Origin: Volvariella volvacea V23
Taxonomy: Eukaryota; Basidiomycota; Agaricomycetes; Agaricales; Pluteaceae
Length of the DNA: 64,000 bases
Reading direction: 5' to 3'
Assembly: GCA_000349905.1 (NCBI GenBank)
Contig: KB722736.1
Span: 781,651-845,650 of the forward strand
The notes beneath the pieces are model-generated. The model was not told the origin of the DNA, searched no databases, and saw only the letters and a program-made list of their open reading frames with translations. Numbering within the stretch: the first letter of the stretch is position 1; every line of letters starts with the position of its first letter. Of this stretch, positions 1-64,000 are shown in pieces. A program made the translations under genes and the position numbers.

Positions 1-372
1 AGCCGCGTGTCTTGGTGGGAGCGGAGGGGGCAAGTCTGGAGGAGTCGAGATAGTTTCAGTAGCGAGCGAACGAACGAAAACGGTGGGCAGAGCTCTGCTA
101 GGGTGGCTGCGAGTGAGGCGTAACATGTCTGACGAGGGAGACGAGGGAGATTAGGGACAGAATGGCTGCAATTTGGAGACTCGCTTCTGCCGTTCGAGAA
201 AACTAACTCTGAGGCGGCATCATTGTACAGTCACGTGAACATCGGATCATTAATCCGTCTTCCCGCTCTCCCGTTCGAAGCCGCCTCCGACGAGGTCATT
301 CCCAAGTGATACGATGAAAGCAATAGAACAACAGCATAGTGCAGGCCTGTATTAGTAAAGAATAATATCCGA
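1..372. other. Left-edge gene-free stretch
   Basis: No convincing coding region is visible. It holds the 3' flank of the ALG6 gene and a G/A-rich stretch near the edge that could be upstream sequence of a gene outside the window. Confidence 0.4.
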
Positions 373-3232
373 CTACTGTCCATTCTCTGGCCCAACTGGC
401 CCAATGCTCGCCCTCCTGCTCCGGGTCTGGCCATCACCAGCCCCAGCAGTGTCAACAAACTTCAACGAGCTCTTCCTCCGACCTTGTGCGAATCCCAAGC
501 TCATCGCACGAACACCCATCTGTCTGTAACCTTCGCCCGCTGCAACCCCTGTGCTGCTCCCCTCACTCTCTGATGGCCGCCGTTGCCCTTCCGAAATGCT
601 GATGGTCTTGGTCCTCCGTGCAACAGGAGAGCCTGGTGCAGGCGTGGACGAATGGCCAGAAGAACCACTTGCAATAGGTCCCGGTCCACCCAAAGCCCAA
701 CTCACTTCGACGCCGCATTTGATGCTCCACAACCACGTCAGGACAAATACTGGTGTGCTTACCAGCACATTCAATACGGGAAATAGGTCCGGATACCGTG
801 CAGGAGGATTGAATAGCACTTCGAGCACGTGTATTGAGACCGCAGCCACGTAGAAACCCTATCAAGCAAGATTTAGGGGGTCCAGTATATAAGCACGATG
901 TTAGCACTTACGATGGAGAGCAATCCTATAAATGATTGACGAGAGTGTCCAAATGGGTTATACCCAATCAGTCTATTCCAGAGCAACAAGGCGGCAATGT
1001 ACTGTGCCCCAAGCCCATCTCGCTTTAACAGCGGCCACATGCTGTCCATGAATCGCGTCAGATGGTATCGTTATCACGAATAGAACAGTGCTCACCTAAA
1101 CACAGCCGCATTATTCACTAATGCACCCCATGAATAGACCGGGGAGTCAATAGTTGCCCCGGAAAGCAATAACGTTATAGGCAACAAAGGCACCAAAATA
1201 GTCTTCTCGTGGACTTGGAACGAAAATAGAAAGAACGACATCGACGACGTCAAAAGCGCATATGGAAGCAAGGAGAGGAACGGCGGGTGAGCTTTTTCTC
1301 GTTCACCATGTTGCCGTGGTGCCTGCTTTTTCGTATTGTCATCTGCCAATCGAAACTTGACACCGGATTGAAGTAGACCGAACACTCCAGGTGTGAACCC
1401 AAGTGCAGTCAGTGCGGCTGACAACTTCACGAGTGCGCCGGAGGATGCCCAAACCTTCCACTTGATGATCACGTTCGAAGCACACCAAAAATTGGCCACT
1501 TTATCTTCGAAAAGTCCACGTGCGAAAGGAAAGATGCGAGTTATTGGGTCCAGGATGGCCGAAATAGGGGACAAGGGTGGAAGCCACGGGAGGAACAGTA
1601 GGATAAATGTGCTCAACGTGGTCATTGCCAACCGGACAAAAAGCTTAGTCCTGCGTAGATTCTCTTTTCAGCAAAATTCGGCACAGAAGTGGACATTACC
1701 TACCCATGAGTTGGTCCGAGGTATATACATTTTGCGAGGAGGTATGAGCCGATCGCTGGAGCATAGTACAGAGCCATTTGCTTGAAGCCAAGACTCAGTA
1801 CGAAACACACTGCTCCAAGTAGGTCTTGGCCGGCAGCGAAGAAGTTTATAGATAGCAAGGTAAAGCCTGTGTCCAAGTCAGTGATAATGCGGAAATAGAT
1901 TGGTTGAGTATGAACCTACCAAGCATGACAGAATTATACTGGAAGTGACCAAAGTCAATTAGTAGTAGTGCAGGTTGCAATAGAAGTGTTAGAAGAGCGA
2001 CTGTCTGCATGCTTATCAGGTACATGCCATCCTGCATTACAAGACATACGAACTTGTGTCTTCGTCGACCGCGTGCCTTGCCAGGTCCTTGTAAAGAAGA
2101 TAGTTGCAGGTACATATACGAGTGCATCCCAAAATACAACTGTTAGCCTCATGAACAGCTTGCTTGTCTCTGTCTCGATGCCACGTGAAGTATCCAAGGC
2201 TACCCATGAGGGGTTAATCCAAGAGGCACTAATCTAGAGTAAGTAAAGCCCGAGAATGACTTGAACTGAATCATACTTACACAACGCCACAGATCCAGGA
2301 GATGTAAGCCGTTAAAGGTGGGTAATCTAATCCCCAGTACTGCAGATCGTATGTATACCATTGTCGAAATGGTAGGTGCAGCGTTAGCTCCATCCAATGC
2401 CTTTGGGCCTCATAGTCGCCGTACATAGGGGGTGTTCCCCGCCCTTTCCACGTCACACCGAATAAATCAAGAGCTCATACGAGTCATTTCATAGAAACAT
2501 ACCAGAATATGACCCCATACTCATGCATAGCTTCACCAGTGTGGATGCTGCAATTATTCCAGGGATTGCCCATTGCTTGATGCCACGTTTATGCAGCCAC
2601 TTCACCCAACGACGGCCCATAGATCCATCTCCGTCCGGTTGCGTCTGGACCTTTGCCACGCTGCCTGCCTTACTCGAGCTTATGCTGTCATGTCTTGGTC
2701 TAACCCCAGAACCGACACTAGGGCTTTTCGGTGATTCCTCGTGTTCCAATAGCGAACTAAAGCTCTTGTGGTGCACAATTTGCCGACGAGGGACTATGAC
2801 AGAAGAGGAGGTGCTGAACGTTGACACGGGCGATGTTCCTCTCGATGACATGGGAGAAAGTGGGGGTGTGTGCAGCCATTGCGGACTGACCGAACTGTCC
2901 AGCAAATGACGACGTGGAGTAGGAGATAGAATTTCTGGTCGATTGTGGTTGGTGGATATAGTCAATCTACATGTTGGTTCAGCAAAGATCCAAACAGATG
3001 CATATGCTGGAGGCGTCCAGATCTTTTGCCAGGCAGTGGAACGGACTCACTTTGATGATGCTTTCATGCTTGAAGCCGACACGATGCGGCGAAGTGAGGG
3101 ATCGCCAGAGTTGACACGCGAATTTGATGGCGGATTCAATTGTGGAAGGGATTGCTTTAGCCCCAAAGATGGTCTGTTGCGGGCGGGCGACCGGCGAGGA
3201 CCATCTGGAACCAGTGTCGACATTTCGTCCAT
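373..3232 (-). CDS. ALG6: Dolichyl pyrophosphate Man9GlcNAc2 alpha-1,3-glucosyltransferase (ALG6)
   Basis: This ER membrane enzyme adds the first glucose to the lipid-linked N-glycan precursor, using dolichyl-phosphate glucose. The minus strand carries the family signatures in order: [20 protein letters not shown] followed by [15 protein letters not shown] near 2281-2400, and [19 protein letters not shown] and [14 protein letters not shown] inside 1092-1631. Many hydrophobic segments fit the GT-C fold. The ATG at 3232 opens a first exon ending near 3050 (AA then GTGAGT), joined to an exon that is open to about 2489. The protein has an unusual Ser/Pro/Arg-rich N-terminal extension of about 180 residues before the first membrane segment, and a disordered tail of about 100 residues after the last one. 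The HWME and YEAQ-type region points to ALG6 rather than ALG8. Several internal splice sites were not checked base by base. Confidence 0.93.
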
Positions 3233-3576
3233 TTCTCTAACGAGACAGCAGTTCAGCCACGAGCGGGCGGGCGGCTACGTGATGTGGTGGTGTTAGGTTA
3301 AGATGAAGAGGAAGGTAACGTTCAACTACGCATCACTGGCATGCTGCCAGCCACCCTTTCATGGAGTCACGGCAATGCAGTCAACAGTCAAACGGACTCA
3401 AACTTTGCACCCTCCGAATTCCACTGTTATTTGCAATTGCTAATTTGGACGTCAACGTGTAGACGCCCGTGTTGGATCCTAAATAATCTAATCTACGTCT
3501 TCGCCCTCTATTATAGTCTCTCCATCCTCCGACAGTATTACGTTTTTCTGGACGTCGGGATTTTACGCGTCAACAT
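3233..3576. other. Gap between thioesterase 3' end and ALG6 start
   Basis: No coding signal is seen. It should contain the ALG6 promoter and 5' leader, since both flanking genes read leftwards. No clear TATA box was found. Confidence 0.4.
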
Positions 3577-4499
3577 TCACGTGTTAACAATATCCGTTCG
3601 CAGAAGACTCACAGGATGAGAGGACGACTTTCCAATATACTTGGTGTGGTCTGCAGAGATCAACATTTAGCAATCCAACGAGTATAAAGAGCTACTTACG
3701 ACCATAGGCCACCAACTCGCCCGCAGGATTGGTAAACTCGACACGGGTATATGCTAGAGATTTGCCTTAAAGTTCCGTCAAACAATGGCATGAGCTATTT
3801 GACAATCAAGACCTTTCACAACTCACCCATCCCAGTTAAAGTTGCCTTTGCATGCAAAATGTCACCTACACGCCCTGCAGGTCTAACGAAAGACGTCCCG
3901 ATGTCGGTCGAGACACCGGTCATGTATTGCCCCTTTGTCGCGACGGCCAGAGAACCAAGGGTATCAGTCAATGACAGGATAAGTCCACCGTGCACTACTC
4001 GATGTTTGGGCCCAAAGGAGGATGATAATGGTCAGGACCTTAATGTATTGGAGTGGGAAGAACGCAGTGGATATACCTGTCTGTTAAGAATGCATTAATT
4101 CCAGATGCGGTTCATCTTTTGACGCGGTAAACGCACCCCGACACGATTAACTGATGTGCCATGAACTATCAGACGCGTCTTCGACAAGCCAAGATGTCTC
4201 GAGCTTACGATTGTAAGGTTCTACCCTCAATGAGGCGCGCACAGTTCCTGGAGTCGCACTCTCAACTGTCAGCTGGATACACGCGTCAGCAGGATATTTT
4301 GGCTTGGAAATGCGTTCCTCACGTTTGGAAAGCACTGCGCATCATGCCCTGTGGAACTGAGTTGGTGGATCACACCCAGAAAAGGCGAGCATAGTCACCT
4401 TTGGTATCAATGAATGATTTCCATACCTGCGCCAGGGGAGGTCAGAACGTCAATTTGCTGGAGATTTGAGCACATACCCTTCGTGTAAATCGCAGACAT
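3577..4499 (-). CDS. Hotdog-fold thioesterase (4HBT, ACOT13/PaaI-like)
   Basis: A small acyl-CoA thioesterase of the 4HBT superfamily. The minus strand gives VESATPGTVRASLRVEPYN, then KHRVVHGGLILSLTDT with the family's H-G-G turn, then GSLAVATKGQYMTGVSTDI and GTSFVRPAGRVGDILHAKAT, the usual hotdog strand order. The last exon, after an intron near 3654-3700, reads HTKYIGKSSSHPVS and stops at 3577. The N-terminal exons are uncertain. An ATG at 4499 (MSAIYTK) followed by a possible exon with VWKSFIDTKGDYARLF is the likely start, but the joins to the core exon (up to about 4334) were not resolved. The native substrate cannot be told. The gene is transcribed away from the acyl-CoA dehydrogenase, which may share its promoter. 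Confidence 0.8.
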
Positions 4500-4829
4500 G
4501 CAGCCATAGGACGGAAAAGATATCTAGGAGAGCACCGGCGACTGTCGAGAGCCGGTCATTTCCTTGATTCCCACGACAAAGCCTTCTTGCAGCAACACTC
4601 AGGCTTGGATCGCCTTGGACTGGCAAAGACGCCGTGCGTCGGATGTGCTTAACGTCATCCCTGCTTTCGTCCTTGGAACCTTCTGTGCTGGCTCTTCCGG
4701 CTAAATCCTGACACCGAAGTACCCGGTCGAGCCAATCAACTGATCAGCGGCAACTCTGATTTAATGACCCGTCCCAATGACCCAGCCACCTCTCCCTTCA
4801 TTCCGCTTAGCCTGCGAAGATCCTGAGCC
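4500..4829. promoter_or_regulatory. Divergent intergenic region, thioesterase / acyl-CoA dehydrogenase
   Basis: About 330 bases separate the putative start codons of two lipid-related genes read in opposite directions. No motif was recognised. An ATG at 4764 opens a frame (MTRPNDPATSPFIP) that stops after about 20 codons, so it is not used as the start. Confidence 0.35.
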
Positions 4830-7124
4830 ATGCGCATAGAGAACGGATTTCAAATCGTCAGTTGCTGTGTCTCCCCACCGTCGTGCTGACTCACCATTCC
4901 CAGACACCGTTCCCAGAAGAACATCCCTATGCAGCAGACCCCGCGCTCCCCGCATTGTTGAGGCGGACTCTGCCCAAGAGGTTTGAGCCTTGCTACCCCA
5001 AGCTGTGCCGAGCTTAAGCCATATATAGTGTGCTGGACGAGATTGAACCAGATCTTCTGCGCTTCGGTGGGGAAGTGATCACCTGTAAGGTCCTCCTAAA
5101 TGCGTCACACGATGTACAACTTACGAGGAACATAAGCCATAAGAGCATTAGGCGAAGGGAACAGAGTTGCAGCCCCGCGTCTCATCCAGTATGATCAATG
5201 GGGGAGAAGGGTGGACATTCTGGAAACCAGTGAAGGTTGGCGAGACCTCAAGAAAGTAGCACAGCGTGAAGGCCTCCCGGGAATCTTCTATGAACGAAAG
5301 TACGGGGAATACAGTCGAACATATGGGTTCACAAAGATGCTGCTCATGGTGGGAGACTGCCATATGGTACGTCTTGCTATAATATATGACGTTTAATCTG
5401 GTATGATGCTGACGCATATACCTCGAAGGTGTTCTGTCCTTTAAGCATGACAGACGGAACTGCTCGGGTAATTGAGCTCATAGGATCGCCTGAGATGAAG
5501 AAGCACATCTTGCCAAGGCTTACCAGGTGCATCTGGCTGCGTCATTTCCAGCTCTCATTCTGAATACACTCTTAGCCGGGATCCTTCCATCGCATTTACC
5601 TCAGGTCAATGGATGACCGAGGTAAGCAACCCAGCGAATTGAACTATTCTAAAGCTCATACGTCATAGCGTCCTGGAGGCTCTGATGTCTCTCTAACAGA
5701 GACAGTAGCCGTACCATCAGGAAGGAATAACGTCTTCGGTCCGCAATATACCCTGGATGGCTTCAAGTGGTTCTCAAGTGCAACCGACAGTGACGTCGCT
5801 GTTGCGCTGGCCCGCACCGGAACCGTGGAGGCTGGTTCCCGCGGATTATCCCTCTTCCTTATTCCCCTTCGCCTTCCTTTACTACGCGCATCGTCCGACC
5901 CTACTCCGTCAGCTATCAGCAATAAGATTTTTGTCCACAGGTTGAAGAACAAGATCGGTACGCATACCCTTCCGACTGCCGAACTGTCTCTTGAAGGGTC
6001 CGAGGGCTATCTGATCGGCGGTCTGAACCAAGGCGTGAAGAACATCGCCCCTGTGCTCAACATCACCCGCTTATGGTCAGCGATAGCATCCGTAGGAGGC
6101 CTCCGTAGATGCCTATCAATAGCGACAGCATACTCCAAAGTTCGCTTAATCAATAGGGGCCAGACCCTTTTGCAGGACACACCATTGCACGTTGCTCATC
6201 TAGCATCGATCACCGTTCTGTATCAGGCATTGACCCACCTCACATTCGGTGTCATAAGACTACTGGGAAAGTCCGAATGCGGGATCGCCACAAGCGACGA
6301 GCTACGTCGGCTAAGGCTATTAACTCCGACTGTGAAGGCCTTTGCTGCTGAAAAGGCGTGTACGGGCATGGAGGAGGCAATGACGGCGCTTGGTGGCGCT
6401 GGGTATATGGAGGAAAACGGATTTGGCCGCCAAATTAGGGATGCTCTTGTCGAAAAGTGGGTCTCATTTCTCTCGAGATCGAGGGTTGGTAATGACTGCA
6501 TCCTCTTGGTCCATCCCACTGACTTCATTGGCGTCATGTGGCTTCTAAATTTTTATCGTATGTTGCATAACGCAGAATTTGGGAAGGGACAACATCTGTT
6601 CTCGCACTGGACCTTGCCCGTGCAGCGCAAGATCCGGCTACCATTCAAGCGTTCTTGTCGGTCAGTGCCTGCATCTTGAACTTCTCCGTTCTTTGACACT
6701 CCATTTTCATGTGCACGACGACATTTTTGACACTGCATACGTCTTTCAGTGGGCCAGGAGCGTCATAACTTCTTCCCAGGCAATCCGCGACCAACTCCTT
6801 GATCCCATCCGCTTGTTGGAAGCGGGAATAGCAGAGCTTGACACGGCATACGCCTTACCAATTGGCCCACTCGTTCCTCGACCTGGTTTGATTGTGGTTG
6901 GATATGTCACGTCAAGCATATACCTTCTAGAACAAGCCATCTGGTCCAATGGGACTGGCCAGCCCGAGAGCACGACTGATTTGGAAGTATTCAGACGTTG
7001 GACTCTGGAGGGTGGAATGGTTGCTGCCATCGATGATCTGAAGAGGGCCAAGACCGGAACAGAGAGACGAATTGAGATGAACTCACAAATCGTGTATTCT
7101 CGTCCAATTTCAGTAAAGTTGTAG
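4830..7124 (+). CDS. AidB-like acyl-CoA dehydrogenase family flavoprotein
   Basis: An FAD-dependent protein of the acyl-CoA dehydrogenase superfamily, closest in style to the AidB subfamily. After a short first exon (MRIENGFQ, then FPEEHPYAADPALPALLRRT) the frame carries SEGWRDLKKVAQREGLPGI, CPLSMTDGTARVIELIGSPE, then AFTSGQWMTERPGGSDVS, the flavin/substrate-binding strand of the family. Next come GYLIGGLNQGVKNIAPVLNI and MEEAMTALGGAGYMEENGFG, which is the conserved C-terminal helical domain motif. The C-terminal part ends with IVYSRPISVKL and stops at 7124. At least six short introns are needed. The start at 4830 is chosen because its frame joins to PFPEEHPY, but the donor there (GTCAGT) is weak. 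AidB relatives have been linked to alkylation stress in bacteria, whereas the fungal role is unclear. The 3' end faces PSMD9. Confidence 0.85.
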
Positions 7125-7208
7125 TCTCAGCTCGTATTATTTATATATATGCAATCGTTTTGATACAACAAAGCTCGAAACACGCTAATAGGCTTTGAGA
7201 GCGATCCA

Positions 7209-8063
7209 TCATGATGAATAAGGTACGATATGACAGCTGAAGGGCGCTATCAGCGGAACGAGCCTATTCTTACGTTGTTGAAACTCACCCCAACATCCCA
7301 CGTCCGCCCCAGCCTTGCCGTGGGGTGAGGGCTAACACTTTAGGCACATTTGAGCGAAGAACATTGATCACAATACTTTGCTGAAATGCCGTACAACCAC
7401 ATCAACAGAGGCTCCATTTAGCGAGACAACAAAAAGCAGCCTCAGTGCTCACGTTTTCGTTTGCAGCCACGAGATCCGCTAGCGGCTGCAGTGCCGCAGA
7501 AACGAAGGATTGATAGGTCAAGTGTCCGAACTTGATCACCAAATCCTCCCGTTGCAACCCCTGGGTAGTAAGCGAGCAGATCCGTCCTGTTGATTCAGCT
7601 CCGTCCTCACGATCAATTATAGACTCTTACGCACCGCTTCCGCAGCTGGACTCCCCGGAGCGACTCCGTTCACTCGTGCAAATGGTTTAAGGGGAACTGC
7701 CTCATCGGACGGTGCAGCAGGCGTTTCGGCTTGAGTCGTCGGTGAAATGGTGGTACCACTGGAACCCGGGGCAGGGGTGCCCAGATTTGGATCATAGACA
7801 CCCTGCAAGGCCTTGCCAATGGCCTCCATGGTAGCATTCAAATCGTTCCTAAGCTCGATTATACGTACACGAGCTTTTCGGATAGCGTATATATCAAGGT
7901 CTGCTCGCGGAAAACCTTCGGCATCTACAAGGGGTGTCTGCATGTCTGCGGAGTTTGCAGTGAGGATGGCGAATTGTGTATTTAGCTCTGCCTCGATGAT
8001 GTCCCGCTGGGCCATCAGTATCCGGGCTTGCTCCATGGGACTTGTCGCTGGCGCTGAACCCAT
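7209..8063 (-). CDS. NAS2: 26S proteasome assembly chaperone PSMD9/Nas2
   Basis: A chaperone that holds Rpt5 during assembly of the proteasome base. The N-terminal part (EQARILMAQRDIIEAELNTQ, QTPLVDAEGFPRADLDIY and AIRKARVRIIELRNDLNATM) is the characteristic Nas2_N helical region. After a Pro/Thr-rich linker comes a PDZ domain starting FARVNGVAPGSPAAEAG, then EDLVIKFG and SFVSAALQPLADLVAANEN in the next exon, then LTPRQGWGGRGMLG. The last intron (GTGAGT to CAG near 7260) leads to CHIVPYSS and a stop at 7209, matching the usual C-terminus. ATG 8063 (MGSAPATSPMEQ) fits family starts better than upstream in-frame codons. About 230 residues, normal for the family. Confidence 0.93.
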
Positions 8064-8293
8064 TTTCCGTTGGTAGGATGACGAGAAGGATGTTATACAA
8101 TTAATATTCGCCTTGTATTGAGGTAGATTAGGCGTCATTCCATTGCGTAAGCGTTTCCATCATTAGCAGGAGGCTATTGCCGTGTTTGTGTCAAATTCCT
8201 TTACCAAACAACTGATCAATTCATTCGAAGTACGAGCGTAAGCCATAGAGAATCACAAGAATTTTAAAAGTACAATTCAACGCTGTTCTCCCC

Positions 8294-9444
<1,151 letters not shown>

Positions 9445-10849
9445 TTCGAAAGGAGGAACAGAAGGATGTGAGCAGGAAGTCTACGTCCCCCAATTTTTAT
9501 ATCTTCTCGATGCTGAAGTGGTCATCTGAGACACATCTTTCCAGAAGGATAAGATATGCCGTATATGGCGCTGGTTCTCGTCGAATGGCCCCAAAAAAAA
9601 ACAGTCGTACCCTTAATTCTCTCCAAGAAGGGATGTGGTGTGGCGTCATCTTCGTTATCATCCAAAACGCACTGGCCAAGATTCCAAGGATCTCAAATCG
9701 TCATCTGACTGATAAAATAACCCCATAATAAGCGCGCAAAGCGTATAACTTCGGAGGTGTAAACTTCGTGCGATGGGGTGTTGTCCAGGTGAGATCGGAT
9801 TATTAAAATCGCAAGCCTGATCTCGGATACATATCCTAGATTCGGACAATATGCATCGCACACATGTGCAAGAGCATGAAATTCGGAGACAAATTTTCAG
9901 CACGGATGAGAGCTCGGCCAACTTGCTGTCCACTTCGGGCGACAGAAAGAAGGGTATATCTCCGTGTTTAGTTGATTCAAGGGTTTAAGGCAGTGGCGTG
10001 TGGCTCGATTGGACAGCGAGCGGGTGCAGACCATGTCCCTCCGACGAGCAGCACCAATCAGCAATCCTTGACGTCCCCAGAGTAGCAGTGATGGTTACAA
10101 ACTTGACGGAGTTTCAGGGTGAGAGAATCAGGCGGGGTGAAAGGTTGTGAGGGCAGGGTGGGGTGTAGGTCGTGTGCGGACTAGCAGTGCACGTATATCG
10201 TGAGTTTTGAGAGCGAGTACGATTGGCTACTGCACCAAAGCACAAGGTCGGACCAAGAATAAAGCTGCAATATTGACATTATACTGACCGCAATTCTAGA
10301 TTTCTGGGTGTGACAGCGCTTAGGGCGATGCGAACTCCTGGGCAAGAGATCGTAGCATGGCAGACCGCGGGGAAAGCCTGCGGATGAACCAAAGGAGTAA
10401 ACCGTGCCGTGTGATGGGGCGGCTAGCACCATCAGTGCATCATGCAGTGCGAGCACCCTTGAACACTTCGAACCCGGTTCGATTCATGAATCAGCAGCGG
10501 CCTATGCTATGACCTGAATTTGAGCCGTTCCTGTCCACTTCAAAATTAGTATATAGCCTTCCCTCAAATCCCAAACTCCCCCTACCGCCAGCACATACTC
10601 ACTCGCCAGCAACCTGCACTTCTCCATCTTCCTCCCATTGCTCCTGCTCGTCCTCACATCTGCCAACGCACTCACGATCGACGTACAAGCCTCCCTTTCT
10701 CTTCCGCCGCCATCGAATTTGAAAAACACACAACAAATAGCAATGTGAGTCATTTTGGACTGACGTCTGGTCGGTTTCATCGGCCGAAGTGTCTCATCAT
10801 CTCATCGAGTGCGCTAATCATGGTTTGCCAACGAACTAGATCCAGCAAA
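9445..10849. promoter_or_regulatory. Divergent region between THI4 and chorismate mutase
   Basis: About 1.4 kb without a supported gene. It holds both promoters and the chorismate mutase leader. That leader appears to contain an intron beginning with GTGAGT at 10743 and ending just before 10841, upstream of the ATG. No riboswitch or repeat was recognised. Confidence 0.4.
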
Positions 10850-11980
10850 ATGTCGCAGAACTTTATGGTTGGAGGAGATCCCCTCTCCCTCGAGCGCATC
10901 AGGTCTGTCCTGACGCGGCTGGAAGACACCATCATCTTCAACCTCATTGAGCGGGCCCAATTCGCACACAACCCTCGGATATACCAGCGGGGTGCATTCA
11001 AGGAGCTAGTAGACCTTGGATTCACAGGAAGCTGGCTTGAGTGGTTCTTGAAGGAAACCGAGACTTTCCATGGTATGTTCATCCCGCCTCGTTTCACTCC
11101 TGTCGCATAGGCTCACGATCTCCATTCGTCAGCCAAAGCTCGTCGCTACACCAGGTTAGTATTGACTCGACTCGGGTACCGTACCATCATCAACTCACAT
11201 TTCTATACAGTCCCGACGAATACCCATTCACACAAAATCTGCCGAAGCCAGTCCTACCGCCCCTAGCATTCCCTCAGATTCTCTACCCCAACAACATCAA
11301 CGTCAACCCCTCCATCCAATCTTTCTATACCTGCGCAATCGTACCGCGTATCACAAGGAGAGCCACGCTTACCCTTGCGGCGAAAAAGCGCGCACATGGT
11401 ATCATCGGAAACGAGGAGTTCGAAGACGATGGCAATTACGGAAGCGCTGCTACCATTGACGTAGAAGTACTACAATCGATTAGCAAGCGGGTACACTATG
11501 GTATGTGCATTGACCCGCCATTTAGGGTTAGATTATCCGCTAACGGTACCTTCATAGGAAAATTCGTTTCCGAATCGAAATTCCTCGAGAACCCGGCCGC
11601 CTTTATACCCCATATACTCACGCCCGACAGACAAGCCCTAGAAAACCTAATAACAAAACCAGAAGTCGAGCGCAAACTGCTTGAACGTCTGATGAAGAAG
11701 GCAGCGACCTACGCCCAAGACTTCCAGACGCCAGAGGGGGAGAAACTAAGTCTAAGTGGCAGACTCAACAACTCCAACAAAATCGATGTCGATGGTGTCG
11801 TCGACTTGTACGAGAGTTACATTATACCACTAACAAAAGAAGTTGAGGTAAGTTTCTGCATGTCCTTTGCTTCAAATTTTGGCTCTAATCAACGCACCCC
11901 AGGTTGACTACCTCCTTCACCGTCTTGATGGCATGTCAGAAGCTGAAATTGAAAGACTACGGAACAAAACTTGTTGTTAA
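10850..11980 (+). CDS. ARO7: Chorismate mutase (AroQ, eukaryotic type)
   Basis: It converts chorismate to prephenate, the first step toward phenylalanine and tyrosine. From ATG 10850 (MSQNFMVGG) the frame gives [20 protein letters not shown], the conserved N-terminal helix with the active-site Arg. Then come [70 protein letters not shown] and [19 protein letters not shown]. It ends with RNKTCC and a TAA at 11980. Four GT-AG introns were placed: after FH, after YT, after HYG, and after TKEVE. The length of about 270 residues is normal. Yeast relatives are inhibited by tyrosine and activated by tryptophan; whether that holds here is not shown. Confidence 0.96.
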
Positions 11981-12371
11981 CTGCTTTTCACGGACATCAT
12001 TTGTACTAGGTAGGGGGTTGTTTGCCCCCTTTGGGTGTGAGGAATAGCTAGGGTATCATTCCGCTAATAATGTGTAAAATATGTAACCATAGGATGCGTG
12101 CAATCAAAACTTTGCACCAAAGCTCGGGACTCAGTCCGTTGCAGATCAAGAACAAAAACAAAACAAGAGGGAATGAGCGACAGAAACATGAGGTATGAGA
12201 GAACGTGAAACGGTATAATGCCAATGTGAATACATGATAAGCAAAACAGATGGGGCAAGGTATGCGGGTAGGAAAAACCCAGGTGGGAATGTACAAGTGA
12301 AACAAGCGTAATGTAAGTATATCACAATCCTAGATCTAGACGACGCGTCTCAATCAATAACGTTTGGTGAA
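11981..12371. other. Convergent 3' region
   Basis: The space between the ends of chorismate mutase and the first septin-like gene. It is A-rich on the + strand, and no coding region is supported. A last small exon of the septin-like gene could lie here if the stop at 12372 is bypassed by splicing. Confidence 0.35.
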
Positions 12372-14610
12372 TCACAGAAAGGACATACCTTCCAGCAGCC
12401 GTTGACGGTCGTTGTCGTTGATTTGCTGGGTCGCACGGCGAGCAAGCAACTTCTCCGTCCTGTACTTTTCATACAGCACTTCTTTGGTACGAGTTTTCAG
12501 CAACTGTGGAACAGATTAATGGGTTGATCCGCAAATATCGCCAACAATGTTCCTCACCTTGAGATGGGTCGACAGGATAGCCGTTCGCAGAGCGGCGAAA
12601 TCGCAATGAGTCGGATCAAGCACATCGACAGTGCCCCATCGGTATTTGCGAACAAATACGCCCTTCAGGTCTTCCGGTAGACCAGAGACGTTTGATGTCT
12701 TGTTGTGGATTGACGAAGGGGGTGACTGTTGATGGTTCGTTTCAACCGACACAGCATGTCCATCCTCGGACGTTGGGACCGGAGATGCTGGCGTTTGGGG
12801 ATACGCACCATCCGACGAAAGTGGTCGGTGCCTACGCTTACCGGGCTCTGGAGCGATCAAGGCAAATGGCATCAGACTAGCCAAGTCGGTTTTTGCGATG
12901 GCGTGCGCGGAAAATCGAATATTGGCGACATTGTCCTCTGCAGGGTCAGGAGACTGAGGTCGATTGTCGTTGATTGCGACTTGAGACAATTCCCGACGAG
13001 TTCGGGAGCGCGAATGCTGGCGGTTTCGACGCAGTTTGATAACAGGTCGTGACTGTCGCTCGTCCTCCTCTTCGTCCTCCTCTTCGCTTTCATCTCCGAG
13101 ATCATCAGCGCCATCAGGTGTCGCAAACTTGGTCTTGCGCTTTGCCGAGTTGGCAACAGGACTCGAGGGTGCAGGTACGTCGGGGTTTGATGGTCCAAAT
13201 ACGCCAAAATCCAAACCAGCCTCGGCCAAACCCTTCCTTACTGCGTGCTAGTGCGTGAGCCACCACTGAAGCCTTGTACAGATGGAGATGAAACGGCTCT
13301 GGTTTGAGGCCTTGACTCACCTGCGAGTTTGATTGCGTGAAGCCTTTCATCTGTCAATGAATCTGCGTACGCAATAACTGGTAATACATTTGTACGGACG
13401 GACAAGCGACGAATAACTTTGATCTCTACTGGAGACATGGTTAATGGCGTCTCGGTTTCATCATCAGAATCGTCTGCAGATGATGTGTCTGGTACAAGAT
13501 CTGGTGGATTGCGGTTGGAAATTGTGGCTTCCGAACGCGTTTTATTTGGAAATGATGAGATAGCACGCCGTGCAGCAACCGTCATGATGGACGCCGGGTC
13601 AATCATATAGATGCACCTAATCAACAGCGGAAGTAATTAGTAAACTGCATATGAGGGCTGTTGAACTTCCTCCTACAGATGTATATGCTGATCCCCCTTG
13701 CTCGTGCGAACAACTTTTGATTCCTGAATGCCGTTTCAGCGGAATGCGCAAAATGGAAAAAGGCCAGGGGGCAATCAGAGGCTAGAGCGCATCACATACC
13801 TCGCTCATAGTATCCGCATATTGAACATCAATATGCTTCATGATACTAGTTATCTGACGCTCAAGCTTAAGCTCTCGCCCTTCCTGGAATTCCAGCCCAG
13901 GGGTATCAATAACTGTGAGCAACACCCTATCAAACCGAGATTCGCATATTTCGATAGTGGCTGTCTCGATTGACTGTGTAGCCTTGGTTTGTCCACGAAG
14001 GAATCGATCGACGACAGTGCGCTGGTCCACAGGAGCGGATGGGGAAAGGTCCGCCGTTTCCAGAAGTAATCGAAGCAGCGACGTTTTCCCAGTTCCTTGA
14101 CCGCCTACAACCTAATCGTTGTTTGTCGTCATAGTTAATGAGGTAAATCAATGCACGCGTTCCAGTGAGTAAAGTTGAACACGTATTAAAGGGCATAATG
14201 AACGTCAGATGCGTGTAACAGCCACGCGAGGATCAGCGCACCATAAGATTGAATGTAGGGGCCACCCTAGTCCTCCGTTGGCTAGCGCGCTTGGTCGTTG
14301 CAGCCCCTTTCGCGTTATCCCAAGCTGAAGGGGGCGACATGTACAGGGAGGAGATGGGGCCATTGCTTGGTTTGTCTGAAGAACCTCGGAATGGCTTATG
14401 GAAAGGAATGGCGCCCCGGGCCGATTGGAAAGAAGATTTGGCTGCTCCTTGGGGAGGTGGAGGTGGCGGAGGCACGTCTTGAATTGCTGCAACATCCACC
14501 AAGTTCTCTGGCCAGGGTATGCCTTGACTCAAGAGCTCTGGGAGCGATGGGGAGTTGCGAACGCGCGTAGAATCGGGCTCTTTCTTGGTTTTGCGCCGGA
14601 AAGTGAACAT
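12372..14610 (-). CDS. Septin-like GTPase (stand-alone)
   Basis: A divergent septin family GTPase. ATG 14610 opens a disordered N-terminus with a run of seven prolines. Then comes NLMVVGGQGTGKTSLLRLLL with a complete P-loop (exon join near 14110), LLTVIDTPGLEFQ (G3), and after two introns NVLPVIAYADSLTDERL, where the septin G4 motif AKAD reads AYAD. A long acidic and basic insert follows (EEEDEEEDE, then RNRQHSRSRTRR). The septin-unique element is YRWGTVDVLDPTHCDFAALR. After an intron the last exon gives LYEKYRTEKLLARR and stops at 12372. The next gene upstream is a paralogue with matching exon structure. Whether it co-assembles with canonical septins cannot be told. Confidence 0.82.
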
Positions 14611-15114
14611 GTGGTATGAGACTTGACGAGGAGAAACGAGAAACGAAGTATAAGACAGACAAAGGAATGTGATGTGAAGTGCAGCACCAGGGCGGTGTGG
14701 TGGCAACCAAAGTCAATAGATTTGTCGCAGACAAGCCTGGGTAACCAAAGGTAGTAAGGGATAAAAAGGGAGGAGGGAAATGAACCAGGGTCGGCAGCCC
14801 TCCGCTGTCGACGAGAAACTTTTGAGATGTGGTGACAATCGTACAACATGACACCCCAAGTCCACATGGACGGCAATACATAACAACCGGGCGGTCTCCC
14901 CGTCTGATCGCAAAGTCGTTGAAAGTCTCTTGTTCAAACCAAACACAGAAGTGGAGAAATGCCTTCGACGAAACAAAATACAGTTACAGTCCCATGCCTT
15001 GTCGCTATACGACTGCCTGAAGCCCAAACTTGACCCTGAAGATAACCAAAAACAAAAAAAGCACGGGAAAAGGGGTAAATCTACAGACTAACAACATAAC
15101 GGAAAACCAGATAG
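14611..15114. promoter_or_regulatory. Spacer between the two septin-like genes
   Basis: About 500 bases between the stop of the upstream chimeric gene and the start of the stand-alone septin-like gene. It should hold the latter's promoter. No motif was recognised. Confidence 0.35.
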
Positions 15115-18100
15115 TTAGGGTATACCAGCTATGGCTGGAGGCGACTCCATTCTCATTTTCTTTGGGGGTCTAGAAGTATCAGGGTGCTCCGACGATCTTT
15201 TTAAGTCTATGTCACCTTCAAGGTGACCATCAATCTCGCGGGGGTCCTGAGCCTCGTTTCCTGGGGTAGTAGTGGATACAAATCGAGAGGAGGGAGGGGA
15301 AGGTGTATGAGGGGGCTCAGCAGGTACTTTAGAAGTGGAAGCGCGCCGGCTTTTCTTCTGGTTCGAACCATTGGAAGCACCAGGATCATGAACATAATTG
15401 CAAGGTAATTGCCGACGAGCACAGCTCGCACAAGCTGGGTGAGCACCATCGCATTTTGTCTTACGGGCTGAATGGGGGATAAGTAACCAGGGAGCGGGAA
15501 TAGGTTTCTTCAGTCTCACCTCGACAGAAATTACAAGCGACAACTTTGGGGCCGGAGGTTGAGCCTTGTCTAGTGCTTTTTCCAGGAACGGTGGCAGAGC
15601 GTCTACGTTGTTGAGCTTGCTGTTCAGAAGCTGGTCTGATTGGCGGAAGGGTAGGCGCCGACACTGGAACAGGAGTTGTGGGAGAAGGATCGGGTAATGA
15701 GAGTGTTGCTATGTGAGGCAGCTCGTTATCAGGGAAGAAGCGCGAAGCTTCGCTAGACGCATGATTAGGTTTCGACCTAGAAGAGGAAGGAATCGGCGGG
15801 ACTTCTTCCTGCCTCTCGCTGAGGCGTCCAAGAGGCGGAAGGGGAGGAACAAAGTTATCATGGGCGGGCTGTTCTAAGGTTGGGTCTCGGCGCGCAAGTG
15901 ACTGAGACGGTACTCGAGGGGATAGTGAGGCATCATTCGGCTCTCCTGATCCTCCTCCGCTATCACTGTCACTATCATCGCCTTTGCGCTGCTTCATACC
16001 CCCGCGCCTCTTATTCTGGGGCATGTAATCACATGGATTTGATCGTTTCAGACACTGACCACAGGCAGGTCGGCCACCATCGCATTTCAACTTCCGGGCT
16101 AGCAGTTAATTAGCCAAAAATTCAAAGGTGAGCGAGGAAGTAACCTACAGCGGCAGAAGTTGCATGCAACTGTGATTTTTTTGGGCCGCTGCTTGGCCGA
16201 CCCTGTGAGGGATTCGGTCAACACAAGTGCCTGTCTATGTTCGTCGATAGCTCCGGATGGCGACTTACTTGGAGCAGATGAGCCCCTCGAGGATAGAGAT
16301 GTCGGATCGGCAAGCGGCCGGGAAATGGATGGGGAATGGATCTCGCTTCCGCCAAGGAAATCGCGCGGTGGTGGAAGAGGCGGGTGGCGATTCAATGCGG
16401 GATGTGTCGTATCAATGACCAATGGAGGCCGTGACCCATGAGAAAGGGATGTACCCATGGGCGTCAAGCCCTGGGGTCCCCGATGGGGCAAGGGATGCCG
16501 AGAAGATGGCCTCGTCTGTTGGTATTCGGCCCTAAACTTGTCAAAGAGATATTCTCTGGTGTATTTCTGCAGGGTCTGATATAAGGGGACGGGTGATGGA
16601 CGGAAAGTTAGTGTAGCAACAACACGATTCGGGACTCAGTTCCATCAGTCAAGAAAAATATCGCATACCTCCATATGATGAAAAATTGCGGAGCGGAGGG
16701 GCATGAAATCACAATGATTCGGATCCAGAACATCCATGGAACCCCAGCGATAGCTCCGAATATATTTGCCTCGGACTATTTTCGAAGGTGAAGGTGAATG
16801 ATGCGGTACAGGCGTGTATTGTTGAACAAGGTCGTGACGAGAGAGTGGTATCCTGGGAACGCCATCACTGTGAGAGTAGATGTCTGGTGATATGAGTCCA
16901 TAAGGAAGACGCAGGAGAGAGGCCGTCACTGGCGAGGTGGGCGGTGTGATGTTGGTCGAAGGTGAACCGTTTGGATGCGCGCCATAGCCATTGGCGTGAT
17001 CTGTAGATTTAGGCGTTGGAAGGTCGTCTTGGCCATGCCGGTAGTTATCCACATCAAAAATTCCGAATCCAATGCCAGCATCTGCTAGGTTGCGGCGCAC
17101 TGCCAGCTTTACGGCCGCGAGGCGATCGTTTGATAACGAATCAGCTCGAGCAATGACTGGCAGGACATTGACACGCGCTGAAAGGCGGCGAATCGTGTTT
17201 ATCTCGGCCGCAGGGAGCATAGGTTTGAAAAGCAGGGGGTTCGTGGTCACGGGGGGTTCCAGAATCACTGGCTCCTGATCGGGCTGAGAAAAACTGCCAG
17301 CACGCGCCCTCGGCACTAAAGGCGCTGGTGGTGCGGGGACAGGAGGAGGAACAATTCTGTCGGGATCCAGGAAATATATGCACCTGATAAGTGGATGAGC
17401 GAGCGAGTCTGACGAGGGATGCATTGGGATGCACATACAGGTGCACGTATTTGTCTCCGGTGTGATTTCGCCAGTCCTGGGGTACAATTAGACTCGTCAC
17501 GGAATTTGAGACGTGGAGAGGACAGCGCTCACATCCTCCAGACCCTCTGCGAAGCGACCGTCAATATGTCGCATGGTGTCAGACAGGAGCCGTTCACTGC
17601 CTTCTGGGTCATTAAAGTCCAAAGAAGGGGTGTCAATCAATGTAAGACCGAGACTTCGATGAGGACCAGTCCCTCCCGAGCCGACATTAACATCAATCGA
17701 TGCTACTCTGATGTAGGATGTGTGCCCGCTGCATCCTTGAACAAATTTGGCGACGGAAGCAAGCTGTTCTCTTGTGGCGTTGGGAGAGATGTCGCAGGTA
17801 TCGAGCAACAGTCGGAGAAAGGACGTTTTTCCTGAAAGACCGGTGGGAGTTGTTGGGCATGGGGCGGCAGCGGGAATGAGAAGAGAAAGAACTTGCCTCC
17901 ACGGCAGCCAGCTACGAGCAGCGTGAATTCGGAACGAGCATTGTCTGCAGGAAGGGATGACGAAAGCGCGCTATGAGATGGAGGTTGGAAGGACATTTGG
18001 GAGGAGAGTGCGTTTACCGGGGATATCATGGCTGGGTCCGAGATGGGGTTTAGTAGAGTAGAGGCCTGCAGCACCCGCGGCGGCAGACCGGTCGTCGTCT

Positions 18101-18135
18101 TCGTGCTGTCTTGTCCGTTGGTCGGATGGGTTCAT
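15115..18135 (-). CDS. Septin-like GTPase fused in frame to two Zn2Cys6 clusters
   Basis: The first half is a septin-like GTPase: ATG 18135 (MNPSDQRTRQHEDDD), FTLLVAGCRGGKTSFLRLLL, LTLIDTPSLDFND, NVLPVIARADSLSNDRLAAV and YRWGSMDVLDPNHCDFMPLR. G3 has Ser for Gly (DTPS) and G4 is ARAD. The P-loop is split by a GC-AG intron (17832-17896). After the intron at 16576-16668 the frame reads TREYLFDKFRAEYQQ, like a septin C-terminus. It then continues without a stop through a Pro/Ser-rich stretch into VACNFCRSRKLKCDGGRPAC with CGQCLKRSNPCDY, a full Zn2Cys6 cluster. After a linker of about 180 residues a second cluster follows: VACNFCRARKTKCDGAHPAC with CASCARRQLPCNY. The stop is at 15115. Alternatively, two genes overlap here and the zinc protein starts at Met 16456. 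No stop codon separates them in the genomic frame. Confidence 0.7.
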
Positions 18136-18670
18136 GACGGGGAGATCGTCAACGAACGGCGACGGCCAGGACGGAGAAAGCAGGATTGCCCGCACGCAGG
18201 CGAGCGCGGTGATTTCGAAAACTCAGATGCAGAACCGACCAGTTGCTAATTCCCACCGAGCCAATCGGAACAAACCAAGGTCCAAAATCAACACTGCATT
18301 TGGTTGTATTACAGCCTGTGAACTACAACAATGAAAACTCGATTTTGAGTAATGCAAATTACGACTGGCTATAAGGGAAATATAAGGCTCATGTACGCAG
18401 ATTATTGGAGAAATATTGTGAATCGGGGGAAGACTCATCAGCCCAGGTGTAGGGTAAAGATATCGTGGGAGTGGTAGGCATGCGCATTCAGTGCGCATGT
18501 AAGAAGCTAAGAAAAGAGTGGATAGCAACAGAAGTACGTAACAGGGAGCCCGGGTGGATCTGTCATTGGTCGATGCGAGCAAATTAATGTGGGGAAATCG
18601 AGGGACTGGGGGGAGGAAAGCCGTGGCGAGTCGCACTGCTCGTCGAGCCAGATCCGCCGTGGCTCTTCTG
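18136..18670. promoter_or_regulatory. Spacer upstream of the septin/Zn2Cys6 gene
   Basis: About 535 bases between the end of the single-cluster Zn2Cys6 gene and the start of the chimeric gene. It is the expected promoter of the latter. Nothing specific was recognised. Confidence 0.35.
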
Positions 18671-20528
18671 CTACCGCTCCGACTGTGTTCTTGCGCTCGT
18701 GTCGTCCGTCGACTCGTCCTCCGAGCTCTGGCCCTCTGAGCTCACCTGCACCTGCCCCAGCCGCCCCGTGATCCCACCAATCACTGGGTAGTCCGGAGCT
18801 GTCTCCGGGGGCCGGAACGCGAAACTTTCTATGCTCATGACAGAAGGTTGTGGCCGAAGCTCAGGTGCAAGGTTTTGTAGGTCAAAAGACCCGCTGCTCG
18901 ATCCTGCAGGCTGATCGCCAGCTGCAGGTCGCATGCCCAGTGTCTCGGATGTCTGCCCCGTCGACGCTCCTGCCCCCGCCGTCTGGGCCTTCTTCGAGCG
19001 ACTCCCCTTGGGTGCCTTCCCAGGTCCACGACGTCTCGGCACAGGCACGTATTCGCAGCGAAGCGTCCGCTGTGTGCAGTTGAAACATGACGGCCGCGCT
19101 CCATTGCAACGAAGCTTCCGTCCTGTCAGGGGTGAGAGTAGGGATGTAAGTAAATCATTGCTCCATTAACCGCACAGGCGATGTCAAACGCCGGACTTGC
19201 CTCGACAGAAGTTGCATGCTACGGCCGTCTTTCTTGCTCCTTTCGTCTTCTTGTCTTCGTGGCTGGTGTCGGCCGTTTCGTCAGCATTTCGTGTTCGTCT
19301 CTTTCCGCGTTTCGTATCGCTGGGCTCATTACTTTCGTTGTCCGGCTGGGACTCGGGGTTCGATGGGTAATTGTCTGGTGGTAAAGATGGCTGCGGTGGC
19401 GGCGCTGGCATCCCATAAACGGATGGGAGTTCTATCAGACCTGCTGTCATCCCTCCTCCCACGCCTAATCGCGCACTACTCGAGATGGCATCTGAGGACC
19501 ATGTACGACGAGGCCCTCCAGAGGGCGGGGGGTCTAGAGGCGGATATGCTTCGTAAGGATCCTGATAAGGTGCTCCATAACCCGTCGGCAAACGGGGAGA
19601 CGGGAGTTCCTGCAGGGATCTGGAGAACTGCATGCCATACAGGTTTGGCTGACTCTCTAACAAAGAAAAGTCGTGGGTGGTTGTATAGGGGCATTACAAG
19701 TTATATTTTGTCTGCGGAAAGAGGTATCTAATCTAACGCACCTTGTATAGGGGGTTGACTTGGTGATTGCCAGTAATCTCCACCTTCCTCTCTCCCCATT
19801 AGCCTTCGGCCATAATATTCATCATACTCATTGTCAAATCTCTCTCCTCGCCCGATCCATCCCGGGTGAGTGCCCAGCCGCGCTGGCTGGCTCGATCCTC
19901 TTCGTCCTCTGGAAATACCTGACTCGCTCATCCCCCTCTGACTTGGAACCACCAGGGATGATGGACCGGCCTCGCCTTCGCCCCATGAACTACGCAGTGG
20001 AGTTGCCTCTCTTGGCGTCAGTGGCTGCAGAATGTAACCAGGCGGATCAGACGATATAGGTATTTGCATTCGCGATGCATGATAACCAGGATCGCTCAGG
20101 ACAGGATTTCCGTAGGATTGACTGGTGCCTGTAGGATCGACAATTGAAGGTCCGACAGAATGTCTGTACATTGGACGTGGCGAAGCTAGTCCTGGTCCTG
20201 CTATGCTAGTCCCGCGGCCTCGTGCGCTTTCAGGCTGTGGAGGTCTGGCTTCGTAGTCGAAATACGGGCGTGAGCGTCGCGTACTCTCGTACAAGGAGGT
20301 GGCGCTGATTGGAGGGTTTACGGGAGGAAGGGTGAGCGATGGAGAGACCGGGAGACGATAGGATGGATTTCCTGTGCTCCCTTCCGCGGTGTCAGGTCTT
20401 GAGCGCGGTGCAGGAAGCGTGGCACCCGAGACCTCATCGGATGTTGTTCGAGGGTGGTAGAGGTGAGGAATCAGGGTGCTAGGGAGCGAGCTTCCTCTGG
20501 ATGGCTGCTCCCCTTCTTGTCTCTCCAT
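18671..20528 (-). CDS. Zn2Cys6 protein with a single C-terminal-half cluster
   Basis: A putative DNA-binding regulator of about 550 residues. ATG 20528 (MERQEGEQPSRGSS) opens a long Pro/Ser/Arg-rich disordered region. An intron ending in TTTCTTTGTTAG (near 19666) joins it to ESQPNLYGMQFSRS. The zinc cluster reads VACNFCRGRKLRCNGARPSC then FNCTQRTLRCEYV and is split by a GC-AG intron (19123-19200, donor CGAG|GCAAGT). A basic patch (PRRRGPGKAPKGSRSKKA) and an acidic Ser-rich tail follow, with a stop at 18671. The intron sits at the same place, phase 1 between R and RK, as in both clusters of the neighbouring septin chimera, which suggests common descent. No fungal-specific TF middle homology domain is visible, and target genes are unknown. 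Confidence 0.8.
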
Positions 20529-20754
20529 CAAGCTTCACCCAAAGGGTCTCAAGAGCTGATGGTAGGTCGAAGAGGGTGTGTGTAAGATGCTGAACGTGCT
20601 GAGGAAGCGATGGAAATAATTCCGAGGAAAAACGAGGAGCATCCACCCGTGCCAATAAAGTATCTTCCGAGTGCTCAAGGCAGCGGACGGCAGAGTTGAT
20701 CGATAAGTGCGGAAGAAAAATGGTGAGGATTTGGACTGAGGTCTGGTCTTTCAT
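20479..20754 (-). other. Upstream ORF overlapping the start of the Zn2Cys6 gene
   Basis: A 91-codon frame with a true ATG (MKDQTSVQILTIFLPHLS) ends at 20479, so it overlaps the main start at 20528 in another frame. It could be a translated uORF lowering expression of the regulator, part of an alternative first exon, or chance. No family was recognised. Confidence 0.3.
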
Positions 20755-21700
20755 CTCGAGGTTTACTTCCGCACTGACGACTATTCTGGGAGAGGGGAAG
20801 CAAGACGATCAAGTGGCAACAATTGCGCTGCCGGCGAGTGAAATTCTTATGCTCTCCAGCTGCGAGTGAAAGGTTTACACAGACCAGGTCCCAAATGCCC
20901 ATAGCAATAACACAAAATGGAACGAAGTCGCCTAGGTGCGCTTATCATTAGCTGTACTCCTCTTAGCAATCTCTGCCCTCCCCGGGGAGAACCCCGTTTT
21001 TTAATCCAAGAGAGGTGAGCATGAACTGAAACACGATCGATTTTCGTGGAAATTTATTCAGCCAGGCTCTCTTCGTACCACCTTATTGGTTCTTGATCCG
21101 TTTATGGCGAAAAAGACCCCAGAGCATGGTAAGGGTGTCGCCAACCTTAACTACCAGAACGCTCGACGTGGAGGGCGCATTTTGGGCGCGTCTTCGCCCA
21201 GCTTGTCCTCAAGGCGCAATCCCTAGCGGGGCGTGAAAATGTCGCGCTTTGAAAAATCTCAGCGCATAGCAATCCACACGTGGCCACGTTGCAGGTATAA
21301 AAAGTCGCTATGTAAATTTCCACACCGGAGAAGTGGATTATAGCCGCCAGATCTCAGTATCTCCCGCGAGACATACGCTTCTGTACATAGTATTCCGGTC
21401 AATTTATTTTGTCCCAATGAGGCGTTACATGTTACAATCATTCAGGTCCGGCCCAGGAGAGAAAAAACCTGTTTTTGGTAAACTTTCTGGGCCTTGCACT
21501 GGCTGGAATGACCACTTACGCCGAATAGGGGTTAGCAGCCCAAAAAGGAAATCTCCTACTCAACAACAAGGTCACTTTGGTGATTGCCGCCCCCGGTCGG
21601 CGAATTGTGATCCGACGGCCCGAAGCGATAAATCCGATCATGTTTGCCTTTTTTGCTGGCCAAATTTGGCGGGGGAGTCATTCGCGTTCGTCACAGCGCG
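20529..21700. promoter_or_regulatory. Divergent region between Zn2Cys6 gene and ILV3
   Basis: About 1.2 kb with no supported gene apart from the upstream ORF noted separately. It contains both promoters. I did not find a clear Leu3-type CCGGNNCCGG site. Confidence 0.35.
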
Positions 21701-24142
21701 ATGCATCGAAGAGTCTTTCCTCGTGCTTCCAAGCTGCCCGCACGGGCTTACTCCGTATCCTCATCATGTCGCAATGTCGTTGTGAACAGGTATAGTCGCG
21801 TTGTCACCCAGCCGAAGGACCAAGGTGCCAGCCAGGTGCGTCCAGCTCATGTCATTAATTCATACAGAAATGAATGGCTGTGACCGCTCAATAGGCTATG
21901 CTCTATGCCACAGATGGCATCAATGACGATGCCGACTTTAATAAGGCCATGGTTGGCGTGGCAAGTGTGTGGTATGTGAAATTTTTGTGGTTCAATGTCT
22001 ACCGTTAATGCCTTTGGCTTGGAAGGTATGAAGGCAACCCGTAGGTTATTTGCATCCGTTGTTCTGGGTCCGCGCACTCACGTCCTGGCACCTGGCCAGT
22101 TGTAACAAACACCTGCTTGGGCTAGGACAGGAGATAAAAGCGTCACTGACCAAGTCTGGTATCATTGGGTATCAGTTTGGCACTGTGGGAGTCAGCGATG
22201 GTATTAGTATGGGAACGCGGGGGATGTCATATTCGCTTCAATCTCGAGACTTGATTGCAGACCAAGTGGAGACTGCTGCAGGTGGACACCATCTCGACGG
22301 AATGGTGGTGGTTCCTGGTTGCGACAAGAACATGCCAGGTGTTTTGATCGCCCGTTAGTAAACTCTTCCTTGACATTTTTCTTCCTTCTTTGCGTCCACT
22401 CCCATTTGATTTACATGGACACGCTTATCAATGCTAATTACTGGCACCCGCAGTTGGAAGATTGAATCGCCCTGGTTTGATGGTCTATGGGGGCACCATT
22501 CGGGCAGGGTCATGTGAGGGAATGCCGCAGCTCGACATCGTGTCTGCTTTCCAATCGTATGGGAAATACCTGCAAGACGGAAAGACACCAGAGGCGGAGA
22601 AAGAACGCTATAGCACCGTTCGGCATGCTTGTCCCGGTCCAGGTGCGTGTGGAGGCGTGAGTTTTCCTGAATTGTATACTGCCGTGAAGTTGTCATTGAT
22701 ACGGGGAAATATTCCAGATGTACACGGCAAATACAATGGCTAGTGCAGCAGAGGCCCTAGGAATGACATTGCCTGGTTCATCCTCATTCCCCGCGGAATC
22801 AAAAGAGAAGCATGATGAGTGTGCCTCTGTTGGTGCCGCCGTGTACAACTTGCTCGAGAAAAATATACTTCCGCGTGATATCATGACGCGCTCAGCTTTC
22901 GAAAATGCACTGGTAAGTCTATTTCCGCTTGCATATCCCTTGCACCATACAGAGATAATTTTACCCAGGTCCTTACTATGATATTAGGCGGCTCCACTAA
23001 TGCCGTCCTGCATTTAATTGCAATGGCTCACTCTGTCGGGATCACACTTACTATTGACGACGTTCAAGCGGTCTCTGATCGTATTCCTTTCCTAGCGGAC
23101 ATTAAACCAAGTGGCAAATATGTAATGGAAGATGTATACAAAATTGGTGGCATACCCAGTAAGTCTCATTCTCGTGGATGTCAAGACTTAGCTTATCGAC
23201 TCTTCTGTTCCGCTTCTTTGATTGGCACTCTTCTCAGAGATTTTGGCCTTCTTGATGAAGAACAATTTAATTGATGGGAACAACCTAACCGTTACTGGTC
23301 GTACCCTTGGCGAAAACCTCGAGGAATGGACACACAAGCATGGTGAATTGAACTTCTCCAGTCAGGATGTGATACGACCACTGGACAAGCCGATCAAGTC
23401 AACTGGCCATATTCGGTGCGTATCCGTTTCTTGCTTAGCTTCGCTTGAAATTCTCAATTCCGCATGATACCCAGGATCCTCAAGGGCAACTTGGCTCCTG
23501 GTGGTGCTGTGGCAAAGATCACTGGCAAGGAGGGTCTCGGATTCACCGGAAAGGCCAGAGTTTTCGATAGCGAAGATGATTTCGTCAAAGCTGTAGAAAG
23601 TGGATCAATCAAAAAAGGGGAGAAAACTGTTGTTATTCTTCGTTACCTAGGTCCGAAGGGTGGTCCTGGTGAGTTGTCACTGTAATGGTGGTTTATTTTC
23701 CGCATATCATGACCAATGAATTGCCCCTTAGGTATGCCGGAGATGCTGAAACCCACGAGTTTGATCATGGGTGCAGGGCTTGGGCAGGATGTTGCCTGCT
23801 TGACCGATGGAAGGTTTAGCGGCGGGTTCGTCGTCATTTTTCTGCATTTCTTCCCCTGTTTGTTTAATAATGTTTTCCTCCTTTCCTAGATCTCATGGAT
23901 TTGTCATTGGGCATGTAGTTCCGGAAGCACAGGAAGGTGGTCCAATCGCACTAGTCAAGGATGGTGACACCATTTCAGTTGATGCTGTGGACAACACCAT
24001 CGAGCTCCACGTGTCTCCCGAGGAGCTCGAGCAGCGCCGAGCGGTATGGGTCGCACCCCCATTAAAAGTTACACAGGGTACGCTTTACAAGTATACCAAA
24101 GTTGTAACCGACGCTAGCCATGGCTGCGTCACGGATGCGTAG
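21701..24142 (+). CDS. ILV3: Dihydroxy-acid dehydratase (ILV3), mitochondrial
   Basis: An iron-sulfur enzyme that dehydrates dihydroxy-acids in valine, isoleucine and leucine synthesis. ATG 21701 starts a presequence rich in Arg and Ser ([20 protein letters not shown]). The body carries [36 protein letters not shown] and [20 protein letters not shown], which hold the cluster-binding cysteines. Then come [40 protein letters not shown] and [20 protein letters not shown] with the catalytic Ser of the GRFSGG loop. It ends SHGCVTDA with TAG at 24142. About seven short introns were seen. The length of roughly 600 residues is normal. The 3' end faces RIO1 only about 76 bases away. Confidence 0.96.
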
Positions 24143-24218
24143 TTGCTGGAACGGAGCATATAAAAGTACATAGCTAATGGGGAAGAGGAATTGAATAACA
24201 AATTTCTTTGCCTCCATT

Positions 24219-26295
24219 TCAGCCGCCCTTGCTCTTTTTGATGGCTCGTTTTTTCTCCGCTTTAGGGATCTTGTGCTTCCGACGCTCCCTGTTCTCCGCT
24301 TTGACAGCCTTTTTCCGCTCCTTGGTGTGGAGTATCAATTTCAGCAGAAAATCGAGCGGGATCATTACAAACTCACTTTTTTGCTTTCCCGGTCCTCGTG
24401 TCTATGGCCCCGAGGTTTCCGCTCAACAAACTCCTTTTCGTTAGCGCTATCTTCCCCTTCCTCACTATTGCTCCCCTCTGATCCACTTTCGTCGCCCTCA
24501 TCACTGAGTGCAACCCCTTCAAACCGGACTTTCATGCTCTCCACGGGCGCATGAGGAACTAGTCCAATTGTGTCGGCATAAATTAATTCGCTCGTCTCCC
24601 CGGCTCTGAGTTTCTCCACATCTCTTTCGGGATCATAAACCTCATTGAGAGTTCGGGGTATGAAAGATTTCATGAAAACAGCGTCCTCGTGGCCATCAGC
24701 CGGAGGCGTCTGCACATCGCTTGATTCCGACGATTTCGTTGCCACAGGCTGGAGGACTCCGCTCTGGGTTATCTCTTCCTGGCTTGGAGAGGACTCCGGT
24801 TGTGCAGTATCCACCTGGCGTAACCACGCGTGTAGTACTGCCTCGTCGCCTTCCGTTCCTTCTGTGAAATCCGAAAGGTTATCCCTCGTGACGAACTCGA
24901 AACTCTTCCTTAGTCCCAAAGTCTTGACACCTAATCGCCCAAAGAAGTCTTCCACATTTTTAATATCATTCCGCAAGAAGTCGAATGCGGAAGGGTGATC
25001 ATGTTCTACGCTCTGGGAGACGTCAATGATCCAAAGATGGCCCTCGTGGTAGAGGATATTGTATTCGGAGAGATCGGCATGAACGAGTTTACATTGATGA
25101 AACATCTTCCGAACGTTGAGAACCAGCTCTGCGTAAAGACTAACCAGTTCAGAAGCTGCTAGTCCTGCATCCTTCAAGCGTGGGGAAGCCCTTGAAATAC
25201 GGTTAGTCCGTTATTGCCCTCACAAAGTGTCTAGAACCCTGCCAATGGACACCTACCATCCTTCCTTATCACCTAAGAACCCCATAACGAGAACGTTCTC
25301 CCGAACCTCGATGGGCTCAGGACATCGTATACCGGCAATGATCAACCTTTTCAAGTTCCGCATCTCTTTTTCTGCCCATAGCCGCACCATTTTCCGAGGA
25401 TTGTGTCGATTGTAACCCCTTCTGAAGCGATACTCTCCTGTCACGTACTTGTCCCTATCCTTAAATATGAGGATCGATGTCTTGTAAATCTTAATTGCTA
25501 AGTGCCGAGAGTCTGGCGCAAGGGCATGATATACATTGGCCTTGTCCGAGGGAGCAGTGTCAATAATTACAGCAGCGATAAAGCGACATCCAGCATATAA
25601 TCCTCACCTCCTTCCCTGTGCTCACACAACCATTGACTTCTTGGATCAGCCCTCTTCCAATCATCTTGAATAGGATCAATCGAGTCCTGGGATCGAGCAC
25701 TTGCTCACTTGTAGCGCGATCTGACTTATCCTTCATATTTGCAGATGCACTAGGCCCCTTCCGATTAACACCCACACCCATCACATAGGGTGTGTCGATC
25801 TTGGCCAGCCGTGAGGAATACTTAGATAGCGCAGCTAATTGATCGGTTGTCCGCGTCTTAGCGGGTGCACTGGGAACTACGGTCGAGCTTGTACTCTTAG
25901 GGACATTGACTGCAGGCAGGGGTGCTACCGTGGCTTTTTGGTTGATTGCAGAAATCGTTCCGGATGCAGTTCCTGTCCGTATAGCATGATGTTGCCGTAG
26001 ACGGTTATATTGTTTGGTAAAATCTGTGACGAACCTATGGTAGGTATTTGTCGACGACAACGAGGGTCTACATACCCCTTTCAGCATTTTCCCAGTCCTC
26101 ATCTTCAACCCTCGCAGTGTCATAATCTTCGTCTATATCGGATTCTTCGTCCTCTTCATCAAACTCAAGTAGGAAGGGATCGTCGTGTGTATCAATGTAT
26201 GCTTGCCCGTCCCGGAGAACTTCATTTGGGGTGGACTGTGGCACGGTTTCTGGCTCTGAGGCGTCGTCAAACTGGCCAGGAGCAATTGCAGACAT
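24219..26295 (-). CDS. RIO1: Atypical serine kinase/ATPase RIO1
   Basis: RIO1 acts in late maturation of the 40S ribosomal subunit. From ATG 26295 ([11 protein letters not shown]) there is an acidic N-terminus. The kinase core then shows [15 protein letters not shown] (nucleotide loop), [20 protein letters not shown] (catalytic Lys region), [40 protein letters not shown] (catalytic Asp and Asn) and [12 protein letters not shown] (metal Asp). The C-terminus is acidic, then strongly basic ([17 protein letters not shown]), as in yeast Rio1, and stops at 24219. Several short introns. Normal domain order and length. Confidence 0.96.
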
Positions 26296-26427
26296 GCTTG
26301 AAGGAAATTGATGGTTAACACTCACGATGACAAAAATTGGTGCATTATCTTATCAAAGCGTGACAGCATGTCGTGACAAACTACTCGAACTGCGGGTAGG
26401 AAGCTGTTCAGCTTCATCTACGCCACC

Positions 26428-27110
26428 ATGGACGCCCTGCGACGCAGAGCACCTTTCACATTTTCAGAAGATACGGAACCGATCGATACTAGAATTCTAG
26501 ACGAGCAAGGTCTGCTGTGCATGCAAACGTGGTTAAGAGATTATTAACGCAACACCAGAGCAAGAGGAAGTAATTACCACACTGCGCAAAGAGAATCTAT
26601 CATCTCAGCGTCAACATATTGTTATGACGAGCATCCTGCTCGTTCTATCTTTACTGCTGTAAGCGCGTTAACTAGCTATGCTTGAAAAAAGACCGTTTCA
26701 TCCCTTCCAGGCAATTAGTGTTCGTTTGGACAGCGACTAATCCACTGCTCGCTGTCTTCCCTCCATCATCAAGCGCGTCGACATCGATACCCTTACCCGC
26801 GTTTTTCACTCTCATTGCTGTCGTCGTTCATCTTGATATGCTACGCTCTCTTCATCCTTCCAAACGGGGGATGATGATCAAGATATCCGGAGCTGAGATC
26901 CCCTGCCTTCCCCTTAGATTCCGCTATGCCCTAGCCACGGTTGCACCAACGTTGTCTCTTTTCCTTGCGCGCCCGTGGCAAGTTACAGTCTGGTGGCTAT
27001 TCACGCCTGCGGTGATATTCATCGTGCAAACCGTACAGGAAGCTATCCTCCACGGAACCGAGATGATTTCCGAATTGGAGGCAAAGAAATATGTTGCACC
27101 TAGTGCTTGA
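26428..27110 (+). CDS. Small multi-pass membrane protein, unrecognised
   Basis: ATG 26428 lies in a perfect context (CGCCACCATGG), only 132 bases from the RIO1 start on the other strand. The first exon MDALRRRAPFTFSEDTEPID is followed by two introns, the second with donor GTAAGC near 26658. After an acidic helix come three to four hydrophobic stretches: HIVMTSILLVLSLLLQLVFV, LPAFFTLIAVVVHLDML, YALATVAPTLSLFLA and VTVWWLFTPAVIFIVQTV. It ends ELEAKKYVAPSA. About 190 residues. I do not recognise the family; the Arg-rich N-terminus suggests a cytosolic start, possibly in the ER. Confidence 0.75.
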
Positions 27111-27973
27111 ATGAACGGGGCCTGGTGGCCCACTCATGAACCTCATTATCCAATTCATGTGAGTAACCTTGAGTTAGCGGCACCTGGATACTGTACATGT
27201 AACTGGTGCATGACCATGCATTTTTTTGTTATGGGATTAGATAACCGTTGATACACTATTTCCAGGAAATATTACATTGTTATTTTGCCTATTGGTCCTA
27301 AGGTCCTCTGAGCCCGGTGTATAGTCTGTACATCTGCCCACAGGTAATTGTACCATGTATTCATCCAACGCACGCAGCAACGGGCGCTCTTTATCTTCCC
27401 TCTAAAGGGTTGAAATCTCCACAGCACACGCAAAAGAATGATTATAGGTTCTAGCTTGATTCCAGTATGCTAGTGACCCCAATTTCGGTTTGCCTAGCGA
27501 GGTTGTATTGATTTCAACTTCGTCAGTTTAGTGAAAATTGACATACTCCTTATGACACTATTTGACGATCAAATAATTAAGTTCACACTCTCGCTACACT
27601 GGCAAGGAAAATATTTTCAGAATTTCTTATCTAGCTTGCGGCTAAGTGTACATTCTGCTGTGCCTAGGGCCAACTGCGACACAAAAGTGGCTGGGCTTGA
27701 GCTAATAAGTAGAGTGCTTAGGAAAGCTAAGTACTTATTTTGGGGATACCGGAGAGGCAGGTCGACCGAGCTGATGCTGACTAGGTCATCACGATTGTCC
27801 TGTTTGTTGCAACCTCACAACACCCACAAGGACAGGATATCCGGTCAGCCCTCAAACAATTTCCGTCGTAAGGTTCAATAGTACCCGTCACCCAATGCCA
27901 ACAACAGGTAGCATCTTGGTAGGGCTGATCTTGAGTCAATTGAAGCGTCTTCAGGAGCTCAAGAAAGTTTCGC
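27111..27973. other. Gene-free stretch
   Basis: About 860 bases, fairly A/T-rich, with no supported gene. It probably holds the 3' flank of the membrane protein gene and the promoter of the next gene. Confidence 0.4.
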
Positions 27974-29184
27974 ATGGGAGACTCCAGTCCTTTTCCACTG
28001 ACCTCGTCTTCGTGGTCTTGTCTGTCCGGTTAGTCCCATTAGGTTCTCTCCAACTCCCCCGATCCTGAATAGCCTGGGATCGCGTGCTTGACTGCATCAC
28101 TTTGTGCGGATATACCATGGCCAAGGCAACATTGATAAGAAATGGCGGCCTAAAACTTACAGCGTTCTTGATGCTGATCACGTCCACAGAACAGCATTCT
28201 TATTAGATCAATTTTCCGTCCAAGATCCTTGTCAAACCTTTTCCTTGCTGCTCGAATCGCTGCGCAAGGCAAGTGACCTTTCAACAGAGACAAAACCTCC
28301 AGGGTTTAGGTAACAAGTTCGAATCAGGTGGCTATTATCTTTCGACATGTCATCCACCTTTACGAACCTGCTTCCGGCCAATCCTTCTTCGTCAACACCA
28401 AGCTTTTCACAAGGTTGAACCTTGAAAACCTTAATACCGGCCATCAGCCCTCCTCAGGAGATGGGGCTTCTCTGCCGGTCAGGAGTACCGCTATAGACTC
28501 GGACCCAGAAGAGTCGTCATCCCAGTTCCCATCATTCATCCAACTGTCTTCCGGGAATACCACGCCTACAGAGGGCCCATTCAAACTGGTGTGTATGCCT
28601 CCGTCTCGTCGCGAGCTATTGTCCACTCCGAAGATAAGCTTCGCTTTCCGCCAATAGGATTAATTGAGGTCCTCCGATTCATCGATCGAAAAATTCAGTT
28701 TTCCGCAGATGAAGGACGGGGATCTGGCCCAGCTGACCAGGGCTTGCCGTCAACCGTAACCCTGCCTTCCCTGGATATGCTGACCTCCGTGTCCCTAGCT
28801 GCAATCCTCCTCGAATATGCAATTGCATACTGCCCTGTTCCATCAGAAGAAGGAACCTCTTTCCTGGCTCAAGTTCCATTGGATGTCTATGAATGCATTG
28901 TGGATCCCTTACCACCCTCGTCGGACCCTAGAAAAATTGCTCTCTGTGATTTTGTCACCAAACCCTATACATTACTTCAGTTCTCGTGTCCCTGTGGAAT
29001 AGCGGGGAGCTCGGATGGGGTGGCAAAACTAGGTGCGGGTGATCATCCACAGGCGTCATATAGCCCTGCAAAGATAATCAACTACTTGGAGAATCGCTTC
29101 CAAAAGAGGTTGGAAGCGGTGGTGCCAGGCACCTCAATACGAGTTGCCCATACTATCAGAACACTAGATCGTTTAGCATTGTAG
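27974..29184 (+). CDS. Hypothetical protein, possibly DUF4504 (C1orf74)-like
   Basis: This gene was rebuilt from several frames. ATG 27974 (MGDSSPFPLTSSSWS) joins by a GTTAGT..TAG intron (28029-28072) to AWDRVLDCITF. A second intron ending in TTACAG follows, then VLDADHVHRTAFLLDQFSVQ. A GC-AG intron (28269-28327, AAG|GCAAGT) leads to VAIIFRHVIHLYEPASGQSF and FVNTKLFTRLNLENLNTG. After an acidic Ser-rich stretch a last intron, whose ends are unresolved (28588 to about 28668), enters a 500-base open frame with LDMLTSVSLAAILLEYAIAY, FLAQVPLDVYECIVDPLPP and PYTLLQFSCPCGIAG. It stops at 29184. The pattern resembles DUF4504 proteins from memory, but this is weak. Function unknown. Confidence 0.6.
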
Positions 29185-29224
29185 TATATTGAGTACAAGA
29201 ATACCAAAAGCCATCCAGGAATCA

Positions 29225-31728
29225 TCACTCTACGTCAATATTGATGATTTTGATATCTTCGTAAGGTTTGTCAACCTTGTTTGTCTTGACGTTTTCAATG
29301 GCATGAATGACCTCTAACCCAGACAGCGCCCGACCGAAGATGGTATGCTTCTTATCAAGCCAAGGGGTGGCGGTGGTTGTGATGAAGAACTGTGATCCGT
29401 TAGTACCTGGTCCTGCATTGGCCATGCTGACCGTGTAAGGTCTGGATGGAAGCCATTTAACATCTAAAACAACAGAATAACTTCTCGTCTAGACTCACCT
29501 GTCGTGCTTCAGATCCTCCGAGAACTCGTCTTCGAAGTCCTTTCCCCAAATAGAGACACCACCAGTACCATCCCCCAACGGGTCGCCAGTCTGAATCATG
29601 AATTTGGGAATCACACGATGGAATATTACGCCCTCGTAGTAGCCACTTCTGGCGTGCCCAACGAAGTTCTCCACTGCTTTTGGTGCTTGCTGTGGGAATA
29701 GCCGAATGTGGATGTCGCCCACAGTAGTATGGATGGTCGCGGCATTAGCAAGGGGTGATGGGCCGTTCTTTGCAGACATAGTCGCACTTGCGACCGTTTG
29801 TTCCTCACGGGTTGGTCGTTCGTTGAAGACGTCACGGTCTGCGAGCGCATTGTCCCTAAAGTAGGCGGAGACAGTCAACGGGCTGAATACATGCGCGCAA
29901 AAATACACACTCAGCACTGCCTCGAGTGAACATATAGAACCGAGGACGTTTGTAGCCCGTGCAGAATAATGTGGGATCTCGCGCGCCTTTCTCGGCGAGG
30001 ATAGGGTTCGAGGATGCTGCCATTGCCTGTCCAGTATAAGCCTAACGATAGCTTGACAAATTTCGCCAACGTACCATGGTTGTAAGGCCCTTCTTCGCTG
30101 GCGCGCCTTGATAAAGACTAAGGTTCATCCATCGAACGACTTCATCCTTGCCCAGTAATCTCACTACTCTATTGGTGACGGTATTCACCACTATTCCCAC
30201 GTTGGCAGGGTGTATGCGCGCAAATAGAGTTGCTGCTCACCTTTGATACCCAACAAAGTGGGATAGAGAACAAATGCGCCACTCTCATCCCAAATGGCGT
30301 TGCTCCAACGCGCAGGAACTCTCCCATCAGGGCCCGGCAGCTCCAACTCCCTTTCCACCGCAAGTCGTCGACCAAACTCCATGTCTTCCACCTTATAGAC
30401 AGCTGTTCCCGCTTGCTGCATGTCCTGTATAGCAGCCAGGGATTCATCATACTTTCTCGTCAACTTTCCACCAAGAAATGAGAATATGCGTATCTGGCGA
30501 TCAGGCAAGGAAAAAGTAACGAAGGCGGATGAGTCTGGAGATAGTGTAATGCATGTCGGAGTGGATTTTGACTAACAAATAGTGAGCATTTAGAAAAGGC
30601 ATAAGCTTTAATACGTACTTTCTTGAATTCGTACAGGTCGGTCTCTGACTTGTACGACCAGAGGCCTGGTACGTTCTTGGGAAGTCCAAATGGTTCAATT
30701 GGTTGCCAATATTCGACGAACCCTGCCTCATCCGCGGAGATGACTGTATTGTATTTGTCACTGAACTATGGGGGTGATAATGTATATGAGAATAGGTTTG
30801 GAGGTTAATCCAAAGGGACTCACTGTCATAAGATGCACGGGAAAACGATGCACTGAAGTTATTGTCTCCAATGGTGTGCCATCTCCACGTCCATCATACA
30901 GTCGAATCGTTCCGGACTCTGCGTCCGATCTTTGAAAGAAATCATTAGACGCGGGTCGTTAACAGAAGAAACATACTCACATGGCTAATAATCCTTGTGC
31001 CTGGCCTCTCTTGTGAACCCAGCAACAGGCGTGCGGTTTGAAATTTAGCTTAATCATATTAATCATATCTGCAAGACATAGCTCAACAGACCGGGCATGT
31101 CAGTCAAGGCAAGAAGCTTACCAAAATTCACGACATCAAACACCTTCACATTGCTATCTTCTGATATCGTTGCAAATAGCTGTCCATCTGCACTAGCAGA
31201 GACCCCAATGATCGGGCCCAAATGTGCACGGTAATGCTTCACGAATTCAATTCCCTCTTCCTGTTTCTTCCATAGCTTCAGATGTCCATCAACAGAGGTC
31301 GTAACGACAAACTCCGTCCTGCAAAGCATCCATCGCGCTCAACTCACGAGTAACTTTACCAAGGGGTGAACATGTCAACGTACCTTGTGACAACACAGAA
31401 ATTGATATTATCTCTGTGCATGAAACTCTTCGAATATTGGTCCGCGTCGGGTAGATGTTCGAGATACAGCTTCTCATGGGGCAAAACTGAATAGAAGTGT
31501 ATCTGTGTTTCTTGAGGCCAGACGGAAAACATAACGTATATCCTACGCACCCTTTCGTTTCTTCTTTACCGTGCCATTGTCCTCCGCGCCGGCGGGCATA
31601 GGCATAGGTCCAATATCGTCATCGTCACTCGCGTCGTCTGCTGAGCCTTGTCGATTGTTCAAGCTATCAGCGCCCTCATCGTGTGGTCTTTTGCCTAGAA
31701 CAGAATTTTCTGCTTCGCCGTCAGACAT
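29225..31728 (-). CDS. WD40-repeat cyclophilin (PPWD1-type peptidyl-prolyl isomerase)
   Basis: A nuclear peptidyl-prolyl cis-trans isomerase of the PPWD1 family, which in animals is found with the spliceosome. ATG 31728 ([19 protein letters not shown]) gives an acidic start. WD40 blades follow: [77 protein letters not shown]. The C-terminal cyclophilin domain carries [60 protein letters not shown] and [19 protein letters not shown]. The catalytic Arg (FHR) and the QFFI strand are present. Stop at 29225. The 3' end lies 40 bases from the convergent neighbour. Around seven introns; family length is about normal. Confidence 0.94.
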
Positions 31729-32109
31729 CGTGAATGTAGAAATTAGTATGAACGCGGGGAGGTTGAATGTAGGGGGTGGTGTTGGTAAATTTCCTTTTTC
31801 AAAACGTTATGTAATGTACCTCAAATGGTAGTCAGTAGTGGTCGAGAAGTGGAGGTCTCCAAGTTTCTGGCAGTAAGTATACGAGTCTAACTTCCTTAGA
31901 AGGGTGTAATACGTGGCCGTCTCATTGGAGCCATGTTTTTCTGTCTTTAAATAAAATTCTCAATTAAATGGGTAAGCAAGCTGAATGAAGTAAAGTGTGG
32001 TAGACAGATTGGTCAAAAATGCCGTGTAGGGTAGTAATCTCATACTTCAGATAAGCGATGAAAAATGATGGAGCATGAAGTAGAGCAATGAAGGTGGAAG
32101 TTGAGAGCA
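31729..32109. other. Gap between AN1 gene end and PPWD1 start
   Basis: Contains the PPWD1-type gene's promoter and leader. No coding region is supported. Confidence 0.35.
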
Positions 32110-33309
32110 CTACATAACAATACAATTATCCTTTTTCTCTGCCTCCAAGGCAGCGAGCTTAGCTTTATCGGCGTCGCTGAGCAACTATCAGCGAGCAGCA
32201 AATCAGCTCTACCGAAAGCCTGGAATAAACGACTATACGTACACCCTTCTTGGCCCGTTCCTGCATTGCCTTGATTTGGCTCTCCCGCTCAGCCTTTGCG
32301 CGACTACACTCACGCAGTCGCAAAAATCGAAGGAGGTTTGAAGGACAGAGGGTCAATTACAGGAGATAGTTTATTAGTGAGTGAAGGTAGTGGCGATTGG
32401 CGTTCATTATTTGATGCGATAGTAGATGTTGTGACAGGAGTAATGGATACAGATTGTTGGCCGGGTTGCAGAGGTGATAATACAGTGCGGTTATGAGATA
32501 CAGAGTGTGTTGAACTGTGATTGAATGAGTGGGTACGTGATATAGAGGGGGAGGGGCTGACATACCGGTCGGTCTTGGAGAATACATTTGTAGCTGAAGG
32601 GGATGATGGTTTGGGCTTCGAAGAAGATGCAATTGATGACGAATTCGCAGTCACAGCCGGGCGAGGCGCAGGTGTTTGTGATGAAGCGCTTGAAGTTGGA
32701 ATTGTCTTCTTCAAGGCGTCTACAGCACCTGTTGCCTTAGCATTAATAGCCTTGGCGTCAAATTTGGCCAAGAGATTGGACTGGGCGGCCTGCCTGCCAG
32801 GTGCTGCGGGTTGTGAAGTGGCAGAGGTGCAGTTATGATCGGAGGGGAAACGATGAGCAGGGCAGAATTGGCGTCTGCACTTGTCGCAGGATATTGGTGA
32901 AAATAGGACCTTCTTGCAGCTCGCCCTGGCGCAGACAGGTGATTTGGATTTAGCAGCTTTACCAGTCATGACTGTGCAATCAGTATTGAAATGCTCTTCC
33001 ATGCGATCGTTAGGGTCCTGCCCCGGACGGAATGCAACTGGGACATTGCAGAGTGGACCTGGGACGTGAAATGAGTTCGCGCCCTCGAATCTATGTGGGT
33101 CAACAATACTTGCAATTTGGTGCGACTCTGTTATGCGCATTTTCGTCATATTTGGGGCAATTGTGGGCGGCCACCTTAAAGTGCTCCTGACAGAATGAAG
33201 CATCACAATGGTAGCACTTGAATGGCAGGAAATCAACGAGTAAGCATGAGGAGTGTGCACATTGTTTGCCAATTGAAAGCAGCTGGGTATCGCGTTCTGG
33301 GGAAGACAT
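32110..33309 (-). CDS. AN1-type zinc-finger protein with C-terminal CaaX box (ZFAND2/Cuz1-like)
   Basis: A stress-related proteasome adaptor family. ATG 33309 (MSSPERDTQLLSIGKQC) begins AN1 finger 1: CAHSSCLLVDFLPFKCYHC then CQEHFKVAAHNCP. Finger 2 is CARASCKKVLFSPISCDKC then FCPAHRFPSDHNC. A long Ser/Thr/Pro-rich linker follows (about 33000 to 32330). The charged C-terminal part is CSRAKAERESQIKAMQERAK, and a last exon LLSDADKAKLAALEAEKK ends in DNCIVM with TAG at 32110. C-I-V-M fits a CaaX prenylation site, as known in animal ZFAND2B. The join between the linker and the charged region (near 32310) was not fully resolved. Divergent from the histidine phosphatase gene. Confidence 0.87.
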
Positions 33310-33513
33310 GTTGTGGTGATAAAAGAGAGAGAGAAATTGGCAAAGTCCGAGCGTATTATTGGGTATAAGTAGTCGGGTAGTAGAAAGCACTGGAATGATG
33401 ACGCGGCCGCTACCAAGGCTGTTGAGTGCAATTGCAAAGGTCAATAAGACCTCTGCTGCTGACTAAGCTTTATATTACTGCCCTGCATCATTCAGCCCGA
33501 CGCCGACGATGAC

Positions 33514-34629
33514 ATGTCCCTCGCGTTGACCTTGGTAAGAACGACCATTTCTTTATAAACCTTCCTTGATGTCCTTTAGATCAGACATGGGGAGTCTACC
33601 GACAACACTGTGAGCCCAGGCTTGCAACAGCCAGGCACTGGTTGACTGACTCGGAGTGCGTGTCTAGAAAGCAGTCTGGGCAGGATGGAAGGATGCTGCG
33701 CTCACTAACCATGGTATGATTCGTTTTCATATTAAATTCATTGAGTATTAATGATAGCAGGAATGAACGTCAGTAACAGCCTTATAACTGCAATATAGTG
33801 CTAAACTCGACATCAGCAAGCCAAAGCACTTGCTGCTTTTCTCTCCAGCACTTCGTTCACCAAGGTACTCTCATCGCCGCTCAAGCGTGCTATGGCCACA
33901 GCAGAAGCACTGCAACAGGCTCAGCCAGCATCGTGTCCACCGGTCATAGTGTCATCCCTACTTAGAGAGCAGCACTTCGGCATTGGCGAAGGAAAGCCCT
34001 ACACAGTAGCCCGGGAGCCAGGCCTCTCGCTAGACGATCATTATGCACAAGGAAAATTTCCTTCTCCCCGCAGTAGAACTGGTCGTTTTCCTGAGGGCGA
34101 AAGCTTGGAGGATGTCGCGGTTCGCGCGGAGCAGGTCATAGACGATTTGCTTATACCTGAACTCGTGCATGCCTTCGAGGAGAACCAAGACGCCAATCTA
34201 GCCATCATCAGTCATGGTCTGTTCCTGGGCGAGTTACTAGCAGCTTTGGTGAAAAGGCGTGGCGGTATTCCGAATATGCAAGAATATAGAGGCTTGAGGA
34301 ACACAGCGTGGTCAAGGGTGGTGGTTCGATTCCAGGTTAGTTTGGCCCGTTGTGACTCTATTTCGCCCACTGCTACGCGCATCAGGAGGGGGAGCAGCCG
34401 TTAACACTGAACCGAGCCCGACTCCGCGTACATATCACCCACACCAACCAGTACAGTCACTTGAATAATTTGGTCAGTCTTGTGTATACTATTGTTGCTG
34501 AAGCTCATGAACTGGGTTAATATGTAGGTAAGACAGAAGGGTGGAATAGGGAGCGCAAGCTATGACCCCAAGCAAAAGGATATCCGGGCCTTCTTCGAGG
34601 GGGCTGCATCGAAGGAACGCAAACGTTGA
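33514..34629 (+). CDS. Histidine phosphatase (phosphoglycerate mutase superfamily)
   Basis: Branch-1 histidine phosphatase. ATG 33514 (MSLALTL) is followed by an intron GTAAGA..TTTAG, then IRHGESTDNT with the catalytic RHG motif. Another intron leads to KAVWAGWKDAALTNH. The main exon gives AKALAAFLSSTSFTKVLSSP, LKRAMATAEALQQAQP and EQHFGIGEGKPYTVA. It continues with FPEGESLEDVAVRAEQVIDD and NLAIISHGLFLGELLAALVK, which holds the second catalytic His (SHG). The last two exons carry EGEQPLTLNRARLRVHITHT and QKGGIGSASYDPKQKDIRAF, ending KERKR with TGA at 34629. The substrate cannot be told. Such fungal proteins resemble fructose-2,6-bisphosphatase-like or phosphoserine phosphatases. Confidence 0.88.
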
Positions 34630-34754
34630 TGCCATATACCCGTATTCTAGTATAATAGATTAAACCTGTCTGTAGTATATATGTTAATTGCTTGAGCTTC
34701 AGAACTACGCCATAGAGGGCTCACCTATGATTCGTAACATGTTATATAGTAACC

Positions 34755-35105
34755 TCAATTCGATCCATACGGCAACAGAACCTTCTTGAGTTTGTGCGTT
34801 TGTGTCGGTGTTGCATATGCCGTCTGCGCCAGTCGATTCTTGCGAGCAGGAGCTTTTGTCACATTAAGATGAGAGTGCCCGGCTTTGCCCTATTATACGT
34901 CTTCACAGGTAGTTGTAGCATTACTGAAGGAGATACGAACACGTTTAAATGCGGTTCCCGAAGCCAAAGACCGCCAACGCTTTTTAGCACCGGAATGTGA
35001 CTTGAGCTTGTACCCTGCCTCCACCACCTGTGACGTCGAGAATAACCGACTAGACGATGTCGCGAAGACAGAACGCATAGTCCATAGTGCCCGGTCGAGT
35101 AACAT
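34755..35105 (-). CDS. Mitochondrial ribosomal protein bL35m
   Basis: Large-subunit mitoribosome protein. ATG 35105 (MLLDRALWTMRSVFATSSSR) starts a mitochondrial presequence. The bL35 core follows: KLKSHSGAKKRWRSLASGTA then FKR. An intron GTTCGT..AATAG leads to GKAGHSHLNVTKAPARKNR and LKKVLLPYGSN, with TGA at 34755. About 100 residues, typical of the family. The start is only 160 bases from the divergent UFD2 start. Confidence 0.92.
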
Positions 35106-35264
35106 TGCGGCGGAGTACGTGTGTTGGTGGAAAAGATTGAGGTTGGGTAATGAGCACGTGGACGAACGGAGCGTCCCCAGATCGTGAAAGGGACGTCGCT
35201 AAAAGGCAGCACTCATCTGCGGCTATAACAATCTTGTCCTCCTCGCCACTTCATCTCTGATAAC

Positions 35265-38200
35265 ATGTCTACTCCTCAAGACGACGCAGAACGCGTGAGT
35301 TTCCGCTTGAATTCCCCCCATGCCACTCGCATTCGATGCTGATTAACCTCCCAGATCCGCCTCAAGAGGCTCGCTAAGCTGCAGCAGGCACAGCAGGCCG
35401 CAAGCGCGAGTGCAGGCGCTCCACCGTCATCATCACCTGCGCCAGCTGCCAGCGGTAGTAGCACACCACCACCCCAAGTACAGAAACCGAAACCCACACC
35501 CGTTCCTGCCCCTGCTCCGCCTAAATTACCTCCGCCTTTTTCATCGTCATTGAGACGTACTGCCGAATCTGTTCATCCTGTAGCGGCTCCTGTGCCATTG
35601 AAGAAGAATGCACCCGCGAAGCTCGATCTGCCGATTTGGGAACATGACACGATTGCTTCTGTGTTCAAAGTTACACTAGATGTAGGCACATGCCCTTACT
35701 GACACTCCAGATCATCACTACTTAAGCGCATTGATGACTATAGAAATCTGTCGCGGAGAAGAGCGGATACGATATCGTGTGGCTTAAGGGGTTGGCAGCA
35801 GAGTTGATTGAAGAGGGTCTACGTGCGTTCATACATATTTAGCATGGTCATCAATTAATTTAGCGTTCTTACTATTATCCAACAGCGTCACCCACACGGC
35901 TCAATGTCGAACTACTGGACCGATTAATAATGGCTAGGCTCCAGCTTGATGCTCGAGAGATGACGTGAGTACTGCCTATCACCACGTTCTGTATGGTCAA
36001 CTGACACACCACAGTGATGATCTAGAATATCTTCCCGTGTTAGTATCCTTGCCAGGATTAACCGCATTTGAGTTTTTGGTAGGATGTTGGAAGAGGGTGT
36101 ATACTATTCGTTCGGCCGTCTTGAAGAAAGTACGCATGCAGCCTCTCCGAATGGTTATTGGCTTATATCCACATCCCAGGGCTACTCCCCAGTGGACGCA
36201 CAAACTGCCCTAGAGCGCCTCGAAAAGATCAAGGAATTTATTTTGGGTTACATCGGCATCAATCTACAGGAGCCAAGTATGTTTACGCAACCTGACGGGT
36301 AAGCTAATGCATCTTCTGGCATAAGGATAGTAATACTTAGACATGTAGACGAGAGGTTGGCTGCCCGGAGCTCTTAGCACCACTCTTATCACTATCCGCC
36401 CTATCGGGACCATTGTTTGCATCACCTTCCGACTCACCTAATACACTCAACTCCTCTGACATCGAGAACTTCCTTCAAGATTTGGCACGAAGGTTCGAAC
36501 CCGATGGTGAAATTGAAACTATCTTTGGCCCTGTGGTGCAACAACTCCTCTTCCACCAATCACTGTTCCGGCCCGAAGGCCTAGGAGGAGGCGATGCGGG
36601 CTGGCGAGGCGTTGTTAGTGGTCTGGAGGTGCTGGTTTCTATCAAGAGCGTTGCAGTTATGATCACCAAGATGCCTGAGTGGAACCCTGAGGAAGCAACT
36701 GCTGCAACATTTGAAAGGATGGCACTATTTGGGCCGCTCTGTAGGTTGGGAATATTTGCTCGTGAATGGGTACGCGTAATATTCGTGCATTAGAAGGCTT
36801 GTGAACGCGGAGTAACCATTGATCAGCCAGGTATTGCTCAAACCTATTTTGCAGAGCCTGAGAAGCGCACAAGGGAAGATATCGAGTCCTCTTTCGCTAG
36901 TCTTAGAGGAACGCTAAAGAGTCTTCAGGTATTGGTTCATGCTATGGTAATTTGTCGTATAATGCTGACGCGAGTTGTCAGTCATCACTCTTCCAAATAT
37001 TTAACACTCTTGTCCGTGCATCGCCAGAGTCGCGGGAAGCTGTTTTGAAATGGTTCGAACGAATAATAGCTCTAAATAACAAACGTGCTGGTTTACAGGT
37101 GGGAATCGCAAGACATTTGATTTCTATATTCCTCATGATCTATTCAGGTCGATCCAGACACTGTGTCCTCAGATAGCTTTATGGTTAACATACAAAGCAT
37201 ACTCCTGCGGTTTGCCGAGCCCTTCATGGATGCCCATTATTCGAAGGTTAGATATCCCGTGTTGGTCACTTCAAATGTTCTTATGCCATTATTAGATGGA
37301 CCGCATAGATCCAGATTTCTTCAATAACTCAGATCGCATCAATGCAACAGAAGAAACGCGCATCAAAGCTACAAGTGAGGAAGCTGCTCAGTACGCCGAG
37401 CAACGGAAGGACCCGAATGGTGCGCCTGCAGCCCAGGACCCTTGTTCTCAACTTCTTACGAGTCCTTGCATAGCACCACCACCCAACTTCATTACTTGCA
37501 TCTTCTTCCTCAATATCGCGATGAGCCATTATGGATATTTGAAGACTATTCAGACGTATAACAACCTTGCGAAGCATTTGGACGACATTCAACGTCATCT
37601 GGACTTTTTACAAGGCAACGGTGCATGGATGGGTGTAAGTTACATTAGAAAACTATACCTAGGATCCCGGGTCTCAAAATGCCATTAGACGCCCCTCCAA
37701 GCGCGGACACAAGCAGCCATCAACCAAGTCAAGGTTGGTGCTACGTTTGGTGTTGTTCTCCAACTTATCCCCGCTGTAGATTGAACAAGGCAAAATCAGA
37801 GCCCAACAAATTGCATTTGAAGCCCAGTTACTTGATCCCGAGCTCGTCTTCCGTTCTCTCAGTTTTACGACCTTCTTGTCTACCTGGGTCATTCGCCAAG
37901 TTGACCCAAAGAAGACACATCCTAGCCCACCTGTCCAGTATGCAATAAATTCTAAAGACATTGCCGAAGAGGTTGAATTGCCTTTAGGTTGCCACTACCG
38001 ACAGAAGTCCCAATGGCCTTCCGTACGCTCCCTGAATATATCATTGAAGACATTGTGGATTACCTATTTTTCGTGGTACAGTGCGTCTGCAGTCCTCAGA
38101 AAGAAACACGCACTGACTTGATGAGTAGAACGTCCCCCGACAAGTTCGAATTATCCGGGAAAGAAGAGCTGCTGACATTCGTCTTAACCTTCTTGACCTC

Positions 38201-39773
38201 AACGTGGTATATCAAGAATCCGTTCCTTAAATCCAAGATAAATGACGTACGTAGTCACTCTCCCCATTAGATGTTTGCCTGATGGAGACGGACGCCTATG
38301 CGTCTAATAGGTGCTATTTATGAGTATATGGGGTTATGGAAGGGAGCGAAATGGTATTCTTGGAAATATGTTGAACACTCATCCACTGGCATTGAAGCAC
38401 CTGATGCCCGCACTGATGCATTTCTACATTGGTAAGTATATATACTACCAATACTATTCGCACTCACTAGTTGCCAACGTTGCTAGAGGTGGAGCAAACG
38501 GGTGCTAGCTCCCAATTTTATGATAAATTCAGTGAGTCATTGGGCTCCCCTCAAAGTATTCGTTGCTAATGCTCTGGGGTGTGATAGATGCCAGGTAGGC
38601 AGCACGATATTGCGTTGGAATGCAAGTGAATAACTTTCCATCCAGACGAAACATATTCTACATTCTAAAGGTTGTATGGGACAACCCAATTCATAGAGAA
38701 GCACTCAATAACGAAGCAAAGTGAGCCTGTTATCTGGAGTTTAACCTTTTAAGCCTTCCCTGCCCTAATCTTGTTGAAGGAATGTGGATAAATTCGTCCG
38801 CTTCGTCAACCTCATGATTAATGACGTCACGTATCTGATGGACGAATCCCTCAGCGAGCTGACACAGATCCACAACATTCAAGTAGAGATGGATGACCAG
38901 GCAACATGGAACGCACAATCCCTCGAGCACCGCCGTGAACGTGAAGGAACCTTGCGTTCACTCGAGCGACATGCGTCCGGTTACACTACCCTTGGTCGAT
39001 CAACTGTGGAGCTACTCAAGATATTCACAGCAGAGACAAAAGCTCCATTCATGATGCCTGAAATTGTCAACAGGTTGGCTGCGATGTTGGATTACAACTT
39101 GAATGTCTTGGTTGGACCGAAATACCAGGAATTGAAAGTCCGAGAGCCGGAGAAGCTGAAGTTTAATCCCAGAGCACTACTAGGTGATGTCCTGCAGGTA
39201 TACTTGAACTTGAGTGACCAGCCGGAGTTCATCAAAGGAGTGGCTTCAGACGGGAGAAGTTATAGTAAGGCATTGTTTGAGAGTGCGGCAGACATTGCCG
39301 TGAGGAGGGCGTTGAAGACGAAGAATGAGGTGGACCAATTAAGGGCTTTCGCAGTCAAGGTGGAGGAATGCAAGGCTAGTATTGAAGTTGAAGAAGAGCT
39401 GGAAGATGTCCCAGACGAATTCCTAGGTGGGTCGCCATCCTCGTATTGACGTGAAGTGACTTGACTCTTCGCATTGTAGACCCCCTTATGTTCACCATAA
39501 TGCGAGATCCAGTGATGTTGCCGGCTTCCAAAACGATAGTGGATCGTGCCACTATCAAATCCCACTTATTATCTGATACGAAGGATCCCTTCAACCGAGC
39601 CCCGTTAACAATCGAGCAAGTAACACCTGGTAAGCTATCTAATTCCGGCCCGGTGCTCCGTGGTTAACAGATTTCCAGTGCCGGAGCTGAAAGAAAAGAT
39701 TGAGGCTTTCCTCGTTGAACGGCGACAGCAGAAGGCCAACCCAGACAAACGACCGACGCCCATGCAGCTGTGA
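35265..39773 (+). CDS. UFD2: Ubiquitin conjugation factor E4 (UFD2)
   Basis: A U-box E4 ligase that extends ubiquitin chains on substrates of the Cdc48/proteasome route. ATG 35265 ([10 protein letters not shown]) precedes a disordered Ala/Pro region. Then comes [20 protein letters not shown], the family's N-terminal motif. The Ufd2 core runs through many short exons; late ones include [10 protein letters not shown] at 37890, [20 protein letters not shown] and NFNVLVGP-like [20 protein letters not shown]. The C-terminal U-box is [20 protein letters not shown] then [20 protein letters not shown] and [12 protein letters not shown]. It ends PTPMQL with TGA at 39773. About 1,050 residues and at least a dozen introns. 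Domain order is normal. Confidence 0.94.
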
Positions 39774-39956
39774 ATGCAGTCGCTTCGATGACAACAGTTC
39801 ATGAAAGACGTTAACGTAATGGACAAAGTTTACACAAGTCATTTGCGTGTGGCAACTTGTTGAGCAGAGAATGTACCAATAGTCCGCGTAGCAATAAAAA
39901 CAACACAAAGCAATGAGCAGGGGAGGAACAAATAATAATAGCAGCTGAATTGGTAT

Positions 39957-40869
39957 TTAGCGTTTCCGCTTTTTCGTGCTGCGTGTATTCGAAGCCGTGG
40001 CCCTCGTTCTTGTTGCGAGTGCACGTTTGGTTCCGCTTTTCGTTCTGTTTCGCGCTGGTTTCGGCGAGGCGGCTGACGGGGCTATGGGGCATGTTAAAGG
40101 TGACGCAAAAGCCGGGAAAGATGTCATACTCACCAGGAGAGGGTTCCCGCATTTCGACGTCTTCCTCTTCTGCATACTCTGTCCCACCATCAGTCGCAGT
40201 CACAACGCTACCCCTCGTGCCTGATGCACCCTCGTCACCACTCTCCTGCGTCAAAGCACTGCTATCGCTATCGCCGCCGACCAAGCCAGCCATGTCCAAT
40301 CTACTTTTTCCTCTCTTTCTGCCATTGCGAGTTTTGCTTGCTACTGCGGGCGACGGGGCAGGTGATGACGGAACGGATGCTGTTTCACGCATTCTGCGCG
40401 TAGATATAAGTGGCTCGAATTCTTCATAGGGCAAGCTAAATTCTTCTCGGAAAAATGGATGGCCGGATAGGTTCTCCGATGGTGAAGGCGAAGGAATAGA
40501 TGTTGGTGTTGAATTGTTATAAGAACTAGTCGGTATCTCGAAACCATCCATTTCCATATCCTGTAAAGGTAGGTGTGAGGGTTCACTGAGATGATGTGTA
40601 ACGCTTGGATATTTAATAAATATGAACCCTCTTACAATGGCATCCAGGGCCTCAAGATCGTAACAAGACCGAAGCTTCTCCCATATATCCTCAATACGAA
40701 CTAGTCGGCCTGTATCCTTCAAGATGGAGTTTTGGATGCCGAGAATGTGGAAATACTTATGCACTCCGACGGGTCTTGCGCGCATTATCGAACGAAAGAA
40801 TGATATTTCTCCCTCCACTGTGTCCAAGAACGACGCTGGGGCTATTGCGCTTTCTTGCGCGACGGTCAT
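39957..40869 (-). CDS. EAF7: NuA4 acetyltransferase subunit EAF7 (MRGBP, CT20 family)
   Basis: A subunit of the NuA4 histone acetyltransferase, part of the TINTIN module with Eaf3. ATG 40869 (MTVAQESAIAPASFLDT) is followed by EGEISFFRSIMRARPVGVHK, YFHILGIQNSILKDTGRLVR and IEDIWEKLRSCYDLEALDAI, the complete CT20 core. An intron (GTAAGAGG..TTACAG) joins DMEMDGFEIP and then FREEFSLPYEEFEPLISTRR. The C-terminus is low complexity, acidic then basic. After an intron near 40132 it ends in ATRTRATASNTRSTKKRKR, a nuclear-localisation-like tail, with a stop at 39957. The 3' end faces UFD2. Confidence 0.9.
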
Positions 40870-41972
40870 GGTATCCCAGATGGTTGTGGTTGGAGAGGTT
40901 GTTTATTCATGTTTACTGAGAGGCACTCAATCCTCCTTGTCTCTGTCCATCGTGCTGGACTCATAAAAGCCTATGCACCCCGGGATGGCGCGAAAGGCCC
41001 CTTTTCTACTCCAGTACCAGGCCTTGAATGATTTCCTCTCTGCGTCGCCTGTCTCGACACTCGATTCACCGACAACAAACTTTTGGATGATGCGTGGCAT
41101 CAGGAATATCGACTTATCGTTACTCGTATCAATTCGTGCTCCTGAGACTTGTATTCAGAACAGCTTTTACGTTATATGCCTGCGCAGCACCTCTCGGAGT
41201 GCGTTGAGTCAAAGACTCGGACTTAGCACAAGCCGCACTGACTTCCAGGAAACTGCCGGCTGCCACGTGTGCTAGGAGGTGGCTAGGCTCGGGGCTTCGA
41301 AGCCTCACGATACTCCCTAGTCTGTAGCACCCTGTTGGAACGCTGTGCCCAATTAACGCTGGAGCAATGAATTACATCCTGTTGGGGTTGTGCTTCACAG
41401 TACCTGTCCTGCAATGATATGATGGTGCCGGTATGCCGGGACCCCGCGCTGTGGGTAGGCTTCAATACTCTCACTCACACTGGAACGGAATGTCACCGGG
41501 TACCGAAGCCTCGAAGGAAGTAATAGCCAATAGTGTCATTCTAGCAGCCTTGTGAGAAGAATGCTATAAAGAAGATCAGTCACCCGTGTGAGTATATCAT
41601 AGCATCGATCCAGCATTAGGGATTATACTCCTTATCCATGAGGGCCTCCACTGATTCTGAGCTGCAAATAGATTTTTATGTCTGTTTCAATTCCGTTAGA
41701 TGACGACGATCAAATCAAGTCCCTTGCTCAGCGGATTTCGGTCGCATGAGGAAACATATAAAATCCACAAACCTAGCACCATCTTCCTCATTCCTCATTC
41801 CTACTCTTTCGTTCCGTAGTCTCTTCCTTCTTGGCCAGGTTGCCTTGTTATTTCATTCGTTCTTACTTTAATTTTTTTTCATCCTTGCTTTATATTGCTT
41901 GTGAGCTCTCATCTTTGATTTCTTTCACCACTTATCCTAAAACATTTGTCTCGATTAGGTATAGCTACAGCC
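40870..41972. other. Gene-free stretch upstream of the secreted protein gene
   Basis: About 1.1 kb with no supported gene. The right part is the promoter and leader of the secreted protein gene, with a TATA box and a long C/T-rich tract. The left part holds the EAF7 promoter. Confidence 0.4.
41757..41763 (+). promoter_or_regulatory. TATA box of the secreted protein gene
   Basis: TATAAAA lies about 210 bases before the ATG at 41973 and is followed by a C/T-rich tract at about 41785-41890, a common core-promoter layout of highly expressed fungal genes. Confidence 0.5.
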
Positions 41973-42698
41973 ATGATGTTTACTAAGCTCGCCATTACCT
42001 TGCTTTCTGTTACCGCCTTGTCCTTCGGGTCCTTGGCCAATCCTTTACCATTCAGCAGGCAGTTGGGTGAGTGGTACTTACTCGAAGTGCTTAGAAACAA
42101 TGCTCATTCTCGGCTATGCAGCTGCCCGCACTGATTTCTCCTTCAACGGCTGGCATGGCATCTCCTCTCTGAATAACTTCGACAGCTTTTATGGGGCCGA
42201 CAACTTTGACAACTCGCATCTCGAACAGATGGTTGTCGCGCAGCAGCAAACACTTGTCTGCCAGTCACAATCCATCGAGATTATCCAACAGCGTCTGACT
42301 GTCATCATGGAGATGGCGAAAAGGTAATCACATCCCCAGTACCCTAGATTCGTCTTTGTTAACCAGAAACCGACAGAATCATTACTGAACAGATTTGCGA
42401 GGTAGAAACCCAAGTGATTGCATTTTCGCAATTCCACTCCAGCCTCGGTCACTTCAGCGACGACCTCCGCCGTCGTTCTGGCCGTCATGTTGGTTTTGAC
42501 TCTCAGATTGCTAGTCATTTCAACGACATCTGCAACTCTGACGGTTCCTTATCAAATCACGATCTTGGGTTCTCTGGCCACGATGTTGGATCCCATACCG
42601 TCGTCGTTGGCGGATCGAATTGGAATGACCAAAGCTCGCCTGCTGTCGTCGATGCCGCTTTTAATGCTTGCAGTGCTGCGATCGCTTCCTCGGATTAG
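41973..42698 (+). CDS. Small secreted protein, unrecognised
   Basis: ATG 41973 starts a clear signal peptide: MMFTKLAITLLSVTALSFGS then LANPLP. An intron GTGAGT..TGCAG follows QL, then TDFSFNGWHGISSLNNFDSF. A second intron after EMAKR leads to IITEQICEVETQVIAFSQFH. The mature part, about 180 residues, is rich in Ser, Asp, His and Asn, has four cysteines, and shows no known domain. It ends FNACSAAIASSD with TAG at 42698. The strong core promoter suggests high expression. It could be a cell-surface or effector-like protein, but that is a guess. Confidence 0.75.
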
Positions 42699-42954
42699 AT
42701 AAAAGATGCAGCCACTTGGTGTTCTGGAGAAGTTCATGCGGTATTAGGCTGGTCCTTGATGCGGTAGTATAAGTCGGATTTAGTTAGTAGACACAGTGTA
42801 ATGTGCAAAGTAATATCACTGGACTCTTTGTTACTTCACTATTCGATTGCACAAATCTGAAGAAATGATGCTGTCCATAGTATTCAGGAGAGAAAAAAAG
42901 AAGGTCAAAGGAAAACACAGCACACAAACCCTACGAAAGCATGAAGCGATAACA

Positions 42955-43485
42955 TCACAGCAATGGTTTAACAGTAATTCTTCTAGGATCATCCCAAGTC
43001 GTAGATTTGGTATTGTGATCAACAAAGTAGACCGTCTTCCCGTTTGGGCTAAGGCGTTGCTCCCACCCTGCAGGCAGAGGGACGCCCAGGAGCTCTCGAT
43101 CTTCCAGACGAGGATCAATCCAAGTAGTCGTACGCGTGTTGTGGTCAAGGAAGTACACCTTCCCTTTCTCCGACAATCGTGCTTCCCATCCAGCGGGGAG
43201 TCCAACTCCCTCAGGTCCAAGATCTGTTCCCCTCGGGTCAATCCAGGTAGTCGTCTGCGTATTGTGATCAATGAAGTACATCTTCCCGGTCGGCGTTGAT
43301 CGTGCTTCCCATCCCGCAGGGAATGGGCGGTCATTTTCAGCTTTATTGCCTGCCTCCCTTGGGTCGCGCCAGGTGACGGTTCGAGTGCTGAATTGGACAT
43401 AGTACGTCTGTCCCAAAGCGTCGGTACGCTTTTCCCAACCTTGAGGGAGGGGCCCACCGGTTTGGTTTGTATTTGGCGTTGTCAT
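42955..43485 (-). CDS. Free-standing protein of four WW domains
   Basis: An intronless 176-residue protein made almost wholly of WW domains, which bind proline-rich PY-type motifs. ATG 43485 ([11 protein letters not shown]) precedes WW1 [22 protein letters not shown]2 [22 protein letters not shown]3 [20 protein letters not shown] and WW4 [22 protein letters not shown]2-4 keep both Trp, the aromatic pair and the DHNT turn. WW1 is more divergent (QFSTRTVTW). It ends ITVKPLL at 42955. It lies directly downstream of RSP5 on the same strand, and RSP5 has three WW domains of the same type. There is no C2 or HECT domain. It may be an adaptor or a competitor for RSP5 substrates; that is inference. 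Confidence 0.85.
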
Positions 43486-44063
43486 GTCAACTGCTAGTAT
43501 GAGGATATAAGTGACAACACGAGAGTGTGCGTGCCTGCGAGCGCACCTGTGGAAGCTCTAAAGTATGGTAGGAGAGACTGAAGATATAAGGCGACATCAC
43601 CTCATTTATAGTACACCGGGACTTCTATGCAGCATGTGTCGCACAGCCCTTTGTGACGGGTTTACAGTCACATTGACGGAAAGAGCAATCAGAATACAGG
43701 TGGGCATTGCTTTTCGAAGGTACGCCAGATTGCGTGCTGTTCCCTTGCGCAAGTGCACATCGCATAGTAGTGCGCCCTGCAGGCGACCCTTCCTGACTAT
43801 AATCATGTCAATTACTGTCAATGTAAATCTACACAGGGAAAGTAATAGAGGGATCGAGGGGCAGTGAAGAAAGCCATACAAAATGCGTACCAACTAGATT
43901 TAAATGGATCCATAGAAAGGAAGGAGTCTCGGAGGGTGAACAGGTAAACTAATCTTCCTACTCATATAATTCGTATAATACAGACATGAAGGAAACAAAG
44001 GAGCAAGCTAACAGATGCAATCGAAATGATACAAGATGAAACAAGCAATGAATGGTATAAAAA
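43486..44063. promoter_or_regulatory. Spacer between RSP5 and the WW protein gene
   Basis: About 580 bases holding the RSP5 3' flank and the presumed promoter of the WW gene. No HECT remnant or other coding signal was seen. Confidence 0.35.
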
Positions 44064-46966
<2,903 letters not shown>

Positions 46967-47441
46967 GCGATATGATGGCGAAATGAAGGGTGACGAGGTG
47001 GGGAATCGAGGGGAGGGGTATAAACTGTGCTGGTGTGAGGAGAGTTGAGGGCGTTAGCTTGACAAATCCAAATTGCACAGGGCGGTTGTGCTGGGCGTTA
47101 TGATTACCACGTGCTCCACACAGCCGCAATCAAAGCCCAGGCGCCCTGATACCACCAATGCTTTTTTAGTCACTCCCCGACGCCTGCCTAAAATCCTGTG
47201 CGAGCCTTTGCGCGAACAGACAGCAAGATTGGGCCCAATGTTGCTGCACGGGAAGGCTGCTTTAAGCAAGAATGCCACACTGTCCCACGGATAAGCTTTG
47301 GAATTCGTGCCATGGAGATACAACTTCCTGACAATGGGGTAGCTAACCGCACTGTGCAAGCAAAGCTACCTCTTGGTCTCGAATATAAAGACGATGTGAG
47401 AGGTAAACGCATTCCGACATCACAGCTGCCAAACCTCCTCG
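46967..47441. promoter_or_regulatory. Divergent region between RSP5 and RasGEF
   Basis: About 475 bases serving as promoter for both genes. No recognised motif. No coding region is supported. Confidence 0.4.
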
Positions 47442-50144
47442 ATGGCGTCCAACTCACCTAACCTGACTGGGGTCCCTACTGTTCCCCAGGCCGCCCATGA
47501 CTCTCCTAGGGACGAGGTACATCCGCAAACGGCACAGAAGGGTGCCACATCTGGCGCTCGCCCACGCAGGCTTCCCCGGTCCCATCTGGAATACCAGCCA
47601 GTGGATATATTAAGCCACTGCGCGATTCTAACAACCAAGAGCGTGGCACCTCCTCGGCATCCAACCTTGGTGTTATCGAAGGCTTGCCCTTCAATCCGAG
47701 TCCTAGCCGGCCACATGGCACAGGCAATGGGCGATATAGAGCGATTCTATTTAATTGCAGCATCGCTGTCTGCGTCCCTCATGTCCGTTGAACGGTCGTT
47801 GCTGGGTAATCTCCCTAGAGAAATTGCAGAGAGCCCTGAATTCCAGTCCGCACGCTCTCCAGTTGCGTTTACAGTGAAGCAATTTGTTTCCGCAGTCAAG
47901 AAGTACGAAGAACTCAAGAGTGATGAGAGCAAACACGCGGAGTGGATGTCAATTGTGAACGACCTCTTCAGTGTTGTCAGTGCCACCCTGAACCACGCCT
48001 TCAACGTCGCTCGACGTATTAGTACTGCTGCAAAGCCATTGCCACCAACTCCCCGTGCCTCATTTATTCAAGGAACGACACAACCCTCTCAACTTTCGAC
48101 ACTAGACTCGCACAACAGCAACTGCAATCGGCAATCCAAATCAAGCATTACCACTTCAAACCCGTTCGACAACCCGGCCTATGTTGTTTATGACCCAAGA
48201 GCAAGAAACTCAGAGCAGAGCACACAAAGCGCGAAAGCGCCGACCCAGGCCACCTATAGGTCATCTATTGTCACTTCCAAGCACGGAAAGCATGCCTCCT
48301 TCATAACCCTGGTTGAGAGTCCTACCGCTGGATTCTCACAAGCCTCACTTCCATTGACTGAATCGACTCTTGCAAGCGAGTCGACCATTCGGACGAACCA
48401 CACGGGCACCGACGTCACTTATGTCCCTCGGCAGTCTGATATCTTCTTTCCGCCAGATCCACTGCACCCAGATATTGACGTGACTATGCCACTTCCAACG
48501 GAACTCTTGACTGTCCGAAAAGACGTCACTGGTCGGACCAGAGCAGCCTCTTTGCCCGCCCTTGTCCGTCTGCTAACATCCAAGGAGGCAATACATGACC
48601 CGGAGCTCACTACGACGTTCTTTCTATGCTTCAGGTTGTTCTGTACACCGTCACAGCTCGTACGAGAGCTTATGGCGCTATATCACGAGCAACCTCCTTC
48701 CTCCTTGGATGATGCTCAACGGCGAGTATTCAAGCGCGAACTCTCAAGTCTCCGATTCCGGGTCGCAAAGGTCTTGATCACCTGGCTGGAGCAGTACTGG
48801 CGTCCATCGCACGATGCCGAAGCTCTAAGGACAATCCAAACCTTCATCGAAAGCCGAGAGGATGGTGAATTACCACAATCTCTCACCAGTCGAATGAATA
48901 CAGCCTTACTTGTGATTGAATCCTGCTCGAAATCTGGTCGTTCAATTAGGAGGGTGAAATGCATCGAAAGACAGCTCAAGCCACCACTCCCTCCACCTCC
49001 AGATCCCACCCCCTTCACTTTGGATCCTAGGGCTTCAAATCACCCCCACGGCGTCCTCATATTCAACACAGACAGCGGCATCGAAGAGCTCGCTAGACAG
49101 TTGACTATATATGCTCACGAATTATTCATCAAGATCGACCCCGAGGATGCAGTTATGGAGTGGCGGAAAGCACAGCAACTGCCTGTCGTGCAGGACATCC
49201 AGCGCTTACAGGAATTTGAACGCGCGATGACGTTATGGGTTATTGATACCATCGTGCGGCACGACCAAGTAGGTCAGCGTGCGGAGCAGTTGGGGTTTTG
49301 GGTATCACTAGCTACAGTATGCATACTCTTCCGCTCTTCTTCTGACACGCTGGGGACAGCAGGGTTAACTGACGTCAATCCTACAGAGATGTTGTGCACA
49401 CCGCAATTTCTGTGCAGCGTTTTCCATCTATTGTGGAATAGAAACAACTGCAATACGTCGACTGAAGCAGACGCATACGGTGAGCCTCCTATATCATCCC
49501 CCCAGAATACCATTAAACAAGCCCTCAGGTTCTGCGAAAGCAATTTCAGCCCTCGTACTTGAAACTAGGGGAAACATTCTCCTACGCGCGCAATTGGGTG
49601 AACTACCGTGCACTTCTCGCGCAGACGCCGCACTTGCCGACTGTACCCCTACTGGGTAAGTCTAATTCCATTTGTAGCATCGCATCGATCGCTTAAGGGT
49701 ATCATTGATATAGTTTGCTTCAAACGCGACATCGTAACTTCTGATGAGACCGTCCCAGCAACTGTACACGCTCTACAGCAGCAGGAGGATAACATCGAGC
49801 TTGTCAATTTGAGAGCTTATGAAATCGTCGCAAAAACGATAGAAAGTAAGTTCTTCATTGCGTTGATTATTTGCCCACATCCCAATTGGAATGTATATAG
49901 CCATGGAAGCGTGCCTTTTGCCATACCAATATAGCAAGAGGGACAATATTTGTTCGTGGATCAGAAAAGCTCTGACTTTCTATAATCTATCCGACGAACG
50001 AAGAGTTCTCGATGGCTTCTTGGAAAGAAGGTAAGTAGGTTTTGTCGTCTCCAATTGATGACAAGTCTCAAAGTATTCCATGAAGCTATCATGTGGAGCC
50101 CAGGGGCATGGATGTCCCAGAACCAGGATGGATGCAGAAGTTAA
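47442..50144 (+). CDS. Ras guanine nucleotide exchange factor (CDC25 family)
   Basis: Activates a Ras-type GTPase by exchanging GDP for GTP. ATG 47442 (MASNSPNLTGVPTVPQ) starts a helical and disordered N-terminal part. The RasGEF N-terminal (REM) domain reads AASLPALVRLLTSKEAIHDP, TTFFLCFRLFCTPSQLVREL and RVAKVLITWLEQYW. The catalytic domain begins GIEELARQLTIYAHELFIKI and continues MTLWVIDTIVRHDQVGQRAE. An intron (49317-49386) joins RCCAHRNFCAAFSIYCGIET and TAIRRLKQTH, the conserved core. Later exons carry SYARNWVNYRALLAQTPHLP, VPLL, VCFKRDIVTSDE, IELVNLRAYEIVAKTIE and WIRKALTFYNLSDERR. The 3' end near 50144 is less certain. No SH3 domain is seen, unlike yeast Cdc25. Confidence 0.9.
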
Positions 50145-50472
50145 AGTCAGAACATGGTATTGCATCGTCCTCGTTGAGGAACAAATCGATCAATCGAGGA
50201 CTCCTTCTGACGTACGTCCTGGACCGAGGAAAGAAATTCTGACCACTTGGCTTACCCGCTCGCCCACTCGTTAAAGTCAATAGTGATACATATATGTACT
50301 GCACCGCAATTCCATAGCACCCAAACGACTTGTAGGAATGTTGGAGTGTACCAAAAAGAACTGGTTTTCATCATCTGCGCAAGCTTCTGTCGGATGTGGG
50401 GCATATAGCATAACATGCTGCTGGTGTACACATACTGCCTACAATCTCCCATAAGCGTCGAAGATAAGAAAA

Positions 50473-51302
50473 CTAAGCCGATCGTGCAGCCTCAATTCGC
50501 TTTCTTGCGATCTGTCGTCGGTTCAAGCCAGCAAATGGTGAGGCGACAATCTTGTCCGTGGCCTTCTCAACTTCGACATCGGAGGCCGCCAGAATGATTT
50601 CGACATGAGTGGGGTGTCCTTGATAGGGGTTGATACGACCGTGTGCACGGTATGTGCGCCGGCGGGTTTTCTGGAATCTGGTTAGTATCACGACCTTTAA
50701 TGGATGCAGTAGAGCGTACAGGAGCCTGTTGGACGACGATGTTCTTAATAATAAGATCCTCCACATCCAGGTTTTTGACATCGGCGTTAGATTCAGCGTT
50801 CTTGAGCAGTCTTGTAATGAATTTGACGGACTTCTCAGGCCAGCGACCTATACAAAAGTCAATCGACCATATATATGGATCGTCCACCCGAACACACCTT
50901 GAGTTGCCTTGAACTCTTTTGCCTGACCAGTTCGTCCTACACCTCCAGAGAACCTTCTAAAAGGAATGACCCGCTTGTGCTCCTTTACGGCGTTGAGGTA
51001 TTCGTATGCCTTGGTAAGTTTGAGGCCTTGTGTTGTAGCCTAGAGTCAATTACTGCTCCAACTTCTAGAATTTCCCTCACCTGTGAGGGCCGCCGCGACT
51101 TCCCGCATGTTCTTGAAGTGTGTGCGGAGGTATTCTCCGCGAGCGCGGGATGCTAACCCAAGGTCAGGTTTGGTGCTTTCGACTGCACTGAAACGCACTT
51201 TTTTCAGGATTTGTAGCGAGGGCGGCGGCGGCGTAGCGAACTATAGAGATATCCCATGAGTTTTTTATGTACGTGTCGGGAGGACCAGCAGCACTTGCCC
51301 AT
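50473..51302 (-). CDS. RPL17: 60S ribosomal protein uL22 (RPL17)
   Basis: Cytosolic large-subunit ribosomal protein lining the exit tunnel. The first exon is only ATGG (Met at 51302), joined by a GC-AG intron (GCAAGTG..CTATAG) to VRYAAAALATNPEK. The next intron leads to TSRARGEYLRTHFKNMREVA. Then come LKLTKAYEYLNAVKEHKRV, IPFRRFSGGVGRTGQAKEFK, GRWPEKSVKFITRLLKNAES and LIIKNIVVQQAP. The last exon gives KTRRRTYRAHGRINPYQGHP and RIEAARSA, with TAG at 50473. Strong match across the whole family length. Many introns for a short gene, as is usual for fungal ribosomal protein genes. It diverges from RICTOR. Confidence 0.95.
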
Positions 51303-51544
51303 GTTGATGTCTTGACGTTGTCGAGCACGTTACCCAATGAATATCTTGTGGGGTGAGTGGTTGTGGCTTGAACCTTAATTGTACAGGTCCGGAAGTTGCC
51401 GATAAGAAGATTGTCACGCTGTTACGGTAGTACGCTTGTGCAGTTGCTTTAGTTTCTCGAAATGGTGTACAGACTCAGCCACATCGATTGTCGAATGCGT
51501 ACCAGAGCACAGCGCTGTATCTCTTTCTAAACATTGCTGTTGAG

Positions 51545-54500
51545 ATGCTGGCTCTTGTACGAGATCTGTATGAAGGCTGGCTTGGAAGACGGCAAGTCAT
51601 CACAACTGAACTGGTGTCCCAGTCTGCTCCACGACTTGCTAGTTTCAAGGGGCATGATGCCCATTTGCAGTGCTTGTGGGACATTGCTAAGATCTCGTCA
51701 AGATCTGCTGCCAACGTCATTTCGATTTTGGTACATTACAAATATGAGCGTCTAAGTGTGGGAAAATCGGGATCCTTTCAGGCGGTTCAGGGAGGTGCCT
51801 CCAATTACGACTATCGGCACTGCTTATGGTTCGACGCGCTTCAGCGCACGGCGTTGATTAAAATGCCCACTCATCTCGCACGACCCTCTGTTCCCGGTCT
51901 CAATGCCATATCACTGCCCATCATGGCGCTCCCGGGAGTTCAGGATATCTCCCTCACTCTGGATGAAGAGGGCAAGGATCCTGCGGAACAGGTGAGCAAC
52001 AGCAGCTAGTGAGGCAATTTAATGGAAACAACACTCACCTTGGCATTTTGATCACAGCTGAAAGTCCTCAATAGGGAGCTAGTCCTAGAGAACCGGATAA
52101 AAGAAGGTGCAGAGAACTTGCTTAACATGCAGCTCGCGGTGAGTTCATCTACATGGCATGCTATTCTTTCGTGTCCAACATCATGTCAAGCCCCCTTTGC
52201 GGCATAAAGTAGAGTCAGAGCTCAATGAAGCAAGGAATAAGATTGAAGCACTCACGAAAAAGATTGACATACGTGAGTTCTAGTTTGCGGTGGTTCGCCA
52301 AGGGAGATCAACATGTCGCTTTAGACACATCACGAACTAAGTTGAACGGGAATAGTGTGGTCAAACAGGTGAAGGTCGAGGAAACAAGTAAGATCACTCA
52401 TAATGTTTCTGTTGAGTCATCTCACTGTTCATCGAGATGGCGACGACTTCCCCACTGCACTTCAAACCGCCAATGACCACATCAAGACCTTGGTGAACCT
52501 TTCCCAAGGCCTTTCGCCTGCTCCAACCACCTCGCCTAACGAGGCGCCACGAAGATCATCAGATAATACAGACTCGGACCGTCAAAAAATTCAGCTCATG
52601 AGCAAGGTCACTGACATCCTACGTCGTTATCTACGCGTCCGCTACGAACTCAACCCAAGTGAAGTGATGCAAGCGTGCGTACTGTGCATAGGGTGTAAGG
52701 GTACACGCTGACTACGAGCCCAGCACGATTCCTTTCCTGGCTGATCAGTGCTCGAAGCAGTGTCGAGCGGCTGCCTATCGCCTAATACGACACTCACTAG
52801 CAGATGCAGATAGTGTGCGACGGCTTGATCCAGGGTTGGATTGGTTTATTGTCAAGTACGTGTGTGTTTAATCGGTTTGGGACAACAGGTGTTAATACGA
52901 GTAGAACTCTGCATCGCGACCCAAAACATGCCGTCGAAAAGGAGCAGGCAATAAAGCTGATCCGGACAATAATTGATGTAGGCACAATACGCAAGGACTC
53001 ACCCACAACCGGAGACACGGGAACAGTCCCGCTTTCAGAACCTGTCGTGAGGGCGTTGGTCGCAGTCGCAGAACACATTGACGATCCATTCATGGCTATC
53101 TGCACTCAGACCTTGATTGAGATTCGTGAGTACGCTTTGCTATTTGTTACTTCTCTTTGCTAACCTATTCTAGTCTTGATTGATATCGACCTTGTTAGTA
53201 GGACGGGAGCTCTTCGTCATCTTCTACATGTGCTTGCGGATGGTCCTATGGTGTTAACTACATTAGTTGCCTCCGCTTTGCTTCATATCGTTGATTCGCC
53301 TCGCACACGAGCTTATCTCCATGTGGGGATTGACTTAGAGGTTTGTTTGCCCATTAAATATGCAGAAATGGTATTTATTGGCTTTTAGCTTGCGCTATCC
53401 GCCGTCACGGATGCTTATGGGAAACCCACTGACTATGCCGATCGCATGCGTGCATGTACTAAACTTATACAACTCATGTTGCGCACCTGGAGTGGTTCGT
53501 CTTGTCACAGGCATCACCTACTATTCGGTTCTAACCTGATATCAGGTTTAATGTACTTTTGCATGGATGGTATGCGTGCTATCCGATCACTCATCAATAC
53601 CCTTCGTATACCCTCTCTTCAAACACGGGTAAGTATTGAACGCTAAATTTGTTATGATAGGCCTAGGGGCTAATACTTGGAAGGATATCGTTCTTGACAT
53701 GTTTTTCTCTCTCCTTGACATCAAAAGTACTGGCTGGTCGCAGCCATTCCTTGATGGACGGCGCTTAACAAGTAAGGAGGGTCCTTTATGGACAAGTTAT
53801 AGCATGCTTACGTATAGAAAGTATATCGAAGGAACAGAGTTGCGGAACGACAATCGGAACCTCAGAGCCCTGAACCTACACAGGCTACACTTAAACTGAC
53901 AGATCAGTACTACGCCTTACTGCTTTTAATTTTCCACAACGCTGGTCTTTATGACGTAGGTTTCATGTTGCACCACTTTCAATCACACTCAAACCCAGGT
54001 TAGGCGCTTACGATGATATTCCAAGAAACAACAACGGGCAGCAGTCTATCTCGAAAAGCCACACTCCTATTGTCCGAAATGCTTCAACTTGCCAACAGGG
54101 TACTGCCATTGGAGGTGGCTGCTCGACTGCAGGTCGGTTGTCTCGTTTTTCACATTGATTCCTATTTATGCTTTGTCTGCAGACTGTACCTGAGTTATTC
54201 AGTATGGCTGCAGATTTTTCCAATGGTGTAAACCGCATCGTTGGGACAGCAGCGATGTCTGGAATCGATAGTCTTAATCGGAACAGGATGAGATTAGACG
54301 CACCTGCGATAGCCAAGAACAGTCGACCGAGGTTTGTGCGCGATGACTATAGGCACGGCCACTGATTTTAACATGACCCAAGGGCGAATTCTGCTGAAGA
54401 CGTTCTACGCCGGGGCCAACGACAGGTTGAGCAAGCGAGATACAAGCTCAACATGCAGATGGAGGACAAAACCTATCAGACCATGATCTCCGAAACACAA

Positions 54501-57074
54501 GTGCGTTGAATTCCACAAGATGCGATTCAATGCTCACACTTTCCTAGCTCATGGTGACGAAAGACTACACAAAATGGAATGTTGAGTTGCTGCAAGAGTT
54601 AGTCGATGGCCCTCTCCTTCACCACAGGCGCATGGAGGAGGCCTTGAAAGTCAACAGATTCATTCGTCGATTAATGGGCTTCTTCTATCCATTTAGTCAT
54701 AGGTTCTCCGATCTCCCGAGATACAAGGTTCATTCAACCATCCCCTTTACTAACTATTTCTGACCACCCCTTAGTCTAATACCAAATGGGTGAAGCTGGG
54801 GTGCTCCCTGTTGACGACATTGTTGTCAACCACAGATGGAGTGCGATATCTGTCAACAGAAGACCAGTTCCTAATGCAGATTACAAGATGCTTCGCTCAA
54901 TTGGACCCTGTAAGTTCTTTCATTTGCATTCCTTGATTTCTGACTCCTTGCTGTGCTAGTTTAATGGTACCTCGGACTCGACGGATCCTATCTTCTCGAA
55001 AAAGCGAGTGGCGGAAACCCTTACGTATGGATACTTAGAGATGCTTGGTACGCTGAGTAAAACCAAAGAGGGAATCGAGTGAGTCGCCTACGAAAACCAC
55101 ATTGTGAACTGGTATTGATGCATTGCAGCTTGCTCGAGAAATTCAAGGTGTTCACTGCTTTCTATCACCTCAGTGAATTGAAAAGCCGCGAGGATCTTAT
55201 CAAAGGAATAATTGAGCACCTAGACTATAACTTGTGAGCATGAATACTAACAGGCAGGACCTCTCGCTCACTATGTCTCTAGCGATGGACACCCCCGGAT
55301 AGTATTGTCGAAAGCATTAACGTCGAGCTATAAGGTGAGGACGAAAATGGTTCAAGAATCAATCTAATTCGTACATAGCATATCCGCCTATACGCTACTC
55401 GTCATTTAGGAGTCCTATTGCGCAGCTACGGCACAGCCAATATGTGGACATTGCGGTTGTTGTTGACTCAACTTTACGACCCAGCACCTGAAGTGTGCGA
55501 GTTAGCAGTTCGGTTCTTGGGTCAAGCCTGCGAATCGAAGGAGATTTTACAACTCGTTGTGGAGATGCAGCCGACTATTGATCATCTCGGAGATATTATC
55601 CATCCATTACTACTCAAGTGAGCCAGTTATTGCATTTTGACTAGGAAGCGAGCTCATTGGGGATAGGTTCATGTCCACACAAATTGGGTTCCGATACCTA
55701 TACGATGCTGGGTACATCGACCAAGAAATAGACATGTGGTTCCATGTGAGGGTGACGTGTACCACTATAGACTTGACTCTGACTCTTTTACTTCAGGAAC
55801 GGAACCTTTACTACGTCGTGCAGGTCGAGGTATTCCTTGCCAAAGCTTTTCACAGCCTAAGTGATGAGAACGACGGAGATGTGTAAGTACTGCATAAGGG
55901 CATGTAACTCGCGTTTATCTTCTCTTTAGATTTGACGGTTCCGTGCCTCCACATTTCTATGGGGAGATGTCGAAAACAGAGCTAGGGTGCCAAATCCTTC
56001 AAGAGAAAGGCCATTTTTCCGAGTTCGCACAATTCATTCGCAAGCACAGCCAGGAAAGCGAGGATGCAGATATTATCCTCAAACTAAAAAGTATACTGTG
56101 GGCTGTTGTGAGTTTCCCACCTGCGGTTTAGTAGGATTGTCGACTAAATCGCTGTATAGGGAAACATAGGCTCAACTGAGGGAGGGCTTCCTTTCCTTGA
56201 AGAGGAAGAGATCATTCCAGCTATTCTCGAAACAGCTGAGACGTCTTTGATTCCTTCGGTTAGAGGGTGAGATAGCCTAATTCGTCGTTTTGCCTCTTCA
56301 CTTATGTTAGCCTTAAGGACGTGCTTCTTCGTTTTGGGCCTGATTTCCTCAACACCTCAAGGAGCTGAGTTGCTAAATGATTATGAGTGGGAAGCAACGC
56401 TCAGCCCGGTGGGTATGCCCACTGGCATCTGTATACCTACAGATATCGAAAGATTTGTAATGGTACGGACCCCCAACTAACCCTCGTCGCATGCTCATAG
56501 CATTCAGATTCCGACTTGGAAGCCTAAATCTGTTGAGAGGGCTTTGGGTCGCTTGCTACCCCCCACGGATGACCACGAAGTTGAGGTGATAACCGCAATC
56601 CAAAACTTGGCCAACGCAGTCATAGCCAATGCAGCTTCGAGATCTTTATCCAAGTGAGTTGATTTCTACACATGTTGATTGTAAGCTTATCATAGTTTCA
56701 GGATGAAATCTCGACCCGAATACCGCGCGATATTCAGCTCTCCTGAAATGTTCTATCGGGCCCTTCATATCATCTCTACGCAACGATTCCGTCTCCCTAT
56801 TAGGCGATACATTTTGGACCTTTTTAGTGTTGATTTGAATCGGGAAACACTTTCTGCGCTTGCTGATGCCGCCAAAAGACTCAAAGCTGGAGCTACCTAC
56901 CGCCCCTCAATCGAAATGGCCCGGCTTAGTATGTTTGGTCGCCTTGGCAGAACTCGAGGATCTGGAAGTGATGAAGATGATGAACTCGAATCACCCATTC
57001 CACCTCTCCCAACGGAACAACAGCCTGTCATCAATTTACGACCTGTTAGTCGCATTATTGGCTTTGCTATCTGA
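51545..57074 (+). CDS. TORC2 subunit RICTOR (Ste16/Avo3/Tsc11)
   Basis: Core scaffold of TOR complex 2, which controls actin and cell growth through AGC kinases. Near the N-terminus an HR1/REM-1-like coiled coil reads LKVLNRELVLENRIKEGAEN then LLNMQLA and SELNEARNKIEALTKKIDI. RICTOR helical repeats follow: SEPVVRALVAVAEHIDDPFM, GALRHLLHVLADGPMVLTTL, ALLHIVDSPRTRAYLHVGID. The middle and V regions show EKFKVFTAFYHLSELKSRED, LSKALTSSYKHIRLYATRHL, LRSYGTANMWTLRLLLTQLY and FMSTQIGFRYLYDAGYIDQE. Late exons give EGGLPFLEEEEIIPAILETA and ERALGRLLPPTDDHEVEV. It stops at 57074. The start is uncertain: ATG 51545 and ATG 51863 are in one frame open from 51488. More than 20 short exons. Confidence 0.9.
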
Positions 57075-57314
57075 TTCACTTCTCGATTTCCACGCATTGA
57101 TTGGGACATTCACATCTGATTGACCACTATGTAACATTGACATACTCACCATGTGTATTATTACTGTTACTGCATTAGTTATTATCACCCGCTACGATTT
57201 GCTTTGAAGTTGGTGAATTCTATTTTCGTATGGTCGAGTTTGGCGCTGAAGTCGTGACCAAACACCATTAACCAACCGATACCCTCCGTCACGGTCTTCA
57301 CCACCCATTTGGAT

Positions 57315-58066
57315 ATGTCGCTCCTTCGATCCTGCAAGCAGGTTACTTCCATTTCTCGGCAATGCGTTATCAGGCCAGCATTTGTGGCTGCCCGCTCGAT
57401 GTCTGCGGACGCTTCCAACAAGCCCACGGAGCAACAAACTACTACTTCAGAAATCACAGTACCGCCAACTAGGGACGTCCTAGTGGCAGATGTCATTAGC
57501 GGTGCACCTGGTATGTCTGCTAATACAGGATGCATTGGGCTTATCAACGAACCACCACGTTTTCGACGATAGCCGAGTTGCGACATCGGGCTGTCCGAAT
57601 TTATCAACCCACAAGGAACACTATGCAAAGTGGCAGTGGAAAAACCGAGAGGTGGAGGGTTGATTTTGATATCCTACCAGGGGGCAATCGTTGGGAGAAT
57701 CCTTTGATGGGCTATGCCAGCTCGTGAGTCTCGGTACTGCGATATATTTGAGCAGGTGGATTAAAAGCTCGAAGTGCGGACTACATGCAAGGGACTCGTT
57801 TGTCTTTCCGAACTAAGGAGGATGCTATTCATTTCGCAGAAAAGCAAGGTCCGTGTAGTCATCCCCCTATGCCTATGTTAACTACTGACCTAGCAACCTG
57901 CAGGTTGGGACTATTATGTGTAAGCATTCAACTGGTGATCGTGTACAATGGACTAACTGCGCCTGCGTGCAGACAACCCCCGGCAACTAAGCGAATTCCT
58001 CCGAAGAACTACGCAGAGAACTTTGTTTACAAACCCAACAAACTCCGGATTCATAGAACAAAGTAA
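57315..58066 (+). CDS. NADH:ubiquinone oxidoreductase 18-21 kDa subunit (NDUFS4)
   Basis: Accessory subunit of mitochondrial complex I. ATG 57315 (MSLLRSCKQVTSISRQCVIR) starts a presequence. Then come PPTRDVLVADVISGAPG and ELRHRAVRIYQPTRNTMQSG, which is the family signature. It continues WRVDFDILPGGNRWENPLMG, DYMQGTRLSFRTKEDAIHFA and EKQGWDYYV, the conserved C-terminal motif. The last exon, after an intron near 57917, reads QPPATKRIPPKNYAENFVYK and ends LRIHRTK with TAA at 58066. Four short introns. Length about 170 residues, normal. Confidence 0.95.
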
Positions 58067-58351
58067 TGATACAACTTGGTTTAGATATACGCTCGTGCTC
58101 AATATCAAGACCTGCCATGGCAAACGAGTTTATCATAACTTAGACTACCTCTTGCGTCCGGCAAAATATATTGAGATTTCCACAAATGGTTGACTAACTT
58201 GTCCATTGGAGGAAGTATAGACTTAAGCGGTAGCACGTGGCTGGAAGTACATTTGTGTAGTGGTACCATCACGGGGAGAAGAAGCCTTTATGCCATCCTA
58301 GCTCCCGTACTCGCCTTCCCCCTTCTGTTTTGTCCATAATTGCCCTCGGCG

Positions 58352-61300
58352 ATGGGGGACCTACAAACGAGGCCGTTTTCTAGGGATTATAGGTCTGTTT
58401 GCTCTATCGCTCTCGGCAGACCCGCTGATTGACTTACATGCAGCGGGCTCGTCAATCAGACGGTCATTGGGCTCAGTATAACATTACTATGCGTAACGGG
58501 TCAAGAATTGATGAAAAGAAAGAGACGCGGACAGCCAAAAGACGATTCGACGGAGCTAGGTAGCAGGGAGTCATGGGAGTTCGGGTAGTGAGTTCGTTTC
58601 TATCCTACGGTTGAGCACTTTGCATTTATCGCACACGACGGAATCAGCTTGTACAATGGGAGGTCGTGGGCTAGGTAGCATTTCACAGCGCATATATATG
58701 CCCATTTGGCTGACATCTCGATAGACACCCTACTGCGCCAGTCACGAATGGTTGGCCATTATCATGGATCTGGGGAGTGATTAAGTTACCAGAAGCGGAG
58801 ATGAATAAACTGAGAGGTATTGATGCTACATTATACGTACGCTTTTTGCGAGGAGCTTGTGAGTGAAAATCCTCTCGACGTATTCGCAAGGCTGACAGCC
58901 TCCACGCAGTCTGGTTCACTTTGCTTCACACCTTGACGACATTCCCTATTTTATTCCCTATACATGTGAAGTTTTCCGACGATGAAATATCCCCAAAATC
59001 CATGACTCGTGCCTCCATATCCTCCCTCGTGAATACCGATACTGGACGCTCTCTACTATGGGTCCATATTTGTATTCTGTTCTGGGTCACTATTTCGTGG
59101 ATCTTGACACTCTGCTGGATCTGCCATGGAGCCTTCAGGATGCGGCAGGATAGCCTCCAGGCAATAATAGCTCGGGTCGAAGCCAGTGAAAAGGACACAA
59201 ATTACTACCCCCACCCCCACCCCCAACATAGCTTCACAGAGACACCCTTACCCAAACATATCGACTTAAAAGATGGCCTACGACTTCGTACTGTAATGGT
59301 TTCCAACGTACCCTCCTCACTTAGAGACGAGAAGGAGCTCAAGGAATACTTCGAGTATTATATGTCCCGCAAATTGGAGAAGCCTTCAATGGGATTGACA
59401 TCGTCTACGCAACCAGGTTTTTTAAACAAAACCTTTGCCTTTATCTTCAATCGCGCGAAAAGGATTCCCGATCACCTTCCTCCTATCCTGCCAGTTCACT
59501 TCAATGATGACCCCACCTATCCGCCTACCGCCAAGGGCCACGAAGACACCCAAAGCACCCCCGTCATCGAGCGAGTGGTTATTGCTCGCAAGATGACAGA
59601 GTTAGCCTCGCTGCTTGAAAGACGGGAGGAAATCCTTTGTCTATTGGAGACTGCTCATATTAAGCTCGCCAACAAGGCGCTAACCGCAGTCAAGGTGCAC
59701 ATGGAGCGGCAGCGGGAAAATGGCTCAGGGGTCCGAAAGTCGTCTGCGGGGGATGAAACCGGTGATCTTGAGGAGGAAGAGCGGATGCGCACGTTAATTT
59801 CAGCACTTGGTCCGTTTGTGGAGGATTTCAAGGTGAAATTGCCTTCAAGTGTGGGCTTGAGGCGCATCATTACTGGGCCCTTAACACAAGCATTTACCAA
59901 AGGATGCATACACCTTGGAGGCAGAGGCCGGGGAAGGTCCTTGCACGAGGGTCAGAAGGCGAAATCTTACTATGTCCCACCCATTTCTAGCCTTTCACCG
60001 ACAGATACCACGATATGGGACGCCTTACTCAGTCTTCCTCGGCATTACCTTGATCCATATCAACCATTAGTAAACCTGAACCATCTCTTCCGTGGCCAAA
60101 CTGTGCCTTCTATTGATTATTATACCACTAAACTCAATCTGCTGTCCTCGCTCATTACGGAAAATCGTGCCAAATCCGCGACCGATTTTGATCCAGTCTC
60201 CACGGCATTTGTGACATTTGCTGATCCAAACGATGCCAGGCGTGCGTGCAAGTACCTTGCTGTGCACCCCGATAATCCATTGCTTTGCCTTGTGACCATG
60301 GCTCCAATGTATCATGACCTTGATTGGCTCCGAGTAATGAAGTCATCCTTTCGAGTTGAGGTACGTGCTCGAAGTCTCTCTTGGCTCCCACACTAAATTT
60401 CTATCAGTTTGTCAAGGATTGGGTCGTTAACGTTGGCGTCTGGTGAGTCAGACTACCAACGCCGAGGGTCCACTAAACAGGTTTTGCAGGGCGTTCACAC
60501 TATTTTGGTTATTCCCGGTTTCCTTTCTTGTTGGTCTGGTCTCAATCCGAAATATTTCGCTGTTTTGGCCTAGTCTGGTTCGTAAGGCGTTTGAGGATTA
60601 TTCATATTCTAATGCACCACCACTAGAAACGGTACCTCGATAAGCACGAATGGGAGTCAGAAGTAATTCAATCATTCATACCCACCGTTCTTGTTGCTTT
60701 GCTCGCCCTTCTCATCCCTCTAATCTTGCTACTCATTGCCAAAAAAGCTCACACAATTACGACACTATCAGCTCTTCACGACAGAATAATGACGCGCTAT
60801 TATAAGTTTCTCATTGTCAACGTCCTCGTATTCTTCTGCGTTGGGGTCGCCGTGCTTCAGTCTTTCCTCCTGTCTATCCGCTCTACCGCCACGACCCGAC
60901 CTGATATTATTCAGGTAGTTGCAGACAGTTTCCCCACAGCCGGTCCTTTCTACGTTGGTTGGCGTAAGTAGAATGTCTCACCTCATTCTGACGAGCGCCT
61001 TAAAAATGCATTCAGTTATATTCACAACAGCCATGCATAATGGCTTTGAAATTGCATTGAGTACGTTAAACTATCAGTTTGACTGCGCAGCCTGTTCATA
61101 ATTTTTTTTCCCAGTCGGCGTAAGCACCCTGCAAAATTTCTCACAACCTTCTGAACTTCATGGGCGTCTTAGCTTCCATTAATTGTATACCCAAGCACAA
61201 AGCGTCAGGTGACGCCGTAAGTAAAATTCCCTGCTTATGGTGGTTATTCTGACACATTTATAGGCGCAAGCGTACTGTCGGGATTCGACCAAGGACTTTC

Positions 61301-63260
61301 AATTATTATTGTAGGTCTTGTTTTGTGGCTACATGCTTCTACTGATATGATGTATCCTAGATTGGCTCCCAAATCATATGCTCGTTGTTCACATTCTCCT
61401 TCTATTCTCTATTCTAAACCCTGTAGTGCTGCCATTTGGGACTCTTTACTTCTTTGTCTCGACAGGTGAGTGGGTATCATAGCTCATGCTAACAGCTGCT
61501 GACTACTTGCCCTAAAGGTGTAATAAAGAATCAAGTGAGTCTGGAAATTGATCCTCGTGCACGCACTCTAAACGCTAAATAGCTCCTTCGCGTTTACGCT
61601 AAAAATTATGAAGGCGATGGCCAGCTGCTCCTGATTCGGATTGTTCGATATTCTCTGGATGGTAGGGCTAAGTTAACACAATTTTTAGAGTGTGTTATTA
61701 ACTGCTTTTAGGCCTCATTTTATCACAGGTACCCATTAGCGTCTCTTTAGAAAAATTTTCATGATTCAACAAGCCATAGGCCGTATTTCTTGCATACATG
61801 GTGGTACTCAAGAAGACCACCAACGTGGGCCTTGCGGCATGTTTAATTATTATAACTACCTTCGTCAAAATCTTGTAAGTTCCTGCGTCGACTGGCCGGA
61901 GACCTCCTATGCTTACCTGTGCAGCATTACGCGCTTATGCCGCGCTCGGTTCGAGCACGATGACGTCCTGGAAGCGGATATCATATGTGGCTACAGGCCA
62001 CCGAATGTTACCGCCTCATCAGATCCTGACAACTGCACCTCTCAAGTAGAAGGTAACAGGCACGATAATATTAAGGCCCTCAGAAGTATTCGACCAAATG
62101 CTTCAAAATTCACCTGGCGACTTCCGGAATGGGTAAACTTTTCCTACGCAACTGTACAACACCGTACTCGCGTTCCACGCCGCAGACAGCCAAACCCATT
62201 TGGACCTCATACTCAATCATTTTCCCGACTACGTTCAGTTTCCCGAGATGGGGCCCCATTACCACAAAATGCCGGCGATGGCGAAGTCGTTGCTCAACCG
62301 AAGATGCCTTCTCGATCGGACAAACGCTTGATTGCAGAGCTTGAACCAGATAAAATTATTCCGAGTAACCTTCCTGACGAAATCATGCTCGGTGGTCCAG
62401 TTGTGCCTCATCCACCTCCACGCCCCTGGGACGATCAAAATACCTTTGACTTGCCCTATGATAACCCGTTTTATACCCGCAGTATTAGCAATGTTTTGTG
62501 GCTACCACGCAACCCCTGCGGTATACTGGATCTCGACGATACGGTAGATCTTAGGACCTCTTTGACAGTTGATCCATCAGCAGGTCAGTTAGGGAATTGG
62601 GTCGCTTTCACCGATTCCCCCGTGCAGATGGATATGCCTCTACCACCCTGCGATGACTATCCTAGCACCCCTGAGGCACTGCCTTCAATACGCCGTGTTA
62701 ATGGCACCGAGGAGATCGAGCTTCCAAAAGCAATAGCAAAACGCGTGCACGCAAAGGAAGAAAGTATTGAATCAACTGTGCGGTCTCATGGGCTGTCAGT
62801 GTATCGCCGAAGACTGAGCGCAGACAAAAGCGTTACGGGGACTATCCTCACCAGACGGCGCAGTGAACTCGATAGTGCTCGTCCAGTGTCCCATAGGTCC
62901 TTGTCGGATACTACCTCTTTCCGTGGCAGAGCGAGGGCAAGATCCATCATGTCAACTCTGCGGCCCCCAACTTCGCGTAAAGAGCGCTCGCGGTCGACAG
63001 ATTACGAATTTGGGTTGCGCCCTGATACGCATGCCCCAGCGGATTTAATGACAATTAACGCATCTACGTCACAGACTTCTATTGTCCAACCCCGGACAGC
63101 TCGAGGTCAAAATGTTACGACGCACCAGGCCATTGTTCACGAAGTACTAGCTGAAGAGGAACACGTGCATGCGAGCAGGCTCGAGGAGGAAGCTGAAGCC
63201 ACTAAATCCAAGTCAACTAAGTCCTGGATGACTTCGTGGATGTTTAGAAAATGGGAATGA
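58352..63260 (+). CDS. CSC1/OSCA (DUF221) mechanosensitive cation channel-like protein
   Basis: A multi-pass membrane protein of the OSCA/TMEM63/CSC1 family of osmosensitive, calcium-permeable channels. ATG 58352 (MGDLQTRPFSRDY) joins GLVNQTVIGLSITLLCVTGQ, the first helix. Then come LYNGRSWAR, NGWPLSWIWGVIKLPEAEMN and KLRGIDATLYVRFLRGAF, the family signature around GxDA. The long exon from 58921 has a second helix and the cytosolic RRM-like domain (RLRTVMVSNVPSSLRDEKEL, then STAFVTFADPNDARRACKYL). Further helices lie in short exons from 60396 to 61910 (FTLFWLFPVSFLVGLVSIRN, LVALLALLIPLILLLIAKKA). After the last helix a cytosolic tail of about 440 residues, rich in Arg, Ser and Pro, runs to 63260. 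Exon ends between 61060 and 61770 were not fully traced. Confidence 0.9.
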
Positions 63261-63590
63261 AGAGTTATGTACTCTATTGTGCGAGGATTTTCCTTTCCCC
63301 GCTTCTCACAATATGATACCTCCGGATCAATTATAGACCTCGTTACCATGAACGCATTTATCTTTACATTATCGCAATTTGTACGCGTACTACACATGAT
63401 CACTGCTTCCACTCATAGACTACGGCCACCTATGCCACTAATTCATCCCCAAATTTTCCGGACCGAGCTTTCTCCAAGTATCGGACTTCTCATGGAGCGA
63501 AAGTAAACCGACATTCAGCAAGATTATTGCGGTCTCCAAAGTATTTAAAGCCTCGTCAATGGTGCCATAGGTACAAGCAGACCAATAACG
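63261..63590. promoter_or_regulatory. Spacer upstream of the GH131 gene
   Basis: About 330 bases. A TATTTAAA at 63542-63549, some 42 bases before the ATG, is a possible TATA box for the GH131 gene. No coding region. Confidence 0.35.
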
Positions 63591-64000
63591 ATGCGTCGAT
63601 TCTCTCTTGCTTTGCTCTCTGCATTCATCGGCGCCGCGCAAGCAGGCCAGATCATCTGGGATGGGAGCTTTAATCCATACGCCAGTCCTGCAGATTTTGA
63701 TAAATGTATGTCACCCCGACAAGAGATTCCCCCACAATGCCTAGAGCGCCCAGCTAATAACACTCATTTTCTTGGTAGGGTCTTGGGCCAACCAAGTTGG
63801 AGCATATCAATGGGTTAGTTGAATTGTTTCTGCATCCTTGTGCCTTATGACGAACAACTTCTTTTCTATTATAGTATATCCACGGTAGCGGACCAACATC
63901 TCATTATCTTGACGTATCTCCGTCGTACAAAAACCCCGCGCATACGTCTGAGCAACGAGGATTGAAGGTTACGATCGATTCGACTGCCACATGGAATTCG
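63591..64000 (+). CDS. Secreted glycoside hydrolase family 131-like protein (partial, cut by window end)
   Basis: Only the N-terminal part is present. ATG 63591 (MRRFSLALLSAFIGAAQAG) is a clean signal peptide. The mature part starts GQIIWDGSFNPYASPADFDK. After an intron (GTATGT..GGTAG) it reads SWANQVGAYQW, and after another YIHGSGPTSHYLDVSPSYKN, PAHTSEQRGLKVTIDSTATW and N. This order matches GH131 enzymes of wood- and plant-associated fungi, which act on beta-glucans such as cellulose and laminarin. The catalytic residues lie beyond the window. Confidence 0.75.

What the first reader, a model, noticed from the sequence alone, without database searches (positions are those of the whole stretch)
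15115..18135. Septin-like GTPase continuous in frame with two Zn2Cys6 DNA-binding clusters
Seen: the exon after the septin-unique element reads TREYLFDKFRAEYQQ, the septin C-terminal helix, and stays open without a stop into CNFCRSRKLKCDG and later a second CNFCRARKTKCDG cluster. Known: septins are cytoskeletal GTPases and Zn2Cys6 clusters bind DNA in fungal regulators, and I know of no described protein joining them. Inference: if one protein is made, it could link cell cortex or septum state to transcription, perhaps by release of the C-terminal part. The alternative is two overlapping genes with the zinc protein starting at Met 16456.
Basis: partly seen in the sequence, partly recalled or inferred. 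Interest (0 to 1): 0.88.

Follow-up and report, generated by a model that had tools for sequence, protein, structure and literature searches.

The report
Septin fused to DNA-binding zinc clusters
A mushroom gene encodes one protein that joins a cytoskeleton-type septin GTPase to two DNA-binding zinc clusters; over a hundred related fungal proteins show the same fusion, so it looks real and is probably a gene regulator built from a septin, though no experimental test of it was found.

Summary
Confirmed and conserved. On the minus strand, 18135-15115, nine exons encode 836 aa: a septin-type G domain (about 45-430), a linker predicted disordered, and two Zn2Cys6 clusters. The window is Volvariella volvacea; the public entry P0001 is identical except for one missing 16-aa exon. 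All 120 listed homologues of 200 hits carry both domains. The tandem neighbour, an unfused paralogue named Cc.AspE in Coprinopsis, is the control: 0 of 120 listed homologues of 442 hits carry the zinc cluster. The alternative start Met 16456 is poorly conserved (18 of 113 rows). Against the paralogue, the fused septin lacks the basic stretch before the G domain (0 of 61 measurable versus 95 of 95), has DTPS for DTPG and an NLS-like tail (117 of 120 versus 2 of 120). Most likely a nuclear DNA-binding regulator with a Group-5-type septin as its regulatory or dimerising part. One paper mentions one such protein, PoZCP55. No transcript, localisation or DNA-binding data were available.

The parts
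15115..18135 (-). gene B, septin-Zn2Cys6 fusion, coding span (exons 18135-18018, 17944-17897, 17831-17533, 17476-17439, 17383-16669, 16575-16269, 16202-16149, 16098-15520, 15467-15115), 836 aa
   Evidence: model; public V. volvacea entry P0001 identical except that exon 2 is absent from it
16504..17930 (-). septin-type G domain with inserts (residues about 45-430)
   Evidence: Pfam Septin, model and fold match of homologue P0004
17897..17944 (-). 48-nt exon 2 with strand beta1 and the first half of the P-loop; ends at a GC donor; absent from public entry P0001
17623..17634 (-). G3 motif DTPS (glycine of DxxG replaced)
   Evidence: DTPS in 107 of 110 B-type in which the pattern was found (120 searched); DTPG in 104 of 110 found A-type (120 searched)
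16171..16503 (-). linker between septin helix and Zn1 (interrupted by intron 16268-16203), with conserved RPxLxID motif; contains Met 16456
16007..16170 (-). first Zn2Cys6 cluster, split by intron 16148-16099
15400..15535 (-). second Zn2Cys6 cluster, split by intron 15519-15468
15151..15162 (-). C-terminal NLS-like basic motif KKMR
   Evidence: basic motif in the last 60 residues of 117 of 120 B-type and 2 of 120 A-type
12322..14610 (-). gene A, unfused tandem septin paralogue (Cc.AspE type), 611 aa; three intron positions and phases shared with gene B
18671..20528 (-). gene C, single-cluster Zn2Cys6 protein (564 aa) upstream of gene B, intron at the same place in the cluster

Best explanation
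Gene B makes one protein that joins a septin G domain to two Zn2Cys6 clusters. Shown by sequence: the open fused frame, its recurrence in homologues, a predicted septin fold, intact zinc-cluster residues, absence of the basic stretch before the G domain, replacement of the G3 glycine, and a C-terminal basic motif. Inferred: it arose in an ancestor of these Agaricomycetes when one copy of a tandemly duplicated Group-5 (AspE-type) septin gained the zinc clusters; the protein is nuclear; the septin domain holds guanine nucleotide without normal cycling and serves as the dimerising or regulatory module in place of the usual fungal transcription-factor middle domain; the paired clusters bind CGG-type sites and regulate hyphal or fruiting development.
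Against: No transcript, peptide, localisation, nucleotide-binding or DNA-binding data. The homologues are gene predictions, which cannot contain stops, and their DNA was not inspected. A. nidulans AspE is cortical (PMC3963935), and low conservation of the basic region is reported for Group 5 as a whole (PMC6323724). P-loop and G4 remain in part, so cycling is not ruled out; 42 of 120 B-type models show no P-loop by the pattern used. In the septin-half search, 8 of 9 NCBI-named entries listed lack a zinc cluster in their models (P0121-P0124, P0137, P0143, P0162, P0237).
Confidence: 0.57

Rival explanations
1. Cortex-tethered regulator: the septin part docks on septin structures at the cortex or septum and the zinc part is released, by proteolysis or disassembly, to act in the nucleus.
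For: AspE, a Group 5 septin, is cortical in A. nidulans and depends on core septins for it (PMC3963935 passages); the linker is long and of low predicted confidence.
Against: Basic stretch before the G domain present in 0 of 61 measurable B-type and 95 of 95 measurable A-type; the linker is weakly conserved apart from one short motif. Protease sites and membrane segments were not looked for.
Confidence: 0.13
2. One locus, two products: intron retention or alternative polyadenylation also makes a septin-only protein beside the fusion.
For: Retention of intron 5 or 7 gives stops after residue 413 or 542; Taiwanofungus locus AcW2_007443 has both a fused model (P0112) and a septin-only model (P0121), and P0162 of Panus rudis ends where intron 5 lies.
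Against: These are gene models; no expression data were seen, and the odd tails look like retained introns.
Confidence: 0.15
3. The zinc clusters do not regulate genes but act in protein assembly or chromatin structure, as in Cep3 of the kinetochore CBF3 complex or RSC30.
For: Cep3 and RSC30 are among the solved Zn2Cys6 relatives listed; no Fungal_trans domain in 44 of 44 rescanned.
Against: Weaker matches than GAL4, HAP1 and PUT3; basic residues of both clusters conserved; lack of Fungal_trans is common, 43 of 66 P. ostreatus zinc-cluster proteins have it (PMC7295025).
Confidence: 0.1
4. Two overlapping genes merged by annotation, with the zinc protein starting at Met 16456.
For: Gene predictors do merge neighbours at this locus in a few species (P0012, P0021, P0079 with a gene-C type; P0002, P0008 with gene A). 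Tricholoma furcatifolium has a septin-only model H0H92_006524, and gene A is H0H92_006526, which leaves a number free for a separate zinc model; this was not resolved.
Against: Met in 18 of 113 rows; in the window itself the septin exon has no stop before the zinc clusters; the adjacent septin A is merged with a zinc cluster in 0 of 120 listed.
Confidence: 0.05

Closest known systems
Group 5 septins (AspE of Aspergillus nidulans; Cc.AspE, CC1G_04978, of Coprinopsis cinerea)
   Same: Septin fold and Pfam match; gene B groups with gene A, whose Coprinopsis homologue P0330 is CC1G_04978, called Cc.AspE in PMC4624876; three shared intron positions and phases.
   Different: Gene B carries two Zn2Cys6 clusters and a basic tail and lacks the basic stretch and the G3 glycine that gene A keeps. 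AspE itself is cortical (PMC3963935 passages).
PoZCP55 of Pleurotus ostreatus (Hou et al. 2020, PMC7295025)
   Same: Described there as a zinc-cluster protein with three PF00735 domains and two C-terminal zinc clusters, in a separate clade (passages); probably an orthologue.
   Different: The passages found give its domains, its place in the tree and its C-terminal cluster position; they do not mention conservation in other species, AspE or a tandem paralogue. Its sequence was not fetched here.
Zn2Cys6 regulators of GAL4, HAP1 and PUT3 type
   Same: Six-cysteine pattern and basic residues between cysteines 2 and 3.
   Different: Two clusters in one chain, starts a median 189 residues apart in 103 two-cluster proteins, C-terminal, no Fungal_trans domain found; a septin domain instead.

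Membership tests
Septin (PF00735), broad sense | Match to the septin G-domain profile above the curated cut-off | tested here: met
   95.8 bits against cut-off 26.2; 44 of 44 rescanned homologues match at E 0.01
Septin (PF00735), broad sense | Septin fold with C-terminal helix after the septin-unique element | tested here: met
Septin (PF00735), broad sense | D, R, W and H conserved across septin groups including Group 5 (PMC6323724, passages); placement on this alignment is mine | tested here: met
   68-row alignment: D 68, R 68, W 67, H 62 (Q in the other 6)
Core septins, Groups 1-4 | G3 motif DTPG (recalled as typical; seen in the five other septins of this genome) | tested here: not met
   DTPS in 107 of 110 found of 120; S in 65 of 68 aligned rows
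Core septins, Groups 1-4 | Polybasic stretch (PB1) before the G domain | tested here: not met
   0 of 61 measurable with net charge +3 or more; of 120, 42 had no P-loop match and 17 too little upstream sequence
Group 5 (AspE-type) septins | Clusters with AspE orthologues | tested here: inconclusive
   A+B clade support 100 apart from five other septins of this genome; Cc.AspE is in the tree as A_P0330, but no Aspergillus AspE was available
Septins | Assembly into heteropolymers | not testable with these tools
   needs biochemistry
Zn2Cys6 DNA-binding proteins | C-x2-C-x6-C-x5-12-C-x2-C-x6-8-C | tested here: met
   two clusters in gene B; among 120 homologues 103 have two by pattern, 14 one, 3 three
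Zn2Cys6 DNA-binding proteins | Basic residues between cysteines 2 and 3, which contact CGG in GAL4 (recalled) | tested here: met
   RSRK in 113 of 113 Zn1 matches, RARK in 115 of 115 Zn2 matches, of 120 proteins
Zn2Cys6 DNA-binding proteins | Sequence-specific DNA binding | not testable with these tools
   needs EMSA, DAP-seq or ChIP-seq

The most novel reading that the evidence does not exclude
A septin has been turned into a transcription factor: in mushroom-forming fungi a duplicated Group 5 septin left the membrane, lost its G3 glycine, and now serves as the nucleotide-loaded dimerisation or signal-sensing module of a two-cluster DNA-binding regulator, possibly the first septin known to bind DNA itself.
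Probability: 0.4. Interest if true: 0.87.

Novelty: new variant of a known kind. Interest (0 to 1): 0.72.

Why it matters
Septins are studied as membrane-associated cytoskeleton. A septin domain kept across several fungal orders inside a protein with two DNA-binding clusters would show that the septin fold can work in gene regulation. It also offers a natural comparison: an unfused paralogue sits next door and keeps the basic stretch and the usual G3 motif. Group 5 septins are the least conserved of the fungal groups, and a genetically tractable mushroom such as Coprinopsis cinerea could test directly what this domain does.

Tried and rejected
Two separate genes: judged unlikely because Met 16456 is poorly conserved and the window frame is open. 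Annotation merging: tested against the A-type paralogue, 0 of 120 listed with PF00172; merging does occur in P0002, P0008, P0012, P0021 and P0079. A pre-fusion lineage with separate halves: sought with the septin half (297 hits, 120 listed, 93 of them 400 aa or shorter; many from metagenome gene calls). Of 120 listed, 119 carry PF00735 alone and one (P0231) both. 23 reach past the last septin exon junction and 3 show the start of a zinc cluster. Nine listed entries bear NCBI names: P0231 is fused; P0121-P0124 end in the linker, P0162 at the site of intron 5, and P0137, P0143, P0237 inside the G domain. I read these as truncated or alternative models, which is not proven. Lists are capped at 120 of 200, 297 and 442 hits, so lineages outside the orders named were not surveyed. 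The zinc half was not searched alone in the protein database. Shared intron position in the clusters as proof that Zn1, Zn2 and gene C are duplicates: not accepted, because locus L017 seems to share it. Rfam found nothing in the window. No paper on the V. volvacea 'zinc finger transcription factor' entry was recognised among nine listed. In one search the P-loop pattern for B was wrong; one search replaces it. The G1 count (89 of 120) includes some false-looking matches and is not used.

Papers: PMC7295025 (passages, outline, section 14); PMC4624876, PMC4035324, PMC12194055, PMC6323724, PMC11238149, PMC8801916, PMC3963935 (passages only). Literature searches behind the statement that little is in print: (open-licence PMC papers only).

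Full report
The gene. The finding lies on the minus strand. Splice sites placed by eye and checked by script give nine exons and an 836-aa frame from Met 18135 to the stop at 15115. Seven introns are GT-AG and one, inside the P-loop, is GC-AG. Pfam sees Septin (95.8 bits, cut-off 26.2) and two Zn_clus stretches (68.3 bits, cut-off 21) and no other family up to E 0.1. Keeping the 66-nt intron 16268-16203 would also stay open (858 aa). The public entry P0001 from V. volvacea, named 'Zinc finger transcription factor', has the spliced form. It is identical to the model except that it lacks exon 2, 16 residues that hold strand beta1 and half of the P-loop. No contig is listed for it, which fits a single-gene deposit but does not prove a cDNA.

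Which organism. The 98% match of gene B and the 99% match of gene A to V. volvacea WC 439 place the window in Volvariella volvacea, Agaricales, or something extremely close.

Is the fusion real? A search with the whole protein scored 7985 candidates, found 200 at E up to 0.001 and listed 120; all 120 listed carry both PF00735 and PF00172, the V. volvacea entry included. Named members come from Agaricales, Boletales, Atheliales, Jaapiales, Russulales and Polyporales (orders looked up for one species each); some listed entries are unnamed metagenome proteins. By pattern, 103 of 120 have two clusters, 14 one and 3 three; the three-cluster cases P0012, P0021 and P0079 are models merged with a gene-C-type neighbour. 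A rescan of 44 of the 120 found Septin and Zn_clus in 44 of 44 and no other family at E 0.01. The linker between septin helix and Zn1 could be measured in 112 of 120: 64-176 residues, median 101. Conservation is highest in the G domain and the clusters; the linker holds a motif RPxLxID/E in 110 of 120 proteins. A limit: these are predicted proteins, and their DNA was not inspected.

The control. The gene directly downstream (A, 14610-12322, 611 aa) is an unfused septin paralogue. Three intron positions and phases are shared with B: after LED in B and MSE in A (phase 0), inside the Leu of VHL and IHL (phase 2), and after HHME and THLK (phase 0). A search with A found 442 hits and listed 120: all 120 have PF00735 and none PF00172. 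61 contig lengths occur in both hit lists (118 B and 119 A entries typed), which I take as A and B lying on one contig. Several pairs have neighbouring locus numbers (D9615_002864 and 002863, H0H81_008890 and 008889); one pair, AX15_002669 and 002657, is twelve apart. So the A-B tandem is widespread, and automatic merging does not make septin-zinc fusions of A.

Results on the other side. A search with the septin half found 297 hits and listed 120, of which 119 show PF00735 alone and one, P0231, both. 93 of the 120 are 400 aa or shorter and only 23 reach past the last septin exon junction. Eight of the nine NCBI-named entries lack the zinc clusters: P0121-P0124 end in the linker, P0162 at the site of intron 5, P0137, P0143 and P0237 inside the G domain. 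P0121 carries the same locus tag as the fused P0112. I read them as truncated or alternative models, but a septin-only product is not excluded.

Where the septin comes from. In a tree of 258 columns with twelve A-type, twelve B-type, the two window genes and five other septins of this genome, A and B together are separated from the five with support 100, and B is a clade with support 100. In the printed unrooted tree B attaches within A, with weak supports of 35-63, so the order of their split is not settled. The A-type of Coprinopsis, P0330, is CC1G_04978, which PMC4624876 calls the septin Cc.AspE (passage). [quoted passage not shown] No Aspergillus sequence was available, so the Group 5 placement rests on that name.

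What differs in the fused copy. G3 is DTPS in 107 of 110 B-type in which the pattern was found, against DTPG in 104 of 110 found A-type, 120 searched each. The Gly of DxxG senses the gamma phosphate in GTPases (recalled), so B may bind without normal cycling. G4 ends in Asp in all 119 matches. The 15 residues before beta1 have median net charge -1 in B (0 of 61 at +3 or more; 42 had no P-loop match, 17 too little sequence) and +4 in A (95 of 95; 25 no match). A basic NLS-like motif lies in the last 60 residues of 117 of 120 B-type (shuffled mean 11.4) and 2 of 120 A-type (shuffled mean 33.3). A motif EPVILEPP inside the G domain occurs in 98 of 120 B-type and 0 of 120 A-type; in the model this insert is of low confidence, so it may be a docking peptide (inference).

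Mechanism. The differences point the same way: away from the membrane and toward the nucleus and DNA. I therefore favour a nuclear regulator in which the septin domain replaces the usual regulatory middle domain, gives dimerisation or senses a partner, and two clusters bind one composite site. This is inference; only the sequence differences are shown.

What is in print. Hou et al. 2020 note that one of 66 P. ostreatus zinc-cluster proteins, PoZCP55, has septin domains and two C-terminal clusters and forms a separate clade. In their expression section only PoZCP14 is reported as not expressed (section read), which suggests that PoZCP55 is expressed. In three septin evolution papers the word zinc occurs 0 times in the main text (PMC6323724, PMC11238149, PMC8801916). 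Ten literature searches over open-licence papers showed no further account that I recognised. So the architecture is recorded but, as far as I could see, not studied.

Noticed in passing
window 17944-17897: The 48-nt exon with half the P-loop ends at a GC donor and is missing in the public V. volvacea protein; if skipping is real it could make a form unable to bind nucleotide.
   Followed up: partly
window 20528-18671: A separate Zn2Cys6 gene (C, 564 aa) just upstream has the same CNFCR cluster start and the same intron position; C-type sequence is merged to B in three other species' models (P0012, P0021, P0079), so the C-B-A order may be conserved.
   Followed up: partly
window 11041-11907 (+): ORF with a marginal chorismate mutase match (26.8 bits, cut-off 27) converges on the 3' end of gene A; PMC4624876 reports 3'-biased antisense RNA at Cc.AspE in C. 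cinerea, expressed before stipe elongation (passages).
   Followed up: no
P0140 (JGI metagenome protein): Divergent member in which a CNFCRG cluster start follows the septin helix after a much shorter linker.
   Followed up: no
gene B, residues about 180-222 and the Zn1-Zn2 spacer: Two short motifs seen in the fused but not the unfused family, EPVILEPP (98 of 120 against 0 of 120) and ELPHIATL-like (88 of 120 against 0 of 120), look like docking or activation peptides.
   Followed up: partly
window 24365-25177 (-), 32310-33437 (-), 39811-40869 (-), 45020-46468 (-), 47442-49562 (+), 58921-60396 (+): Ordinary neighbours by Pfam on unspliced ORFs: RIO domain, AN1 zinc finger, Eaf7, WW domains, RasGEF, PHM7_cyt.
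   Followed up: no
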